From: Acidiphilium sp. 37-60-79
Lineage (GTDB): Bacteria > Pseudomonadota > Alphaproteobacteria > Acetobacterales > Acetobacteraceae
Direction: 5' to 3'
Assembly (NCBI GenBank): GCA_002279355.1
Contig: NCBV01000018.1
Location: forward strand, 1 to 54,099
Length of the DNA: 54,099 bases
Shown here: positions 1 through 54,099 of the stretch, in pieces
Layout of the letters: the number at the start of each line of letters is the position of its first letter
Numbering within the stretch: position 1 is the first letter of the stretch
The notes under the pieces: model-generated
The model's input: only the letters and a program-made list of their open reading frames with translations
Told to the model about the DNA's origin: nothing
Databases searched by the model: none
Program-made: the position numbers and the translations under genes

Positions 1-93
1 ATTGGTTCGCTCTGGGATAGTAGCCCCTTGCGTATCCCGACAGAATCGCAACGATTATTTATCGTGTATTATCAATGACTTATTGATGGAGTA

Positions 94-185
94 TGGCGGA
101 GGGGATGGGATTCGAACCCACGAAACGATTTGACTCGTTTAACGGTTTAGCAAACCGCCGCCTTCGGCCACTCGGCCACCCCTCC
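94..185 (-). tRNA. tRNA-Ser (anticodon GCU)
   Basis: Read on the minus strand, the sequence folds as a class II tRNA. The 7-bp acceptor stem is GGAGGGG/CCCCTCC, followed by discriminator G and an encoded CCA (94-96). The D arm begins GCCGAGTGG, the anticodon loop TTGCTAA has anticodon GCT at 149-151, there is a long variable arm, and the T arm contains GGTTCGAATCC. The 92-base length including CCA and the long variable arm are typical of serine tRNA reading AGC/AGU. Bases 1-93 lie downstream of its 3' end and hold no gene, only weak inverted repeats (14-38 and 71-87). Confidence 0.97.
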
Positions 186-301
186 GCCGGGGTACACGGC
201 GTATGCCAGGGCGTTCTAGAGGGCGGCGGAGCGCTCGTAAAGGGTGGGGCTATCGGCGTGCGAGAATCAATGGTTATCTGCGCGCCGATGAGCAGCCCAA
301 C

Positions 302-1765
302 ATGAGCCTTGGACACGGTGCGGCGCGCGGCGCTGCGTGGAATCTCGCGACCGTTCTGATCGAGCGCAGCGTGGGCATGGCCGTGCTCGCTATTTTGCTC
401 CGCCACGTCACCATTGCGGATGTCGGCATCGTCGCCATCGCCTCCGCCATTTCCGAAATCGGCCGGATGATCACCTCCGGCGGCGCAGGCGAACAGGTCA
501 TTGCCTCGCCGGGTGATCGGTCGGTCGAGGCCGGCGCGTTCTGGGCGCAAATCATTCTCGCCATCGCCTTCACCATCGCCTTATTCGCCCTCGCCCCCGC
601 CCTCGCGCACTGGTATGGCGACCCGGCATTGGGCTGGGTGACCCGCGCCCTCGCGGCGAATATTTTCATCGGCGCGTTCCTGATCGTGCCCTCCGCCCGC
701 CTCGCCCAAGTCATGCGGTTTCGCGCCCTCAGCCTGATGTCGCTTGGCAGCACCTTGCTCGGCGGCACAATCGCCCTCGCTTTGGTGTTTGCTGGCTATG
801 ATCTGCCAGCCCTGATTGCCCAACGCATCGTGGGCATCAGCTTTTACGCGGTCGCCGCCTCGATCGTTGCGCGCTGGCACCCGCCCATCCCGCCGGGCTT
901 TGCGGGCATCGGTGCGGCGCTGCGCTTTAACCTACCGATGATGGCGGCGGGCTTCGTCGATTACATCGCCAATACCGGCTACGTGGTGCTGGTCGGTGCG
1001 CGCCTGCCAATCGTCGCGGTCGGGCAATTTCGCATCGCCCAGCGCCTCGCCGAAGTCCTCCAAGAACTCGCAATTTTTCCGACCAGTAAAGTTTTTCTGC
1101 CCGTTTTCGTCGCGGTGCGCGATGATCCTGACCGGCGCTTTGCGATTGCCAAAAAACTTTGCGACGCGTTGGCCATTCTATCGCTCGGCGTCGCCGCCGT
1201 GGCCGGGGCCGCCGCCACCCCGATCACGATTTTGCTGTTCGGCCATCGCTGGGCAGCCGCCGGGCCGGTTTTTGGCGCCATGAGCCTGATCGTTCCCGCA
1301 GCCGCCCTCTATGTCTTCGTCAACCCCATGCTCACCGCCCTCAAGCGACCGGGCTTGGTTTCACTCTTCGCCGCCCTCAACGCGGCAACCATCGCCTGCG
1401 CCGCCTGGTTCGCCGCACCTTTCGGGCTGATGGCCTTGGCCTGGACCCTCGCTGCGCGCGGCGCCCTGGCCGCTGGATTATTGCTTCCGGCTTTTTCCAT
1501 CGGCCTTGGCCGATCCGCCAAGCCGATATTTTCGCTTCTGATTACCCCGCTGTTCGGCCTGCTCATCGCCCGCCTCGCCGGTGAAATCGTCACCCGCACC
1601 ATCCCCGCTAGCACCGACCCGTTCACCGCGCTGATTTTCGCGGGTGGTGCTGCAGGCGTCGCCTTTTCCACCACCTTGCTGGTCTTTGCCCGCCGCCGAA
1701 CCCTGGCCCTGATCGCAACCTTGCTGCGCCTCTTTCGCCCCGCCCCCACCTCAACCGCGCTTTAA
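302..1765 (+). CDS. Polysaccharide/lipopolysaccharide flippase (Wzx-like, MOP superfamily)
   Basis: This 487-residue polytopic inner-membrane protein has about 12-14 hydrophobic segments and the length and layout of the polysaccharide-synthesis flippase branch of the MOP superfamily, which moves lipid-linked sugar units across the inner membrane. The reading frame is open upstream to 203, but the residues there are arginine-rich and run towards the tRNA. The ATG at 302, opening MSLGHGAARGAAWNLA, gives the usual short amphipathic N-terminus before the first membrane helix. The stop overlaps the stop of the convergent zur gene by 4 bases. No glycosyltransferases flank it, so the substrate cannot be inferred. 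Confidence 0.8.
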   Translation: MSLGHGAARGAAWNLATVLIERSVGMAVLAILLRHVTIADVGIVAIASAISEIGRMITSGGAGEQVIASPGDRSVEAGAFWAQIILAIAFTIALFALAPALAHWYGDPALGWVTRALAANIFIGAFLIVPSARLAQVMRFRALSLMSLGSTLLGGTIALALVFAGYDLPALIAQRIVGISFYAVAASIVARWHPPIPPGFAGIGAALRFNLPMMAAGFVDYIANTGYVVLVGARLPIVAVGQFRIAQRLAEVLQELAIFPTSKVFLPVFVAVRDDPDRRFAIAKKLCDALAILSLGVAAVAGAAATPITILLFGHRWAAAGPVFGAMSLIVPAAALYVFVNPMLTALKRPGLVSLFAALNAATIACAAWFAAPFGLMALAWTLAARGALAAGLLLPAFSIGLGRSAKPIFSLLITPLFGLLIARLAGEIVTRTIPASTDPFTALIFAGGAAGVAFSTTLLVFARRRTLALIATLLRLFRPAPTSTAL

Positions 1766-2226
1766 CCCGCAGCACAATCCGCACACACCCCACTCACCTC
1801 CACCATGCTCGCCGTCACCCGAAACCCCAACCGCTCAGCCGCCTGCGCCAAAGCCTGCGCCATCGACCGATCTTCGATTTCCGCCACCGCCCCGCAGCGC
1901 GCACAAATGAAAAATTGCGCGGCATGGTCATGTTGCTCATCATCCACACAAGGAATGAATGCACTGAGACTCTCAACCTTATGAACCAGCCGCGCCGCCA
2001 GCAAAAACTCCAGCGCCCGATACACCGTGGCCGGTGTCGCCCCTTGATGCCCCGCCCGCAGCCGTTCCAGCAGCTCATAGGCGGTCACCGGCCCGCCTGC
2101 GGTCAGCACCAGCTCGAACACTGCCCGGCGGAGCAGGGTAAAGCGCTGGCCGCGCCGCATACATAACGAAGCCGCCGCCTCCAGCCGTGCCTGCACTCCA
2201 ATCTGCCCTGCCATGCTCCACCCCAT
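1762..2226 (-). CDS. zur: Fur-family zinc uptake regulator (Zur-like)
   Basis: This is a small Fur-family metalloregulator (154 residues from the ATG at 2226). It has the winged-helix part (TPATVYRALEFL, recognition helix) and a dimerisation/metal part with HDHAAQFFICARCG and a C-terminal CADC, giving the two CxxC pairs of a structural zinc site. The family represses zinc uptake genes when zinc-loaded. I prefer Zur over Fur because of the CxxC pairs and because a Zur-type operator precedes the zinc importer at 34079. GGAGG lies 6 bases before the chosen ATG; in-frame TTG (2232) and ATG (2214) are alternatives. It is divergent from the BaiN-like gene. Confidence 0.82.
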   Translation of the reverse strand: MGWSMAGQIGVQARLEAAASLCMRRGQRFTLLRRAVFELVLTAGGPVTAYELLERLRAGHQGATPATVYRALEFLLAARLVHKVESLSAFIPCVDDEQHDHAAQFFICARCGAVAEIEDRSMAQALAQAAERLGFRVTASMVEVSGVCADCAAG

Positions 2227-2282
2227 CACCAACCTCCCCCAACCGTGCTACCAAGCACCCCGAAATAGCAAGGTCAGCCGCA

Positions 2283-3467
2283 TTGTCATCGAAGCCCATC
2301 ATCACGGATATCGCGATTATCGGCGCCGGCGCCGCCGGGCTGATGGCGGCCATCACCGCCGGCCAGCGCGGCCGCCGCGTGCTGCTGCTCGACCATGCCG
2401 ACGAGCCCGGCAAAAAAATCCTGATTTCGGGCGGTGGGCGCTGCAATTTCACCAATCTCGACACCGCGCCAAACCGCTTTTTCGGTGCCAATCATCGCTT
2501 CCCGACCTCAGCACTCAGCCGCTACACCCCCCAGCATTTTATCGCGCTGGTCGAAAAACACCGCATTCCCTGGCACGAAAAAACCCTCGGCCAGCTTTTT
2601 TGCGACGGCTCGGCCCGCGCCATTGTCGCGATGCTGCTCGCCGAGGCCGAGGCGGCTGGCGTCGACATCCGCCTCAGCACCTCGATCAGCGCGATCAGCA
2701 AACCAAACTCATTCCATCTCGAATCGAGCATTGGCCCGATCATCGCGCAATCGCTGATCCTCGCCACCGGCGGGTTATCAATCCCCAAACTCGGCGCAAG
2801 CAATTTTGCCCACCGGATCGCGAGGCAATTTGCCCTCAACCTGGTCGAACCCCGCCCCGCTTTGGTTCCCTTCACCCTCGGCGAGCCCACCCTCAACCTC
2901 ACCCAACCGCTCGCGGGCGTCTCGCTGCCGGTGCGGGCCAAAACCGGCAAAATCGCCTTTGCGGAGGCACTGCTCTTCACCCATCGCGGCCTATCCGGGC
3001 CGGCGATTCTGCAAATTTCCACGCCGTGGCAACCGGGGGCCACGATCATGCTCGATTTACTGCCCAACAGCCCGGCCGATTTTCTGCGCCGCGCCAAACG
3101 CGCCAGCCCGAAAATGGCACTCCGCACCGCGCTGAGCGAAACCATGCCGCACCGGCTCGCAGCAGCCCTCGCCCCCACCGCCATCGCTGCCGCAGCGCTG
3201 ACCACCCTGCCCGACCGCACACTCAACGCCCTCGCCCAATCGCTGAAAGCCTGGCCCCTCACACCAACCGGCACGGAAGGTTATGTCAAAGCCGAAGTTA
3301 CCAGCGGCGGGATCGACACCGGCGCACTTTCCTCGCAAACCATGCAAGCGCGCAGCGTGCCCGGCCTGTTCGCCATCGGCGAGGCGGTGGATGTCACCGG
3401 CTGGTTGGGCGGCTATAATTTCCAATGGGCCTGGGCCAGCGGCGTCGCTGCGGGCCATGCCGCCTGA
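2283..3467 (+). CDS. BaiN/HI0933-family NAD(P)/FAD-dependent oxidoreductase
   Basis: This flavoprotein of about 394 residues belongs to the HI0933/YhiN/BaiN family. The N-terminal dinucleotide-binding motif is IAIIGAGAAGLMAA, followed by the family-specific GKKILISGGGRCNFTN. Near the C-terminus, GGIDTGALSSQTMQAR and GEAVDVTGWLGGYNFQWAW form the typical FAD-closing segment. Members reduce C=C bonds or have unknown substrates. The frame is open upstream to 2187 but that stretch overlaps the divergent zur start. The most likely start is TTG at 2283, with AAGG 9 bases before it; no in-frame ATG lies closer to the Rossmann motif. The start is less certain than the identity. Confidence 0.85.
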   Translation: MSSKPIITDIAIIGAGAAGLMAAITAGQRGRRVLLLDHADEPGKKILISGGGRCNFTNLDTAPNRFFGANHRFPTSALSRYTPQHFIALVEKHRIPWHEKTLGQLFCDGSARAIVAMLLAEAEAAGVDIRLSTSISAISKPNSFHLESSIGPIIAQSLILATGGLSIPKLGASNFAHRIARQFALNLVEPRPALVPFTLGEPTLNLTQPLAGVSLPVRAKTGKIAFAEALLFTHRGLSGPAILQISTPWQPGATIMLDLLPNSPADFLRRAKRASPKMALRTALSETMPHRLAAALAPTAIAAAALTTLPDRTLNALAQSLKAWPLTPTGTEGYVKAEVTSGGIDTGALSSQTMQARSVPGLFAIGEAVDVTGWLGGYNFQWAWASGVAAGHAA

Positions 3468-3492
3468 TAATTGATGTGAATGGGAGCAAAAA

Positions 3493-3813
3493 ATGACCGC
3501 TGATGACCTCACCCAATGGGCCCTTGCCAATGGCTGGCAATTAATCGCGGGCCATCCGAGTCTGACAAAGCCCTCCGCGCCAAAAGAAGCCATTGTGCGG
3601 CTCATCCTGAAAACCACGGTCGCGCAGCTCGAAGCCAAAAAGCCCGCTGGGAAATGGGAAAAGCTCGCCAGCGCCCCCTATGCGAGTATCGAGATGGACC
3701 CGATTGCCGAACTCCCGACCAATCTGGGCTTCACCACCTTGCAAGGCTTCCGGGTGTTGATGGAGGATAATAAAAACCGCGCCGTGTTCGCCAATTTCCC
3801 GAAATCATCCTGA
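3493..3813 (+). CDS. Conserved-type small hypothetical protein
   Basis: I do not recognise this 106-residue soluble protein. It begins MTADDLTQWALANGWQ, carries no signal peptide or membrane segment, and contains a central LILKTTVAQLE helix. A good ribosome-binding site (GGGAG) lies 8 bases before the ATG, and codon use matches the neighbours, so I take it as real. It follows the BaiN-like gene by 25 bases on the same strand and probably shares its transcript. Confidence 0.7.
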   Translation: MTADDLTQWALANGWQLIAGHPSLTKPSAPKEAIVRLILKTTVAQLEAKKPAGKWEKLASAPYASIEMDPIAELPTNLGFTTLQGFRVLMEDNKNRAVFANFPKSS

Positions 3814-3825
3814 ACCACGCTAAGT

Positions 3826-5025
3826 TCATCGAAAAAATACCCCGGTTTCGATGAGAAAAATCGGCACCAGAATTGCGCTCGCCACCGCCGCATAGCCCAG
3901 AAATCCGGGCATTTTGACGCCGCGACGCGAAGCGATGGCGCGGATCATCAAATTCGGCGCATTGCCCAAATAGGTCAGCGCGCCAAACAGCACCGACCCC
4001 GCTGAAAACGACGGTAGCAGCCGCATCAGATCAGGCCCGGCCGCTTGATAAAACATCAGATAGGTCGGCGCACTATCGAGCAGCGCCGAACAAATGCCCG
4101 ACGCCCAAAACCACAAAGCCGGATCGCGCCCCATAGGGACGCGCGATACCGCCTGCAAAACCGGTGGAATTGTTGCGAAAATAGCAAAAAACAGCACGGC
4201 AATTTCGCGCATCGGCGTCCAGGCAAAGCGATTACGCGCCCGAATCCGCTTCGAGCTGGTCCATTCTGAAATCCCGATCAGCACCAGCGCCAACCCGGTC
4301 AATACCGCCTGCCCATGGGGCAGCATCGGGCTTACCGCCATCGCCGCGACAAACAAAACTAGCATCGCCCCGTTCAATCCGCCGCGCAGCACCAGTTTAC
4401 TCGGCGCGCGAAGCGGTTCGCGTGCGGCCAGCCGACGGTCGATCCCATAAACCAAGGCGAGCACTGGAATGGTGATACCGAGCATGGGCAGCAGCAAATG
4501 CTGGGTCGGCCAAAAAAACGGCACACCGCGCAAAAACCCCAACAGCAAAGGGGGATCACCCAGCGGCGAGAGCGCCCCACCGACATTGCCGACCAGAATG
4601 ATGAAACCAATCACCAAATGCCGCTTTTCGTGCCGCGCCGCATTCGCCGCGAGCAGCGGATGGATCAACAGCAGCGAAGCGCCGATGGTGCCGATCACAC
4701 TGGCGAGCAGCGTGCCGAGGGTGAGAAGCATCAAATTGCCCAAAGGCCGCCCCCACGGACCACCGGCAATCAGAATGCCGCCACTCAACACATATAACGC
4801 CATCAACACCGCGATAAACGGCGCGAAACCCTCGAATGTCGCGCGCCATAGCCCCGCGAACGCCGCAAATGGGCCATGCAGAACGACGGCGATGATGACC
4901 GCGAGCCCCACCAGCCCCAGCGTCAGCGGCTCCATCCGGCGTTGCCAGAGGCGCGGCGCCACGCTCGGCAGAAGCGCAAAACTGAGCAGCACCAGAATAA
5001 ACGGCAGGAGCGATATGATATTCAC
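3826..5025 (-). CDS. Sodium:proton antiporter / CitMHS_2-type permease
   Basis: This 399-residue polytopic membrane protein of the ion-transporter superfamily has about 10-12 hydrophobic segments. The diagnostic stretch is GTIGASLLLIHPLLAANA followed by FIILVGNVGGALSPLGDPPL and LGFLRGVPFFW, which matches the CitMHS_2 (putative Na+/H+ antiporter or citrate permease) pattern. The substrate is not certain from sequence. It ends 13 bases from the convergent small hypothetical gene and is divergent from the coxG operon across about 90 bases (5026-5116), which should hold both promoters. Confidence 0.82.
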   Translation of the reverse strand: MNIISLLPFILVLLSFALLPSVAPRLWQRRMEPLTLGLVGLAVIIAVVLHGPFAAFAGLWRATFEGFAPFIAVLMALYVLSGGILIAGGPWGRPLGNLMLLTLGTLLASVIGTIGASLLLIHPLLAANAARHEKRHLVIGFIILVGNVGGALSPLGDPPLLLGFLRGVPFFWPTQHLLLPMLGITIPVLALVYGIDRRLAAREPLRAPSKLVLRGGLNGAMLVLFVAAMAVSPMLPHGQAVLTGLALVLIGISEWTSSKRIRARNRFAWTPMREIAVLFFAIFATIPPVLQAVSRVPMGRDPALWFWASGICSALLDSAPTYLMFYQAAGPDLMRLLPSFSAGSVLFGALTYLGNAPNLMIRAIASRRGVKMPGFLGYAAVASAILVPIFLIETGVFFR

Positions 5026-5116
5026 GCGGGGATCAAGGTTTGCATGTCGGCCAACGGCAAACTATCCTATTGCGGGAGGCGGCGCGATGGCCGCCAGCGC
5101 AATGGAGACGCAGAGC

Positions 5117-5752
5117 ATGGATATGAATGGTGAGCGGCTGATTGCCGCACCGCGGACCGTTGTTTGGGCCGCTTTGAATGACCCCGAGACGCTCAAAGCC
5201 TGTATTCCGGGCTGTGAATCCATTGAGAAACTCTCCGATACCGATTTGCAAGCCGTGGTTGCCGTTAAAGTCGGGCCGATTTCGGCGCGGTTCAACGGTA
5301 AAGTAACGCTTTCTGACATGGACCCGCCGAATAGCTATAAAATTACCGGCGAAGGCCAGGGCGGCGGCGCCGGTTTTGGCAAAGGCTCGGCCAATGTCCA
5401 TCTTGCTGAATCTGCTGGGGGCACCACTCTCTCCTACCAAGTCAATGCACAGGTCGGGGGGAAAATGGCGCAAGTTGGCTCACGATTGATTGATTCGGTG
5501 GCCAAATCGCTCGCCGAGACATTTTTCACCCGCTTCTCCGAACGCGTCGCGCCCGCGCAGGCAGTTGGCCCCGCCGACCAACCAGTCGGGCATCCAGTCG
5601 ACCATCAGGTGGGTCATGATGATCACGCGCATGATCCGAACGCGCCCGACCCGAGCAACCCCAAAGTCGCGGGATTGCCGATTGGTATTTGGATCCCGAT
5701 GGTGATTTCCATCGCCGTTATCGCAATCGTGGTCTGGCGGTTCCTCGGCTGA
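5117..5752 (+). CDS. coxG: CoxG-family carbon monoxide dehydrogenase accessory protein
   Basis: This 211-residue protein has an N-terminal START/Bet v1-like CoxG domain, opening with the typical MDMNGERLIAAPRTVVWAAL and continuing NDPETLKACIPGCE. A His/Asp-rich linker (around residues 155-178) and one C-terminal membrane helix (about 188-208) follow. CoxG proteins are tied to membrane recruitment or maturation of molybdenum-containing CO dehydrogenase and related hydroxylases. GGAG 9 bases upstream supports the ATG at 5117. The stop shares one base with the coxD start (TGATG). It is the first gene of a seven-gene overlapping operon; no coxMSL genes precede it. Confidence 0.88.
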   Translation: MDMNGERLIAAPRTVVWAALNDPETLKACIPGCESIEKLSDTDLQAVVAVKVGPISARFNGKVTLSDMDPPNSYKITGEGQGGGAGFGKGSANVHLAESAGGTTLSYQVNAQVGGKMAQVGSRLIDSVAKSLAETFFTRFSERVAPAQAVGPADQPVGHPVDHQVGHDDHAHDPNAPDPSNPKVAGLPIGIWIPMVISIAVIAIVVWRFLG

Positions 5753-6648
5753 TGGTCGAATTGCCGCAAAGCGTCGCTGACACCGAAGCCCTGTTGCGGG
5801 GTCAAAATTATTTGGCCGATCGCGCGTTGGCAACCAGCGTGCATCTGGCGATGGCGATGGGGCGCCCGTTATTTCTTGAGGGCGAGCCGGGCACCGGTAA
5901 AACCGAAATTGCTAAGGTGCTTGCAGCGGGATTGGACCGGCGGCTCGTGCGGCTGCAATGCTATGACGGGCTGGATTTGGCTGCAGCGGCTTATGAATGG
6001 GACCATGCGCGCCAGCTCATGGCGATCCGGCTCGCGGAAACGGATGGCGCAGCGCGGCAAAGCTTGGCCGCTGGCCTCTATGGGCGGGACTATTTGCTGA
6101 CCCGGCCGTTATTATCAGCGATTGACCCGGCATTACCGCCTGCGGTTTTGCTGATTGATGAGCTTGATCGCGCCGATGAACCGTTCGAGGCATTTTTGCT
6201 GGAGCTGCTTGCTGATTTTCAAATAACTGTCCCGGAACTCGGCACTATTCGCGCCGCGATCAAGCCGATCGTGGTGATCACCTCGAACCGGACCCGTGAG
6301 GTGCATGACGCGATTCGTCGGCGTTGCCTGTATCATTGGGTGGGCTATCCGGATGCGCCTCGCGAGCGGGCGATTCTCGCAGTCCGTGCGCCGGGTGTGC
6401 CGGCCAAACTTTCTGCGCAGGTGGTGAATTTTGTCCAGCAAGTGCGCAAGATGGATATTTTCAAACAGCCCGGCGTTGCCGAAACAATCGACTGGGCCTC
6501 ATGCCTCGCCGCCTTGGACGCGCATGAACTCGCCCCCGGCGCGGTTGAGGATACGCTCGGCGCCCTGCTGAAATATCAGGACGATATCGAAAAGCTCCAA
6601 GGTGAGCCGATTGAAAAACTCACGGCGGAGGCAATTAGCGCGGCATGA
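5752..6648 (+). CDS. coxD: MoxR/CoxD-type AAA+ ATPase
   Basis: This 298-residue AAA+ ATPase of the MoxR class has Walker A GEPGTGKT at residues 44-51, Walker B LLIDELDR near residue 136, a sensor region ITSNRTREVHDAIRRRCLYH, and a C-terminal lid domain. In characterised aerobic CO dehydrogenase systems CoxD is the chaperone-like ATPase needed to install the sulfurated copper centre, working with the VWA protein CoxE. It starts at the ATG in TGATG overlapping coxG and overlaps coxE by 4 bases (ATGA), so translation is probably coupled. Confidence 0.9.
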   Translation: MVELPQSVADTEALLRGQNYLADRALATSVHLAMAMGRPLFLEGEPGTGKTEIAKVLAAGLDRRLVRLQCYDGLDLAAAAYEWDHARQLMAIRLAETDGAARQSLAAGLYGRDYLLTRPLLSAIDPALPPAVLLIDELDRADEPFEAFLLELLADFQITVPELGTIRAAIKPIVVITSNRTREVHDAIRRRCLYHWVGYPDAPRERAILAVRAPGVPAKLSAQVVNFVQQVRKMDIFKQPGVAETIDWASCLAALDAHELAPGAVEDTLGALLKYQDDIEKLQGEPIEKLTAEAISAA

Positions 6649-7874
6649 CAAACGGCCCACTCGCACCAGAGCAGGGGGTGCTGGGGGCTAATGTGATGCA
6701 TTTTGCCCGGCTATTGCGCCGGGCGGGTTTGCGCGTCGGACCGGGCGAAACGATTGCGGCCGTGCAGGCACTCAGCGTGATCGATATCAGTGACCGCCGC
6801 AGCCTGCGTGCGGCGTTGCGCGCGGTGATGCTGCGTCGGCATGAGGATGAAATGCTGTTCGATCAGGCCTTCGACCTGTTTTGGCGTAATCCCGATGCTG
6901 CACGCTTCGCTGAAATTCTGGCCGCAATGGAAGGCCGCGCGCCAAACCAGGAGAAGGCACCCGCGGGATCGCGCCGATTAGCCGAGGCGATGTCGGCGGC
7001 AAAATCGCGCGAGCGGCCACCCGACCCCGATGAAAAGCGCGAGATCAACGCCCAACTTACCGCCTCCGTGCAGGAAAGATTGGAAACCATGGATTTCGAG
7101 GCGATGAGCGCCGCCGAAATCAATGATGCCAAAAGCGAGATTGCGCGCCTCACGCTGCCGCTCGATGCCCGGCGCACCCGGCGCACACGTGCCGCCGCGC
7201 GCGGGGCGGCGATTGATTTGAAAGCGACATTGCGCCGTTCGCTGCGCCATTCTGGCGAAATACTCGACCTCAGCCATCGCGCCCATTTGACCAAGCCGCC
7301 GCCGTTGGTGGTGCTGTGCGATATTTCCGGTTCCATGGCCCGCTATGCGCAAATTCTGCTGCATTTTCTGCATGCCGTTGCCAATGATCGCGATCGGGTC
7401 ACGGTGTTTTTATTCGGCACGCGGCTGACCAACATTACCCGACAATTGGCCCGGCGCGATCCTGAAGCCGCGTTTGAGGCAGTGGCAGGCAGTGTGCCGG
7501 ATTGGTCTGGTGGGACGCGCATTGGTGAGGCGGTCGAGCAGTTCAATCGGCTTTGGGCGCGGCGGACATTAGCACAAGGTGCGGTGGTGTTGTTAGTGAC
7601 CGATGGCCTGGACCGTGACGGCGCGGCAGGCTTGGCCGATGCGATGGCGAGGCTTCATCGCTCCTCACGGCGGCTGATTTGGTTAAACCCTTTGCTGCGC
7701 TATGCTGGATTCGCGCCGATCACACAGGGCGCCAAGGCAATATTGCCGCACGTGGATGAGTTCCGCCCGGTGCATAGCTTGGCAAGTTTACGCTCGTTGG
7801 TCGAGGCGCTCTCGCGCCCCGCGCCGCCGCGTGGCGGATTGCAACAAAGGAGTGTCGCTTATGAACATGGATGA
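6645..7874 (+). CDS. coxE: CoxE-type VWA-domain protein
   Basis: This 409-residue protein pairs an N-terminal helical CoxE region (LRRAGLRVGPGETIAAVQAL) with a C-terminal von Willebrand A domain. The MIDAS motif DISGSM is at residues 226-231 and a downstream TDGLDRDG completes the metal site. CoxE partners MoxR-type ATPases such as CoxD in metallocofactor insertion. The charged linker at about residues 95-200 is rich in Arg/Ala/Glu. The gene overlaps coxD by 4 bases and the next gene by 14. Confidence 0.9.
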   Translation: MTNGPLAPEQGVLGANVMHFARLLRRAGLRVGPGETIAAVQALSVIDISDRRSLRAALRAVMLRRHEDEMLFDQAFDLFWRNPDAARFAEILAAMEGRAPNQEKAPAGSRRLAEAMSAAKSRERPPDPDEKREINAQLTASVQERLETMDFEAMSAAEINDAKSEIARLTLPLDARRTRRTRAAARGAAIDLKATLRRSLRHSGEILDLSHRAHLTKPPPLVVLCDISGSMARYAQILLHFLHAVANDRDRVTVFLFGTRLTNITRQLARRDPEAAFEAVAGSVPDWSGGTRIGEAVEQFNRLWARRTLAQGAVVLLVTDGLDRDGAAGLADAMARLHRSSRRLIWLNPLLRYAGFAPITQGAKAILPHVDEFRPVHSLASLRSLVEALSRPAPPRGGLQQRSVAYEHG

Positions 7875-8208
7875 AAAGATGGAGCGAATGCGCGGGGCCG
7901 AAGATATATTAGGCATCGCCGCCGATTGGCTCGCTGCTGGCGAAACCGTCGCCATTGCCACGGTTATTCAAAGTTGGGGTAGCTCGCCGCGACCGGCCGG
8001 GAGCCGCATGGTGCTCACCAAAACCGGCAAAATGGAAGGCTCGGTTTCGGGCGGCTGCATCGAAGGGGCAGTCGCTGATGCCGCGCTCGATGTGATGAAT
8101 AGTGGCGTTAGCCAGGTTCTGGAGTACGGGGTAACCGATGAAACAGCCTGGGCGGTTGGACTAGCCTGCGGCGGCCGCGTGAGTGTGTTGGTCGAGGCAC
8201 TAACATGA
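7861..8208 (+). CDS. XdhC/CoxI N-terminal domain protein
   Basis: This 115-residue protein corresponds to the N-terminal XdhC_CoxI domain alone, with GSSPRPAGSRM and GSVSGGCIEG as family signatures. XdhC proteins bind molybdenum cofactor and take part in its sulfuration before insertion into xanthine-dehydrogenase-type enzymes. The Rossmann half is encoded separately by the next gene, a split known in alphaproteobacterial cox clusters. AAAGGAG 8 bases upstream of the ATG at 7861 decides the start inside the coxE tail. It overlaps the next gene by 4 bases (ATGA). Confidence 0.87.
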   Translation: MNMDEKMERMRGAEDILGIAADWLAAGETVAIATVIQSWGSSPRPAGSRMVLTKTGKMEGSVSGGCIEGAVADAALDVMNSGVSQVLEYGVTDETAWAVGLACGGRVSVLVEALT

Positions 8209-8897
8209 TCCATGCCGATCTGCTCCGGTTACGCCATGCCGCTGCCGCCCGCCAACCCGTGGCCTACGCGGTGCGGCTTGCCAATGGCGCGGCCTTCGTG
8301 CTCCCCGATCCCGCCGCTCCCGCTGGCCTCGCGCAGGCCGCCGCGACCGCTTTGGCCGCCGACCGGACCGGGATTGTTGAAATTGACGGTGAATCCTGGT
8401 TCATCGAGGCGCGCAACCCAGCACCCCGTTTGGTCGTTGTCGGCGCGGTGCATATTGCCCAAGCGCTTGCTCCGTTAGCGGTTGCCGCCGGATTTGATGT
8501 GACCGTGATTGATCCGCGCACCGGCTTTGCCGCCCCCGAACGATTTCCCGGCGTGCGGATCGACACGGCTTGGCCCGATGAGGCGTTAGCGGCGCTGCAA
8601 CCAGATGCGCGCACGGCAATTGTTACCCTCACCCATGATCCGAAACTCGATGATCCGGCCTTGATCAGCGCTCTGCACTCCGCCGCGTTTTATATCGGCG
8701 CGCTAGGCTCCACGCGCACTCATGCGCGGCGGCTGGAACGCTTGCGCGATGCTGGCTTCGATGACGCCGCCTGTGCGCGTATTGCCGCTCCGGTTGGGTT
8801 GGATATTGGTGCACGCACGGCCCCGGAAATCGCGATATCGGTGATTGCCGAAGTGATTGGTGCGCGCCGTGGCAAACGACGCGAGCGCAGCACGTGA
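8205..8897 (+). CDS. XdhC-family protein with C-terminal Rossmann domain
   Basis: This 230-residue XdhC-family protein has a reduced N-terminal domain (residues 1-70) and a clear XdhC_C Rossmann domain beginning APRLVVVGAVHIAQALA. It then has VTVIDPRTGFAAPERFPG, THDPKLDDPAL and the C-terminal signature GLDIGARTAPEIAISVIAE. Its expected role is molybdenum-cofactor binding and hand-over, with the preceding small protein supplying the XdhC_CoxI domain. The ATG overlaps the previous stop (ATGA), and the next gene starts with GTG in a GTGA overlap. Confidence 0.88.
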   Translation: MIHADLLRLRHAAAARQPVAYAVRLANGAAFVLPDPAAPAGLAQAAATALAADRTGIVEIDGESWFIEARNPAPRLVVVGAVHIAQALAPLAVAAGFDVTVIDPRTGFAAPERFPGVRIDTAWPDEALAALQPDARTAIVTLTHDPKLDDPALISALHSAAFYIGALGSTRTHARRLERLRDAGFDDAACARIAAPVGLDIGARTAPEIAISVIAEVIGARRGKRRERST

Positions 8898-10513
8898 TTT
8901 TTGCCACTCGAGCACCCGAGCCAACGCTGATCGGAGCCATTTTGGCGCATTCGCTGCGCCTTCCTGATGGTTTGATCGCCAAGGGAACCGCACTCACCGA
9001 AAACCATCTAACCGCAATTTCCGCTGCAAGCATACCTCATATCAGCGTCGCACTGTTAGAGGAGCGTGATATTCCCGAAGGCGAGGCGGCGCGCCGCTTG
9101 GGCATTATGCTCGCGGGCGTTGGGCTGCGGGCGGGCGGGCCGGTGCATGGTCGGGTCAATTTATTTGCCATTCATGCCGGCTTGCTCAGAATCGAGCATG
9201 AACGGATTACCACCCTGAACATGCTCGACGAGGCAATAACCCTCGCGACATTGCCGGACGCCACCCGCCTCGCCGATGGTGAGATGGTTGCGACACTCAA
9301 AATCATCCCCTTTGCTGTCGCTGAGGCAGTGTTAGACCGTGCGGTGGAGCATCTGGCTGGGTCAGCGGCGTTGCGCGTGCAACCGTTTCGCCCGTTGCAG
9401 GTCGGGTTGGTGCTAACACAATTGCCACACCTCAAAGATAGTGTGATTTCAGCAACAATTGCCGTCACCAAAGCGCGGGTGCAGGCGCGTGGCGGCATTT
9501 TGCTTGGTCCGCGCACCGTGGCGCATGAAACCGCTCCAATCGCGGTTGCCGTTCAACAATTGCTTACCGATGGCGCGGAACTCATGCTCATTGCTGGAGC
9601 GTCGGCGGTGACCGATCGTGGCGATGTTGCCCCGGGCGCCATCATGGCGGCAGGCGGAATAATCGAGCGGTTTGGTATGCCGGTCGACCCTGGTAATTTA
9701 CTCTGCTTTGGACGCATTGGCACTGTGCCCGCGATTGTGCTGCCCGGATGCGCACGCAGCCCGAAGCTCAATGGCATTGATTTTGTGCTTGATCGGATTT
9801 TTGCCGGCGAGAGCCTCGATTCCATGGCAATTGCGCGGATGGGCGTTGGTGGCTTGCTCAAAGATTTCGCCGCACGACCCGCCGGGCGACAGGTGCGCGA
9901 TCAGCCCCGCACGATGGCCAAAATCGCCGCGATTATTCTGGCGGCGGGGAAATCTTCGCGCGCGGCACCGCGGCACAAATTGTTAGCCAAACTGCCCGAC
10001 GGCCGCACGTTAATCGCAACGACGGTGGATCATGCGCTCGCTGCCGGTGTTAACCCAGTGATTGTCGTGACCGGTCACGCGGCTGCGTTGGTGCGCGAAA
10101 GCGTTCAGGGGCGCGATATTCGGCTGGTGCATGCCGCCGATTACCAGCTAGGCATGGCCGAGAGTTTAAAGGCCGGTATTGCCACTTTGCCCGATGACGT
10201 TGATGGCGCGATTATCTGCCTAGGCGATATGCCCTTGGTCGATGCGACGGCGTTACGCCAGATCATCGCGGCCTACGATCCCGATGAAGGCCGCGCGATT
10301 ATTGTGCCGACCCATCGCGGCAAGCGTGGCAATCCGGTGCTATGGGATCGTCGATTTTTTCCGTTGATGGCGGCACTCCAAGGAGATGAAGGTGCGCGCA
10401 GCTTATTTGCGCTCCATGGCGACGCAGTCGCTGAGGTAGCCATGGCGGATGATGCGGTGTTGCGCGATTTTGATACCATTGAAGCGTTAGACATATTGGA
10501 GCGCGGTGCATGA
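8894..10513 (+). CDS. Molybdopterin-binding / MobA-like nucleotidyltransferase fusion
   Basis: This 539-residue fusion has an N-terminal region with a molybdopterin-binding (MoCF-type) domain, roughly residues 165-330, containing LMLIAGASAVTDRGDVAPGA and VDPGNLLCFGRIG. The C-terminal NTP-transferase domain (about 340-535) starts IAAIILAAGKSSR and contains CLGDMPLVD. The second half resembles MocA/MobA cytidylyl- or guanylyltransferases that make the dinucleotide form of molybdenum cofactor; CO-dehydrogenase-type enzymes use the CMP form. The start codon is GTG at 8894 in a 4-base overlap, and the next gene begins in an ATGA overlap. Which nucleotide it uses is not visible. Confidence 0.85.
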   Translation: MIFATRAPEPTLIGAILAHSLRLPDGLIAKGTALTENHLTAISAASIPHISVALLEERDIPEGEAARRLGIMLAGVGLRAGGPVHGRVNLFAIHAGLLRIEHERITTLNMLDEAITLATLPDATRLADGEMVATLKIIPFAVAEAVLDRAVEHLAGSAALRVQPFRPLQVGLVLTQLPHLKDSVISATIAVTKARVQARGGILLGPRTVAHETAPIAVAVQQLLTDGAELMLIAGASAVTDRGDVAPGAIMAAGGIIERFGMPVDPGNLLCFGRIGTVPAIVLPGCARSPKLNGIDFVLDRIFAGESLDSMAIARMGVGGLLKDFAARPAGRQVRDQPRTMAKIAAIILAAGKSSRAAPRHKLLAKLPDGRTLIATTVDHALAAGVNPVIVVTGHAAALVRESVQGRDIRLVHAADYQLGMAESLKAGIATLPDDVDGAIICLGDMPLVDATALRQIIAAYDPDEGRAIIVPTHRGKRGNPVLWDRRFFPLMAALQGDEGARSLFALHGDAVAEVAMADDAVLRDFDTIEALDILERGA

Positions 10514-11460
10514 ATCATTTGGTGGTCACGCGAACATTGCCCGATGCCGTGATGGCACGGGTTTCAGCGCAATATAAGCCTATCATGCTGAACCAAAATG
10601 GTGCTTTTGCAATAGAAGCATTCTTGGCAGCCGCAGATGGGGTGGATGCGGCATTGGTCACACCCGCCGACCGGATTGATGCTGCGGTGATCGCGCGCAT
10701 CCCAGCTTCTGTGCGGGTGTTAGGGACATTCTCGGTCGGCACTGATCATATTGATCTGGAGGCCGCACGAGCGCGAGGTTTGCCGGTGGTCAATACGCCC
10801 GGTGTGCTTTCATTCGCGACCGCTGAATTGGCACTAACCCTGATGCTGATGGCGGCACGGCGCGCAAGCGAGGCGGAGCGGTTAGTGCGGGCGGGGGGTT
10901 GGAGTGGTTGGACGCCGGATTTCATGATGGGCCGCACGCTTGAAGGAAAGACGCTCGGTATTTTGGGCCTTGGCCGGATTGGTCTCGCCCTCGCTGCGAT
11001 GGCACGCGGACTATCGATGGGGGTGATTTATCATAATCGCCGCGAAGCTGAAAATGCCGCAGGGGCGGAGTTTATCATTGATGAAGCGGATTTTTTGCGA
11101 CGCTGCGATGTGCTCTCGATCCATTTACCCGGCGGCGAGGCGACGCGACATTGGCTGAACCAAGCGCGTATTGCGATGATCAAACCTGGCGCGATTGTGG
11201 TGAATACCGGGCGGGGCTCGACAATCGATGACGCAGCGCTGGTCGCCGCACTCCGCTCAGGACAGATTGCCGCGGCAGGGCTCGATGTTTTCGCGCACGA
11301 ACCTGCGGTGCCGGCCGCGTATTTGACGTTAGAAAACATTGTCTTGTTGCCGCATATTGGCAGTGCCACCCTGGAGACGAGGGTCGCGATGGGCATGCTC
11401 GCGTTGGATGGGATTGATGCGATGTTGGCAGGACGCGATCCGTCCAATCGCGTCGTCTGA
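10510..11460 (+). CDS. D-2-hydroxyacid dehydrogenase
   Basis: This 316-residue NAD(P)-dependent dehydrogenase of the D-isomer 2-hydroxyacid family has the nucleotide-binding motif GLGRIG at 153-158 and catalytic Arg235 (NTGRGS), Glu264 (FAHEP) and His282 (LLPHIGSAT). Relatives reduce glyoxylate, hydroxypyruvate or other 2-keto acids; the exact substrate cannot be read. It is translationally coupled to the molybdenum-cofactor gene by an ATGA overlap, an unusual partner for a cox maturation operon. A hairpin at 11477-11496 follows the stop. Confidence 0.88.
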   Translation: MNHLVVTRTLPDAVMARVSAQYKPIMLNQNGAFAIEAFLAAADGVDAALVTPADRIDAAVIARIPASVRVLGTFSVGTDHIDLEAARARGLPVVNTPGVLSFATAELALTLMLMAARRASEAERLVRAGGWSGWTPDFMMGRTLEGKTLGILGLGRIGLALAAMARGLSMGVIYHNRREAENAAGAEFIIDEADFLRRCDVLSIHLPGGEATRHWLNQARIAMIKPGAIVVNTGRGSTIDDAALVAALRSGQIAAAGLDVFAHEPAVPAAYLTLENIVLLPHIGSATLETRVAMGMLALDGIDAMLAGRDPSNRVV

Positions 11461-11476
11461 TCGGGTACGGTCGCCG

Positions 11477-11496
11477 AGAGCATCATGCGATGCTCT
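11477..11496. terminator. Hairpin between convergent genes
   Basis: AGAGCATC and GATGCTCT form a perfect 8-bp stem with a 4-base loop (ATGC), midway between the stop of the 2-hydroxyacid dehydrogenase and the stop of the patatin gene. No T-run follows on either strand, so it is a plausible but not classical bidirectional terminator. Confidence 0.45.
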
Positions 11497-11520
11497 ACTC
11501 AGCGATTGACGTTTCGACGC

Positions 11521-12372
11521 TTATGCGGGTTGCACACCATTGAAGCGAGCGAGCGCGTCTTTGGCTGCTTGGTAACCAGATTCAATCAGCGCTTCACGCG
11601 TTTTCACCGTGATATTGACATCAAAAATTGGAATATCTTTACATTCGGCATAGGCAATAGCCGTGCCCTTGGTTGCCGTACCATTCAGCACATGCTCGTT
11701 GTTTGCCAGGAACAATATTTCAATATCGCGCACCAGCAAGCCGAGCAGGCTCGGCACCCGCTCAATCGGACGGGCGCGGCCACCGACCATCACCGCGAGC
11801 TTGTTGGGCGTCGTTAGCATGTCCACCGGGATGTCATCATAGAGCCCGCCATCCTGCAGGTAGTTATTGTTATGAAAAACCGGTGGAAACACCAACGGAA
11901 ATGCCGCCGAAGCAAACGCGGCCTCTCGGAGCGGGATGGCGGGAGTTGTGTGCGTGCTCCAGATTTGGCTCGATTCGGTGTTGAGGTTGGATGCCAGCAA
12001 GGTGCAGGGAATGCCTGTTTGCCCGAACGTTTTATCGCCAAGTGTCTTGGTGAGCCACGCGCGAAACGGCGCTGGATTAACCAGCCCTTTGGTTAAAAAC
12101 AGCCGGATGAGCGCAATCGGGCTGGCACTGATCGGCACTAGAGAGCGGAAATCAGCGGTGAGATAGAGGCTGCGCATCGCCTCGAGGCGCATGCCAGCGG
12201 CATAGCAGGCCGCGATAATTGCTCCCCCGCTGGTGCCGGCGATATCGGCGATTTCGATGTTAGCATCGGCAACCGCCTGCAGCGCGCCGATATGCGCGCC
12301 GAGCAACAGGCCAGAGCCTGATAGCGCCACGCCGATCAGCGCTTTATCCGGGGCGGCGCCGGGATCAGGCAT
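11521..12372 (-). CDS. Patatin-like phospholipase
   Basis: This 283-residue patatin-family acyl hydrolase has a Gly-rich oxyanion segment GVALSGSGLLLGAHIG (14-29), the nucleophile elbow GTSGG with Ser48, and the catalytic Asp174 in DGGLYDD, the Ser-Asp dyad of the family. No signal peptide is visible, so it probably acts on cytoplasmic or membrane lipids. The ATG at 12372 lies in an 8-base overlap (ATGCCTGA) with the stop of the upstream SDR gene, which argues for coupled translation; an in-frame ATG at 12396 is the alternative. Confidence 0.85.
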   Translation of the reverse strand: MPDPGAAPDKALIGVALSGSGLLLGAHIGALQAVADANIEIADIAGTSGGAIIAACYAAGMRLEAMRSLYLTADFRSLVPISASPIALIRLFLTKGLVNPAPFRAWLTKTLGDKTFGQTGIPCTLLASNLNTESSQIWSTHTTPAIPLREAAFASAAFPLVFPPVFHNNNYLQDGGLYDDIPVDMLTTPNKLAVMVGGRARPIERVPSLLGLLVRDIEILFLANNEHVLNGTATKGTAIAYAECKDIPIFDVNITVKTREALIESGYQAAKDALARFNGVQPA

Positions 12373-13120
12373 AGGCGCCGAGCAATTGCCCGCCATCCAC
12401 GCAGATATTCTGACCGGTCACCCAGCGCGCGGCGGGAGACGCGAGAAACAAGGCGACCTCGGCTACTTCTTCGGCGGTGCCAAAACGGCCAAAGGGGATC
12501 GAGGCGAGGGTGGCGGCGTAGAGAGCGGGATTATCGTGCTTGCGTTGGTCCCAGACGCCGCCAGGGAACTCGATTGCGCCCGGCGAAATTGCGTTCACCC
12601 GAATCCGCTGCCGCGATAACATTCTGGCCTGGGTGGTGGTGTATTGAATGACCGCGGCCTTGGCCGCGGCATAAGGGCCGCTGCGGTTTGAGGCGCGCAG
12701 GCCGGAAATTGAGGCGACGTTGATAATGGAAGGATAATCGGAGGTTTCCAGAAAGCTATTGGCAATTTTGCTGGCGCGCACAATGGCCATGACATCAACG
12801 TTGAATGATGCATCCCAGCCGGTTTCATCATCGGTCATGCCAAAGCCGGATGCGTTATTCACGAGCACGTCAATGCCACCGAGTGCGCCTGCGGCTTCGG
12901 GGATGAAGGCGGCGATTTGCTGCGCATCGGCCAAATCGCACGGGGCGGCGAAAATATTGGTATGGTGCTCGGTGAGGGATTTGCGCGCGGCCTCAAGCCC
13001 CTCGGCGCCGCGGGCGCAAATAGCGATATCAGCACCGCGTGCGGCAAAGCCATGGGCGATCGCAAGGCCAATGCCGCGACTACCGCCCATGACAATAATT
13101 TTCTGGCCTTTGAAGTTCAT
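12365..13120 (-). CDS. SDR-family oxidoreductase
   Basis: This 251-residue short-chain dehydrogenase has the cofactor motif GGSRGIG at 12-18, NNASG near 88, Ser137 and the catalytic YAAAK with Tyr150 and Lys154. It ends with the typical WVTGQNICVDGGQLLGAYA tail of FabG-like SDRs. The frame is open further upstream, but GGAGGAAAG directly before ATG 13120 fixes the start. The substrate is unknown. It lies between the OYE gene (32 bases upstream) and the patatin gene (8-base overlap), so the three probably share a transcript. Confidence 0.87.
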   Translation of the reverse strand: MNFKGQKIIVMGGSRGIGLAIAHGFAARGADIAICARGAEGLEAARKSLTEHHTNIFAAPCDLADAQQIAAFIPEAAGALGGIDVLVNNASGFGMTDDETGWDASFNVDVMAIVRASKIANSFLETSDYPSIINVASISGLRASNRSGPYAAAKAAVIQYTTTQARMLSRQRIRVNAISPGAIEFPGGVWDQRKHDNPALYAATLASIPFGRFGTAEEVAEVALFLASPAARWVTGQNICVDGGQLLGAYA

Positions 13121-13151
13121 CTTTCCTCCGATGCGGCCAGAACGAGGCCGG

Positions 13152-14216
13152 TTATGCGGCTTTCTGTGCCGTTGGATAGTCAGTATAGCCCTCAGTGCCG
13201 CCTTGGTAAAAGCCAATTTTGTTCGGCGGATTGAGCGGTAGGCCCTCGGCAAAACGCTCGACCAAATCCGGATTGGCGATATAGAGCTTGCCGAACGCCA
13301 CCGCATCGGCCGCGCCGGCTGCGATGATCGCCTCGGCACTCGCCTGATCGAACCCTTCATTGGCAATATACACGCCGCCGAATAGCGATTTTAGCTGCGG
13401 GCCAATCGAGTCCGCTGCTTTATGTTCGCGCGCGCAGATGAACGCGATTTTGCGCGCACCGAGTTGGCGCGCGACGTAGCCAAATGTTGCCAGCTTGTCG
13501 GAATCGCCCATGCTGTGGGCATCGCTGCGCGGCGCGAGATGCATGCCCACGCGATCGGCCCCCCACACGCTGATCGCCGCATCGGTCGCTTCCAACATCA
13601 GGCGCGCGCGATTTTCCACCGAACCGCCATATTCATCATCGCGCTGATTGGTCGAATCTTGCAGAAACTGATCGAGCAAATAGCCATTGGCACCGTGCAG
13701 CTCCACGCCATCGAAGCCGGCGCGCTGCGCGTTTTCGGCGGCACGGCGATAGGCCGCGACGATTCCAGGGATTTCTGCACGATCCAACGCACGCGGCGTG
13801 ACATAGGGTTTTTCCGGACGCACGAGACTAACATGGCCGGACGCGGCAATCGCACTCGGCGCGACCGGTAAGGCGCCATCCAGAAACATCGGATCTGAAA
13901 TCCGCCCGACATGCCAAAGCTGCGCCAGAATTAACCCGCCTTCGCGGTGCACGGCCTCGGTGATCAGCCGCCAACCAGCGACTTGCTCCTCAGACCACAG
14001 GCCCGGGGTTGCGGCATAGCCGACACCCATCGGTGTGACCGAGGTTGCTTCTGACAAGATCATCCCGGACGAGGCGCGTTGGGCGTAATACTCGGCCATT
14101 GTTTCGTTAGGAATACGAACATCGCCCGCCCGCGCACGGGTCAGCGGCGCCATAATAATACGGTTGCGCAGGGTAAAGGCTCCGGCGCGCAGCGGCAGAA
14201 ACAAATTCGACATCAT
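13152..14216 (-). CDS. Old Yellow Enzyme family alkene reductase
   Basis: This 354-residue FMN-dependent ene-reductase has the family motifs APLTRARAGD, ILAQLWHVGRI, the substrate/FMN-binding GVELHGANGYLLDQFLQ, and QRDDEYGGSVENR. The family reduces activated C=C bonds, nitro compounds and nitrate esters with NAD(P)H. Two adjacent ATG codons (14216 and 14213) follow a GAGAG sequence; either could be used. It starts 20 bases after the gltA stop on the same strand, so it may be read from the gltA promoter. Confidence 0.9.
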   Translation of the reverse strand: MMSNLFLPLRAGAFTLRNRIIMAPLTRARAGDVRIPNETMAEYYAQRASSGMILSEATSVTPMGVGYAATPGLWSEEQVAGWRLITEAVHREGGLILAQLWHVGRISDPMFLDGALPVAPSAIAASGHVSLVRPEKPYVTPRALDRAEIPGIVAAYRRAAENAQRAGFDGVELHGANGYLLDQFLQDSTNQRDDEYGGSVENRARLMLEATDAAISVWGADRVGMHLAPRSDAHSMGDSDKLATFGYVARQLGARKIAFICAREHKAADSIGPQLKSLFGGVYIANEGFDQASAEAIIAAGAADAVAFGKLYIANPDLVERFAEGLPLNPPNKIGFYQGGTEGYTDYPTAQKAA

Positions 14217-14236
14217 TCTCTCGTTTTCCGTTGGAG

Positions 14237-15541
14237 TTAGCGGGCCGCGATATCGATATAATCGCGTTGCGCGGCGCCGGTATAGAGCTGGCGCGGACGG
14301 CCGATGCGCTGCAGCGGGTCTTCGATCATTTCCATCCATTGGCTGATCCAGCCGGTCGTGCGCGCCATGGCAAATAGCGGGGTGAACATGGTGGTGGGGA
14401 AGCCCATCGCTTTCAGGATGATTCCCGAGTAAAAATCGACATTCGGATACAGCTTCCGGCTGACGAAATAATCATCATTGAGGGCGATTTTTTCGAGCTC
14501 GATTGCCAAATCCAACAGCGGATCTTTGACGCCCAACTCGCCGAGCACCTCATAGCAGGTGCGCTGCATGATTTTCGCACGCGGATCGAAGTTTTTATAA
14601 ACCCGATGACCAAAGCCCATCAGCTTGGTATGACTGTTTTTGTCTTTAACTTCAGCGATGAAAGCCGGAATTTTGCTTTTATCGCCAATTTCTTCGAGCA
14701 TTTTCAACACCGCTTCGTTGGCACCGCCATGGGCAGGCCCCCAGAGTGCCGCGATGCCCGAAGCGATGCAGGCGAACGGGTTGGCGCCGGTCGAGCCGGC
14801 GAGACGGACGGTTGAGGTCGACGCGTTCTGCTCATGATCGGCATGCAGGATCATGATCAGATCCATCGCGCGTTCCAGGATCGGGTTTTTCCGGTAGGAT
14901 TCGGGCGGCACTGCATTCATCATATACAGAAAATTTTCCGCATAAGAGAGATCGTTGCGCGGATACATGAAGGGCTGGCCCACCGAATATTTATAGGCCC
15001 AGGCGGTGATGGTGGGGATTTTGGCGATCAGGCGATAAGCGCTGATTTCGCGCTCGCGCGGGTCGTTGATATTGACGCTTTCGGGATAGAAGGCCGACAT
15101 CGCGCCGACCACGCCGCACAGCACCGCCATCGGGTGGGCATCGCGGCGGAAACCTTCCCAAAAGCGGCGGATTTGCTCGTGGAGCATGGTGTGATGGGTG
15201 ATGCCCTTGGAAAATGTCTCGAACTGTCCATTGTTCGGCAATTCGCCATACATGAGCAAGTAGGCCACTTCGAGGAAGGTCGATTTTTCCGCGAGCTGCT
15301 CAATCGGGTAGCCGCGATACAGCAACACGCCGGCATCGCCATCGATATAGGTGATTTTGCTCTCGCAGGAGGCGGTTTCGCCATAGCCGGGGTCGAAGGT
15401 GAAAATGCCGAGATCGGCCTGGATCTTACGAATATCAGCTACTTGCGGCCCGAGCGTGCCCGACAAGAGCTTGAGCTGGGTGGATCGGTTCGATCCGGAA
15501 AGGGTGAGCGTGGCGTGATCGGCGTTGTTGATCTTGTCCAT
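14237..15541 (-). CDS. gltA: Citrate synthase
   Basis: This 434-residue hexameric-type citrate synthase condenses oxaloacetate and acetyl-CoA at the entry to the TCA cycle. Recognisable segments are the N-terminal [53 protein letters not shown], the catalytic-His region [29 protein letters not shown], and the catalytic-Asp segment [21 protein letters not shown] precedes the ATG at 15541 with 6-base spacing. The length is normal for the family. Confidence 0.96.
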
Positions 15542-15647
15542 GGGTAATCCCCTGTTCGAGCATGGCACCGGGGCTGGCCCGGGCGTCTGGCGGCAAGATA
15601 GGCCTGAACCCGCTATCGGCGCAACCTTCGCGGATGCAGCATAGGTT

Positions 15648-16151
15648 TTATACCGGATCAATCACCCTTTGCAGCCGCGTGGTCGCGGGGCTGATCTCGC
15701 GCCAAGGGGTCAGGACCAAAAATTCTGCAACACGCATGGTGGGAAAACCCTCATTGAGCCGGGCTTTCGCCTCGCTTTCCGGCCCGCGCGCGGCAAGGCT
15801 CCAGGCCAGTTCGCCGATGCCCGGATTATGACCGACAATCAACACACTGCGCGCGGTTTCCCGCAGGCCGCCGAGCATATCGAGCAAGCGGGCCAGCGGC
15901 GCCATATAGAGGCTATCGACCATGTCGATATTCGCACCATTGTCCCAGGCCAGCACCGCCTCAAGCGTTTCGCGGGTGCGTCGCGCCGATGATACGAGAA
16001 CCACATCCGGCTCAACCCCGAGAGATTGCAATTTGCGCCGCATGGTGGCGCCCGCGATCAGGCCGGACGGCGCCAGCGCACGATCGAAATCGGGTAAATC
16101 CGGGCGGGCGCGTTCGGCTTTCGCGTGGCGCATCAAGAGCAGCTGGTGCAT
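15648..16151 (-). CDS. SixA-type histidine phosphatase
   Basis: This 167-residue histidine-phosphatase-superfamily protein carries the RHAKA motif ([15 protein letters not shown]) and the second catalytic histidine in [15 protein letters not shown], with [13 protein letters not shown] between. It matches the short SixA branch, known as phosphohistidine phosphatases acting on phosphorelay or PTS proteins; the target here is unknown. It is divergent from the SDR-photolyase operon across 99 bases. Confidence 0.87.
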
Positions 16152-16250
16152 CGTGTTGGTGTAATCCGAGTGACAAAGACTGTGTATGCCCGGTCTGGCC
16201 CTCGCGATCCAGCCGGTACACCCTATTTATCATGGATCAAGGAGTGAGAC

Positions 16251-16970
16251 ATGAATGATCCGATGATTATTGTGGGTGCGACGGGGGCGATTGGCAGTGC
16301 ATTGGCACGGCGGCTCGCGGCGGCGGGGCAGAGTTTGCATTTGATCGCGCGCGACGGTGCCGCGTTGGCGCCGCTCGCGGGCAGTCTCGGGGCGAGCTTT
16401 CAGGTCGCGGATGTGCTGGATGATGCGGCGCTGCAATCAGCCGTCGCGGCGGCGGGACCCCGTGTGGCGGGATTGGCCTATTGTGTTGGTTCGATTGTGA
16501 TGAAGCCGCTCAAGCGCGCCAGTGTGGCGGATTTTGCCGACGCCTATGCGCTGAATGTGATTGGCGCTGCCCGAGCGGTGGCGGCGGCCGAGGCTGGTTT
16601 GCGCGCCGCCGACGGGAGTGTTGTGTTGTTTTCCTCGGTCGCCGCGCAAGCAGGATTTCCCAATCATACGGTGATCGGCGCGGCGAAGGCCGGCGTCGAA
16701 GGGCTGAGCGTGGCACTCGCTGCCGAATTGGCGCCGGTGCGGGTGAATTGCATTGCGCCCAGCCTCACCCGTAGCAAAATTGCAGCGCCAATGACCGAGA
16801 ACCAAGCGATGGCCAAGGCGATTGCCGCACAGCACCCGATCGCCCGGCTCGGCGAACCGGATGACACGGCCGCCCTTGCGGAATTTTTGCTCTCAGGCCA
16901 AGCGGGGTGGATCACTGGTCAGGTGATTGGCGTTGATGGCGGGCGTTCACGCCTGCGCAGTAAAGGTTAG
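16251..16970 (+). CDS. Atypical SDR lacking the catalytic tyrosine
   Basis: This 239-residue SDR fold has an intact cofactor motif GATGAIG (9-15), Asn102, Ser129 and Lys146, and a FabG-like tail GQAGWITGQVIGVDGG. The YxxxK motif reads I142-GAA-K146, so the catalytic tyrosine is replaced by isoleucine; a histidine (139) lies three residues earlier. It is therefore either a divergent enzyme or a non-catalytic binding protein. AAGGAG precedes the ATG. It heads the photolyase operon, 33 bases before the DUF6134 gene. Confidence 0.85.
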   Translation: MNDPMIIVGATGAIGSALARRLAAAGQSLHLIARDGAALAPLAGSLGASFQVADVLDDAALQSAVAAAGPRVAGLAYCVGSIVMKPLKRASVADFADAYALNVIGAARAVAAAEAGLRAADGSVVLFSSVAAQAGFPNHTVIGAAKAGVEGLSVALAAELAPVRVNCIAPSLTRSKIAAPMTENQAMAKAIAAQHPIARLGEPDDTAALAEFLLSGQAGWITGQVIGVDGGRSRLRSKG

Positions 16971-17003
16971 TCTGGAATCACGCTTGATTGAACAGGAGAA
17001 CAG

Positions 17004-17687
17004 ATGATGATGGATCGCCGCCGATTTATTGCGTCGAGTACCGCCCTGTTACCACTCTCCACATGTGCAGGCCGGGCGATGGCCGCGGATGCGGAACATT
17101 CGGCGCTCCCCGTGCCTGCCTCCAATCGTCTCTCGTTCGCCGTGTTTCGTAACGGCACGCGCATCGGCACGCAAACACTGCGCTTCACGAACACCGGCGC
17201 GAACTTACGCGTTGATAATCAGGTTGGCCTGCAGGTGAAATTGCTGGATGTGGTGGTGTTCAACTATCAGGCGGCGATTACCGAACATTGGGCGCACGGT
17301 GCCTTTGCCTCGGCGCACAGCACGATCAACGCCAATGGCACGTTGCATCGGGTTCAGGTTGAGCGGCGCTCCGGCGCTGTTGCGATCAGCGGCAACCGGA
17401 TCAAATCCTATACGGCCCCCGCTAACGCCCTGCCGCTCACCTATTGGAACAAGGCGTTGCTGCAAGGCCCGATGATTAACATGCAAACCGGAAAAACCGA
17501 CCACCCGACCATCAATGATCTGGGTTGGTTTGCCCTCCCCACCCTGCCCTCCGGCACGGTGCGCGCCCAGGCTTATAAATTATCCGGCTCGCTGCATTTG
17601 ACCATCTATTATGATCAGAATAATCGCTGGCAGGGCCTCGCTTTCGATCATAGTGGGCATATCACCTACGAACCAATTTTGAGCTGA
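17004..17687 (+). CDS. DUF6134-family exported protein with Tat signal
   Basis: This 227-residue protein has a twin-arginine signal (RRRFIASS, then a hydrophobic stretch ending about residue 28) and a mature beta-rich domain beginning RLSFAVFRNGTRIGTQTLRF, which I recognise as the DUF6134 type. Its function is unknown. It lies 2 bases before the photolyase gene, so an exported companion protein is encoded with a DNA-repair flavoprotein. AGGAG precedes the ATG triplet at 17004. Confidence 0.75.
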   Translation: MMMDRRRFIASSTALLPLSTCAGRAMAADAEHSALPVPASNRLSFAVFRNGTRIGTQTLRFTNTGANLRVDNQVGLQVKLLDVVVFNYQAAITEHWAHGAFASAHSTINANGTLHRVQVERRSGAVAISGNRIKSYTAPANALPLTYWNKALLQGPMINMQTGKTDHPTINDLGWFALPTLPSGTVRAQAYKLSGSLHLTIYYDQNNRWQGLAFDHSGHITYEPILS

Positions 17688-17689
17688 GC

Positions 17690-19228
17690 ATGGGCTGTTT
17701 GCGTTTAGTGCTGGGCGATCAATTATCGCGCCAGATTGCGGCGCTCGACGGGCTCGACCCGGCGCGCGATGTGGTGATGCTCGCCGAATTGATGGCCGAA
17801 TGCACTTATGCGCCGCATCATCGGCAAAAAATCGCGCTGGTCTTGGCGGCGATGCGGCATTTTGCTGCGGCGTTGCGTGCCGATGGAATAACAGTTCGTT
17901 ATATCGCACTCGATGATCCAGATAATAGCGGTGATTTGACCGGTGAAGTGCAGCGCGCCTGCGCCGATATCGAGCCGGAGCGCCTGATCGTGACTGCGCC
18001 GGGTGAGTTTCGGGTTTTAACCCTGATGCAGGGTTTGGCAACTGCTTGTGGTGTGCCGTGCGAGATCCGCGAGGATAGGAGATTTTTGTGCAGCATTGAT
18101 GAATTTACCGCTTGGGCGCGTGGGCGTTCGCAATTGCGGATGGAATTTTTTTATCGCGAGATGCGCCGCAAGCACCGGCTGCTGATGGATGGCGATGCGC
18201 CGCTGGGCGGGCGCTGGAACTTTGACGCCGATAATCGCAATGGTTGCCCACCGGATTTGAGCGTGCCAGTGCCGCGCCGCAGTGAGCCAGATGCCCTCAC
18301 ACGCGCCGTGTTAGACCTCGTTACAGAACGATTCCCCAATCATGTCGGCTCACTCACTACTTTCGCATACCCGGTGACGGCAGCGGCTGCGGAGGAGCAA
18401 TTTGCTGATTTTCTGCGCACGCGCTTGCCGCAATTCGGCGATTGGCAGGATGCGATGTCGGCCGACGCGCCGTTCATGTTTCACGCGTTGGTCTCAGCGC
18501 CGCTCAATTTGGGTCTGCTCGATCCGTTAGAGATGTGCCGACGCGTGGAGCAGGAATATCATGCCGGGCGCGCACCGCTCAATGCGGTTGAAGGTTTTAT
18601 CAGGCAAATTTTGGGATGGCGCGAGTTCATTCGGGGTATCTATTGGCTGCATATGCCGCATTATGCGTCGCTGAATGCGCTAGACGCTCACCGCCGCTTG
18701 CCCGGATTTTACTGGACCGGGGATACCGCGATGCGCTGCATGGCGGCCGCGATTGGCCAAACGCTCGATTATGCCTATGCGCATCATATCCAACGGCTGA
18801 TGATTACTGGCAATTTTGCGCTGTTAGCAGGGATTGATCCGGATCAGGTCGATCAATGGTATTTAGCCGTCTATGCGGATGCGTATGAATGGGTGGAGAT
18901 GCCCAATACGCGGGGCATGGCGCTGCATGCCGATGGCGGCATTGTCGGCTCGAAACCCTATGCTGCATCGGGTGCGTATATCAACCGGATGAGCAATTAT
19001 TGCCGGGGCTGCGCCTATGATGTGAAGCAGGCAACGGGGGCGCGCGCCTGCCCGTTCAATGCGCTCTATTGGGATTTCATCGCGCGCCATGCCGAACGAT
19101 TCGCCCAGAATCCGCGCATGGCCATGCCGGTGCGTAGCTGGTACAAAATGACCGCCGAGAAGCAAAGCGCCTTGCGCGGGCGGGCTGCGGAACTCCTAAC
19201 CCTCATCGATCAAGGAACAAAATTATGA
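17690..19228 (+). CDS. FeS-BCP-type cryptochrome/photolyase ((6-4) photolyase, PhrB-like)
   Basis: This 512-residue cryptochrome/photolyase of the iron-sulfur bacterial class repairs UV photoproducts with light-activated FAD. All four cysteines that hold the [4Fe-4S] cluster in Agrobacterium PhrB are visible, at Cys350 (DTAMRC), Cys438 and Cys441 (YCRGC) and Cys454 (ARACPF), in the same numbering as PhrB. The N-terminal antenna domain starts LRLVLGDQLSRQI, and the FAD-binding part contains RQILGWREFIRGIYW and ITGNFALLAGI. Its start lies 2 bases after the DUF6134 stop, and the next SDR gene begins in an ATGA overlap. Confidence 0.94.
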   Translation: MGCLRLVLGDQLSRQIAALDGLDPARDVVMLAELMAECTYAPHHRQKIALVLAAMRHFAAALRADGITVRYIALDDPDNSGDLTGEVQRACADIEPERLIVTAPGEFRVLTLMQGLATACGVPCEIREDRRFLCSIDEFTAWARGRSQLRMEFFYREMRRKHRLLMDGDAPLGGRWNFDADNRNGCPPDLSVPVPRRSEPDALTRAVLDLVTERFPNHVGSLTTFAYPVTAAAAEEQFADFLRTRLPQFGDWQDAMSADAPFMFHALVSAPLNLGLLDPLEMCRRVEQEYHAGRAPLNAVEGFIRQILGWREFIRGIYWLHMPHYASLNALDAHRRLPGFYWTGDTAMRCMAAAIGQTLDYAYAHHIQRLMITGNFALLAGIDPDQVDQWYLAVYADAYEWVEMPNTRGMALHADGGIVGSKPYAASGAYINRMSNYCRGCAYDVKQATGARACPFNALYWDFIARHAERFAQNPRMAMPVRSWYKMTAEKQSALRGRAAELLTLIDQGTKL

Positions 19229-19989
19229 ACGCGACGAAACCATCGGACGGGATTGCCTGGATCACCGGCGCATCGAGCGGGATCGGCCTTGCGGTGGCGC
19301 AAGCGCATCTGGCAGCCGGTTGGCGCGTCGCGGTGACCGCCCGGCGTGAGGCCGAACTGCAAGCATTCGCGGCGCAACATCCAGGCCAGGTGATTGTGGC
19401 CGTCGCCGATGTGACCGATGTCGAGGCGGTGCGCAGCGCGGTTGCAAAAATTACCGCAGAAGGAAAAATTGCCCGCGCCATTCTCAACACCGGCACCTAT
19501 GAGCGTGATACCGCCGAGACGTTCGAGGCGGCGCGGTTGCAGCGGCAAGTGGCGCTGAATTTGATCGGCACCGCGCAATGTTTGGAGGCGGTGATGCCGG
19601 CAATGATCGAGCGGCGGCGCGGACAGATCGGGCTGGTCGCCTCCCTCGCGGGGCTGGCAGGATTGCCGGGCTCGGTGTCTTACTCAACGACCAAGGCCGG
19701 GATGATTGCGATGGCGGAATCGTTGAAATTTGATCTTGACCGGCATGGCGTGGCGATTTCAGCCATTTGCCCCGGATTTGTGAAAACCCCGCTCACCGCG
19801 AAAAATACCTTCCCGATGCCGTTTTTGATGGAGGCCGATGCGGCGGCGCAGGCAATCATGAGGGGATTGGCGCGTAATCAATTTTTGATCGCGTTTCCCG
19901 AAGGTTTAGCCCGCCCGCTGCGGATTTTGCGCAGCTTGCCTTATGCGGCGTTCTTTCCGCTGGTCGCGCGCGGCACGAAAGGCGATTAG
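19225..19989 (+). CDS. SDR-family oxidoreductase, photolyase operon
   Basis: This 254-residue short-chain dehydrogenase has GASSGIG near the N-terminus, a complete YSTTK catalytic motif and ICPGFVKTPLTAKN after it. The C-terminal tail (PLRILRSLPYAAFFPLVARG) is hydrophobic and could touch the membrane. It starts in a 4-base overlap with the photolyase stop, so the two proteins are probably made together. The stop overlaps the convergent otsA stop. SDRs of this type recur beside photolyases in proteobacterial light or singlet-oxygen stress clusters; the substrate is not known. Confidence 0.85.
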   Translation: MNATKPSDGIAWITGASSGIGLAVAQAHLAAGWRVAVTARREAELQAFAAQHPGQVIVAVADVTDVEAVRSAVAKITAEGKIARAILNTGTYERDTAETFEAARLQRQVALNLIGTAQCLEAVMPAMIERRRGQIGLVASLAGLAGLPGSVSYSTTKAGMIAMAESLKFDLDRHGVAISAICPGFVKTPLTAKNTFPMPFLMEADAAAQAIMRGLARNQFLIAFPEGLARPLRILRSLPYAAFFPLVARGTKGD

Positions 19990-21359
19990 GGCCCGCCGGT
20001 TAGTGCCGCGACGAATGACTGACAATAGGCGCTGGCCGATTCTGATTGCACCCGGGCGAGCATTGCGCTGTGGCGCTCGATCCGTTCATCCTCCGGCATC
20101 ACCAGCGCGGCATGAATCGCTTCCGCGACCGCATCGATATCGAACGGGTTGACCGGCACCGCTTCGGGCAAACCTTCCGCAGCACCTGCGAAAATCGAGA
20201 GGATCAAAACGCCGGGATCGAGCGGATTTTGCGCGGCGATATATTCCTTGGCGACCAAATTCATGCCATCGCGCAGCGGCGTGACCAGGCCAATACGCGC
20301 CGTGCGGTAAAAGCCCGCGATCAGGGTGCGCCCAACGGTGCGGGTCATATAGCGCAGCGGCACCCAATCGAAATCGGAAAATGCTCCATTGATGGCGCCG
20401 GTTTTGTGATCCAGCTCTTCACGGAGTGCGCGATAACGCTCCACCTCCTCGCGCGAGGGGGCGGCGATTTGTAGAAAGCTGAGCTTGCGGCGATGCTGGG
20501 GATAGCACGCAAGGAACCGTTCATAAGCATCGAATCGGGCGGGCAGGCCTTTGGTATAATCGAGCCGGTCCACCCCGATCATTAAGGCACGGCCTGCCAA
20601 GCTTTCGATCATCCGGCGGGTTTCAACGCGCTGGGACGCCCGCACCGCCATGGCATTGAAGGCCCGCGCATCGATGCCGACCGGCGTCACGATGATATGG
20701 GTTCGATGCCCGTTATGGCTGATGCGATGATCGGGTGAGATCGCTTGATCGAACACGGCACGAACGGCATCGGCAAACAAGGTGCGATCGCGCGCGGTTT
20801 GCACGCCAATCACGTCATGGGCGAGCAGCTCCGCCAGCAAATCGGTGGCGGGCGGCAAAATATCCAGCACTGCAGGAGCGGGAAACGGAATATGCAAGAA
20901 AAATCCGATACGATTGGTCACGCCACGGGCGCGCAAGGCCGCCGCCACCCCGATCAGTTGGTAATCATGCACCCAGATCAAATCATCGGGGCGTAACAAC
21001 GGCAGCAAGGCTTCGGCAAAAGCTTCATTAACTTTGCGGTAGATAGAATAATCGGCGCGATCAAACACGGCGAGACTGGGCATCATATGAAAGAGCGGCC
21101 ACAGGGTGGAGTTGGCGAAACCGAGATAGAAAGCCCGGTAATCCGCCTCACCCAGATCAATCGTCGCGTAAGTGAGGCCAGCAGCGTCGGTGACTTTTGG
21201 AATAGTACCCGTTGTCTCGGCACGATGGCCGGACCAGCCGAACCAGAGTGTGCCGGGAACCAGGGCTTCGGCCAGGCCAACCACCAACCCGCCCGCGCGG
21301 GGGCTTGCGCGCTCGTTTGGGTCCGGCACGCGGTTCGAGACGATTACGAGGCGCGCCAT
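19986..21359 (-). CDS. otsA: Alpha,alpha-trehalose-6-phosphate synthase
   Basis: This 457-residue GT20 retaining glycosyltransferase joins UDP-glucose (or GDP-glucose) and glucose-6-phosphate into trehalose-6-phosphate. Family features are VIVSNRVPDP at the start, WVHDYQLIGVAAALRARG, GFFLHIPFPAP, VDRLDYTKGLPARFDAYERFL and TPLRDGMNLVAKEYIAA. GGAGG 8 bases before the ATG at 21359 fixes the start. It overlaps the GH15 stop by 16 bases and is last in an otsB-GH15-otsA operon. Confidence 0.95.
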   Translation of the reverse strand: MARLVIVSNRVPDPNERASPRAGGLVVGLAEALVPGTLWFGWSGHRAETTGTIPKVTDAAGLTYATIDLGEADYRAFYLGFANSTLWPLFHMMPSLAVFDRADYSIYRKVNEAFAEALLPLLRPDDLIWVHDYQLIGVAAALRARGVTNRIGFFLHIPFPAPAVLDILPPATDLLAELLAHDVIGVQTARDRTLFADAVRAVFDQAISPDHRISHNGHRTHIIVTPVGIDARAFNAMAVRASQRVETRRMIESLAGRALMIGVDRLDYTKGLPARFDAYERFLACYPQHRRKLSFLQIAAPSREEVERYRALREELDHKTGAINGAFSDFDWVPLRYMTRTVGRTLIAGFYRTARIGLVTPLRDGMNLVAKEYIAAQNPLDPGVLILSIFAGAAEGLPEAVPVNPFDIDAVAEAIHAALVMPEDERIERHSAMLARVQSESASAYCQSFVAALTGGP

Positions 21360-23155
21360 AAACCATCCTCCCAGCTCCGCGACAGACGCGTGGCGCACAG
21401 GATCAACCCGACTTGCGAATAGGTTTGCGGAAAATTGCCCCAGAGTTTGGCCGGCGTGTCAGCGGTGGCGGGTGCGAGATCCTCGGAGAGCAGGCCAACA
21501 TGATTGCGGACGGCGAGAATCCGTTCAAATAATTCCAGCGCGTCATCGCGCCGTCCGGCCAGGGCGAGCGCGTTCACATACCAAAAGCTGCATAGCAAGA
21601 ACGCGGTTTCGGGTTTGCCGAAATCATCGGCCTCGTCATATCGCAGCATAAAGCCATCGCGCATCAAGCGGCGTTTCACGACATCGAGCGTGGTGAGGAA
21701 GGTTGGATGTTTAGCATCGATGAAGCCGAGTTCTGGTAGAATCAATACTGAGGCGTCGCATACTGATTGATCGAGCACGCCGGAGAGCCAGCCTTCGGGT
21801 GTGACGATGCGCGCCATGATGGTGCTGCGCAAAACCGCTGCACGCGCGGACCAGCGATCAGCATCGGTCGGGCGGCCTAGCGCGTTCGCGATCAAGGCGA
21901 GGCGCGATAAAGCGGCCCACCCCATGACGGCGGAGAAGCTATGCACGCGCACGCTGCCACGAAACTCCCAGATACCCGCGTCAGGTTCGAGGGCGACACG
22001 TTCGGCGATATCACCCAGCGGGCAGAGCCGCTCATAGAGCGCCGCGTCACCCCGGACGGTGAGGCGTTGATCGACGAACAGTTGGGCGAGTGAGAGAATA
22101 ATCGCGCCATATCCGTCATTTTGCCGCTGGCTGGCGGCCGCATTGCCAACGCGCACCGGTCCATCACCAGCAAAGCCGGGCAGATGCGGGGCAAATAATT
22201 CATCGAGCGCCATGCCGGGAGCGACAGGGAAGAGCGGCGGGATTTCGGTGCCGTCATGGCCATGCACGATATCGAGCACGAAGCCGAGATAATTGACCAT
22301 GGTGCGGGTGGCGGACAGGCGGTTGAGTGCCGCGATAGTGAAAAAACTGTCGCGCAGCCAGCAGAATCGGTAATCCCAGTTACGACCTGATCCGGGCGCT
22401 TCGGGCAGCGAGGTGGTGAGCGCGGCGACGATGCCGCCCGTATCGTCATAGGAGCAGAGTTTTAGAGTGATGGCGCTGCGAATGACCGCTTCCTGCCAAT
22501 CGAACGGAATATTGAGATCGGTGACCCAATTATGCCAGTAGGATTGGGTTTCGGTGAAAAAACGGTTGAAAATAACATCCGTCGCTTGGTCCAACGGCTC
22601 GTCATTACTGATGAACAAGGTCGCAGGATTGGCAATGGTGAAGTTGTGCTGATGGACCAGATGGGCGAGTGACAAATCCGTTGTCACGCGGAGCGCGAAA
22701 TCGGGGCCGGCAAAGCGCAGATGATTGCTGCCGAGGATTGGTTTGGGGTGCAGCTCGCCATAGGCGAAGCCGGGGGTGATGGCAATGGTGACGCGGGGGT
22801 GGCCGGTGATCGGTTCAATGCGGCGGACCAGCATCGGCGGGCGGAACATGCGGCCAAAATTGCGAAAGCGCGGGCAGAAATCGAGCACGCGCAGGGCATT
22901 GCCGGCATCGTCATGCAGGATGGTTTCCAGGATCGCGGTGTTGGGCAAATAGCGCTGTGTGGTATGGGTTTGCCGATCGAGGCGGATAGTGAAGCGGCCC
23001 ACGGCGGGATCGGTGCTGAGCAAGCCATGAAACACGGGGTCGCCATCCAGGCGGGGCCAGCAGCACCATTGATGGGTGGCGTCACGATCGATCAAAGCGG
23101 CGACAGAGCCGTTGCCGATCACGGCGAAGTCAAGATTGAGTGGGGTGTCAGGCAT
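21344..23155 (-). CDS. Glycoside hydrolase family 15 protein (glucoamylase/trehalase type)
   Basis: This 603-residue cytoplasmic GH15 enzyme has the N-terminal beta-domain FAVIGNGSVAALIDRDATHQ followed by the (alpha/alpha)6 catalytic barrel with GSGRNWDYRFCWLRDSFF, the acid-glutamate region ALEPDAGIWEFRG, and LLSEDLAPATADTPAKLWGN, the usual C-terminal catalytic segment. GH15 members hydrolyse alpha-glucosides; several bacterial ones are trehalases, which would fit this operon, but substrate cannot be read from sequence. The start at 23155 lies in an 8-base ATGCCTGA overlap with otsB. Confidence 0.9.
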   Translation of the reverse strand: MPDTPLNLDFAVIGNGSVAALIDRDATHQWCCWPRLDGDPVFHGLLSTDPAVGRFTIRLDRQTHTTQRYLPNTAILETILHDDAGNALRVLDFCPRFRNFGRMFRPPMLVRRIEPITGHPRVTIAITPGFAYGELHPKPILGSNHLRFAGPDFALRVTTDLSLAHLVHQHNFTIANPATLFISNDEPLDQATDVIFNRFFTETQSYWHNWVTDLNIPFDWQEAVIRSAITLKLCSYDDTGGIVAALTTSLPEAPGSGRNWDYRFCWLRDSFFTIAALNRLSATRTMVNYLGFVLDIVHGHDGTEIPPLFPVAPGMALDELFAPHLPGFAGDGPVRVGNAAASQRQNDGYGAIILSLAQLFVDQRLTVRGDAALYERLCPLGDIAERVALEPDAGIWEFRGSVRVHSFSAVMGWAALSRLALIANALGRPTDADRWSARAAVLRSTIMARIVTPEGWLSGVLDQSVCDASVLILPELGFIDAKHPTFLTTLDVVKRRLMRDGFMLRYDEADDFGKPETAFLLCSFWYVNALALAGRRDDALELFERILAVRNHVGLLSEDLAPATADTPAKLWGNFPQTYSQVGLILCATRLSRSWEDGLWRAS

Positions 23156-23891
23156 CGATAACAGGCTCCGAAAGTGAGGCGGCGAGCCAGGCGCGGACAC
23201 TGGCGGGGCCGTTAGGAAAATCGCGGGCAACATGCAGGCCGCGCCCGCCCAAGGCGATGGCCGCGGCGATTGCCGATTCGTCGGTGAGGTCATCGCCGAT
23301 AAAAAGCGGCTTGCGGCCCTGAAATGGAGGGGTTTGCAAAAAGGCCTTGAGCGCATCGGCCTTGTTCGGGCCATGGGCGCGGATTTCGAGCGCTTGATGG
23401 GCGGGTTGCAGCATCAGGCTCGGGTCGCTGCGGGTTAGTTCGGTGGCGAGGCGGGTCAGCGGTTCGGCGTAATGCGGGGCGGCACGCCAATGCAGCGCAA
23501 AGCCAAATTTTTTCTCTTCAAGCAGGGTACCGGGGCAATCGGCGATGGCGGCACGCAATATCGGGCCGAGTTGATGCAGGGAATTTGGCGGATTGATACT
23601 GGTGATGACCCCGGCGGCGTTGCGCAGGATCGCACCATGTTCGGCGGCGACGGCGAGGCCCGGCGCAAAACCGTTCGGGGGGAGCAAAAAATCGATATCG
23701 GCGAGGCTGCGACCCGAGATTAACGCCAGCGCATTGTTGCGGGCGGCAGCGAGGGCGCGCAGGAGAGCGGGCAAGTCTGCAGGCACACGCACGCTCGAGG
23801 GAGTGGCTGCGAGGTCGAGCAAGGTGCCGTCGATATCGAGGAAAACGGCTTCGTCACGGTGGAGTTTGGCCGGCCAAGCGTGGTCAGTCAT
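23148..23891 (-). CDS. otsB: Trehalose-6-phosphate phosphatase
   Basis: This 247-residue HAD-superfamily phosphatase converts trehalose-6-phosphate to trehalose. The nucleophile motif is FLDIDGTLLDLA (first Asp of DxDGT), motif II lies in LALISGRSLADID, the lysine region in HGPNKADALKAFL, and the metal-binding motif is FIGDDLTDESA. It is first in the otsB-GH15-otsA operon. An intergenic stretch of only 45 bases separates it from the purK stop upstream. Confidence 0.94.
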   Translation of the reverse strand: MTDHAWPAKLHRDEAVFLDIDGTLLDLAATPSSVRVPADLPALLRALAAARNNALALISGRSLADIDFLLPPNGFAPGLAVAAEHGAILRNAAGVITSINPPNSLHQLGPILRAAIADCPGTLLEEKKFGFALHWRAAPHYAEPLTRLATELTRSDPSLMLQPAHQALEIRAHGPNKADALKAFLQTPPFQGRKPLFIGDDLTDESAIAAAIALGGRGLHVARDFPNGPASVRAWLAASLSEPVIDA

Positions 23892-23936
23892 CCTGCCTTA
23901 TGTAGGCATCGTGACCGGCAGAACCAACCCTTGATC

Positions 23937-25079
23937 TTAGGCTTGTGGGGACGTGCCCAGCGGGCCGAGGGCGGCGGCGATGCCGAATTCACCGGGCAGG
24001 GCGTTGCGCGGGAACAGCACGGTGACATGGCCGAGCTTGCGGCCAGGGCGGTTTTCCAGTTTGCCGTAATGATGCGGGATCAGCCCGTCGGTCGCGAGAA
24101 TGGTGGGCCAGAGCGCCATATCGTCCGGGCCGATCAGGTTTTTCATCACCGCATCGGCATGGCGGCGCGCCGGGGGCAGCGGCAGGTCGGCGACGGCGCG
24201 GACTTGCATTTCGAATTGGCTGACCGGGCAGGCATCGATGGTCCAATGGCCGGAATTATGCGGCCTGGGGGCGATTTCATTGGCGATGACCCGGCCAGTG
24301 CGATCGATGAAGAATTCGACGGCGAGCAGCCCGACCAGATCGATCCGTTCGGCGATGCGCAGCGCCATAGTTTGCGCGGCTTGCCGGGTTTCTGGCGCAA
24401 ACGGCGCCGGTGCAAGCGTGAGGTCGAGAATATGATCGCGGTGGCGGTTTTCCACCATGTCGAACACGCTGCTCAGCCCCTCCGGGCTGCGGGCGACCAG
24501 GACCGAGCCTTCGGCGGCGAAATCGACGAAGCCTTCGAGGATCAGCGGCTTGGGGTTGAGTTGGGCGAAAGCCATGGCGGCGTCATCGGGGCTGCGGAGC
24601 AAAAACTGGCCTTTGCCGTCATAGCCGAGGCGAGTGGTTTTCAGCACGGCGGGCAAGCCAAGCTCGGCGATGGCGCGGGTCAGATCATCGAGGCTGATGA
24701 CGGCGCGCCACGGGGCGGTTTGGATGCTGGCGCTGTTGAGAAATTGTTTTTCCAGCAGGCGATCCTGGCTGATGCGCAGCACCTCCGGGCCGGGGCGGAC
24801 CGGGCGGAGGGATGCGAGCAGGGCGAGGGATGCGGCGGAGATATTTTCAAATTCGAAGGTGATTACATCGACCTGTTCGGCGAAGCGGGCCAAGGCGGCT
24901 TCATCTTCATAATCGGCGATGCTGTGGGCGGCGGCGACTTGAAAGGCGGGGGAATCGGGTTCGGGCGCGTAGATATGGCTGCGATAGCCAAGGCGGGCGG
25001 CGGCCATCGCGGTCATCCGGCCGAGTTGGCCGCCGCCGATGATGCCGATGGTGGCGTGGGGCGCGAGCGGCTTAGCCAT
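23937..25079 (-). CDS. purK: 5-(carboxyamino)imidazole ribonucleotide synthase
   Basis: This 380-residue ATP-grasp enzyme carboxylates aminoimidazole ribonucleotide to N5-CAIR in purine synthesis. The N-terminus has [48 protein letters not shown], and [20 protein letters not shown] are diagnostic for PurK. The ATG at 25079 overlaps the purE stop by 8 bases (ATGGCTAA) with no ribosome-binding site, so it should depend on coupling to purE. A long antisense open frame on the plus strand is a GC-codon shadow. Confidence 0.95.
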
Positions 25080-25590
25080 GATGGGGGAGGGTATCATCCG
25101 GGTCGGTGGGGACGGCGGCGGTTTGGGCGGCGCGCCAAGCATCGAGCTTGGTGGACAATTCAGGGTCCGCCAAGGCGAGCAAGGCGGCGGCGAATAGGCC
25201 AGCATTGATCGCGCCGGGGCGGCCGATGGCGAAGGTGGCCACGGGGATGCCCCCGGGCATTTGCACGATCGAGTGCAGGCTATCGACGCCGCGCAGGGCG
25301 GCGGATTCCACCGGCACGCCGAGCACCGGCAGCGTGGTGAGTGAGGCGATCATGCCCGGCAAATGGGCGGCACCGCCGGCGCCGGCGATGATGGCGCGCA
25401 AGCCGCGCGCGCGGGCGGATTGGGCATATTCCACCATGCGCAGCGGAGTGCGGTGCGCGGAGACCACTTTGGTTTCATGGGGGACGCCGAGTTGGGTAAG
25501 GATGTCGCTGGCTTCGCGCAGGGTGGGCCAGTCCGAGCGGCTGCCCATGACGATACCGACCAAGGGGCCAATGAGAGGCGGTTGGTTCAT
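25072..25590 (-). CDS. purE: N5-CAIR mutase
   Basis: This 172-residue class I PurE converts N5-CAIR to CAIR. The signatures are [46 protein letters not shown] and [20 protein letters not shown]. It follows the DUF465 gene on the same strand by a 4-base overlap and is coupled to purK, giving a DUF465-purE-purK transcript. Confidence 0.96.
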
Positions 25591-25790
25591 GCGATGCTAT
25601 CGGGGATGAGGCGACTTTCCAGCCGGGTGATTTGGTCGCGGAGCAATAATTTGCGTTTTTTCAGGCGTTGGATTTGCAATTGATCGATCGGGAATTGATC
25701 GATGAGGCGCGTGATCACCGTATCGAGGTCACGGTGTTCGCTGCGCAGGAGATGCAAATGCCGCAACATGGCGTCCGTATCGGTTAGCAT
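25587..25790 (-). CDS. DUF465 (YdcH-type) small coiled-coil protein
   Basis: This 67-residue basic, helical protein matches the DUF465/YdcH pattern: a first helix with [19 protein letters not shown] and a second with [21 protein letters not shown], which together form a helical hairpin. The function is unknown. Its stop overlaps the purE start (4 bases). A second DUF465 gene lies 163 bases away in the opposite direction. Confidence 0.85.
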
Positions 25791-25952
25791 GATCAGTCTG
25801 TATCACAAGCCGTGGCTTTATTCCTATCCGGTTGTGGCGGGTTTTTTTATGGGCGGGGGATGACGAATTTGGTGAGTGACAAAGCTAGGGATCGGGGTTT
25901 ATGATTTTTATCCCGTCGCCGATTGGTCGGCGCGGTTCTAAGGAGATCACGT

Positions 25953-26129
25953 ATGAGCATTCAGGCGCGGATTGAGTCTCTCCAAGGTCGTCATGCCAAT
26001 TTGGAAACGTTGATTGAGGCGGAAGATCGCCGCCCGCAACCGAATGATGGGGAGTTGTCCCGTTTGAAGCTGGAAAAATTGCGGCTCAAAGAAGAAATGC
26101 AGCGGCTGCGCGCCGCCAATCAAGGCTGA
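25953..26129 (+). CDS. DUF465 small coiled-coil protein
   Basis: This 58-residue charged helical protein has the DUF465 layout: ARIESLQGRHANLETLIEAE as helix one, then a proline turn and LSRLKLEKLRLKEEMQRLR as helix two. A perfect AAGGAG 7 bases before the ATG at 25953 sets the start. It is divergently oriented to the first DUF465 gene, with a 162-base region between them that should carry both promoters and shows no other feature. A strong hairpin follows its stop. Confidence 0.85.
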   Translation: MSIQARIESLQGRHANLETLIEAEDRRPQPNDGELSRLKLEKLRLKEEMQRLRAANQG

Positions 26130-26137
26130 ACGGTGAG

Positions 26138-26159
26138 TGAGGCGGCTTATGCCGCCTCA
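26138..26159. terminator. Bidirectional hairpin between DUF465 and trcR
   Basis: TGAGGCGGC and GCCGCCTCA form a perfect 9-bp GC-rich stem with a TTAT loop. It begins 9 bases after the plus-strand DUF465 stop and covers the stop codon of the convergent trcR gene. There is no strong T-run. Confidence 0.55.
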
Positions 26160-26737
26160 TCCTCATGGAGGGGTTGCGGCTGCTCGGGCAACGGCGCGCC
26201 TTCGCGCAGGAGGCGGGCGTTGCCCGCAGCAATCGCATCGTTCAGGTCTGATTGTTTGCACAGGCCAAGGATTACCGGGTCACGCGGTTTGATGTTGGCG
26301 CTGTTCCAATGGCTGCGATCGCGCACTTTTTGGATGGTGTCTTTGGTGGTGCCGAGCAATTTGACGATTTGCGGGTCTTGCACTTGGGGATAGTTGCGCA
26401 GCACGAAGGCGATGGCGTCGGGCCGGTCGATCCGTTTGGCGACCGGGGTGTAGCGTGCGCCATGGCCACGCTTGCCGCGCTTGTTGGGCGGCAGGGCTGA
26501 TTCGAGCAGGGTCAGGCGGGCGCTGGAATCCGCCTCGCAGCGGTGAATATCGGCGGCGGCAACCTGTTTATTGGCGACCGGATCATACCCATTAATGCCT
26601 TGCGCCACTTCGCCATCGGCGATGGCCTGGATTTCGAGCGGGTGCATGCCGCAGAAATCGGCGATTTGTTCGAAGGCCAGGGCGGTTTTTTCGATCAGCC
26701 AAACAGCGGTGGCTTTCGGCATCAGGGGCAAAGACAT
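26147..26737 (-). CDS. trcR: Cell-cycle transcriptional regulator TrcR (DUF1013)
   Basis: This 196-residue protein is of the DUF1013 family, widespread in alphaproteobacteria and linked to cell-cycle control (TrcR). It begins MSLPLMPKATAVWLIEKTAL and continues FEQIADFCGMHPLEIQAIADGEVAQGI; the second conserved block is RYTPVAKRIDRPDAIAFVLR and KLLGTTKDTIQKVRDRSHW, helix-turn-helix-like elements that recall sigma-region DNA binding. GAGG 7 bases before the ATG at 26737 decides the start. The 207 bases up to moaA contain the divergent promoters. Confidence 0.9.
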   Translation of the reverse strand: MSLPLMPKATAVWLIEKTALAFEQIADFCGMHPLEIQAIADGEVAQGINGYDPVANKQVAAADIHRCEADSSARLTLLESALPPNKRGKRGHGARYTPVAKRIDRPDAIAFVLRNYPQVQDPQIVKLLGTTKDTIQKVRDRSHWNSANIKPRDPVILGLCKQSDLNDAIAAGNARLLREGAPLPEQPQPLHEDEAA

Positions 26738-26944
26738 GTTAAACCTCAGGAAAAGGCCGTAACGCACGCCGATTGGGCCGTGCTGCGGCTATGACGGTAT
26801 CGATATGGGACGGGTGGGGCCGGTGGGTCAAGGGTTTATTGGGCGGTTGGGTCACTTTATCAGCATGCCATGATTGCGCGGGGTAAATTAGGGCTTGCGT
26901 TTGCGGCGTTCGGGATCAAACTAAGCGGATGATGAGTAATCTCC

Positions 26945-27946
26945 ATGATTGATCCTTTTGGCCGGGCGATCACCTATTTGCGGGTTTCGGTGACGGACCG
27001 ATGCGATTTTCGCTGTGTGTATTGCATGGCGGAGGATATGAATTTTTTGCCCAAGGCGGATTTGCTCACGCTTGAGGAGCTGGAACGGCTGACTTTGGCC
27101 TTCGTGCGGCTGGGGGTGCGCAAATTGCGGCTGACCGGCGGCGAGCCGCTGGTGCGGCGCGGGGTGATGGCGCTGGTGAACCGGCTGGGCCGCCAGATTG
27201 GGCCCCAACCTGGGAAGCCGGGGCTGGATGAGCTGACGCTGACCACCAATGGCAGCCAATTGACCCGGTTTGCCGATGAGTTGGCGGCGAGCGGGGTGAA
27301 GCGAATTAATGTGAGCCTGGATACGCTAGAGGCAGAGAAATTTGCCACGATTACCCGCTGGGGCCGGTTGCCGCAGGTGTTGGAGGGGGTGATGGCGGCG
27401 AAGGCCGCGGGGCTCGCGGTGAAAATTAATGCGGTGGCGCTCAAGGACGTCAATGAGCATGAGTTTGACCGGATGTTGGGCTGGTGCGGTGAGCACGGAT
27501 TTGATTTATGCCTGATCGAGACCATGCCGCTGGGCGAGATTGATGCGGACCGGACCGAGCAATATTTGCCGCTATCGCTGGTGCGCGAGCGGCTGGCGCG
27601 GCATTGGACCTTGAGCGCGAGCGATTATGCGACCGGCGGGCCTGCGCGCTATTATGATGTGGCGGAGACCGGCACGCGGTTGGGGCTGATTACGCCGCTG
27701 ACCCATAATTTTTGTGAGGGTTGCAACCGGGTGCGGCTGACCTGCACGGGCACGCTTTATATGTGTTTGGGGCAGGAGGATGCGGCGGATTTGCGGGCGG
27801 TTTTGCGCGCGCATAGCGATGATGTGGCGCTGGAAGCGGCGATCAGGGCGGCGATTGCGCGCAAGCCCAAGGGGCATGATTTTGTCATTGACCGGGCAGG
27901 GCGCAAGCCGGCGGTGGCGCGGCATATGAGCGTGACCGGGGGCTGA
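26945..27946 (+). CDS. moaA: GTP 3',8-cyclase, molybdenum cofactor synthesis
   Basis: This 333-residue radical SAM enzyme makes the first pterin intermediate of molybdenum cofactor. The N-terminal cluster motif is CDFRCVYC (CxxxCxxC), followed by [15 protein letters not shown]. The C-terminal cluster is in [18 protein letters not shown], and the protein ends in the Gly-Gly tail essential in MoaA (SVTGG). The other moa/moe genes are absent here. The product feeds enzymes such as the hydroxylase served by the coxG-E cassette. The ribosome-binding site is weak. Confidence 0.95.
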
Positions 27947-27956
27947 GGATTGCCGG

Positions 27957-28352
27957 ATGAGGCCGGTGGGCGATGATGCGCCGGCGATTTTCAAGCCGCT
28001 GCAATGGCGCTTGGTCGAGCGGGCCGGCGCCACGGTGATTGCCGGAGCCATTATGTTTTTTGGGCTGCGCGGTTTGGCCGCGGGCGGGATGTTGCCTTTC
28101 GTGGGGCATAAGGGTTGGGCTATTGTTTTTGGGGTGGTGGGGTTTGAGCTGATTTTTACGGGCTATGGGGCGTTGGTGGCGTGGGCGGAGTTGCGCACCG
28201 CCAAGGCGCCTTCGACCCGGGCGGTGGTGGCGTTGGCGCGGGCGGACGAGGCGGCGCGGCTTGGCCGATGGCGGCGCTGGGTGGTGCGGGGGGTTTGGGG
28301 GTCGGCGCATTTGCTGGGCCTGTTGGCGGTTTTGGCGGCGGTGCGCGGTTAG
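27957..28352 (+). CDS. Small membrane protein, unknown
   Basis: This 131-residue protein has three probable membrane helices (about residues 24-44, 52-77 and 111-130) and a short basic cytosolic loop rich in Ala/Arg between the last two. I do not recognise a family. It starts 10 bases after moaA on the same strand and is likely co-transcribed. Codon use matches the neighbours. Confidence 0.65.
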   Translation: MRPVGDDAPAIFKPLQWRLVERAGATVIAGAIMFFGLRGLAAGGMLPFVGHKGWAIVFGVVGFELIFTGYGALVAWAELRTAKAPSTRAVVALARADEAARLGRWRRWVVRGVWGSAHLLGLLAVLAAVRG

Positions 28353-28409
28353 GGTTTCGCTGTATTGTTGCTATATCGTAATGAATTGAGCGCAAAGAGG
28401 CGGTGCGGA

Positions 28410-29036
28410 TCAGGGGGTTATTTTTCGCGGGGGCGCGGCAAACCAGGTGAACGGGCGGTGATGCTGTGGCCGGTTAGCGACGGGCCGTGATGGCGGTGGT
28501 GGCGGCGGTGGAGCAAAAGATTTGCGGATCGGTTGGGGGCGCTGGAGTGGCGGCAATGGGGCGATATTGAGCAGGTGGCAGAGCGGGCGCAGGGCGCGGC
28601 CGATGGTGGGGTGGCTGGTGATGAGGGCGATCATTTCCGGGTCATCGAGCAAGGCGATGAGTTGGCCACGGGCGGTGGCGGCATCTGACTGCGGCAGCAG
28701 GCGCAGCAGCCAGCCCATGCGGGTGGGCAGGCGGAGCGGGGCGTGGGTGCCGGGGTTTGCCAGTGTGGGGTTTGCCAGTGTGGGGTTTGCCAGTGTGGGG
28801 TTTGGCGGTTTTGCCCCAGGGGTGGGGCGGGGTTTGCGCGGGGCGATGGGGCCGCGTGCGAGGGTCGCGAAAAAGCGGTTGCGCAGGGCGCAAATGCGGC
28901 GATAGATCAGCACAGCGAACGCGCTTGAGACCGGCGAGGATTTGCCCCGGTTGGCGAGGGCAGCCACGATCAACTTGATGATGAAGCTGAAGCGGTCGGT
29001 GAGCAGAACCGGCGGCGGAGGGGGAACCCAGGGCAT
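28410..29036 (-). CDS. Proline-rich hypothetical protein with internal repeat
   Basis: This 208-residue basic, proline-rich protein opens with a Pro run, has an Arg/Lys/Pro-rich middle containing three PTLAN repeats, then a helical block MGWLLRLLPQSDAATARGQL and PTIGRALRPLCHLLNI before a second proline run. I do not recognise a named family; the middle helical block looks like the part under constraint. No convincing ribosome-binding site precedes the ATG at 29036, so the start is uncertain and a later start near the helical block is possible. Confidence 0.5.
   Translation of the reverse strand: MPWVPPPPPVLLTDRFSFIIKLIVAALANRGKSSPVSSAFAVLIYRRICALRNRFFATLARGPIAPRKPRPTPGAKPPNPTLANPTLANPTLANPGTHAPLRLPTRMGWLLRLLPQSDAATARGQLIALLDDPEMIALITSHPTIGRALRPLCHLLNIAPLPPLQRPQPIRKSFAPPPPPPPSRPVANRPQHHRPFTWFAAPPRKITP
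28756..28800. repeat. Three perfect 15-bp tandem repeats
   Basis: The unit TTTGCCAGTGTGGGG occurs three times without a mismatch (28756-28770, 28771-28785, 28786-28800). The period is a multiple of three, so the minus-strand gene around it keeps frame and gains the peptide repeat PTLAN. Length polymorphism by replication slippage would be expected. Confidence 0.9.
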
Positions 29037-29127
29037 AGGAGAGTAAAAGCATGACAGGCGGGGGGTGCGAAAGAGGAAGGTTATTTTTAATGTTTTTTAG
29101 TTAGTTTAGGGATTGACCGGGGTTTCG

Positions 29128-29985
29128 TTAGCGCGTCGAACTGGCGGTAACTTGGCGGGCGCGGAGGCGGCGGATGCGGCGGGCGTCTGCGTCGAGGATC
29201 AAAAATTCGATGCCTGAAGGGTGGCGCAGAATCTCGCCCCGGGTGGGGACGCGACCGGCGAGGGTGAAGACGAGGCCGCCGATCGTGTCGATGTCGGCGT
29301 GGCGTTCTTCTTCGGTGAGGATGTCTCCGAAGCGGGCGACGAAATCTTCGAGCGGCAGGCGGGCGTTCAGATCGACGCTGCCATCGTCGCGTTCGATCAG
29401 CATCGGGCCTTCGATTTCGTCATGTTCGTCATCAATGTCACCGACGATGGTCTCAACCAGATCTTCGATGGTGACCAGGCCATCGACGCCGCCATATTCA
29501 TCGATGACCAAAGCGAGATGGGTGCGGCGCTGGCGCATTTGCCAGAGCAGGTCGAGCACCGGCATTTGCGGGGCGACCATCAGGGGTTTGCGCAGGATGG
29601 TGCGGAGCGAAAAATTTTCGGGCGGACCCGCATAGGCCACAACGTCTTTGATATGGACCATGCCGAGAATGTCATCGAGATGCTCGCCATAGACGGGCAT
29701 GCGCGAATGGCCTTCGCGGCGGATTTGGGTGATCGCTTGCTCAAGGCTGACATCGGCGCGCATCGCGATGATGTCAGCGCGGGGGATCATCACGTCATCG
29801 GCGGCGGTGCCGCGCAGGCGCAGCACGTTGGCGATCAAGGCGCGTTCTTGCGGGTCGAGCCCGGTGCCGCCGCCTTGGGCGCCGATTTCGGCTTGGGCCT
29901 CTTCCATCAAATCGCCGATTTGCTGGCGCAAATCGGGTTGTTCGCGCATTTTGCTGAGAAGTTTACCGAACCAGGAGCCGCTCAT
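29128..29985 (-). CDS. corC: CorC/HlyC-type CBS-domain protein (hemolysin family)
   Basis: This 285-residue cytoplasmic protein has two CBS domains (about residues 65-190: DVMIPRADIIAMRADVSLEQ and VIDEYGGVDGLVTIEDLVE) and a C-terminal CorC_HlyC domain (EERHADIDTIGGLVFTLAGR). It lacks the DUF21 membrane part, as usual for the short CorC form encoded after ybeY; such proteins are linked to magnesium/cobalt homeostasis and membrane integrity. There is no ribosome-binding site. The ATG sits in an ATGA overlap with a 23-codon reading frame and inside the arm of a perfect 12-bp hairpin, which suggests strict translational coupling. An AT-rich patch (29081-29118) follows. Confidence 0.9.
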   Translation of the reverse strand: MSGSWFGKLLSKMREQPDLRQQIGDLMEEAQAEIGAQGGGTGLDPQERALIANVLRLRGTAADDVMIPRADIIAMRADVSLEQAITQIRREGHSRMPVYGEHLDDILGMVHIKDVVAYAGPPENFSLRTILRKPLMVAPQMPVLDLLWQMRQRRTHLALVIDEYGGVDGLVTIEDLVETIVGDIDDEHDEIEGPMLIERDDGSVDLNARLPLEDFVARFGDILTEEERHADIDTIGGLVFTLAGRVPTRGEILRHPSGIEFLILDADARRIRRLRARQVTASSTR

Positions 29986-30007
29986 GATGGCGTCCCGCCA
30001 TCATGAG
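29981..30007 (-). promoter_or_regulatory. Perfect hairpin occluding the corC start codon
   Basis: CTCATGATGGCG and CGCCATCATGAG are perfect inverted repeats of 12 bp with a 3-base loop. On the minus-strand mRNA the second arm contains the corC ATG (29985-29983) and the stop codon of the preceding 23-codon frame. Ribosomes finishing that frame would have to open the hairpin, so corC initiation should depend on upstream translation. The junction between the two short frames (30045-30070) can form a similar but imperfect hairpin. Confidence 0.6.
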
Positions 30008-30053
30008 TGGATATTTGGCGCGCAGCCGCCACACCAACCCTGCGCGCGTTCAT
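29982..30053 (-). CDS. 23-residue coupled leader-like peptide B
   Basis: This is a 24-codon frame (with stop) starting MNARRVGVAAARQ and ending with a Gly/Thr/Pro/Ser tail. Its ATG overlaps the stop of peptide A (ATGA) and its stop overlaps the corC ATG (ATGA). It differs from peptide A at four residues only (Val14 to Ile, Ala16 to Thr, Pro21 to Thr, Thr23 to Ser). No database family is known to me; it may be a leader peptide rather than a functional product. Confidence 0.45.
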   Translation of the reverse strand: MNARRVGVAAARQISTHDGGTPS

Positions 30054-30121
30054 GTTGGCGGCCCGCCATCATGAGCGGATACTTGGCGCGCAGCCGCCAC
30101 ACCAACCCTGCGCGCGTTCAT
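30050..30121 (-). CDS. 23-residue coupled leader-like peptide A
   Basis: This 24-codon frame starts in an ATGA overlap with the ybeY stop and ends in an ATGA overlap with peptide B. The peptide is basic in its first half (MNARRVGVAAARQ) and Gly/Pro-rich at the end. Its existence is inferred only from the stop-start chain and the exact duplication; there is no separate ribosome-binding site, consistent with re-initiation by ribosomes leaving ybeY. Confidence 0.45.
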   Translation of the reverse strand: MNARRVGVAAARQVSAHDGGPPT

Positions 30122-30585
30122 GATGGCGGCTTCCAGGGGTTGGGGATTTTTAGGTGGGCGAGCAGGCGGGATTCCAGCCGTTCCATGCGGATGGCATCGC
30201 CGGCATGGTCATGATCGTGGCCGGCGAGATGCAGGGCGCCGTGGATGACCAAATGGGCGAGATGATGGGCGGGCGAGCGCTGGGCGGCGCGGGCTTCGCG
30301 CAGGATGGTGCCCAGCGCGAGGATGATTTCCGGTGGGGCTTCGTAGGTCAGCACGTTGGTGGGTTTGTTGCGCCCACGATCCCGCCCGTTGAGGCGTTTG
30401 ACCGTGCGATCATCCGAGAGGATGACGGTGGCGGGGCAGTTGGTCAACGCGAGGGCGCGGGCGATCAGCCGCGTGGCGGCGGGGGCGACGGCGTGCCAGC
30501 GTGGGTCCGCGATGATGATGTCCCCGCGCACCGGCAAAGCCGGGCGCGGGAGACGAGGGGATGGTTCGGGGGGCGGTTGGTCCAT
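30118..30585 (-). CDS. ybeY: Endoribonuclease/rRNA maturation factor YbeY
   Basis: This 155-residue protein carries the zinc site of the YbeY family in HLVIHGALHLAGHDHDHA (three His) and the conserved NGRDRGRNKPTNVLTYE segment. YbeY takes part in 16S rRNA 3'-end maturation and ribosome quality control. The ATG shares one base with the phoH stop (TAATG), and its own stop overlaps the first of two short coupled frames. The N-terminus is Pro/Arg-rich and may be dispensable. Confidence 0.93.
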   Translation of the reverse strand: MDQPPPEPSPRLPRPALPVRGDIIIADPRWHAVAPAATRLIARALALTNCPATVILSDDRTVKRLNGRDRGRNKPTNVLTYEAPPEIILALGTILREARAAQRSPAHHLAHLVIHGALHLAGHDHDHAGDAIRMERLESRLLAHLKIPNPWKPPS

Positions 30586-31583
30586 TAAAATCCGCGCGCG
30601 CGCTCCTGTTGGGCGGCGATGCGCTGGTCATAGGCATCGACGATGCGCGCGACCAAGGGGTGGCGCACCACATCGCTCACGGTGAAGCGGGCGAAGCCGA
30701 TGCCGGGGATGCCTTCCAGCGTATCGAGCGCATCGGCGAGGCCGGAGCGAGCGCCGTTGGGCAGATCGATTTGGGTGAGGTCTCCGGTGATCACCATGCG
30801 GGTGCCTTCGCCCATGCGGGTGAGGAACATTTTCATTTGCACCGGCGTGGTGTTTTGCGCTTCATCGAGAATGACGAAGGCATGGGCGAGGGTGCGGCCG
30901 CGCATGAAGGCGAGCGGGGCGATTTCGATTTCGCCAGCGGCCATGCGGCGGGTCATTTGATCGCCGGGGAGCAGGTCTTGCAGGGCATCGTAGAGCGGGC
31001 GGAGATAGGGATCGACTTTTTCCTTCATGTCGCCGGGGAGAAAGCCGAGCCGTTCGCCCGCTTCGACCGCTGGGCGGGAGAGGACGATGCGATCAACCCG
31101 GCCAGAGATCAGCATGGCGACGGCTTGGGCGACGGCAAGATAGGTTTTGCCGGTGCCTGCGGGGCCGAGGGCAAACACCATTTCATGTTTGGCGAGCAGC
31201 TCGATATAGCCGGTTTGGCCGGGGCTGCGCGGGCCGACAGCGCCTTTGCGGGTGCGGATGGCCGGGAGATCCGACAAGGGTAAGCGCGGATCGGCGGCGG
31301 GATCGACCAAGCGGGCGGCGGCATCGACTTCGGCGACGCTGATCGCTTCGCCTTTGGTCAAGCGTTGATAGAGCGAGGATAAAGCGGTTTCGGCGGCTTC
31401 GACGCGGCTGGCTTCGCCGGTGATCGAGACGCGGTTGCCCCGGCAGGCGAGGCGGACACCGAGGCGCTGTTCGATGCGCATCAAGTGGCGATCATGATCG
31501 CCGAGCAAGATGGAGAGCAGCGCATTGTCAGCGAAGGTGACGGTGCGGGCGAGTTTGGCTTCGGTGGACAGGATCTGGCTCAA
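30585..31583 (-). CDS. ybeZ: PhoH-like ATPase (YbeZ)
   Basis: This 332-residue PhoH-family P-loop ATPase has an N-terminal KH-like region, then Walker [20 protein letters not shown], the DEAQN Walker B in [16 protein letters not shown], and [20 protein letters not shown]. It is probably an RNA helicase/ATPase partner of YbeY. It begins with TTG at 31583 in a TTGA overlap with the miaB stop; an AGGGAG lies about 12 bases upstream. The order miaB-phoH-ybeY-corC is a conserved proteobacterial arrangement. Confidence 0.92.
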
Positions 31584-33004
31584 GCGGCTTGGTGCTCCCT
31601 TGACAGTTCGGTGTTGACGTCCGTGAGGCTGGCCATGAGTGAGTTGGGGTTGGCGGCGGTGATGCGCACCGGGGCGATTTGGCCGGTGGTGAGGTGGGTG
31701 GCATCGACGATGACGGGTTGCAGATAGGGCGAGCGGCCGGCGAATTGGCCGGGATGGCGGCCAGGGCCGGTGAACAGCACGTCGAATTGCTGGCCGATTT
31801 GGGCGCGGTTGAAATCATCCTGCTGGAGGCGCAGCAGGGCTTGGAGCTCGTGCAGGCGGGCGTTTTTCACCGGCTCGGGCACTTGGTCCGGCGCATCGGC
31901 GGCGGGGGTGCCGGGGCGGCGGGAATATTTGAAACTATAAGCGAGGGCGAAGCCGGTTTCGGCGACCAGCTTCATGGTGGCCTCGAAATCGGCGTCGGTT
32001 TCGCCGGGGAAGCCGACGATGAAATCGCTCGATAGGGCGATGTCCGGGCGGTTATCGCGCAGTTCGCCGACGATGCGGCGGAACAGATCGATATTATGGC
32101 GGCGATTCATCGCGGCGAGGATGAGATCCGAGCCCGATTGCACCGGCAGATGCAGGAACGGCATGAGTTTGGCGTTGCTGCGATGCGCGGCGATGAGATC
32201 CGCACTCATGTCACGCGGGTGCGAGGTGGTGTAGCGCAGGCGGGCGAGGTCGTTGATGTCGGCCAAGGCGGCGAGCAGGCGGGCGAGGGGCCAGCTTTTG
32301 CCGTCTGGCCCCTCGCCGTGCCAGGCATTGACGTTTTGGCCGAGCAGGGCGATTTCGCGCGCGCCCAAGGCAACGAGGCGGCTTGCTTCGGCGAGGATGG
32401 AAGCGGCGGGGCGGCTTTGTTCGGCGCCGCGCGTGTAAGGCACCACGCAGAAGGTGCAGAATTTGTCGCAGCCTTCCTGGATGGCGAGGAAAGCGATCGG
32501 GCCTTGGCTGGCTTGGTTGCTGGGTAAGTGCTCGAATTTTTGTTCGGCGGGGAAATCGGTGTCGATGACGGGGACACCGCCGAGGGTGACGGCTTCGAGC
32601 AAGACGGGCAAGCGGTGATAGGCTTGCGAGCCCATCACCAGATCGACATAGGGGGCGCGGGCGAGGATTTCAGCGCCTTCGGCCTGGGCGACGCAGCCGG
32701 CGACGGCGATCAGCATGCCGCCGGGGCGGGCTTCTTTGAGGGTGCGCAGGCGACCGAGTTCGGAGAACAGCTTATCGGCGGCGCGTTCGCGGATATGGCA
32801 GGTATTGAGAATGACCAGATCGGCATCCGGGGTGGCAACCGGCGCATAGCCGAGGGGGCGCAGAATGTCGGCCATCCGGCCACTATCATAGGCGTTCATT
32901 TGGCAGCCCCACGTCATGACATGGAGGCTGCGCGGGGCTGGCATGAGGGTGGGCGTGGCGGCGGGCTCGCGGGTGAGCGGGCGCGATGGCGCTGTGAGGG
33001 TCAT
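31580..33004 (-). CDS. miaB: tRNA-2-methylthio-N6-dimethylallyladenosine synthase MiaB
   Basis: This 474-residue radical SAM methylthiotransferase modifies A37 of tRNAs reading UNN codons. The UPF0004 domain starts [18 protein letters not shown] with further cluster cysteines in [13 protein letters not shown] and [10 protein letters not shown]. The radical SAM motif is [15 protein letters not shown], and a C-terminal TRAM domain follows. The first 20 residues before MPAPRSLH could be an over-long start. It heads the miaB-phoH-ybeY-corC operon; the 123 bases to plsC show no further feature. Confidence 0.95.
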
Positions 33005-33127
33005 TTGGGTCCAATCCGGCTGGAGGTCAGCCGGTGGATGAAACGCGGAGCGAAATCGGTCAAGCGCACCTTTTGGGTAAACCGGGAATTCGGCTTTTGA
33101 TAATGTCGGGATTCGGCCCCGTGTCTG

Positions 33128-33949
33128 TCAAGCTTTTTCGGGGGTGGGGTGGGCTGATTGCGATGATGTTTCGATGAAACGATGTTGGCGTAGCGCGGCG
33201 GCGCGGCTGGCGATGGTGGATTCCAGGGTGGTGGCGAGGGTTTTGCGGCCGAGGCTGGCGGGGAGTGGCGGGCTGAGGATGATGCGCGCGCGCAGGCTGT
33301 GGCGACCGAGGCGGGCGTAATGCGAGGCGATGTCCATATCGCCATACCAAGCGATCAGCGGGCGGTTGCGCCGACAGATGGGCAGGCCATCGAGCTGATC
33401 ATAGACGATGGTGACGGGCTGGATCAGCGGCGCGATGTCGCGATCGGCCAGAGCGAGGAAGCTGGAGCGAAATTGCAGGGTGCGCGCGCCATCCGAGGTG
33501 GTGCCTTCGGGGAACAGGATGAGATTATCGCCGTCATCGAGGCGGGATTCGAGCGCGCTGCGTTCGCGCCCGGTGCTCGCGCGATCGCGGCTGACGAAAA
33601 TGGTGCGTCCGGCGCGGGCGATGAGGCTGATGCCGGGCCATTTGGCGACGTCGCCTTTGGCGATGAAGCAGCCGGGCAGGACAGCACCGAGGGCAATGAT
33701 GTCGACCCAGGATGTGTGGTTGGCGACGAACAGGATCGGGCGGGTGGGACGGGCGGGATCATGCGCGATGGTGCCGGTGACCGCGAGCTTCAGGCCGAGG
33801 AGGCGCGCGACGCCGGACCAATAGGTCATTGGCAGGCGCTCCTTGGCCTCCCCTGCCCTGTTGATCAGAACCAGTTGGATGGGCAGCAGCGCGAGGGTCC
33901 AGAACAGGACCAGAATTAGTCGGGTAACCATGCGAAGCCAGCCCATCAT
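33128..33949 (-). CDS. plsC: 1-acyl-sn-glycerol-3-phosphate acyltransferase
   Basis: This PlsC-family enzyme of about 273 residues has an N-terminal membrane helix (LILVLFWTLALLPIQLVLI), the catalytic HX4D motif in VANHTSWVDI, the acceptor-binding FPEGTTSDGARTLQF and a following IQPVTIVYD. It acylates lysophosphatidic acid to phosphatidic acid at the membrane. Two adjacent ATG codons (33949, 33946) begin the hydrophobic segment; the frame extends to 34018 but that part overlaps the znuA promoter. It is divergent from znuA. Confidence 0.88.
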   Translation of the reverse strand: MMGWLRMVTRLILVLFWTLALLPIQLVLINRAGEAKERLPMTYWSGVARLLGLKLAVTGTIAHDPARPTRPILFVANHTSWVDIIALGAVLPGCFIAKGDVAKWPGISLIARAGRTIFVSRDRASTGRERSALESRLDDGDNLILFPEGTTSDGARTLQFRSSFLALADRDIAPLIQPVTIVYDQLDGLPICRRNRPLIAWYGDMDIASHYARLGRHSLRARIILSPPLPASLGRKTLATTLESTIASRAAALRQHRFIETSSQSAHPTPEKA

Positions 33950-34002
33950 GCCGATTGGGTAGCGGGGCGACGGGTTGGCTGCAAGCGGGTGCGGGCGCGT
34001 TA

Positions 34003-34017
34003 TGATATAGTGTATCA
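34003..34017. promoter_or_regulatory. Second AT-rich palindrome in the plsC-znuA region
   Basis: TGATA and TATCA flank a 5-base centre (TAGTG). Its centre lies 34 bp, about three helical turns, from the centre of the Zur-type operator at 34036-34052. It could be an additional operator or part of the plsC promoter. The fit to the Zur pattern is weaker. Confidence 0.3.
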
Positions 34018-34023
34018 ATATTC

Positions 34024-34052
34024 TTGACGCGGATTATGCGATATTATAGCAT
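34024..34052 (+). promoter_or_regulatory. znuA promoter with overlapping Zur-type operator
   Basis: The 17-bp palindrome ATGCGATATTATAGCAT (34036-34052) has 14 symmetric positions and the spacing ATG--ATA-N-TAT--CAT that resembles alphaproteobacterial Zur operators. A sigma70-like TTGACG (34024-34029) and TAGCAT (34047-34052), 17 bases apart, overlap it, so a bound Zur dimer would block the promoter. It lies 26 bases upstream of the znuA ATG. Confidence 0.65.
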
Positions 34053-34078
34053 TTTCAGCGGTGGGTGGAGCATTGGCG

Positions 34079-34999
34079 ATGCGAGAATGGCGCGGTTTGG
34101 CTTGGATGATCGCACTCGGGTTGGGGCTGATGGTCGGCGTGGCGCAAGCCGGTGGGGTGATCCGGGCGGTGGGGGTGGAAAACCAATATGCCGATGTGAT
34201 CGGCCAGATTGGCGGACGTTATGTGCGGGTGGACGCGCTGATGAATAACCCGAATACCGATCCGCATACGATTGAGGTGAACCCGAAAATGGCGCTGGTG
34301 ATCGCGCGGGCGGGGCTGATTGTGGAGAACGGGCTGGGGTATGATGGCTGGGCGGCGAAAATGATTGCCGCGACGCCGAAGGCCGGGCGGGTGGTGATTG
34401 AGGCCGGGCGGTTGGTGCGGGTGCCGGGCGATACCGAAAACCCGCATATTTGGTATGATCCGCGCGCGATGACGGCGGTGGCGCGGGCGATTGGCGCGGC
34501 GTTGACGCGGTTGGCGCCGAGCCATGCGGCGTATTTTGCCGCACGGGTGCAGAAATTCGACCACGCGCTCGGGCCGTGGCGGGCGGCGATTGCGGCGTTC
34601 AAGGCGCGTGACGCGGGGGTGGCGGTTGCGGTGACCGAGCCGGTTGGGGATGATTTGCTCGCGGCGATGGGCGCGAAAATCATGACGCCTATGGCCTTGC
34701 AGGCGGCAATTATGAACGGGACCGATCCGGCGCCGCAGGATGTGGCGACTGAAAATGCGCTGTTGCGGGCGCATCGGGTGAAGGTTTTGGTGTATAATCG
34801 GCAGGTGACCGACCCGCTGACCGCGTCGTTCCTGCGGTTGGCGGCGCAAAATCATATTCCGGTGGTCGGGGTTTATGAGACGATGCCGACGCCGGGTTAT
34901 GATTATCAATCATGGATGCTGGCGGAAACCAAGGCGGTGCAACGGGCGGTGAGCGCGCAACAATCGACCCGGTCGCTGTTACCTCGGCGGGCACCGTGA
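34079..34999 (+). CDS. znuA: Zinc ABC transporter substrate-binding protein
   Basis: This 306-residue periplasmic protein of the cluster A-I metal-binding family has a signal peptide (about residues 1-24, ending VAQA). Candidate metal-ligand histidines lie in NNPNTDPHTIEV and TENPHIWYDPRA; the C-terminal region has HIPVVGVYETMPTPGYDY. It lacks the long His-rich loop of many ZnuA proteins. GGAG 8 bases before the ATG at 34079 sets the start; an in-frame GTG at 34061 is less likely. The stop overlaps the ATPase start (TGATG). The Zur-type operator supports zinc as substrate; manganese is the alternative. Confidence 0.86.
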   Translation: MREWRGLAWMIALGLGLMVGVAQAGGVIRAVGVENQYADVIGQIGGRYVRVDALMNNPNTDPHTIEVNPKMALVIARAGLIVENGLGYDGWAAKMIAATPKAGRVVIEAGRLVRVPGDTENPHIWYDPRAMTAVARAIGAALTRLAPSHAAYFAARVQKFDHALGPWRAAIAAFKARDAGVAVAVTEPVGDDLLAAMGAKIMTPMALQAAIMNGTDPAPQDVATENALLRAHRVKVLVYNRQVTDPLTASFLRLAAQNHIPVVGVYETMPTPGYDYQSWMLAETKAVQRAVSAQQSTRSLLPRRAP

Positions 35000-35826
35000 T
35001 GGACGGAAATGCGACCTTGCCGGCGCTGGCGGTGGAGCGGTTGAGCGTTGCGCTGTCGGGCCGGACGATTTTGGATCATGTAGGGTTTAGCCTCGCGCCG
35101 GGCAGTTTTTGTGGGCTGATTGGGGCGAACGGGTCAGGCAAGACCACGTTATTGCGCAGTATTTTGGGGCTGGTGACGCCGAGCGGCGGCACGATACGCT
35201 GTGCGGGCGGTAAGCCGGGGCAGGCGATTGGCTATGTGCCGCAGAAAATTCAGTTCGATCCGTTCATGCCGTTGCGGGCGCGTGATGTGGTGGGGTTGGG
35301 GCTGGATGGGCACCGGTTTGGGATTCCGCTGCCCAATGCGGCGCGGCGCGCGCGGGTGGCGGCGATGCTTGCGGCGGTGGATGCCGAGCGATTTGCCGAT
35401 CAGCGGGTGGGGGATTTGTCCGGCGGGCAGCAGCAGCGGGTGATGATTGCCCATGCGTTGATCCGTGCGCCGAAATTATTGCTGCTGGATGAGCCCTTGG
35501 CGAATTTGGATTTGCGCTCGATTGCCGAAGTGGTGGGGCTGTTGCATCGGTTGACCGAAAAGCAGGGGATTACCGTGCTGCTCTCGGCGCATGACATGAA
35601 CCCGCTGCTGCCGGTGATGGATCAGATTGTGTATTTGGCGCATGGGCGGGCGGTGAGTGGCACGGTGGCGGACGTGGTGCGCGGCGGCGTGCTGAGCCAG
35701 CTTTATGGCTATCATATCGATGTGATCCGGGTGCATGGGCGGGTGCTGGTGGTGGCGGCGGGGGGTGTGGAGGCGCAGGATGGCAGTTTGCTGTGCGACC
35801 CGGTGCATGTGGCGCCGATACCCTGA
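34999..35826 (+). CDS. znuC: Zinc ABC transporter ATP-binding protein
   Basis: This 275-residue ABC ATPase has Walker A GANGSGKTTLLRSILGL, the Q-loop YVPQKIQFDP, signature [16 protein letters not shown] and Walker B KLLLLDEPLANLD. It powers metal import with the two downstream permeases. The ATG at 34999 overlaps the znuA stop by one base; GTG at 34996 is a possible alternative. Confidence 0.9.
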   Translation: MDGNATLPALAVERLSVALSGRTILDHVGFSLAPGSFCGLIGANGSGKTTLLRSILGLVTPSGGTIRCAGGKPGQAIGYVPQKIQFDPFMPLRARDVVGLGLDGHRFGIPLPNAARRARVAAMLAAVDAERFADQRVGDLSGGQQQRVMIAHALIRAPKLLLLDEPLANLDLRSIAEVVGLLHRLTEKQGITVLLSAHDMNPLLPVMDQIVYLAHGRAVSGTVADVVRGGVLSQLYGYHIDVIRVHGRVLVVAAGGVEAQDGSLLCDPVHVAPIP

Positions 35827-35832
35827 TTGCTG

Positions 35833-36690
35833 ATGGTTTTGTCCGATTTTTTGAGCGTTTTGGCGGGGTTTTGGCAGAATGGGCCGGTGCAAGTGGCGCT
35901 GGCGGTGGGCGGCGGTGCGGCGCTGGTATCGGCGGTGGTGGGGGTGTTTACCGTGCTGCGCGGTCAGGCTTTTGCCGGCCATGCGCTCGCCGATGTGAGC
36001 AGTGCGGGCGGGTCGGCCTCGTTGCTGTTGGGGCTGCGGCCGTTGGTGGGGTTTTTCGCGATGGCGGCTCTGGCGGCGGGCGGGATGGAGGCGTTGGGGG
36101 CGCGGGCTGTGCGCGAGCGCGATTTGGTGACCGGGATTGTGCTGGGCGCCGGGTTGGGGCTGACGGCGTTGTTTTTATATTTTGATATGACCAGCACGGC
36201 GACCACCGGGGCGGCGGTGAGTGTGATGTTTGGCTCGATGTTTGCCCTCGCACCGGGAACCGTGACGCTGGCGCTGGGGGTTGCGGCACTGGCACTGGCG
36301 GCGAGTGCGGCGTTGTATCGGCCCTTATTATTGATTGCGTTGGACCCGGATTTGGCCACAATCCGGGGCGTGCGGGTGCGGGCGGTGGGGTTTGCGCATG
36401 TGGTGGTGCTGGCGATGGCGGTGTCGCTCTCGGCGATGACGATTGGGGCGATCCTCTCGACGGCGTTGCTGATTGGCCCGGCGGCGTGCGGGTTGCGGCT
36501 GGCGCGGCGCACCGGCACGGCGATAGCGATTGCAGCGGGGTTGGGATTGCTCGCGACTTGGGGTGGGATTTTTCTGGCCTATGATAGTTTTTATTGGACA
36601 CCGGGGCATGGTTGGCCGGTAAGTTTTTTTGTGGTGGCGATTATTGTCGGGGCTTATGCGCTGACCGGGTTGCGCGGGCGGGCGGGCTGA
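35833..36690 (+). CDS. znuB: Metal ABC transporter permease (ABC-3 family)
   Basis: This 285-residue ABC-3 permease has about eight membrane helices. Typical motifs are FTVLRGQAFAGHALADVSSAG near the N-terminus and AMTIGAILSTALLIGPAACG in the second half. The start is probably ATG at 35833, 6 bases after the znuC stop (TTG at 35827 is in frame). It likely pairs with the following permease to form the membrane channel. Confidence 0.88.
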   Translation: MVLSDFLSVLAGFWQNGPVQVALAVGGGAALVSAVVGVFTVLRGQAFAGHALADVSSAGGSASLLLGLRPLVGFFAMAALAAGGMEALGARAVRERDLVTGIVLGAGLGLTALFLYFDMTSTATTGAAVSVMFGSMFALAPGTVTLALGVAALALAASAALYRPLLLIALDPDLATIRGVRVRAVGFAHVVVLAMAVSLSAMTIGAILSTALLIGPAACGLRLARRTGTAIAIAAGLGLLATWGGIFLAYDSFYWTPGHGWPVSFFVVAIIVGAYALTGLRGRAG

Positions 36691-36692
36691 GG

Positions 36693-37478
36693 ATGTTTTC
36701 CAGCTTCATGCTCAATAGTTGGATTGTGGCGACGATTGTAGCGGCGACGGCGGGGCTGGTGGGGTTTTTTGTGGTGATCCGGGGGGCCTCGTTCGCGGCG
36801 CATGCCTTGCCGCTGAGTGCGTTTCCGGGGGCAGCGGCGGCGGCACTCCTGGGGGTGAATGAGATTGCCGGGTTGGTTGGGTTTGCCGCATTGGGGGTGC
36901 TGGGGATTAATGGCTTCAGCCGACGCGGGCGCCCCGAGGTGGCGACGGCATTGACCCTGGTGCTGCTGCTGGGGGTGGGCACGTTGCTGCTGAGCCAAAG
37001 CCGCGATGATGCGCAACTGGTTTATGGCTTGCTGTTCGGGCAGGTTTTGGGGGTGAGCCGCGCTGAGATTGTGCCGATTGCGGCGCTGAGTGCGGCGGCA
37101 AGTTTGGCGACGTTGATGCTGTTGCGCCCGCTGCTATTGAGTGCGGTATCGCCGGAATTGGCGCAGGCACGCGGGGTTGCGCCTGGGCGGATCGACATCG
37201 CGTTTTTGGTGATTATGGCGCTCGCGGAGACGATTGCGCTGCCGGTGGTGGGGGCGTTGCTGGTGTTCAGCCTGATGGTGGGGCCGGCCTCGGCGGCGCG
37301 TAATCTGACCGACCGGCCTTGGCTGGGGCTGGCATTATCGGTGGGATTATCGGTGGTGACGGCGTGGCTGGCGATTGCGCTGGCCTATCAGACCAATTGG
37401 CCGATTGGGTTTTTTGTGGGCGGCTTGGGCGCGCTGGCCTATGCGGTGGGGCGGGCGGTGCGCGGCGCGAAATCCTGA
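36693..37478 (+). CDS. Second ABC-3 family metal permease
   Basis: This 261-residue ABC-3 permease is distinct in sequence from the preceding one but has the same plan: VGFFVVIRGASFAAHALPLSAF and ALPVVGALLVFSLMVGPASA are the equivalents of the conserved segments. Two different permeases imply a heterodimeric channel, as in Tro/Sit-type importers, rather than the ZnuB homodimer. The ATG lies 2 bases after the first permease stop. Its last 40 bases overlap the remnant of the convergent GGDEF-EAL gene. Confidence 0.86.
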   Translation: MFSSFMLNSWIVATIVAATAGLVGFFVVIRGASFAAHALPLSAFPGAAAAALLGVNEIAGLVGFAALGVLGINGFSRRGRPEVATALTLVLLLGVGTLLLSQSRDDAQLVYGLLFGQVLGVSRAEIVPIAALSAAASLATLMLLRPLLLSAVSPELAQARGVAPGRIDIAFLVIMALAETIALPVVGALLVFSLMVGPASAARNLTDRPWLGLALSVGLSVVTAWLAIALAYQTNWPIGFFVGGLGALAYAVGRAVRGAKS

Positions 37479-37759
37479 TCAGCTTGGATTGCTTGATCGG
37501 GGTCGGCGGCGAACTCGCGGCGGAATTGGTCGCTGGGGATCGGGCGGAAGAATAGGAAGCCTTGGCCTTCGGTGCAGCCCAAGGCGGTGAGGCGGGTGGC
37601 CTGCTCCGGGGTTTCGATGCCTTCGCCGGTGACGGTGATGCCGAGTTGATGCCCGAGTTGGATCATCGAGGCGAGGATCGACTCGCGCCGATTGGAATCG
37701 GTGGGGTCGTGAATGAACCTAAATCCGGCAGTTGGATTTCCTATGGACCGGAGAGAAGG
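37439..37759 (-). pseudogene. C-terminal remnant of an EAL domain
   Basis: This is the end of an EAL phosphodiesterase domain, in the same frame as the preceding GGDEF gene but cut off from it by a TAG codon (37762-37760). From about 37717 it reads FIHDPTDSNRRESIL, then IQLGHQLGITVTGEGIETPE, which retains the EGIE motif, and ends GCTEGQGFLFFRPIPSDQF. The central DDFGTG-type metal-binding segment is missing, replaced by about 34 codons of unrelated sequence around the stop. It overlaps the metal permease end. Confidence 0.8.
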
Positions 37760-39811
37760 CTAGATTTTCAACGTTTGGTTGTCGCTCAACCTGGGTTGAA
37801 TCGGAGTGGTGGGCGACGTTTCGGTGACTTCGAACTCGATGCGGTGGGCGGGGAGCGATGCTTGCGCGAGGTTGGCGGCGATACGGTTCGGCAGATCGGG
37901 ATCGGCCAGTTGCAGGGCGGAGAGATTGATGGCGATGCTGATATCGGGGCGAATGAGCGCGGCGGTGCGAAACGCGCACTCCTTAACCAAGGCACCGATG
38001 ACAGTAACCTGACCGATTTGTTCCAGCAGCGGGACGAAGCGGTCGGGCGGGACCTCGCCAAAGGTCGGGTGGGTCCAGCGCAGCAGGGCTTCGGCGGCAA
38101 CGACCGCGCCGGTTTGAAGATCGATGATGGGCTGGAAAGCCAGCGAGAGCTGTTTGCGCTCGACCGCATGGCCGAGTTCAGCCTGCATCGCTTGATCGCG
38201 GCTATGGCGATCATCGAGGGCGGCGTTATAGCAGCAACAATGATTGCCGCCGGTCGATTTGGCGCGATACAAAGCGAGATCAGCGAAATGGTGCAGGATT
38301 TCGGGATTGGTGCTGTCGGTTGGGGTGAGGGCGATGCCGATGCTGGTGCCGATTGTGACGCTGACGCTGGTGGCGATGGAGGTCAGACGGAACGGCTCGC
38401 TGATGGCCTTAATCAGCCGCTGGGAGACGGCGATGGCATCGGCCTCGGTGGCGTTGGGGAGCAGGATCGCGAATTCATCGCCGCCGAGGCGGAACACGGA
38501 ATCCTGCGTGCGCACACACGCACCAATGCGCCCGGCGACGGCGAGCAGCAGGCGGTCGCCGATCGTGTGGCCGTAATTATCATTGACGGTTTTGAACCGG
38601 TCGAGATCAAGGCAGAGCAGCGCGCTGGTTTGCGGCGCGCCCGTGGGTGAGAGGATGGGCGGCGTGCATAATTGGGCGAGGATGCGGGTGAAGGCGGCGC
38701 GGTTATAGGTTTTCGTCAGGTAATCGCGGTTCGCGTTGAACTCGATCCGCTGGCGATAGTCTTCGCGCTCAGTGACATCGGCGCACAGGCCACGATAGCC
38801 GGTGAATAGGGCGTCGTCGCTGAAGACGGGTTTACCGGTGACAGCCCACCAGCGCGGGCCGGATTTGGTGTAGGCCCGGATGATGACATCCTTGAACGCG
38901 GCACGCCCGCGCATGGCGGCGATTATTTTGTCGATCGCTTCGGCCGATTGGAGGGGTTCGGCTTTGTCGGGCGGCGTCGCGATGGCAGCGAGCACGTTGC
39001 GAATCTGGCCGGTGGTAAGGTCAATCTGCTCGGAGAATTGGGTGACCCGCAGATTGGCGTTGCACTCCCAGAGAAAACTACCGCTGCCCTCTTGGAAATC
39101 GCGCAGCAACAGGCTGATCGTGTCGCGCTGGGCGGCGACTTCGATGAGATTGAGCTCGCGCTCGAGCATTTTGGCGTTGAGCGACAGGATCGAATAGAGG
39201 CTGAGCACGCTATAGGCGGTCAAAGCGATCAGAATGGGCGTGAAAAAAGCTGGAGCATCGGCGATGAAGGCGACGTAGGAGCCAACAGTGATCGGCGCCC
39301 AGAACGAAAGTGCATAGCGTGCCGGGCCGGAAATCATGGTCGTTGAGATCAGCGCGATAGCGAGAGCGTAGATCATGCCGCGTTGATCAGGACTTCCGAC
39401 CCGGATGGCAACGATGATGATGATCGCCCAGCAGCATCCGAGCAGCAGCAGGATGAGCTGGAAGCGAATCATGGATTGCTGATAGGTCGCTTCTTTGTTC
39501 AGATTGAGTAACCAGCTGCGGGCCTGCAGGACCAATAGGCCATAACCGAAAATAACGACGGCGAACCCAAAATCCAATTGCCTAATGGCAAAATCAGGAT
39601 CGAAGCCAAGGACGAGTGCGCCGACCACAATTAAGCCGACGATGGACATGGTGATGCTCAATCGGGCGCGGGTCTCGAGCTGAACGATATCGACCCGCCG
39701 GCGCGTTCCGGCGGCGACGGGCCGGGAACGCTGCCGGGGCGATATGCGCGCGCTCAAACCCCGCCAAGGGCGAGCCCAAAACCCGATCAGACGGTCGACG
39801 AACGATGACAC
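37760..39811 (-). CDS. Membrane GGDEF protein with truncated EAL domain
   Basis: This is a 683-residue sensor of the cyclic di-GMP network. About six N-terminal membrane helices (residues 50-200, MASE-like) are followed by a PAS-like segment (FLWECNANLRVTQF), a complete GGDEF domain with LGGDEFAILLP, and the first half of an EAL domain (AEALLRWTHPTF, IAINLSALQL, EFEVTET). Normal EAL sequence stops at that point and a TAG follows. The cyclase half looks functional; the phosphodiesterase half cannot be, because the DDFGTG region is absent. The start codon is GTG at 39811. Confidence 0.85.
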   Translation of the reverse strand: MSSFVDRLIGFWARPWRGLSARISPRQRSRPVAAGTRRRVDIVQLETRARLSITMSIVGLIVVGALVLGFDPDFAIRQLDFGFAVVIFGYGLLVLQARSWLLNLNKEATYQQSMIRFQLILLLLGCCWAIIIIVAIRVGSPDQRGMIYALAIALISTTMISGPARYALSFWAPITVGSYVAFIADAPAFFTPILIALTAYSVLSLYSILSLNAKMLERELNLIEVAAQRDTISLLLRDFQEGSGSFLWECNANLRVTQFSEQIDLTTGQIRNVLAAIATPPDKAEPLQSAEAIDKIIAAMRGRAAFKDVIIRAYTKSGPRWWAVTGKPVFSDDALFTGYRGLCADVTEREDYRQRIEFNANRDYLTKTYNRAAFTRILAQLCTPPILSPTGAPQTSALLCLDLDRFKTVNDNYGHTIGDRLLLAVAGRIGACVRTQDSVFRLGGDEFAILLPNATEADAIAVSQRLIKAISEPFRLTSIATSVSVTIGTSIGIALTPTDSTNPEILHHFADLALYRAKSTGGNHCCCYNAALDDRHSRDQAMQAELGHAVERKQLSLAFQPIIDLQTGAVVAAEALLRWTHPTFGEVPPDRFVPLLEQIGQVTVIGALVKECAFRTAALIRPDISIAINLSALQLADPDLPNRIAANLAQASLPAHRIEFEVTETSPTTPIQPRLSDNQTLKI

Positions 39812-39940
39812 GCGCTAGACCTACCTATTTTTCAACTTAAAGTAAATTTATCTGGGCGAAAAGCACGGTTCAGGCGATACTGCCTGTGCGTGCATAACGC
39901 AACGAGGCTTAACTTTAACGCGAACAAGGAGTGTATCGCA

Positions 39941-40720
39941 ATGGACGGTTTTGATTTTGCTGCCCAAAATCGGCAGCGTGCTGTCAGTTTTCCGAGTGTT
40001 CGCGAGGCTGATACGATCAGCTTGCAGCTTGCACTCAACCCCATAATTGCGCGGGATGGTTTCCGCGTTCGCCACGATGGCTATCGGTCATACGGCTATG
40101 TGAACCCGCAGGAGAATGGTTTGTTCATCGATAAGTATGACGGGCGGGCGAATGTCAAAATGGTGGTGATTTACAAGAATGACCGCCCTGCGGCGACTGT
40201 GCGCCTATGCTTGTTTGATGCAACAGGAACGATGCCGGATGCGGACCGGGTTCCGGCCATGGAGATTTTCGAGACCGAGATCAGAGAAATGTTGAGTGGT
40301 TTTGCGACACCAGGCGCGCCGCAGCGGGCGGTTGAGGTAAGCCGGATGGCGCGGTCGCCGGATTTTGCCAATGATACGAGTGTCGTGCAGGCGCTATTTC
40401 GCGCTGTTGGCTATTTAGTGCTTTATTATCAGGCCGATGTAGTGCTGAATGCGTGCCGACCGCACCATGTGCCGATGTATCGGCGCTTTGGCTTTCAGAA
40501 GATCCAGGAGCCGCGGCAATATCCCAATCTGACCTATAAGGCGGCATTGACGGCGTGTTTTCGCGCGCATTTTGGCTCGGCGCGGAGTGAATTGCCGTTT
40601 TTGCGGGGGATTTCGACCGAAGATGCGGTTTATGGCAGCTTGATCTCCGGCGAGCGCACGGCTTTGTATGCGCCGGAGCCGGAATCGCCGGTCAATGCGC
40701 CGGCGGCGGCGGCGGCGTGA
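39941..40720 (+). CDS. FeeM-like N-acyl amino acid synthase (GNAT/AHL-synthase fold)
   Basis: This 259-residue protein resembles the FeeM/acyl-homoserine-lactone-synthase-like acyltransferases: YGYVNPQENGLFIDKYDG, then KNDRPAATVRLCLFD, the conserved VEVSRMARSPDF and the GNAT-like VPMYRRFGFQKI. Such enzymes transfer fatty acyl groups from acyl carrier protein to amino acids. AAGGAG 9 bases before the ATG at 39941 fixes the start. It stands alone, divergent from the GGDEF gene across 129 bases, with no adjacent acyl carrier protein or receptor. The Ala-rich C-terminal tail looks unstructured. Confidence 0.72.
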   Translation: MDGFDFAAQNRQRAVSFPSVREADTISLQLALNPIIARDGFRVRHDGYRSYGYVNPQENGLFIDKYDGRANVKMVVIYKNDRPAATVRLCLFDATGTMPDADRVPAMEIFETEIREMLSGFATPGAPQRAVEVSRMARSPDFANDTSVVQALFRAVGYLVLYYQADVVLNACRPHHVPMYRRFGFQKIQEPRQYPNLTYKAALTACFRAHFGSARSELPFLRGISTEDAVYGSLISGERTALYAPEPESPVNAPAAAAA

Positions 40721-40732
40721 GGGGGCGCCAAT

Positions 40733-43102
40733 TTATAGCAGGGCTTGGGCGCAGGCGTTGAGGATTGCGTCGGTATCGATGCGATATTCATGATAGAGGT
40801 CTGGAATATCGCCCGATTGGCCGAAGCGGTCGGGGCCGAGGGTGAAAGCCCGCTGGCCGCGCACGCCGCCGAGCCAGGCATGGGTGGTGGGGTGGCCATC
40901 GAGCACGGTGACCAAGGCGGCATGGGGTGCCAGAGGGGCGAGGAGGGTTTCGATTGGCGATTGGGCGGTGGGCGCACCGGTCTGGCGGGCGTGCTGGGCG
41001 GTGCGCCAATCGGCGAATAGAATGTCCGGGCTGGTGAGCGCCATCAGCCCAGCGCCCGGTTCATCGGCCAGCAACGCCTCGAACGCGGCTTCGGCTTCGG
41101 GGGCGACGGCGCCTTGGTAGAGAATGGCGATGCGCGCGCCGGGTGCGGGCGGATGCACCCAATGGGCGCCCGCGATGACGGCTTGCGCATCAAGCGTGCG
41201 GGTGGGTTGGGTGAGCGTGCGGGTGGAGAGGCGCAGCCAGACCGAACTGCCTTCAGGGCGCTGCATCCAATCGAAGGCGTGGCGGAGCAGGAGCGCCAAT
41301 TCGTCGCAATAGGCGGGTTCGTAGGCGGCGATGCGGTCTTGCACCATGCCGAGCAGCGGGGTGTTGGTGGATTGGTGCTGGCCGCCTTCGGGGGCGAGGG
41401 TGATGCCGGAGGGCGTGGCGACCAGCAGGAAGCGGGCATCCTGATAGCAGCCATAGACCAGGGCATCATGGCCGCGATTGACGAACGGGTCGTAGACGGT
41501 GCCGATGGGCAGCAGGCGCGCGCCTTGCATGGGGGCGGCGAGGCCGGCGGCGGCGAGGAGCAAAAACAGGTTTTGTTCGGCGATGCCGAGTTCGATATGC
41601 TGGCCATCCGGGCTCATGCCCCAGCGCTGGGCGGAGGCGAGTTTGGAATCGCGGAACACATCGTTGCGGGTGTGCCGGTCGAACACGCCACGGCGATTGA
41701 CCCAGGGGCCGAGATTGGTGGAGACCGTGACATCCGGGCTCATGGTGACGATGTGGCGGGCTAGCTCGGCGCAAGGGCCTTCGGCGCGGCCGATTTCGGC
41801 CAGGATTTCGCCAAAGCCGCCTTGGGTGGAGGTTTTGCGGCCAGCGAAGGGCGCGTGCGGCAATTGCGCCGGAACCGGCACGATGGGGCTTGGGTAATTA
41901 CGGCCTTCGGCCAGGAGCTTGGTCGCGAAGGGCACCGATTGGATAAAATGATGCAGGCGATCGGGCTGGTCTAGGCCTTCGAACTTGTCCCATTCATGGC
42001 CATCGCGGATGGCCATGCTGGTGCGAAAGGCGGCCATTTGCTCGTCATTCATCAGGCCGGAGTGATTATCCTTGTGACCAGCGAAGGGCAGGCCGGCGCC
42101 TTTGGTGGTGTAGGCGAGGAAGCAGGTTGGTTGGTCGGAGGCGGCGGCGGCGGTGAAGGCTTCGATCAGGGTGGGCAGATCATGGCCGGCAAGATTGGTC
42201 ATCAGGCGGGCGAGGTCTTGATCCGACAGCGGGTCGATGATCGCGCGGGTGGTGCGCGCCCGGCCGAGATCCGCGATCAGGGCTTGGCGCCAGGCAGCGC
42301 CGCCTTGGAAGGTGAGGGCGGAATAGAGGCTGTTGGGGCAATCATCGATCCAGGCGCGCAGGGCATTGCCGCCGGGTTTGCGGAAGGCGGATTCGAGGGA
42401 TTTGCCGTATTTCAGGCTCATCACCTTCCAGCCCATATCGCGAAACAAGCCTTCGAAGCGGCCAAATAGGCGATCGGGCATGACCGAGTCGAGGCTTTGG
42501 CGGTTGTAATCGACCACCCACCAGACATCGCGCACATCATGCTTCCAGCCTTCGAGCAAGGCTTCGTAGATATTGCCTTCATCGAGTTCGGCGTCACCGG
42601 CGATAGCGACATGACGGGCGGTGGGGCGGGCGGGGTCGATCAAATCATGGGCGCGCAGATAATCCTGGATCAGGGCGGCGAAGGAGGTGATGGCGACGCC
42701 GAGGCCGACGGAGCCGGTGGAGAAATCGATCTCAGCCCCGTCTTTGGCGCGGGAGGGATAGGCTTGGGCGCCGCCCATTTGGCGGATGGCGGCCATTTTT
42801 CCGATGGTTTGGCGGCCGAGCAAATAATTGATCGCGTGCAGCACCGGGGCGGCGTGGGGTTTGACCGCGACGCGGTCTTGCGGGCGGAGCATGTGGAAAT
42901 AGAGTGCCGTCATGATCGAGACCACCGAGGCGCAGGAGGCTTGGTGGCCGCCGACTTTCAGCCCATCGCGATTGGGGCGCAGGTGATTGGCATTATGGAT
43001 CATCCAGGAGGACAGCCAGAGCAGTTTGCGCTCGATTTGGCGGAGCGCTGGGTAATCGGCGGTGGTGGGTGCGGTGAGGCTGTGGTCGGTGATGATGTCC
43101 AT
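40733..43102 (-). CDS. Transketolase-like ThDP enzyme (AceE/E1-related)
   Basis: This 789-residue thiamine-diphosphate enzyme has the AceE-type layout rather than that of standard transketolase. The ThDP-binding segment is GDAELDEGNIYEALLEGW ending VDYNRQ; PSRAKDGAEIDFSTGSVGLG precedes it. The pyrimidine domain contains HIELGIAEQNLFLLLAAAGL, TVYDPFVNRGHDAL and LAPEGGQHQSTNTPLLGM. It is shorter than AceE (about 890 residues), and no E2 or E3 genes lie nearby, so it may be a stand-alone transketolase-type or 2-oxoacid enzyme; annotations of such proteins vary. Confidence 0.8.
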   Translation of the reverse strand: MDIITDHSLTAPTTADYPALRQIERKLLWLSSWMIHNANHLRPNRDGLKVGGHQASCASVVSIMTALYFHMLRPQDRVAVKPHAAPVLHAINYLLGRQTIGKMAAIRQMGGAQAYPSRAKDGAEIDFSTGSVGLGVAITSFAALIQDYLRAHDLIDPARPTARHVAIAGDAELDEGNIYEALLEGWKHDVRDVWWVVDYNRQSLDSVMPDRLFGRFEGLFRDMGWKVMSLKYGKSLESAFRKPGGNALRAWIDDCPNSLYSALTFQGGAAWRQALIADLGRARTTRAIIDPLSDQDLARLMTNLAGHDLPTLIEAFTAAAASDQPTCFLAYTTKGAGLPFAGHKDNHSGLMNDEQMAAFRTSMAIRDGHEWDKFEGLDQPDRLHHFIQSVPFATKLLAEGRNYPSPIVPVPAQLPHAPFAGRKTSTQGGFGEILAEIGRAEGPCAELARHIVTMSPDVTVSTNLGPWVNRRGVFDRHTRNDVFRDSKLASAQRWGMSPDGQHIELGIAEQNLFLLLAAAGLAAPMQGARLLPIGTVYDPFVNRGHDALVYGCYQDARFLLVATPSGITLAPEGGQHQSTNTPLLGMVQDRIAAYEPAYCDELALLLRHAFDWMQRPEGSSVWLRLSTRTLTQPTRTLDAQAVIAGAHWVHPPAPGARIAILYQGAVAPEAEAAFEALLADEPGAGLMALTSPDILFADWRTAQHARQTGAPTAQSPIETLLAPLAPHAALVTVLDGHPTTHAWLGGVRGQRAFTLGPDRFGQSGDIPDLYHEYRIDTDAILNACAQALL

Positions 43103-43127
43103 GGTCGGTCCCCCGTTCTTGGGGCGG

Positions 43128-44531
43128 TTATATCAGGGAAAGGGTGGCTTGCGCCATGGCGGCGGGCAGATGAGGGGCGATGTCTTCGGCGATCAGGCCC
43201 GCGCTGGTGCGGGTGGCGGCGGCGCCGTGCAGCCAGACGGCGGCGCAGGCGGCTTCGAACGGGGGCATTCCTTGGGCGAGCAGGGACGCGCAGATGCCCC
43301 CCAGCACATCACCCGCGCCGGCGGTGGCGAGGCTGGGGGGTGCGTTGTCGTTGATCGCGGCGCGGCCATCGGGGGCGGCGATGACGGTGTCAGCGCCTTT
43401 ATAGATGACGACGGCGCCGGTTTGCGCGGCGGCGCTGCGTGCGGCGGTGAGTTTATCGGACTTGCAATCAGGGAACAGGCGGCGGAACTCGCCGTGATGC
43501 GGGGTGATGATGGTGGTGCCGCGCAGGCGGTCTGGCGCGCCCGCGCAGGCGGTGAGGGCATCGGCGTCGGCGACGATGCTGTGGTGGGCGGTGATGAGGG
43601 CGGCCAGGGCGGGGCCGGCGCGATCAATGCCGAGGCCAGGGCCGCAAAGCCAGGTTTGCCGACGGGGATCGGTCAGCAGGGTTGCCAGTGGATCGGTGGT
43701 GGTGATGATGCCGGGCGGGGCGGTGATGGGGGCGGGGGCCGCGATGGTGACGAGGCCCGCGCCGGTGCGGCGGGCGGCGGCGGCGGCGAGCAGGGCGGCG
43801 CCTGGCATGGTGCCGGAGAGGAGCGTCAAGCTGCCGCGCTCATATTTATGGCCATCGGGGTCGAGCGCGGGCAAGCGCCAGAGGCTGGGGGTATTGCGCC
43901 AGAGATTGGCGGTGATGGTGGCGCGGGCAGCGGCGGGCATGGCGATGTCCGCACAGAGGAGCGTGCCGCTATGGGCGCGGCCAGGATAGAGCAGATGACC
44001 GGGTTTGCGGACCACGAAGGTGATTGTGAGATCAGCGACGGCGGTGACGCCCCGGAGCGCACCGGTGGTGCCATCGATGCCGGAGAGAATATCGATGGCG
44101 ATCAGCGGGCGGGCGGCGGCGAGCAGGGCGGCGAGGTTGGGCGCGAGATCACGCGAGAGGCCGGCGCCGAAAATTGCATCGATCACCAGATCAGCGCGAT
44201 GGATATGGGGGTCGGCGGCGACCAGGGGACCGTGCCAGCGTGCGGCTGCGGCGGCGGCTTCGGGCGCGGTCGGTGGGCCGAGCACCGGCGCAACGGCGAC
44301 GGGCCAGCCCCATTGGGCCAGCAGGCGGGCGGTGACATAGCCATCGCCGCCATTATTGCCGGGACCGGCGAGGACGAGCACGCGGCTGGGCGGGTAATGA
44401 CGGCGGATGGCGTGGGCGACGGCGCGTCCGGCATGCTCCATCAGTTGAGCGAGGGGTGTGCCGTGGGCGGGGGCAGCTTGATCGATGGTTGCGAGTTGGC
44501 TGGGTGTGAGAAGCGGTTCCATTGCGATCAT
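43128..44531 (-). CDS. nnr: Bifunctional NAD(P)H-hydrate epimerase / dehydratase
   Basis: This 467-residue metabolite-repair fusion has an N-terminal YjeF_N epimerase domain (VLVLAGPGNNGGDGYVTARL, then LVIDAIFGAGLSRDL) and a C-terminal carbohydrate-kinase-like dehydratase domain (RGTTIITPHHGEFRRLF, and ATAGAGDVLGGICASLLAQG near the end). Together they convert damaged NAD(P)HX back to NAD(P)H using ADP or ATP. Two in-frame ATG codons (44531, 44522) are possible starts. It precedes the transketolase-like gene by 25 bases on the same strand. Confidence 0.94.
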   Translation of the reverse strand: MIAMEPLLTPSQLATIDQAAPAHGTPLAQLMEHAGRAVAHAIRRHYPPSRVLVLAGPGNNGGDGYVTARLLAQWGWPVAVAPVLGPPTAPEAAAAAARWHGPLVAADPHIHRADLVIDAIFGAGLSRDLAPNLAALLAAARPLIAIDILSGIDGTTGALRGVTAVADLTITFVVRKPGHLLYPGRAHSGTLLCADIAMPAAARATITANLWRNTPSLWRLPALDPDGHKYERGSLTLLSGTMPGAALLAAAAARRTGAGLVTIAAPAPITAPPGIITTTDPLATLLTDPRRQTWLCGPGLGIDRAGPALAALITAHHSIVADADALTACAGAPDRLRGTTIITPHHGEFRRLFPDCKSDKLTAARSAAAQTGAVVIYKGADTVIAAPDGRAAINDNAPPSLATAGAGDVLGGICASLLAQGMPPFEAACAAVWLHGAAATRTSAGLIAEDIAPHLPAAMAQATLSLI

Positions 44532-44667
44532 GTTGGCAGGTGCGGCGGCGGGGGCAATATGTAATCGGATGGGTGGCGACGATGATTGAGAAAATTACGG
44601 GACCCTATGGATGATTTGCGGTATGATTGTTACGGCTTGAGTGTGGATCAATGAAGGGTGGATGGTG

Positions 44668-45288
44668 ATGGCGATTGTGATTGCGATTGCGCAGCAAAAA
44701 GGCGGGGCGGGGAAGACCATGCTGGCGGCCCAGCTTGCGGTGTGGTTCGGGATGGAGCGGCGGGTGGCGTGTATTGATATTGATCCACAAGGCTCGTTGA
44801 CCGCGTGGGGATTGCTGCGGGCGGATCAGGCGCGGGCGCGGGCGGATGTGACGGTGCAGAGCGTGACCGGCTGGCGGCTGAGCCGGGCGCTGGATCAGGT
44901 TCGGGCGAGCCATGAGATTGTGCTGATTGATACGCCGCCGGTGCTGGACGGCGATCAGGCGCGGGCGATTCGCGAGGCGGATTTGGTGCTGGTGCCGCTT
45001 AATCCCTCGCCGCCGGATTTATTGGCGGCGGAGGCGACGCTGAAGCGGGCGGCAGAGGAACGGCGGCGGGTGGCGCTGGTGTTTAATCGGGCGCCGGCGG
45101 CTTCGCGGTTGCGGCGGCGGCTGGAAGTGGAAATTGGGGCGCGCGGATTGTTGTTGCTGCCCGCTTTGGGCAACCGGATGGCGTTTGCGATGAGTTTTGC
45201 TGAAGGTTTAGGCGTTGCCGAGGCGGCGAAACCGGGATTGGCGGGCGAGGAATGTGCGGCCCTCGGCGCGGCGTTGCGCGATCTGTGA
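44668..45288 (+). CDS. ParA/MinD-family ATPase without ParB partner
   Basis: This 206-residue ParA-type ATPase has the deviant Walker A AQQKGGAGKTMLAAQLA, VACIDIDPQGSLTAW (Walker A' region) and VLIDTPPVLDGDQA (switch/Walker B). No parB-like gene or obvious centromere repeat adjoins it, so it is an orphan of the ParC/MipZ-sized class rather than the chromosomal segregation pair. The start is chosen at ATG 44668 after AAGGGTGG; ATG 44662 is in frame. It is divergent from nnr. Confidence 0.87.
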   Translation: MAIVIAIAQQKGGAGKTMLAAQLAVWFGMERRVACIDIDPQGSLTAWGLLRADQARARADVTVQSVTGWRLSRALDQVRASHEIVLIDTPPVLDGDQARAIREADLVLVPLNPSPPDLLAAEATLKRAAEERRRVALVFNRAPAASRLRRRLEVEIGARGLLLLPALGNRMAFAMSFAEGLGVAEAAKPGLAGEECAALGAALRDL

Positions 45289-45333
45289 CATAAAAATAGT
45301 CTGGACGGCTTATTTGTAATACATTTTTTCTTT

Positions 45334-45360
45334 CAAAAAATAGGGTTTCAGGCGAAACCC
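45334..45360 (-). terminator. Minus-strand intrinsic terminator downstream of phoB
   Basis: On the minus strand GGGTTTC and GAAACCC form a 7-bp stem with a 4-base loop, followed by TATTTTTTG. That is a good U-tract terminator for the pstB-phoU-phoB transcript, about 200 bases past the phoB stop. On the plus strand it lacks a T-run. Confidence 0.6.
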
Positions 45361-45396
45361 TCTTGCGTTGTGATAATTTTTCGGTAATTAAACATT

Positions 45397-45504
45397 CGTG
45401 GCGCTTGAGAGGACTTTTGGTCACTGAGCGCCAGCCGCCAAGTTTAGGGAGCCTCTAAAGCATCGAAATGATGCTGGCCGATCCTTTGGGTCGGCCTTTT
45501 TTTT
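45397..45504 (+). ncRNA. Candidate small RNA in the parA-phoB gap
   Basis: No plus-strand gene lies directly upstream of the strong terminator at 45476-45504 within this gap. The stretch before it can fold: TGGCGCT/AGCGCCA (45399-45405 with 45427-45433) and GCATC/GATGC (45460-45474) are perfect short stems. GAGAGG (45407-45412) could alternatively pair with CCTCTAAAG near 45452. A weak promoter (TTGCGT at 45363, TAATTA at 45385) would place the 5' end near 45397. I see no tmRNA, SRP RNA or RNase P signature. This is inference, not a known family. Confidence 0.35.
45476..45504 (+). terminator. Strong plus-strand intrinsic terminator
   Basis: GGCCGATCC and GGGTCGGCC form a 9-bp stem (one G-U pair) with a TTT loop, followed by eight T residues (45497-45504). 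It lies about 190 bases after the parA stop, too far for a simple parA terminator given the hairpins between, and points to a separate RNA. Confidence 0.85.
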
Positions 45505-45558
45505 GGGCCATTGGCGATGAAGCCTCGAGCCTGATTTTTGAGATGAAATTTTTTGGGG

Positions 45559-46263
45559 TCAGGTGGTTTGCGGGTCGAGCGCGTAGCCGGCGGCGCGGAC
45601 GGTGCGGATAAGATCCAGCTCATTGGGGCCGTTGATGGCTTTGCGCAGGCGGCGAATATGCACATCGACGGTGCGGGGTTCGACATGGATGTCCCGGCCC
45701 CAGACCGCGTTGAGCACGTCTTCGCGGGTGAACACGCGCTTGGGGTGGCGGAGAAAAAACTCCAGCAGGCGAAATTCGGTGGGGCCGAGATGCAGCAGGC
45801 GGCCGCCGCGCACCACGCGATGGGTTGCGGGGTCGAGATCGATATCGTGGAAGGTGAGTTTGGTTTTGGCTGGGGCAGTGCCCGCACGGCGCAGCAAGGC
45901 GCGGATGCGCGCGATCAGCGCATCGGGCGAGAAGGGTTTGGTTACGTAATCATCGGCGCCGGTTTCCAGGCCGCGCACCGCATCCTGATCCTCGGCGCGT
46001 GCGGTGAGCATGATCACCGGCAGGTTACGGGTGGCGGGGCGGCGACGGATTTGGCGGCATAATTCGATGCCGGACAAAGTGGGCAGCATCCAATCCAACA
46101 GCATCAGATCGGGCGGGCATTCGGTGATTTTGGCCAAGGCTTCGGTGCCATCGCCCGCTTCATCGACCTTAAAGCCTTGTTTTTCCAGATTATAGCGCAG
46201 CAAGGTGACCAAAGGCGCTTCATCCTCGACGACGAGAATGGTTGGGCGGGCGGTTTCGCTCAT
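45559..46263 (-). CDS. phoB: Phosphate regulon response regulator
   Basis: This 234-residue OmpR/PhoB-class regulator has a receiver domain (VVEDEAPLVTLLRYNLE, phospho-acceptor Asp in LMLLDWMLP, and the conserved Lys in DDYVTKPFSPDAL). Its winged-helix output domain contains RLLEFFLRHPKRVFTREDVL and VDVHIRRLRKAI. It activates phosphate-starvation genes, probably including its own operon through the Pho box at 47892. AGGAG 7 bases upstream supports the ATG. No phoR kinase gene follows. Confidence 0.95.
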   Translation of the reverse strand: MSETARPTILVVEDEAPLVTLLRYNLEKQGFKVDEAGDGTEALAKITECPPDLMLLDWMLPTLSGIELCRQIRRRPATRNLPVIMLTARAEDQDAVRGLETGADDYVTKPFSPDALIARIRALLRRAGTAPAKTKLTFHDIDLDPATHRVVRGGRLLHLGPTEFRLLEFFLRHPKRVFTREDVLNAVWGRDIHVEPRTVDVHIRRLRKAINGPNELDLIRTVRAAGYALDPQTT

Positions 46264-46284
46264 GATGGCTCCTGGGGCGACTGA

Positions 46285-47001
46285 TTAGCTCTGGGGGGCG
46301 GCATAGTCGGTGGACAGATCGCCTTTGGGGCGGGTGTCCGGCAGGGTTTTACCGGTGGCGGCGTAAAAGGTGAGTTCGGCCATGTTGGTCGCGTGATCGC
46401 CGATGCGTTCGAGGTTTTTGGCGATGAACAGCAGATGCGTGCAGGGCGAAATGTTGCGCGCATCTTCCATCATATAGGTGATGAGCTCGCGGAAGATGGT
46501 GGTGTAGAGGTCATCGATCATTTGATCGGCGCGCCAGACGGTGACGGCTTTGGTGGCGTCCGCTTCGCTGAACGCATCGATGGTGAGTTTGAGGTTTTCC
46601 TGCACCAGCCGCGAGATTTGCGCGAGGCTGGCCAGCGGGTAGGCGGGGGTGACTTGGTTCAGCACGATGGTGCGCTTGGCGACATTGGCCGCGTAATCGC
46701 CGATGCGTTCCAGATCGGTCGTGGTTTTCAGGGCGGCGACGACGTGGCGCAGATCATCGGCGACGGGCTGGCGCAAGGCGAGGATGCGAATGGCGAATTG
46801 CTCGATGACCCGCTCTTCGGCATCGACTTTTTGATCCTGCTCCACCACGCGGGCGGCGAGTTCGGCATCGCGGTTGAGCAACGCGCGCACAGCATCCGAT
46901 AGGGCGGATTCGACCATGCCGCCCATGGCCGCGATCATGTCGCGCAGGCGGGCGAGGTCGGTCTCGAAGCTGGTGAGGATGTGTTTACTATCTTCGGGCA
47001 T
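46285..47001 (-). CDS. phoU: Phosphate signalling complex protein PhoU
   Basis: This 238-residue all-helical PhoU has two repeated three-helix domains, each with a conserved block: VAALKTTTDLERIGDYAANVAK and LLFIAKNLERIGDHATNMAE (metal-binding E-x-x-x-D motifs). PhoU links the Pst transporter to PhoR/PhoB signalling and holds the system off when phosphate is plentiful. It lies 19 bases after pstB and 21 before phoB. AGGA precedes the ATG. Confidence 0.95.
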   Translation of the reverse strand: MPEDSKHILTSFETDLARLRDMIAAMGGMVESALSDAVRALLNRDAELAARVVEQDQKVDAEERVIEQFAIRILALRQPVADDLRHVVAALKTTTDLERIGDYAANVAKRTIVLNQVTPAYPLASLAQISRLVQENLKLTIDAFSEADATKAVTVWRADQMIDDLYTTIFRELITYMMEDARNISPCTHLLFIAKNLERIGDHATNMAELTFYAATGKTLPDTRPKGDLSTDYAAPQS

Positions 47002-47020
47002 GATGTTCCTTGGCGCGCGG

Positions 47021-47824
47021 TTAGCCGAAGCGGCCGGTGATATATTCCTGGGTCCGGCGTTCGCGCGGGGCGGTGAAGAGTTCGGTGGCGGGGGCGCATT
47101 CGACCAGTTCGCCGAGATAGAAAAAGGCGACGCGATCGGCGCAGCGGGCCGCTTGCTGCATATTATGGGTGACGATGGCGATGGTGAAATCGCGTTTCAG
47201 CTCGTCGATCAATTCTTCGATTTTCAAGGTCGAGATTGGGTCGAGTGCGCTGGTGGGTTCATCGAGCAGGAGCACTTGCGGGCGCACCGCGATGCTGCGG
47301 GCGATGCAGAGGCGCTGCTGCTGACCGCCAGAGAGCGCATTGGCGGATTGGTTCAGCTTGTCTTTGACCTCGCCCCACAAGGCGGCGCGGGTGAGCGACC
47401 ATTCGACCCGCTCATCCATCGCGGCGCGCGAAAGGCGCTCATGCAGGCGCACACCGAAAGCGACATTTTCGTAAATCGATTTCGGGAACGGCGTGGGTTT
47501 TTGGAACACCATGCCGACGCGCCGACGCAGGCGGTTCAGATCGATCCCGGGGGCGAGAATATTTTCGCCATCGAGCAACACTTCGCCCTCGGCGCGTTGG
47601 CCGGGGTAAAGATCATACATGCGGTTGAGCACCCGCAGCAGGGTGGATTTGCCGCAGCCGGACGGGCCGATCATCGCGGTGGTTTGCCGATCGGGGAAAT
47701 CGATCGACACGTCACGCAGGGCGGCGACCTCGCCATAGTAAAAACGCAGGGCGCGGACGGCGATGCGGGGAATGGCGGTATCGCTCATCGCGACGGGTTC
47801 GATACGAGCAACGGCGTCAGGCAT
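47021..47824 (-). CDS. pstB: Phosphate ABC transporter ATP-binding protein
   Basis: This 267-residue PstB has Walker [20 protein letters not shown], the typical [15 protein letters not shown], signature [16 protein letters not shown] and Walker [14 protein letters not shown]. It energises phosphate uptake. The start is set at ATG 47824 after AAGGG; the frame extends to 47878 but that part would run into the promoter. The pstS, pstC and pstA genes are not upstream here; an unrelated peroxiredoxin gene is. Confidence 0.93.
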
Positions 47825-47891
47825 GGGACCCTTCTCATTTCGGGCGCGCTGCCCGGCTGGAGGATGAATACAGGACACTCATGCCACGACA

Positions 47892-47920
47892 ATGACAGTT
47901 CGGTGAAGCTTTTATGACAA
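47892..47920 (-). promoter_or_regulatory. Pho box upstream of pstB
   Basis: On the minus strand three 7-mers, TTGTCAT, GCTTCAC and CTGTCAT, begin exactly 11 bp apart (plus-strand 47914-47920, 47903-47909, 47892-47898) with an A-run between the first two. This matches the 7+4 periodic PhoB-binding pattern (CTGTCAT-N4 repeats). The nearest edge lies 68 bases upstream of the pstB ATG, the right distance for an activator-replaced -35 region. Confidence 0.75.
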
Positions 47921-47963
47921 TCACCCGCCAATTTGGCTAAATCCGGGCAAATTGGCGGGTGAT
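47920..47963. terminator. 16-bp perfect hairpin after the peroxiredoxin gene
   Basis: ATCACCCGCCAATTTG and its exact complement (47948-47963) enclose a 12-base loop. It lies 14 bases beyond the peroxiredoxin stop and abuts the Pho box by one base. It lacks a T-run on either side but is stable enough to insulate the two minus-strand units. Confidence 0.6.
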
Positions 47964-47977
47964 GCGGGGGGGCAAGC

Positions 47978-48622
47978 TCAGCCGTGGGGCAGTTTGGGTT
48001 GCTTGACCAGGCGCAGATAGGGTTTCAGGGTTTTGAAACCTTCGGGAAAGCGCTGCTTGGCTTCGTCATCGGACACCGAGGTGACGATGATGACGTCTTG
48101 CCCGTCTTGCCAGTCCGCCGGGGTGGCGACCTTGGCGGAATCGGTGAGTTGCAAACTATCGATGACCCGCAGGATTTCGTTGAAATTGCGACCGGTGGCC
48201 ATCGGGTAGGTGAGGATCAGGCGGATTTTTTTGGCCGGATCGATGATGAAGACCGAGCGCACAGTGGCGGTGGTGCTCGCGTTCGGGTGGATCATGCCAT
48301 AGAGATGACTGACTTTGCGGTCATGGTCGGCCAGGATCGGGAAATTGACCTGTTGGCCTTGGGTTTCTTCGATGTCTTTGGACCAGCCAACGTGATTTTC
48401 ACCGGTATCGACCGACAGGCCCAGCGGCTTGACGTTGCGCTTGTCCCATTCCGGCTTGAGGCGGGCGACGGCGGCGAGTTCGGTGGTGCAGACCGGGGTG
48501 TAATCGGCCGGGTGGCTGAACAAGATGCCCCAGGAATTGCCGAGATAGCTGTAGAAATTGAGTTTGCCCGCCGAGCTATCTTGATCGAAATCGGGGGCTG
48601 TGTCGCCAAGTTGGAGTGACAT
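47978..48622 (-). CDS. 1-Cys peroxiredoxin (Prx6 type)
   Basis: This 214-residue thiol peroxidase has the motif HPADYTPVCTTE with peroxidatic Cys45, the only cysteine in the protein, so it is a 1-Cys enzyme needing an external reductant. The long C-terminal domain (RNFNEILRVIDSLQLTD, then TPADWQDGQDVIIV) is typical of the Prx6 branch. GGAGA precedes the ATG. A large hairpin follows the stop. Confidence 0.94.
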   Translation of the reverse strand: MSLQLGDTAPDFDQDSSAGKLNFYSYLGNSWGILFSHPADYTPVCTTELAAVARLKPEWDKRNVKPLGLSVDTGENHVGWSKDIEETQGQQVNFPILADHDRKVSHLYGMIHPNASTTATVRSVFIIDPAKKIRLILTYPMATGRNFNEILRVIDSLQLTDSAKVATPADWQDGQDVIIVTSVSDDEAKQRFPEGFKTLKPYLRLVKQPKLPHG

Positions 48623-48694
48623 CCGATAATCTCCGTGAAGGTTGAGTTGTTGGGGATATGGTTCGGTGCCGCAGCAATGTCCACCGCGCCGTGC

Positions 48695-49684
48695 TTAGGG
48701 TTGGCCGAATAAAGCCGGGGCAGCTTCCTTGGCGGTGAACACGCAGCGAACATTGTGGGCGCAGCCGGGGATGATGGTGAGGCGGTGGCGGCCATGGGCC
48801 AGATCGTGCTGATCGTAGGCGGCGTAGGCGATGCCGCGACCGAGGCGGTAGCGGCCTTGGGTTTCCGCAGCGCAGTTTTTTTCCAGCAGGCGATAGGCGG
48901 TGCCTTTGCCGGTGCCATGATCATGGGCGGCTTCGAGATAATGGATATTGGCGGCGGCGTAAGCCATGCGGGCGGCGGCGGCGCTGCGGCCGAGATAAGA
49001 AGGGAGGTTTGCGGTGCCGAATTTCCAATCATTATAGGTGGGGCAACTGCGCGGATGCGGGTGCGGGCGGGTGCGATTGAAATAGAGAAAGGCGCTGGGA
49101 TCGGCGATCACGAAGCGTTCGCGCACCGGGCGGCTGGGGGCGGCGGCGAAGGCGGCGTAGCGCTGGGTGAATTGCGCGCCGGCGGAAAAGCCCGCGATGG
49201 TGATGGTGCGGACCGATGGGTAGCGGCGGAGCGTTTGATTGATCAGCGCGTTGAGCGCGCCGAAGGCGGTGACCGGGGTGTTGAGCGCGGGCGCACCGCT
49301 GAGCCAGGTGCCGCAATGCCAGAGCGCGTTGGTGGCTGTGGGGTTCGGCATGCCGGGGAAATGGCAAAAGCGGGCCGCTTCGGCGCGGGGGACTTGGAAG
49401 ATGGGTGCGATGATCAACGGGCTGCTGGTTTTGCCATCGAGAGCCGCGCCGAGGGCGGCGGCGCTGAAGGTGCGGTTCGCGTCACGCGGATAGCCTGCGA
49501 TGACGATCAGCGCGCTGACCGGCGTGGGGTTCGGCGGCTGGGAGGCAAAATAGGATAGGGTTTTGCCGCCGGCCAGCGCCACCTGCGCGATCGGCGGATT
49601 GGCCGCGCGGGCGTTTGGCGCGCATGCGGCGATCAGGGTGAGAGCGGTGAGGAGAGCGGTGATGAGAACGGGCCAACATTTCAT
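48695..49684 (-). CDS. Secreted alpha/beta hydrolase
   Basis: This 329-residue exported protein has a lipoprotein-like or Sec signal (MKCWPVLITALLTALTLIAA, then CAPNARA). The mature part has a hydrolase nucleophile elbow GFSAGAQ within TITIAGFSAGAQFTQRYAAF. The late histidine of the triad is probably in IPGCAHNVRC or HGTGKGTA. Several Cys pairs could form disulfides in the periplasm. I do not know its substrate. There is no clear ribosome-binding site; the start is chosen by the signal peptide. An FNR-type box lies 86 bases upstream but is placed for the divergent gene. Confidence 0.75.
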   Translation of the reverse strand: MKCWPVLITALLTALTLIAACAPNARAANPPIAQVALAGGKTLSYFASQPPNPTPVSALIVIAGYPRDANRTFSAAALGAALDGKTSSPLIIAPIFQVPRAEAARFCHFPGMPNPTATNALWHCGTWLSGAPALNTPVTAFGALNALINQTLRRYPSVRTITIAGFSAGAQFTQRYAAFAAAPSRPVRERFVIADPSAFLYFNRTRPHPHPRSCPTYNDWKFGTANLPSYLGRSAAAARMAYAAANIHYLEAAHDHGTGKGTAYRLLEKNCAAETQGRYRLGRGIAYAAYDQHDLAHGRHRLTIIPGCAHNVRCVFTAKEAAPALFGQP

Positions 49685-49769
49685 TGGTTGGTTGGACCAT
49701 GGGATTTCGCGGGCGCGCAAGCCCCCTCCCCCATTGCGACCGTCGACTGCCCCTTTGGTGCTCGCGCAT

Positions 49770-49809
49770 TTGATTTGGATCAAGGATGGCGCGCATCCGA
49801 CACGATAAA
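49770..49809 (+). promoter_or_regulatory. FNR/FixK-type box and -10 element before the CBS-BON gene
   Basis: TTGATTTGGATCAA (49770-49783) is a perfect TTGAT-N4-ATCAA site for FNR/FixK/Anr regulators. A -10-like GATAAA at 49804-49809 would give a start near 49817, placing the box centre at about -41, the class II activator position. The controlled unit would be the CBS-BON gene and, 50 bases after it, cydDC. Confidence 0.75.
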
Positions 49810-49835
49810 AGGAGCGCAGAGTTTTGGAGGGTATC

Positions 49836-50537
49836 ATGCATATCAAGGACATCATGACGGTGAACCCGATCACGGTTGCGCCGGAGACCACGTTGAGTGA
49901 TGCGGCGCGGATTATGCTGGATCAACACGTGTCCGCCTTGCCGGTGGTGATCGGCGGCGATGTGCTGCGCGGGATTATCACCGATGGTGATTTGCTACGG
50001 CGGCCTGAATTGGACACCGCCCCGGATATTGGCTGGTGGCGTGGATTTCTCGCGCCCGAGACCTCGGCGAGTGCGTTTGTGAAGACGCGCGGGCGGCATG
50101 TGGGCGAGGTGATGACTGCGCCGGTGCGCAGCATCGCGGCAGACGCGGCACTCGGCGATGCGGTGGCATTGATGGCGAAGCTGCACATCAAGCAAGTGCC
50201 GGTGGTGAATGGCGACCGGTTGGTTGGGTTACTGGCGCGGCGCAATATTCTGGCGGCCTTGGTTGATCGGCTGCTGGTTGTTGATGATGTGGTGCGCAGC
50301 GATGATGCGATTACGACGGCGATCAGGCATGCGATTGCGACATCGAAATGGGCACCCAAGGGCACGATCAATATTGCGGTGAAAGACGGGGTGGCGATGC
50401 TGTCCGGCTCGGTGTTTAGCGAGGCGGAGCGCCAAGCGCTGGTGGTGATTGCGGAGAATAGTGCAGGGGTGCGCAGCGTATCGGAGGATTTGGCGTTGAT
50501 TGATCCGGTTAGTGGCTATGCCTATGGCTCGTTTTGA
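49836..50537 (+). CDS. CBS-domain pair with C-terminal BON domain
   Basis: This 233-residue cytoplasmic protein has two CBS motifs (HIKDIMTVNPITVAPETTLS, and VGEVMTAPVRSIAADAALGD) followed by a BON domain (TINIAVKDGVAMLSGSVFSE). CBS pairs bind adenine nucleotides and act as energy or redox sensors; BON domains are thought to bind membranes or phospholipids. GGAGG 5 bases before the ATG sets the start. A perfect FNR/FixK box precedes it, so expression should rise at low oxygen. Confidence 0.88.
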   Translation: MHIKDIMTVNPITVAPETTLSDAARIMLDQHVSALPVVIGGDVLRGIITDGDLLRRPELDTAPDIGWWRGFLAPETSASAFVKTRGRHVGEVMTAPVRSIAADAALGDAVALMAKLHIKQVPVVNGDRLVGLLARRNILAALVDRLLVVDDVVRSDDAITTAIRHAIATSKWAPKGTINIAVKDGVAMLSGSVFSEAERQALVVIAENSAGVRSVSEDLALIDPVSGYAYGSF

Positions 50538-50587
50538 GCGTGGCGGCGATGGGCCTGGGCCGTCGAGGGTGAAGGCCTGATTGGACG

Positions 50588-52336
50588 ATGGCGCGCACGA
50601 TTGATCGGCGGCTGATCGCCGCGGGGCGCGGGGCGCGACGCGGCTTGATCGCGGCAGTGGCGCTCGGATTTGCTGCGGGCATTGCGGTGATTGTGCAGGC
50701 CGTTTTGCTGGCACGGATTGTCACGGCGTTGGTGTTTGACCATGCATCGCTGCTGACCGTGCGGGCTGACTTGCTTGGTCTGGTCGGGCTGTTTTTGATT
50801 CGCGCTGGGTTGAGCTTTGGCGCGGAGATCGCGGCACACCGGGCGGCGGTTTCGGTGAAGTTGTCGCTGCGCGCGCTGTTATTGGAGCATCTGTTTGCGC
50901 TGGGTCCGGCCTATGCGGCGGGTGAGCGCAGTGCCGATTTGGCGGCAACGATGCTCGATGGGGTAGAAGCGTTAGAGCCATATTTGGCGCGCTACCTGCC
51001 GCAAATGGCGCTGGTGGCGACGGTGCCGCTCGCGATTTTGGCCGTGGTGCTGCGGCTTGATTGGATCAGCGCGCTGATTTTGGTGGTGACGGGGCCGGTT
51101 ATTCCGTTTTTTATGGTGTTGATTGGCTACCGGGCGGAGGCGATTAATCAGCGGCAGTGGCAATATTTGCTGACCATGAGCGCGCATTTTCTGGATGCGG
51201 TGCAGGGCATCACCACGCTCAAATTATTTGGCCGGGCGCGCGATGAGATTGCGCTGATTGGGCGCGTGGCGGATTCGTATCGACGGGTGACGATGGCGGG
51301 CTTGCGCGTTGCGTTTTTGACCTCGGCGGCGTTAGAGTTTTTTGCATCATTGGCAATTGCGCTGGTGGCGGTGCTGTTTGGCGCTCGGCTGCTGCATGGG
51401 CAGATTGGCTTTTTCCCGGCATTTTTGGTGTTGCTGCTGGTGCCTGAGTTTTTTCTGCCGCTGCGCGGCTTGGCGACGCATTACCATGCGCGCATGAGCG
51501 CGTTGGCGGCGGCGCGGCGGATTTTTGACGTGCTGGATACAGAACCGATGGTGCGCTGGGGTGATGCGGCGGTGCCGAGCGGGGCTTTGACCATCCGGTG
51601 TACGGGGCTGGCGCTGAGTTATGACCCGGGGGTGCCGGTGCTACGCGAGATTGAGTGTTGCTTTCCGGCGGGCACGATGACCGCAATTGTGGGCCGGTCC
51701 GGTGCCGGAAAATCGAGCCTGGTTGCGGCGATATTGGGGTTTGTTGCGCCAAGTGCGGGCGCGATTACCATTAATGGCGACACAGCGTTGAGCATGCTGG
51801 AACGCACCGGCTGGTGGGAGCGGTTGGCTTATGTGCCGCAAAATCCGCGATTATTTGCCGGCAGCATCGCAGAGAATGTCCGGTTGGCACGGCCGGATGC
51901 GGATGATGCGGCGGTGCGTGCGGCCTTGGCGCAGGCGCGGCTGCTTGATCAGGTGATGGCGTTGCCTGCCGGGTTGGCGACGCAGATTGGCGAGGCGGGT
52001 GAGGGTTTATCGGGCGGGGAAATCCAGCGTTTGGCGCTGGCGCGGGCGTTTTTGAAAGATGCTGATTTGCTGATTTTGGACGAGGCGACCGCGCATTTGG
52101 ATGCGGAGACGGAGGCGGCGTTGAGCGCTGCGATTGCGGATTTGGCACGCGGGCGCACGGCGATTGTGATTGCCCATCGCTTAGCGACGGTGCGAAGGGC
52201 AGCGCAGATTTTGGTGATCGAGGACGGGCGGATTGCCGAGACGGGCACCCATGCGACGCTGCTCGCGCAAGGCGGGGCTTACGCCGCGCTGATGGGCGTG
52301 ACCATGGCGGCGGAGGCGATGGCATGCGCGATTTGA
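50588..52336 (+). CDS. cydD: Thiol reductant ABC exporter subunit CydD
   Basis: This 582-residue fused ABC exporter half has six N-terminal membrane helices, then a nucleotide-binding domain with Walker A VGRSGAGKSSLVAAILG, signature GLSGGEIQRLALARAFL and Walker B DLLILDEATAHLD. CydDC exports cysteine/glutathione and is required to assemble cytochrome bd oxidase and periplasmic c-type cytochromes. The segment LDAVQGITTLKLFGRA is typical of CydD. It overlaps cydC by 13 bases. Confidence 0.93.
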   Translation: MARTIDRRLIAAGRGARRGLIAAVALGFAAGIAVIVQAVLLARIVTALVFDHASLLTVRADLLGLVGLFLIRAGLSFGAEIAAHRAAVSVKLSLRALLLEHLFALGPAYAAGERSADLAATMLDGVEALEPYLARYLPQMALVATVPLAILAVVLRLDWISALILVVTGPVIPFFMVLIGYRAEAINQRQWQYLLTMSAHFLDAVQGITTLKLFGRARDEIALIGRVADSYRRVTMAGLRVAFLTSAALEFFASLAIALVAVLFGARLLHGQIGFFPAFLVLLLVPEFFLPLRGLATHYHARMSALAAARRIFDVLDTEPMVRWGDAAVPSGALTIRCTGLALSYDPGVPVLREIECCFPAGTMTAIVGRSGAGKSSLVAAILGFVAPSAGAITINGDTALSMLERTGWWERLAYVPQNPRLFAGSIAENVRLARPDADDAAVRAALAQARLLDQVMALPAGLATQIGEAGEGLSGGEIQRLALARAFLKDADLLILDEATAHLDAETEAALSAAIADLARGRTAIVIAHRLATVRRAAQILVIEDGRIAETGTHATLLAQGGAYAALMGVTMAAEAMACAI

Positions 52337-54000
52337 TCCGGCTGACGCGGCTTTACGCGCCCTATTGGCGCTGGATTGCCGGGGGAATTGCGTTAGGCGT
52401 TGTAACGGTGCTGGCAAATTTTGGGTTGTTGGCGCTCTCGGGTTGGTTTTTGACGCGGGCGGCCCTGGTTGGGCTGGCGGGATTTGCCGTGCAAAATGCT
52501 TTCAATTTTTTTACCCCTGCTGCCGGGGTGCGGTTTTTTGCGACCGTGCGGGTATTGGCACGCTATGCCGGGCGGCTGGTTGATCATGAGACGACGTTTC
52601 GGCTGTTAGCGCGTTTGCGGACCGATTTATATGCGCGGTTGGAGCCGTTAGCGCCGGTGGGGCTGGCGGGTGAGCGCGGGGGCGAGCTGTTGGCGCGGCT
52701 GGTTGCGGATATTGACCGGCTCGGTGATTTTTTTCTGCGGGTGGTGGCACCATCGGCCGTGGCCATGATCGGCGCGCTGCTGATGGCCTTGATGTTTACC
52801 GCGTTTTCGCCGCTGGCGGGGTTCGTGCTGCTGGCGGGACTTGCGCTTGCGGGCGTTGGCGTGCCGCTGATCAGCCAAAAATTGGGGCGCGGCCCGAGTG
52901 CGGATGCGGTGAGAGTGCAGGCGGCGATGCGGGCGGATTTGGTCGATTGCGTGCAGGGAATGGCGGAGTTGCTGACCTATAATGCAGCACCGGCGATGCA
53001 AGCGCGGGTTGGCCAATCGAGCGCCGCGTTAGCCGCACGGCAAGGGCGGCTGGCGGTGATTGCTGGCTTGGGCGCTGGCGGTCATATGCTGCTGGCACAG
53101 TTTACCATGGCGGCGACGCTGGTTATTGGGGGGTGGTTGGTGTTTCGCGGCGCGTTGCCAGGTGCTGATGTGGCGCTGCTCACGTTGGGCGCGATGGCCG
53201 CGTTTGAGGCGGTGGCGCCGTTAGCGGGAGCATTTCAGGCTTGGGGCGGGATGGCGGAATCGGCACGGCGGGTTTTTGCACTGGTGGATCGTGACACACC
53301 GGTGCGCGACCCGGCGGTGAGCCCGCCGCGACCCGGGCAGTTGGATGTGCAAATCCGGGGTGTTCGGCTGCGTTATCCGGGGCAGGCGGGCTGGGCGTTG
53401 GATGGGCTGGATTTGACCCTTGCGCCGGGAGAGCGGGTGGCGGTGATCGGGCGCAGCGGAGCAGGAAAAACCTCGTTGGTGAATTTACTGCTCCGGTTTG
53501 CCGAGTATCAAGAAGGCTCGGTGCAGATTGGTGGGGTGGAGTTACGCACCATTCGCGGCGATGATGTGCGGTCACTTTTTACCGTGGTATCGCAGCGGAG
53601 CCAGATTTTTGCGGGCACTGTGCGCGATAATTTGCTGTTGGCACGGCCCGATGCTGATGACGCCGCCTTGTGGCGGACACTCGAGATTGCGCAGCTTGCG
53701 GATTTTGTGCGCGCGGCGCCGGACGGGCTGGACATGCTGGTGGGCGAAGCGGGCGTGACATTATCAGGGGGGCAGGCGCGGCGGCTGACGCTGGCGCGCG
53801 CGGCGTTGCGCGATACGCCGTTTTTGATCCTTGATGAGCCGACCGAGGGGCTTGATCCGGTGACCGAGCAGGCGGTGGTGCAGGCGATTGCGGAGATCAG
53901 CGTGGGGCGCACGGTGATCACGATTGCGCACCGGTTGGAGACGATTGGTGCGGATCAACGGGTGATCACCCTCGCGCGCGGGTGCGCTGTCGCAAGTTGA
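52324..54000 (+). CDS. cydC: Thiol reductant ABC exporter subunit CydC
   Basis: This 558-residue partner of CydD has a membrane domain beginning LIRLTRLYAPYWRWIAGGIA with the CydC-typical LSGWFLTRAALVGLAG, then an ATPase domain with Walker A GRSGAGKTSLVNLLLRF, signature TLSGGQARRLTLARAAL and Walker B FLILDEPTEGLDP. The heterodimer is complete in this window. No cydAB oxidase genes are present up to the window end at 54099, though they may follow. Confidence 0.93.
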   Translation: MRDLIRLTRLYAPYWRWIAGGIALGVVTVLANFGLLALSGWFLTRAALVGLAGFAVQNAFNFFTPAAGVRFFATVRVLARYAGRLVDHETTFRLLARLRTDLYARLEPLAPVGLAGERGGELLARLVADIDRLGDFFLRVVAPSAVAMIGALLMALMFTAFSPLAGFVLLAGLALAGVGVPLISQKLGRGPSADAVRVQAAMRADLVDCVQGMAELLTYNAAPAMQARVGQSSAALAARQGRLAVIAGLGAGGHMLLAQFTMAATLVIGGWLVFRGALPGADVALLTLGAMAAFEAVAPLAGAFQAWGGMAESARRVFALVDRDTPVRDPAVSPPRPGQLDVQIRGVRLRYPGQAGWALDGLDLTLAPGERVAVIGRSGAGKTSLVNLLLRFAEYQEGSVQIGGVELRTIRGDDVRSLFTVVSQRSQIFAGTVRDNLLLARPDADDAALWRTLEIAQLADFVRAAPDGLDMLVGEAGVTLSGGQARRLTLARAALRDTPFLILDEPTEGLDPVTEQAVVQAIAEISVGRTVITIAHRLETIGADQRVITLARGCAVAS

Positions 54001-54066
54001 TTTAGAGTCTGATATTTTCTGATTGATTCATTTTCGGGATTCCGGCGCGGGCTGATTTCTGATTCA

Positions 54067-54096
54067 AGATGCTGGCTGGGTTGGAGGCCAGCATCT
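54067..54096. terminator. Hairpin after cydC
   Basis: AGATGCTGGC and GCCAGCATCT form a perfect 10-bp stem with a 10-base loop, 66 bases after the cydC stop. The window ends 3 bases later, so a T-run cannot be judged. It suggests that the cydDC transcript ends here rather than running on into cydAB. Confidence 0.5.
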
Positions 54097-54099
54097 ATG

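What the first reader, a model, noticed from the sequence alone, without database searches (positions are those of the whole stretch)
29982..30121. A duplicated 68-bp cassette forms a four-member stop-start chain ybeY - peptide A - peptide B - corC
Seen directly: two 68-bp units (64/68 identical) lie between ybeY and corC. Each encodes a 23-residue frame, and every junction is an ATGA overlap: ybeY/peptide A at 30118-30121, A/B at 30050-30053, B/corC at 29982-29985. The unit runs exactly from ATGA to ATGA, so it can be added or removed without breaking coupling. All four differences between the copies change an amino acid. I know of no described leader-peptide relay of this kind in the ybeY-corC region. 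The inference is that it tunes corC translation relative to ybeY, or that it is a modular insert that spreads at stop-start junctions.
Basis: partly seen in the sequence, partly recalled or inferred. Interest (0 to 1): 0.75.

Follow-up and report, generated by a model that had tools for sequence, protein, structure and literature searches.

The report
Stop-codon-targeting mobile repeat between two genes
The duplicated 68-base unit looks like a local remnant of a small mobile DNA repeat, present in many related acetic-acid-type bacteria, that tends to sit exactly at gene stop codons and here lies between two overlapping genes without cutting off the second one.

Summary
In detail: two 68-bp units (64/68 identical) lie between ybeY and corC, joined by ATGA overlaps. 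The unit contains a 30-bp hairpin core dispersed in Acetobacteraceae (62 copies in one genome, 36 in another; two here, both at this junction). Elsewhere the core is the middle of a ~123-bp, three-hairpin, MITE-like element flanked by a 3-bp TNA repeat, mostly TGA. In 29 of 44 delimited copies with a left-hand stop triplet, that triplet is the in-frame stop of the upstream ORF (background 53 of 914 TGAs). At ybeY-corC, 5 of 13 congeneric genomes are filled and 8 empty; sister species differ. All five filled junctions keep an open ATGA-to-ATGA chain into corC. Best reading: a stop-codon-targeting palindromic element entered the overlap, its end plus the repeated TGA rebuilt the start codon, and selection kept the frame open so ribosomes reach corC. 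A tuning role for the peptides is unsupported; most copies elsewhere are not in gene overlaps; the moving enzyme is unknown.

The parts
30585..31583 (-). phoH-like gene upstream of ybeY; its stop overlaps the ybeY start (TAATG)
   Evidence: Pfam PhoH E 2.5e-91; sequence
30118..30585 (-). ybeY; its TGA stop lies inside the first ATGA
   Evidence: Pfam YbeY E 2.6e-19
30054..30121 (-). unit 1 (68 bp, ATGA to ATGA)
29986..30053 (-). unit 2 (68 bp, ATGA to ATGA), 64/68 identical to unit 1
30050..30121 (-). 23-codon bridging frame A, ends in ATGA
29982..30053 (-). 23-codon bridging frame B, ends in the corC ATGA
30086..30115 (-). core hairpin 1, GCGCGCAG-GGTTGGTGTGGCGG-CTGCGCGC, of the dispersed Acetobacteraceae element
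30018..30047 (-). core hairpin 2, same sequence
30050..30074 (-). right-hand hairpin of unit 1 (TCATGATGGCG...CGCCAACATGA), ends in the start codon of frame B
   Evidence: sequence; predicted fold
29982..30006 (-). right-hand hairpin of unit 2 (TCATGATGGCG-GGA-CGCCATCATGA); its 3' arm holds the corC start codon
   Evidence: inverted repeat; predicted folds
29128..29985 (-). corC, starting at the last ATGA
   Evidence: Pfam CBS and CorC_HlyC; matches from residue 1 in the genus

Best explanation
The cassette is a truncated, tandemly duplicated relative of a small MITE-like palindromic element of Acetobacteraceae. The full element has three hairpins, TACC...GGTA ends and a 3-bp TNA flanking repeat, and is found mostly with TGA at its left end, often the stop codon of the upstream ORF, in one orientation (shown by comparison). 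When it enters the TGA of an ATGA stop-start overlap, the upstream copy of TGA still ends the first gene. The last base of the element (A) plus the second TGA rebuilds ATGA, so the second gene keeps a start codon (anatomy shown; the insertion step is inferred). The insert moves that start 65-133 bases away from the ybeY stop and, by prediction, pairs it in the right-hand hairpin. Ribosomes can then reach corC efficiently only if the insert is itself a frame running ATGA to ATGA; translating it would melt the hairpin and reload the ribosome at corC (inferred). Selection against losing corC keeps the frame open while the peptide sequence drifts (inferred). The second 68-bp unit is a tandem duplication of an ATGA-to-ATGA segment, which cannot break such a chain.
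For: The core is dispersed in the family: 60 of 397 genomes have a match at E<=1e-6 (counted by eye; 375 of 397 at the loose limit E<=1, mostly noise). Copy numbers at up to 3 mismatches are 62, 36 and 17 in three genomes and 0-5 in the genus, with the reversed-pattern control at 0. Of 47 delimited copies (of 82), 39 have equal flanking triplets (permutation mean 33.2, P 1e-4), mostly TGA. The left triplet is the in-frame stop of a long ORF in 29 of 44 copies against 53 of 914 background TGAs. One stop-codon site is filled in G352 and shows no element in the 60 bases printed for each of 15 related loci. At ybeY-corC, 5 of 13 genomes are filled and 8 empty (the decayed fifth copy was recognised by eye), with two sister pairs differing. 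All 5 filled junctions chain ATGA to ATGA into corC, with lengths 68, 80, 86 and 119, all 2 mod 3, whereas 44 of 47 dispersed copies are 0 or 1 mod 3. The AUG is paired in the predicted hairpin of all 6 units despite different sequences.
Against: The junction copies lack the left hairpin and the TACC/GGTA ends, so they are relatives or remnants, not full copies. 8 of 47 delimited copies have unequal flanks, and 35 of 82 could not be delimited. Most dispersed copies are not at gene overlaps. Filled and empty species are interspersed on the tree, and several insertions versus one insertion with repeated loss is not resolved. Only four different lengths support frame selection (chance about 1/81 if independent). 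The corC AUG is also often paired in empty junctions (unpaired probability 0.00-0.41 against 0.00-0.16 in filled ones), and three of six hairpins are only 1.9-2.0 sd below shuffles. G096 and G309 show a GGAG motif upstream of corC, so independent initiation is possible there. No expression data were available.
Confidence: 0.7

Rival explanations
1. A true regulatory leader-peptide relay: peptides A and B, or the pausing of ribosomes on them, set the CorC:YbeY ratio or sense a condition.
For: Frames open in all 5 filled junctions; start-codon hairpins predicted in all 6 units despite sequence change.
Against: 8 of 13 congeners have a bare overlap. Peptide tails differ between species. The shared part (ARRVGVAAAR and close variants) follows from the core DNA, which is conserved in dispersed copies as well. 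The window genome has two units and its nearest relative G370 one.
Confidence: 0.12
2. Neutral relic: the insert is merely tolerated and corC starts on its own; open frames and phase are chance.
For: All three forward frames of the core are open (by reading); in dispersed copies the ATGA frame has no stop in 27 of 47; G096 and G309 have GGAG motifs near the corC start; the own genome has no other copies at up to 3 mismatches.
Against: Four different insert lengths are all 2 mod 3, and G309 has a 42-bp in-frame duplication; even the decayed core of G328 keeps the chain.
Confidence: 0.2
3. A structured RNA (attenuator or riboswitch-like) whose conserved internal loop binds something.
For: The core is a highly conserved stem with an asymmetric internal loop GGGTTG / GTGTGGCGG, whose distal part can be very short or a long stem (11 of 20 extra G352 loci); some stem changes are compensated (4 of 82 copies A-T for G-C at one pair; variant core in 4 of 20).
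Against: No Rfam family at gathering score in 8 loci. Copies often follow stop codons, and 27 of 47 have a converging ORF nearby by a crude rule (counted by eye); copy number bursts in single lineages.
Confidence: 0.1

Closest known systems
Bacterial MITEs, e.g. Chunjie of Geobacter (passage and reference entry in PMC10969869)
   Same: Short, non-coding, dispersed, flanked by a short direct repeat, found in operons; the title of the cited Chunjie paper says it entered an operon without disturbing its structure, although the review's passage says that it disrupts one operon copy
   Different: Three separate hairpins rather than one plain pair of terminal inverted repeats; often at stop codons in fixed orientation; no parent IS identified
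REP/BIME elements, including GTAG REPs that often supply a TAG stop to flanking ORFs (passage in PMC3733652)
   Same: Small palindromes near gene 3' ends that contribute stop codons; mosaic arrangement
   Different: Direct-repeat flanks; no Y1/RAYT transposase in 12 of 13 genomes; presence of a GTAG/CGTC tag was not tested
Rickettsia palindromic elements (passages in PMC10969869)
   Same: Palindromic repeats compatible with translation
   Different: RPEs insert in frame inside ORFs; this one sits at the stop/start overlap and makes separate short frames
IS1031 group of the IS5 family (TNA target, 3-bp repeat, TGA in the case described; passage in PMC12016507)
   Same: Same target and repeat length
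   Different: The terminal repeat given in that passage differs from TACC...; no link to this element shown

Membership tests
MITE (non-autonomous DNA transposon) | Dispersed multi-copy short element without a transposase gene | tested here: met
   62, 36 and 17 core copies in three genomes; delimited copies mostly 123-124 bp
MITE (non-autonomous DNA transposon) | Flanking target-site duplication | tested here: met
   39 of 47 equal triplets, P 1e-4; non-TGA pairs TAA/TAA x2 and TCA/TCA; 8 of 47 unequal, 35 of 82 not delimited
MITE (non-autonomous DNA transposon) | Terminal inverted repeats | tested here: inconclusive
   Outer ends TACC...GGTA, but each terminal hairpin is self-complementary and the junction copies lack these ends
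MITE (non-autonomous DNA transposon) | Mobility: filled against empty sites | tested here: met
   ybeY-corC, 5 filled and 8 empty; one G352 stop-codon site against 15 related loci
MITE (non-autonomous DNA transposon) | Autonomous parent element with the same ends | not tested
   DDE_Tnp_1 genes occur in 13 of 14 genomes, but their ends were not compared
REP/REPIN moved by RAYT | RAYT (Y1_Tnp) gene in genomes rich in the repeat | tested here: not met
   PF01797 found in 1 of 13 genomes (G096) and not in G352, G197 or G166
Known structured RNA family | Rfam match at gathering score | tested here: not met
   None in 8 loci; at lax E-values only miRNA models and one mycobacterial sRNA model, all far below cut-off
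Translationally coupled leader ORF | Overlapping stop-start and open frame into the downstream gene, conserved in relatives | tested here: met
   5 of 5 filled junctions
Translationally coupled leader ORF | Downstream translation depends on leader translation | not testable with these tools
   Needs reporter or ribosome profiling data

The most novel reading that the evidence does not exclude
A family of mobile palindromic elements specialised for stop codons: it inserts in one orientation into TGA, and because its last base is A the duplicated TGA rebuilds ATGA (right end ATGA in 37 of 47 delimited copies). It can therefore enter translationally coupled gene pairs and leave both the upstream stop and the downstream start intact, with its own body serving as an open, ribosome-passable bridge. 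Operon-safe transposition would be built into the target choice and the element's end.
Probability: 0.38. Interest if true: 0.8.

Novelty: new variant of a known kind. Interest (0 to 1): 0.6.

Why it matters
Short repeats near gene ends are common, but precise, oriented occupancy of stop codons, with regeneration of a coupled start where genes overlap, is unusual. It would explain how repeats can colonise dense bacterial genomes without polar effects. It also gives a natural series (empty, one unit, two units, in-frame double, decayed) at one junction for testing how termination-reinitiation coupling spans an insert. The element is abundant in some members of a large family, and I found neither an Rfam match at gathering score nor a description in the papers searched.

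Tried and rejected
G-quadruplex loop: GGTTGGTGTGGCGG has four GG runs and resembles a known aptamer (recalled, no call). ViennaRNA with the quadruplex option prefers it by only about 0.6 kcal/mol in three of four forward core forms and not in the CT form. In 11 of 20 further G352 loci an inserted stem splits the second GG. Kept only as a minor possibility.

REP/RAYT system: no Y1 transposase in the copy-rich genomes. Known RNA families: no gathering-level matches in 8 loci; lax searches gave only weak matches to unrelated models. Plasmid or phage carriage of the core: only 20-27 nt matches with E of 0.06 or more, in 40 Rhizobium/Sinorhizobium plasmid records and one phage record. Wide spread beyond the family: exact 27-mer in 2 of 385 genomes of the class, the own genome and one of another family; only 5 members of the own family were in that draw.

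Start-codon occlusion as a clean difference between filled and empty junctions: only a trend. A second ATGA chain in G352 (L217): the insertion at the upstream stop is clear, but the native start of the downstream gene is uncertain. An autonomous parent IS was not found; IS ends were not compared. Assembly artefact: unlikely, because the two units differ at 4 sites, but reads were not available. A first, stricter delimiting rule gave 21 of 27 equal flanks (P 8.5e-4); the looser rule is the one quoted.

Papers: ten searches listed no paper that I recognised as describing this element; five 17-letter forms of the core occur in no held paper. This covers open-licence PMC texts only, and apart from the passages below I saw titles and abstract beginnings. 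I saw passages of PMC3733652, PMC10969869, PMC2229807 and PMC12016507, nothing longer.

Full report
What is there. On the minus strand the order is phoH, ybeY, two 68-bp units, corC. The units differ at 4 of 68 positions. Each runs exactly from ATGA to ATGA and opens a 23-codon frame. TRF and repeat search recover the array independently. The whole stretch is strongly structured (z -4.3, none of 200 shuffles as stable). In the predicted fold the corC start codon lies in the 3' arm of a long helix.

What the unit is made of. A 152-base query found only this locus in the own genome. Across 397 genomes of the family it hit short, very similar stretches: E<=1e-6 in 60 of 397 by my count of the listing (375 of 397 at E<=1, mostly noise). 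At most two candidates were scored in each genome, so 60 is a lower bound. The shared stretch is the hairpin core GCGCGCAGGGTTGGTGTGGCGGCTGCGCGC, usually followed by CCAAA or a close variant. With up to 3 mismatches to its inner 28 bases there are 62 copies in G352, 36 in G197, 17 in G166, 4 in G083, 3 in G292 and 2 in G216 (six genomes chosen because one search had shown hits). In the genus there are 5 in G370, 3 in G196, 2 in G309, 1 in G096, 2 in G000 and 0 in the other 8 of 13 genomes. The backwards control pattern gave 0 in all. In the genus of G352, the other 20 genomes have 0 to 5 copies at up to 2 mismatches against 54 in G352, i.e. a lineage-specific burst.

The complete element. Oriented on the core, 82 copies (80 fetched loci of six genomes) mostly show one layout: left hairpin (TACC...GGTA), core, about 12 nt beginning CCAAA, right hairpin (TACC...GGTA). 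Hairpin sequences differ between genomes but pair within a copy. For 47 of the 82 both outer ends could be set by a complementarity rule; the other 35 did not pass and were dropped, among them all four G370 copies. The usual length is 123-124 bp. The flanking triplets are equal in 39 of 47 (36 TGA, 2 TAA, 1 TCA) and unequal in 8; shuffling the right ends gives a mean of 33.2 and P 1e-4. A stricter first rule gave 21 of 27. By eye, three of the dropped G370 copies are TAA/TAA twice and TTA/TTA once. This fits a 3-bp TNA duplication with a strong preference for TGA read in the direction of the core (left flank TGA in 42 of 47, TCA in 1).

Stop codons. Using a crude ORF rule (at least 80 open codons, GC3 above GC2 by 0.1), the left triplet is the in-frame stop of the upstream ORF in 29 of the 44 copies whose left triplet is a stop (G352 14 of 25, G197 14 of 17, G166 1 of 2). 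Background TGA triplets in the same loci pass the rule in 53 of 914 (odds ratio 31, Fisher P 6e-23; copies within a genome are not fully independent and genes were not annotated). Stop-start overlaps are not the usual site: a long open frame begins at the right-hand ATGA in only 6 of 47, and reading those translations leaves at most one plausible gene start (L217). At L217 the element begins at the TGA of a gene that I read as STAS-domain, followed by a CheR-like gene (labels from recall; the Pfam check failed). None of 15 related loci shows the element in the 60 bases printed after that stop.

The ybeY-corC junction in the genus. Eight of 13 genomes have a bare ATGA or GTGA overlap and five carry an insert. 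None of the 74 loci from outside the genus with both genes held the core (up to 6 edits; L032-L035 are taken as genus members, L076 and L085 lack ybeY). A tree of PhoH, YbeY and CorC puts filled G096 beside empty G263 and filled G309 beside empty G232, both with support 100 (G309 has only 96 residues of CorC). In the bases printed, G263 and G096 agree upstream up to ATGA and differ at one base just after the downstream ATGA. Whether there were several insertions or one with losses is open. The shared left-less form argues for one origin; the near-consensus cores, different right hairpins and empty sisters argue for more.

Frame and hairpin. In all five filled junctions the ATG of the ybeY ATGA opens a frame, or two frames in series, that ends in the ATGA of corC: 23+23, 23, 27, 40 and 29 codons. 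The insert lengths 68, 80, 86 and 119 are all 2 mod 3. The element plus its repeat elsewhere is 0 mod 3 in 30, 1 in 14 and 2 in 3 of 47. If the four lengths are independent, chance is about 1/81; if they derive from one insertion, the changes of length are all multiples of three, as is the 42-bp duplication in G309. The core lies in the same phase to the ATGA as in 43 of 47 dispersed copies (phase of the junction copies by reading). In each of six units the next start codon is paired in a predicted hairpin (z from -5.7 to -1.9, three of six between -1.9 and -2.1), although the arms differ in sequence between lineages. Accessibility of the corC AUG over a longer window is low in filled junctions (0.00-0.16) but also in several empty ones (0.00-0.41), so occlusion is a trend only.

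Mechanism. Shown: a dispersed, palindromic, TNA-flanked element that often occupies stop codons; a relative of it in the ATGA overlap of ybeY-corC; chains kept open in all five filled genomes. Inferred: insertion into TGA duplicates it, and because the element ends in A the downstream copy again reads ATGA. Corollary: such an insertion in a coupled pair leaves both genes with their signals but separates them, so the body must be read through for coupling to survive. The peptides are then a means of passage rather than products. Their common part comes from the core, which is as conserved in the dispersed copies (those copies were collected by similarity to the core, which inflates the conservation). 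The 68-bp duplication is harmless by construction.

Further anatomy. Of 20 further G352 loci fetched for their right hairpin, 11 have the core loop opened by an extra stem between GGGTTG and GTGTGGCGG, and 4 carry a variant core with compensated stem changes. The conserved thing is therefore a stem with an asymmetric internal loop, not simply a G-rich loop. No gathering-level Rfam match was found in 8 loci; lax searches gave only weak matches to unrelated models. The Y1 transposase family is absent from the copy-rich genomes. TNA with a 3-bp repeat is the target of the IS1031 group (passage of PMC12016507), which is a lead for the missing enzyme and no more.

Known or new. Palindromic repeats that provide stop codons (GTAG REPs, passage in PMC3733652) and MITEs in operons (PMC10969869, passage and reference entry) are known. 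Ten searches of open-licence papers (listed under Tried and rejected) showed me no description of this element, of five 17-letter forms of its core, or of an element defined by stop-codon insertion. I rate it a new variant of a known kind.

Noticed in passing
28752-28804: A perfect 15-bp tandem repeat (3.5 copies) inside the frame downstream of corC, coding an ANPTL-type repeat.
   Followed up: no
L292, L295, L296, L297, L300, L301, L304, L306-L309 (G352): Copies of the element whose core loop is opened by a long stem (CCCATCGAAGCTTTGCTTCGATGGG type), showing an asymmetric conserved internal loop; Rfam search of seven G352 loci, five of them of this type, gave one weak unrelated match.
   Followed up: partly
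L293, L294, L302, L305 (G352): A second core type, GCACGCCGGGTTGGYGGGCGGCGGCGTGC, with compensated stem changes, in otherwise similar elements.
   Followed up: no
L113 / L032, end of ybeY: In G370 the YbeY C-terminus carries an in-frame extra stretch (ACAGCCATTCATACCCGGAGCGTA) before the junction, possibly a remnant of the element's left hairpin.
   Followed up: no
L004 (G282:C53) and L005 (G355:C25): Tandem arrays of the core (72-bp spacing in L004, about 41-bp in L005), so tandem growth recurs in other lineages.
   Followed up: no
L259, L260 (G451, another alphaproteobacterial family): The exact core occurs outside the family, flanked by different sequence; horizontal transfer or an older origin.
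   Followed up: no
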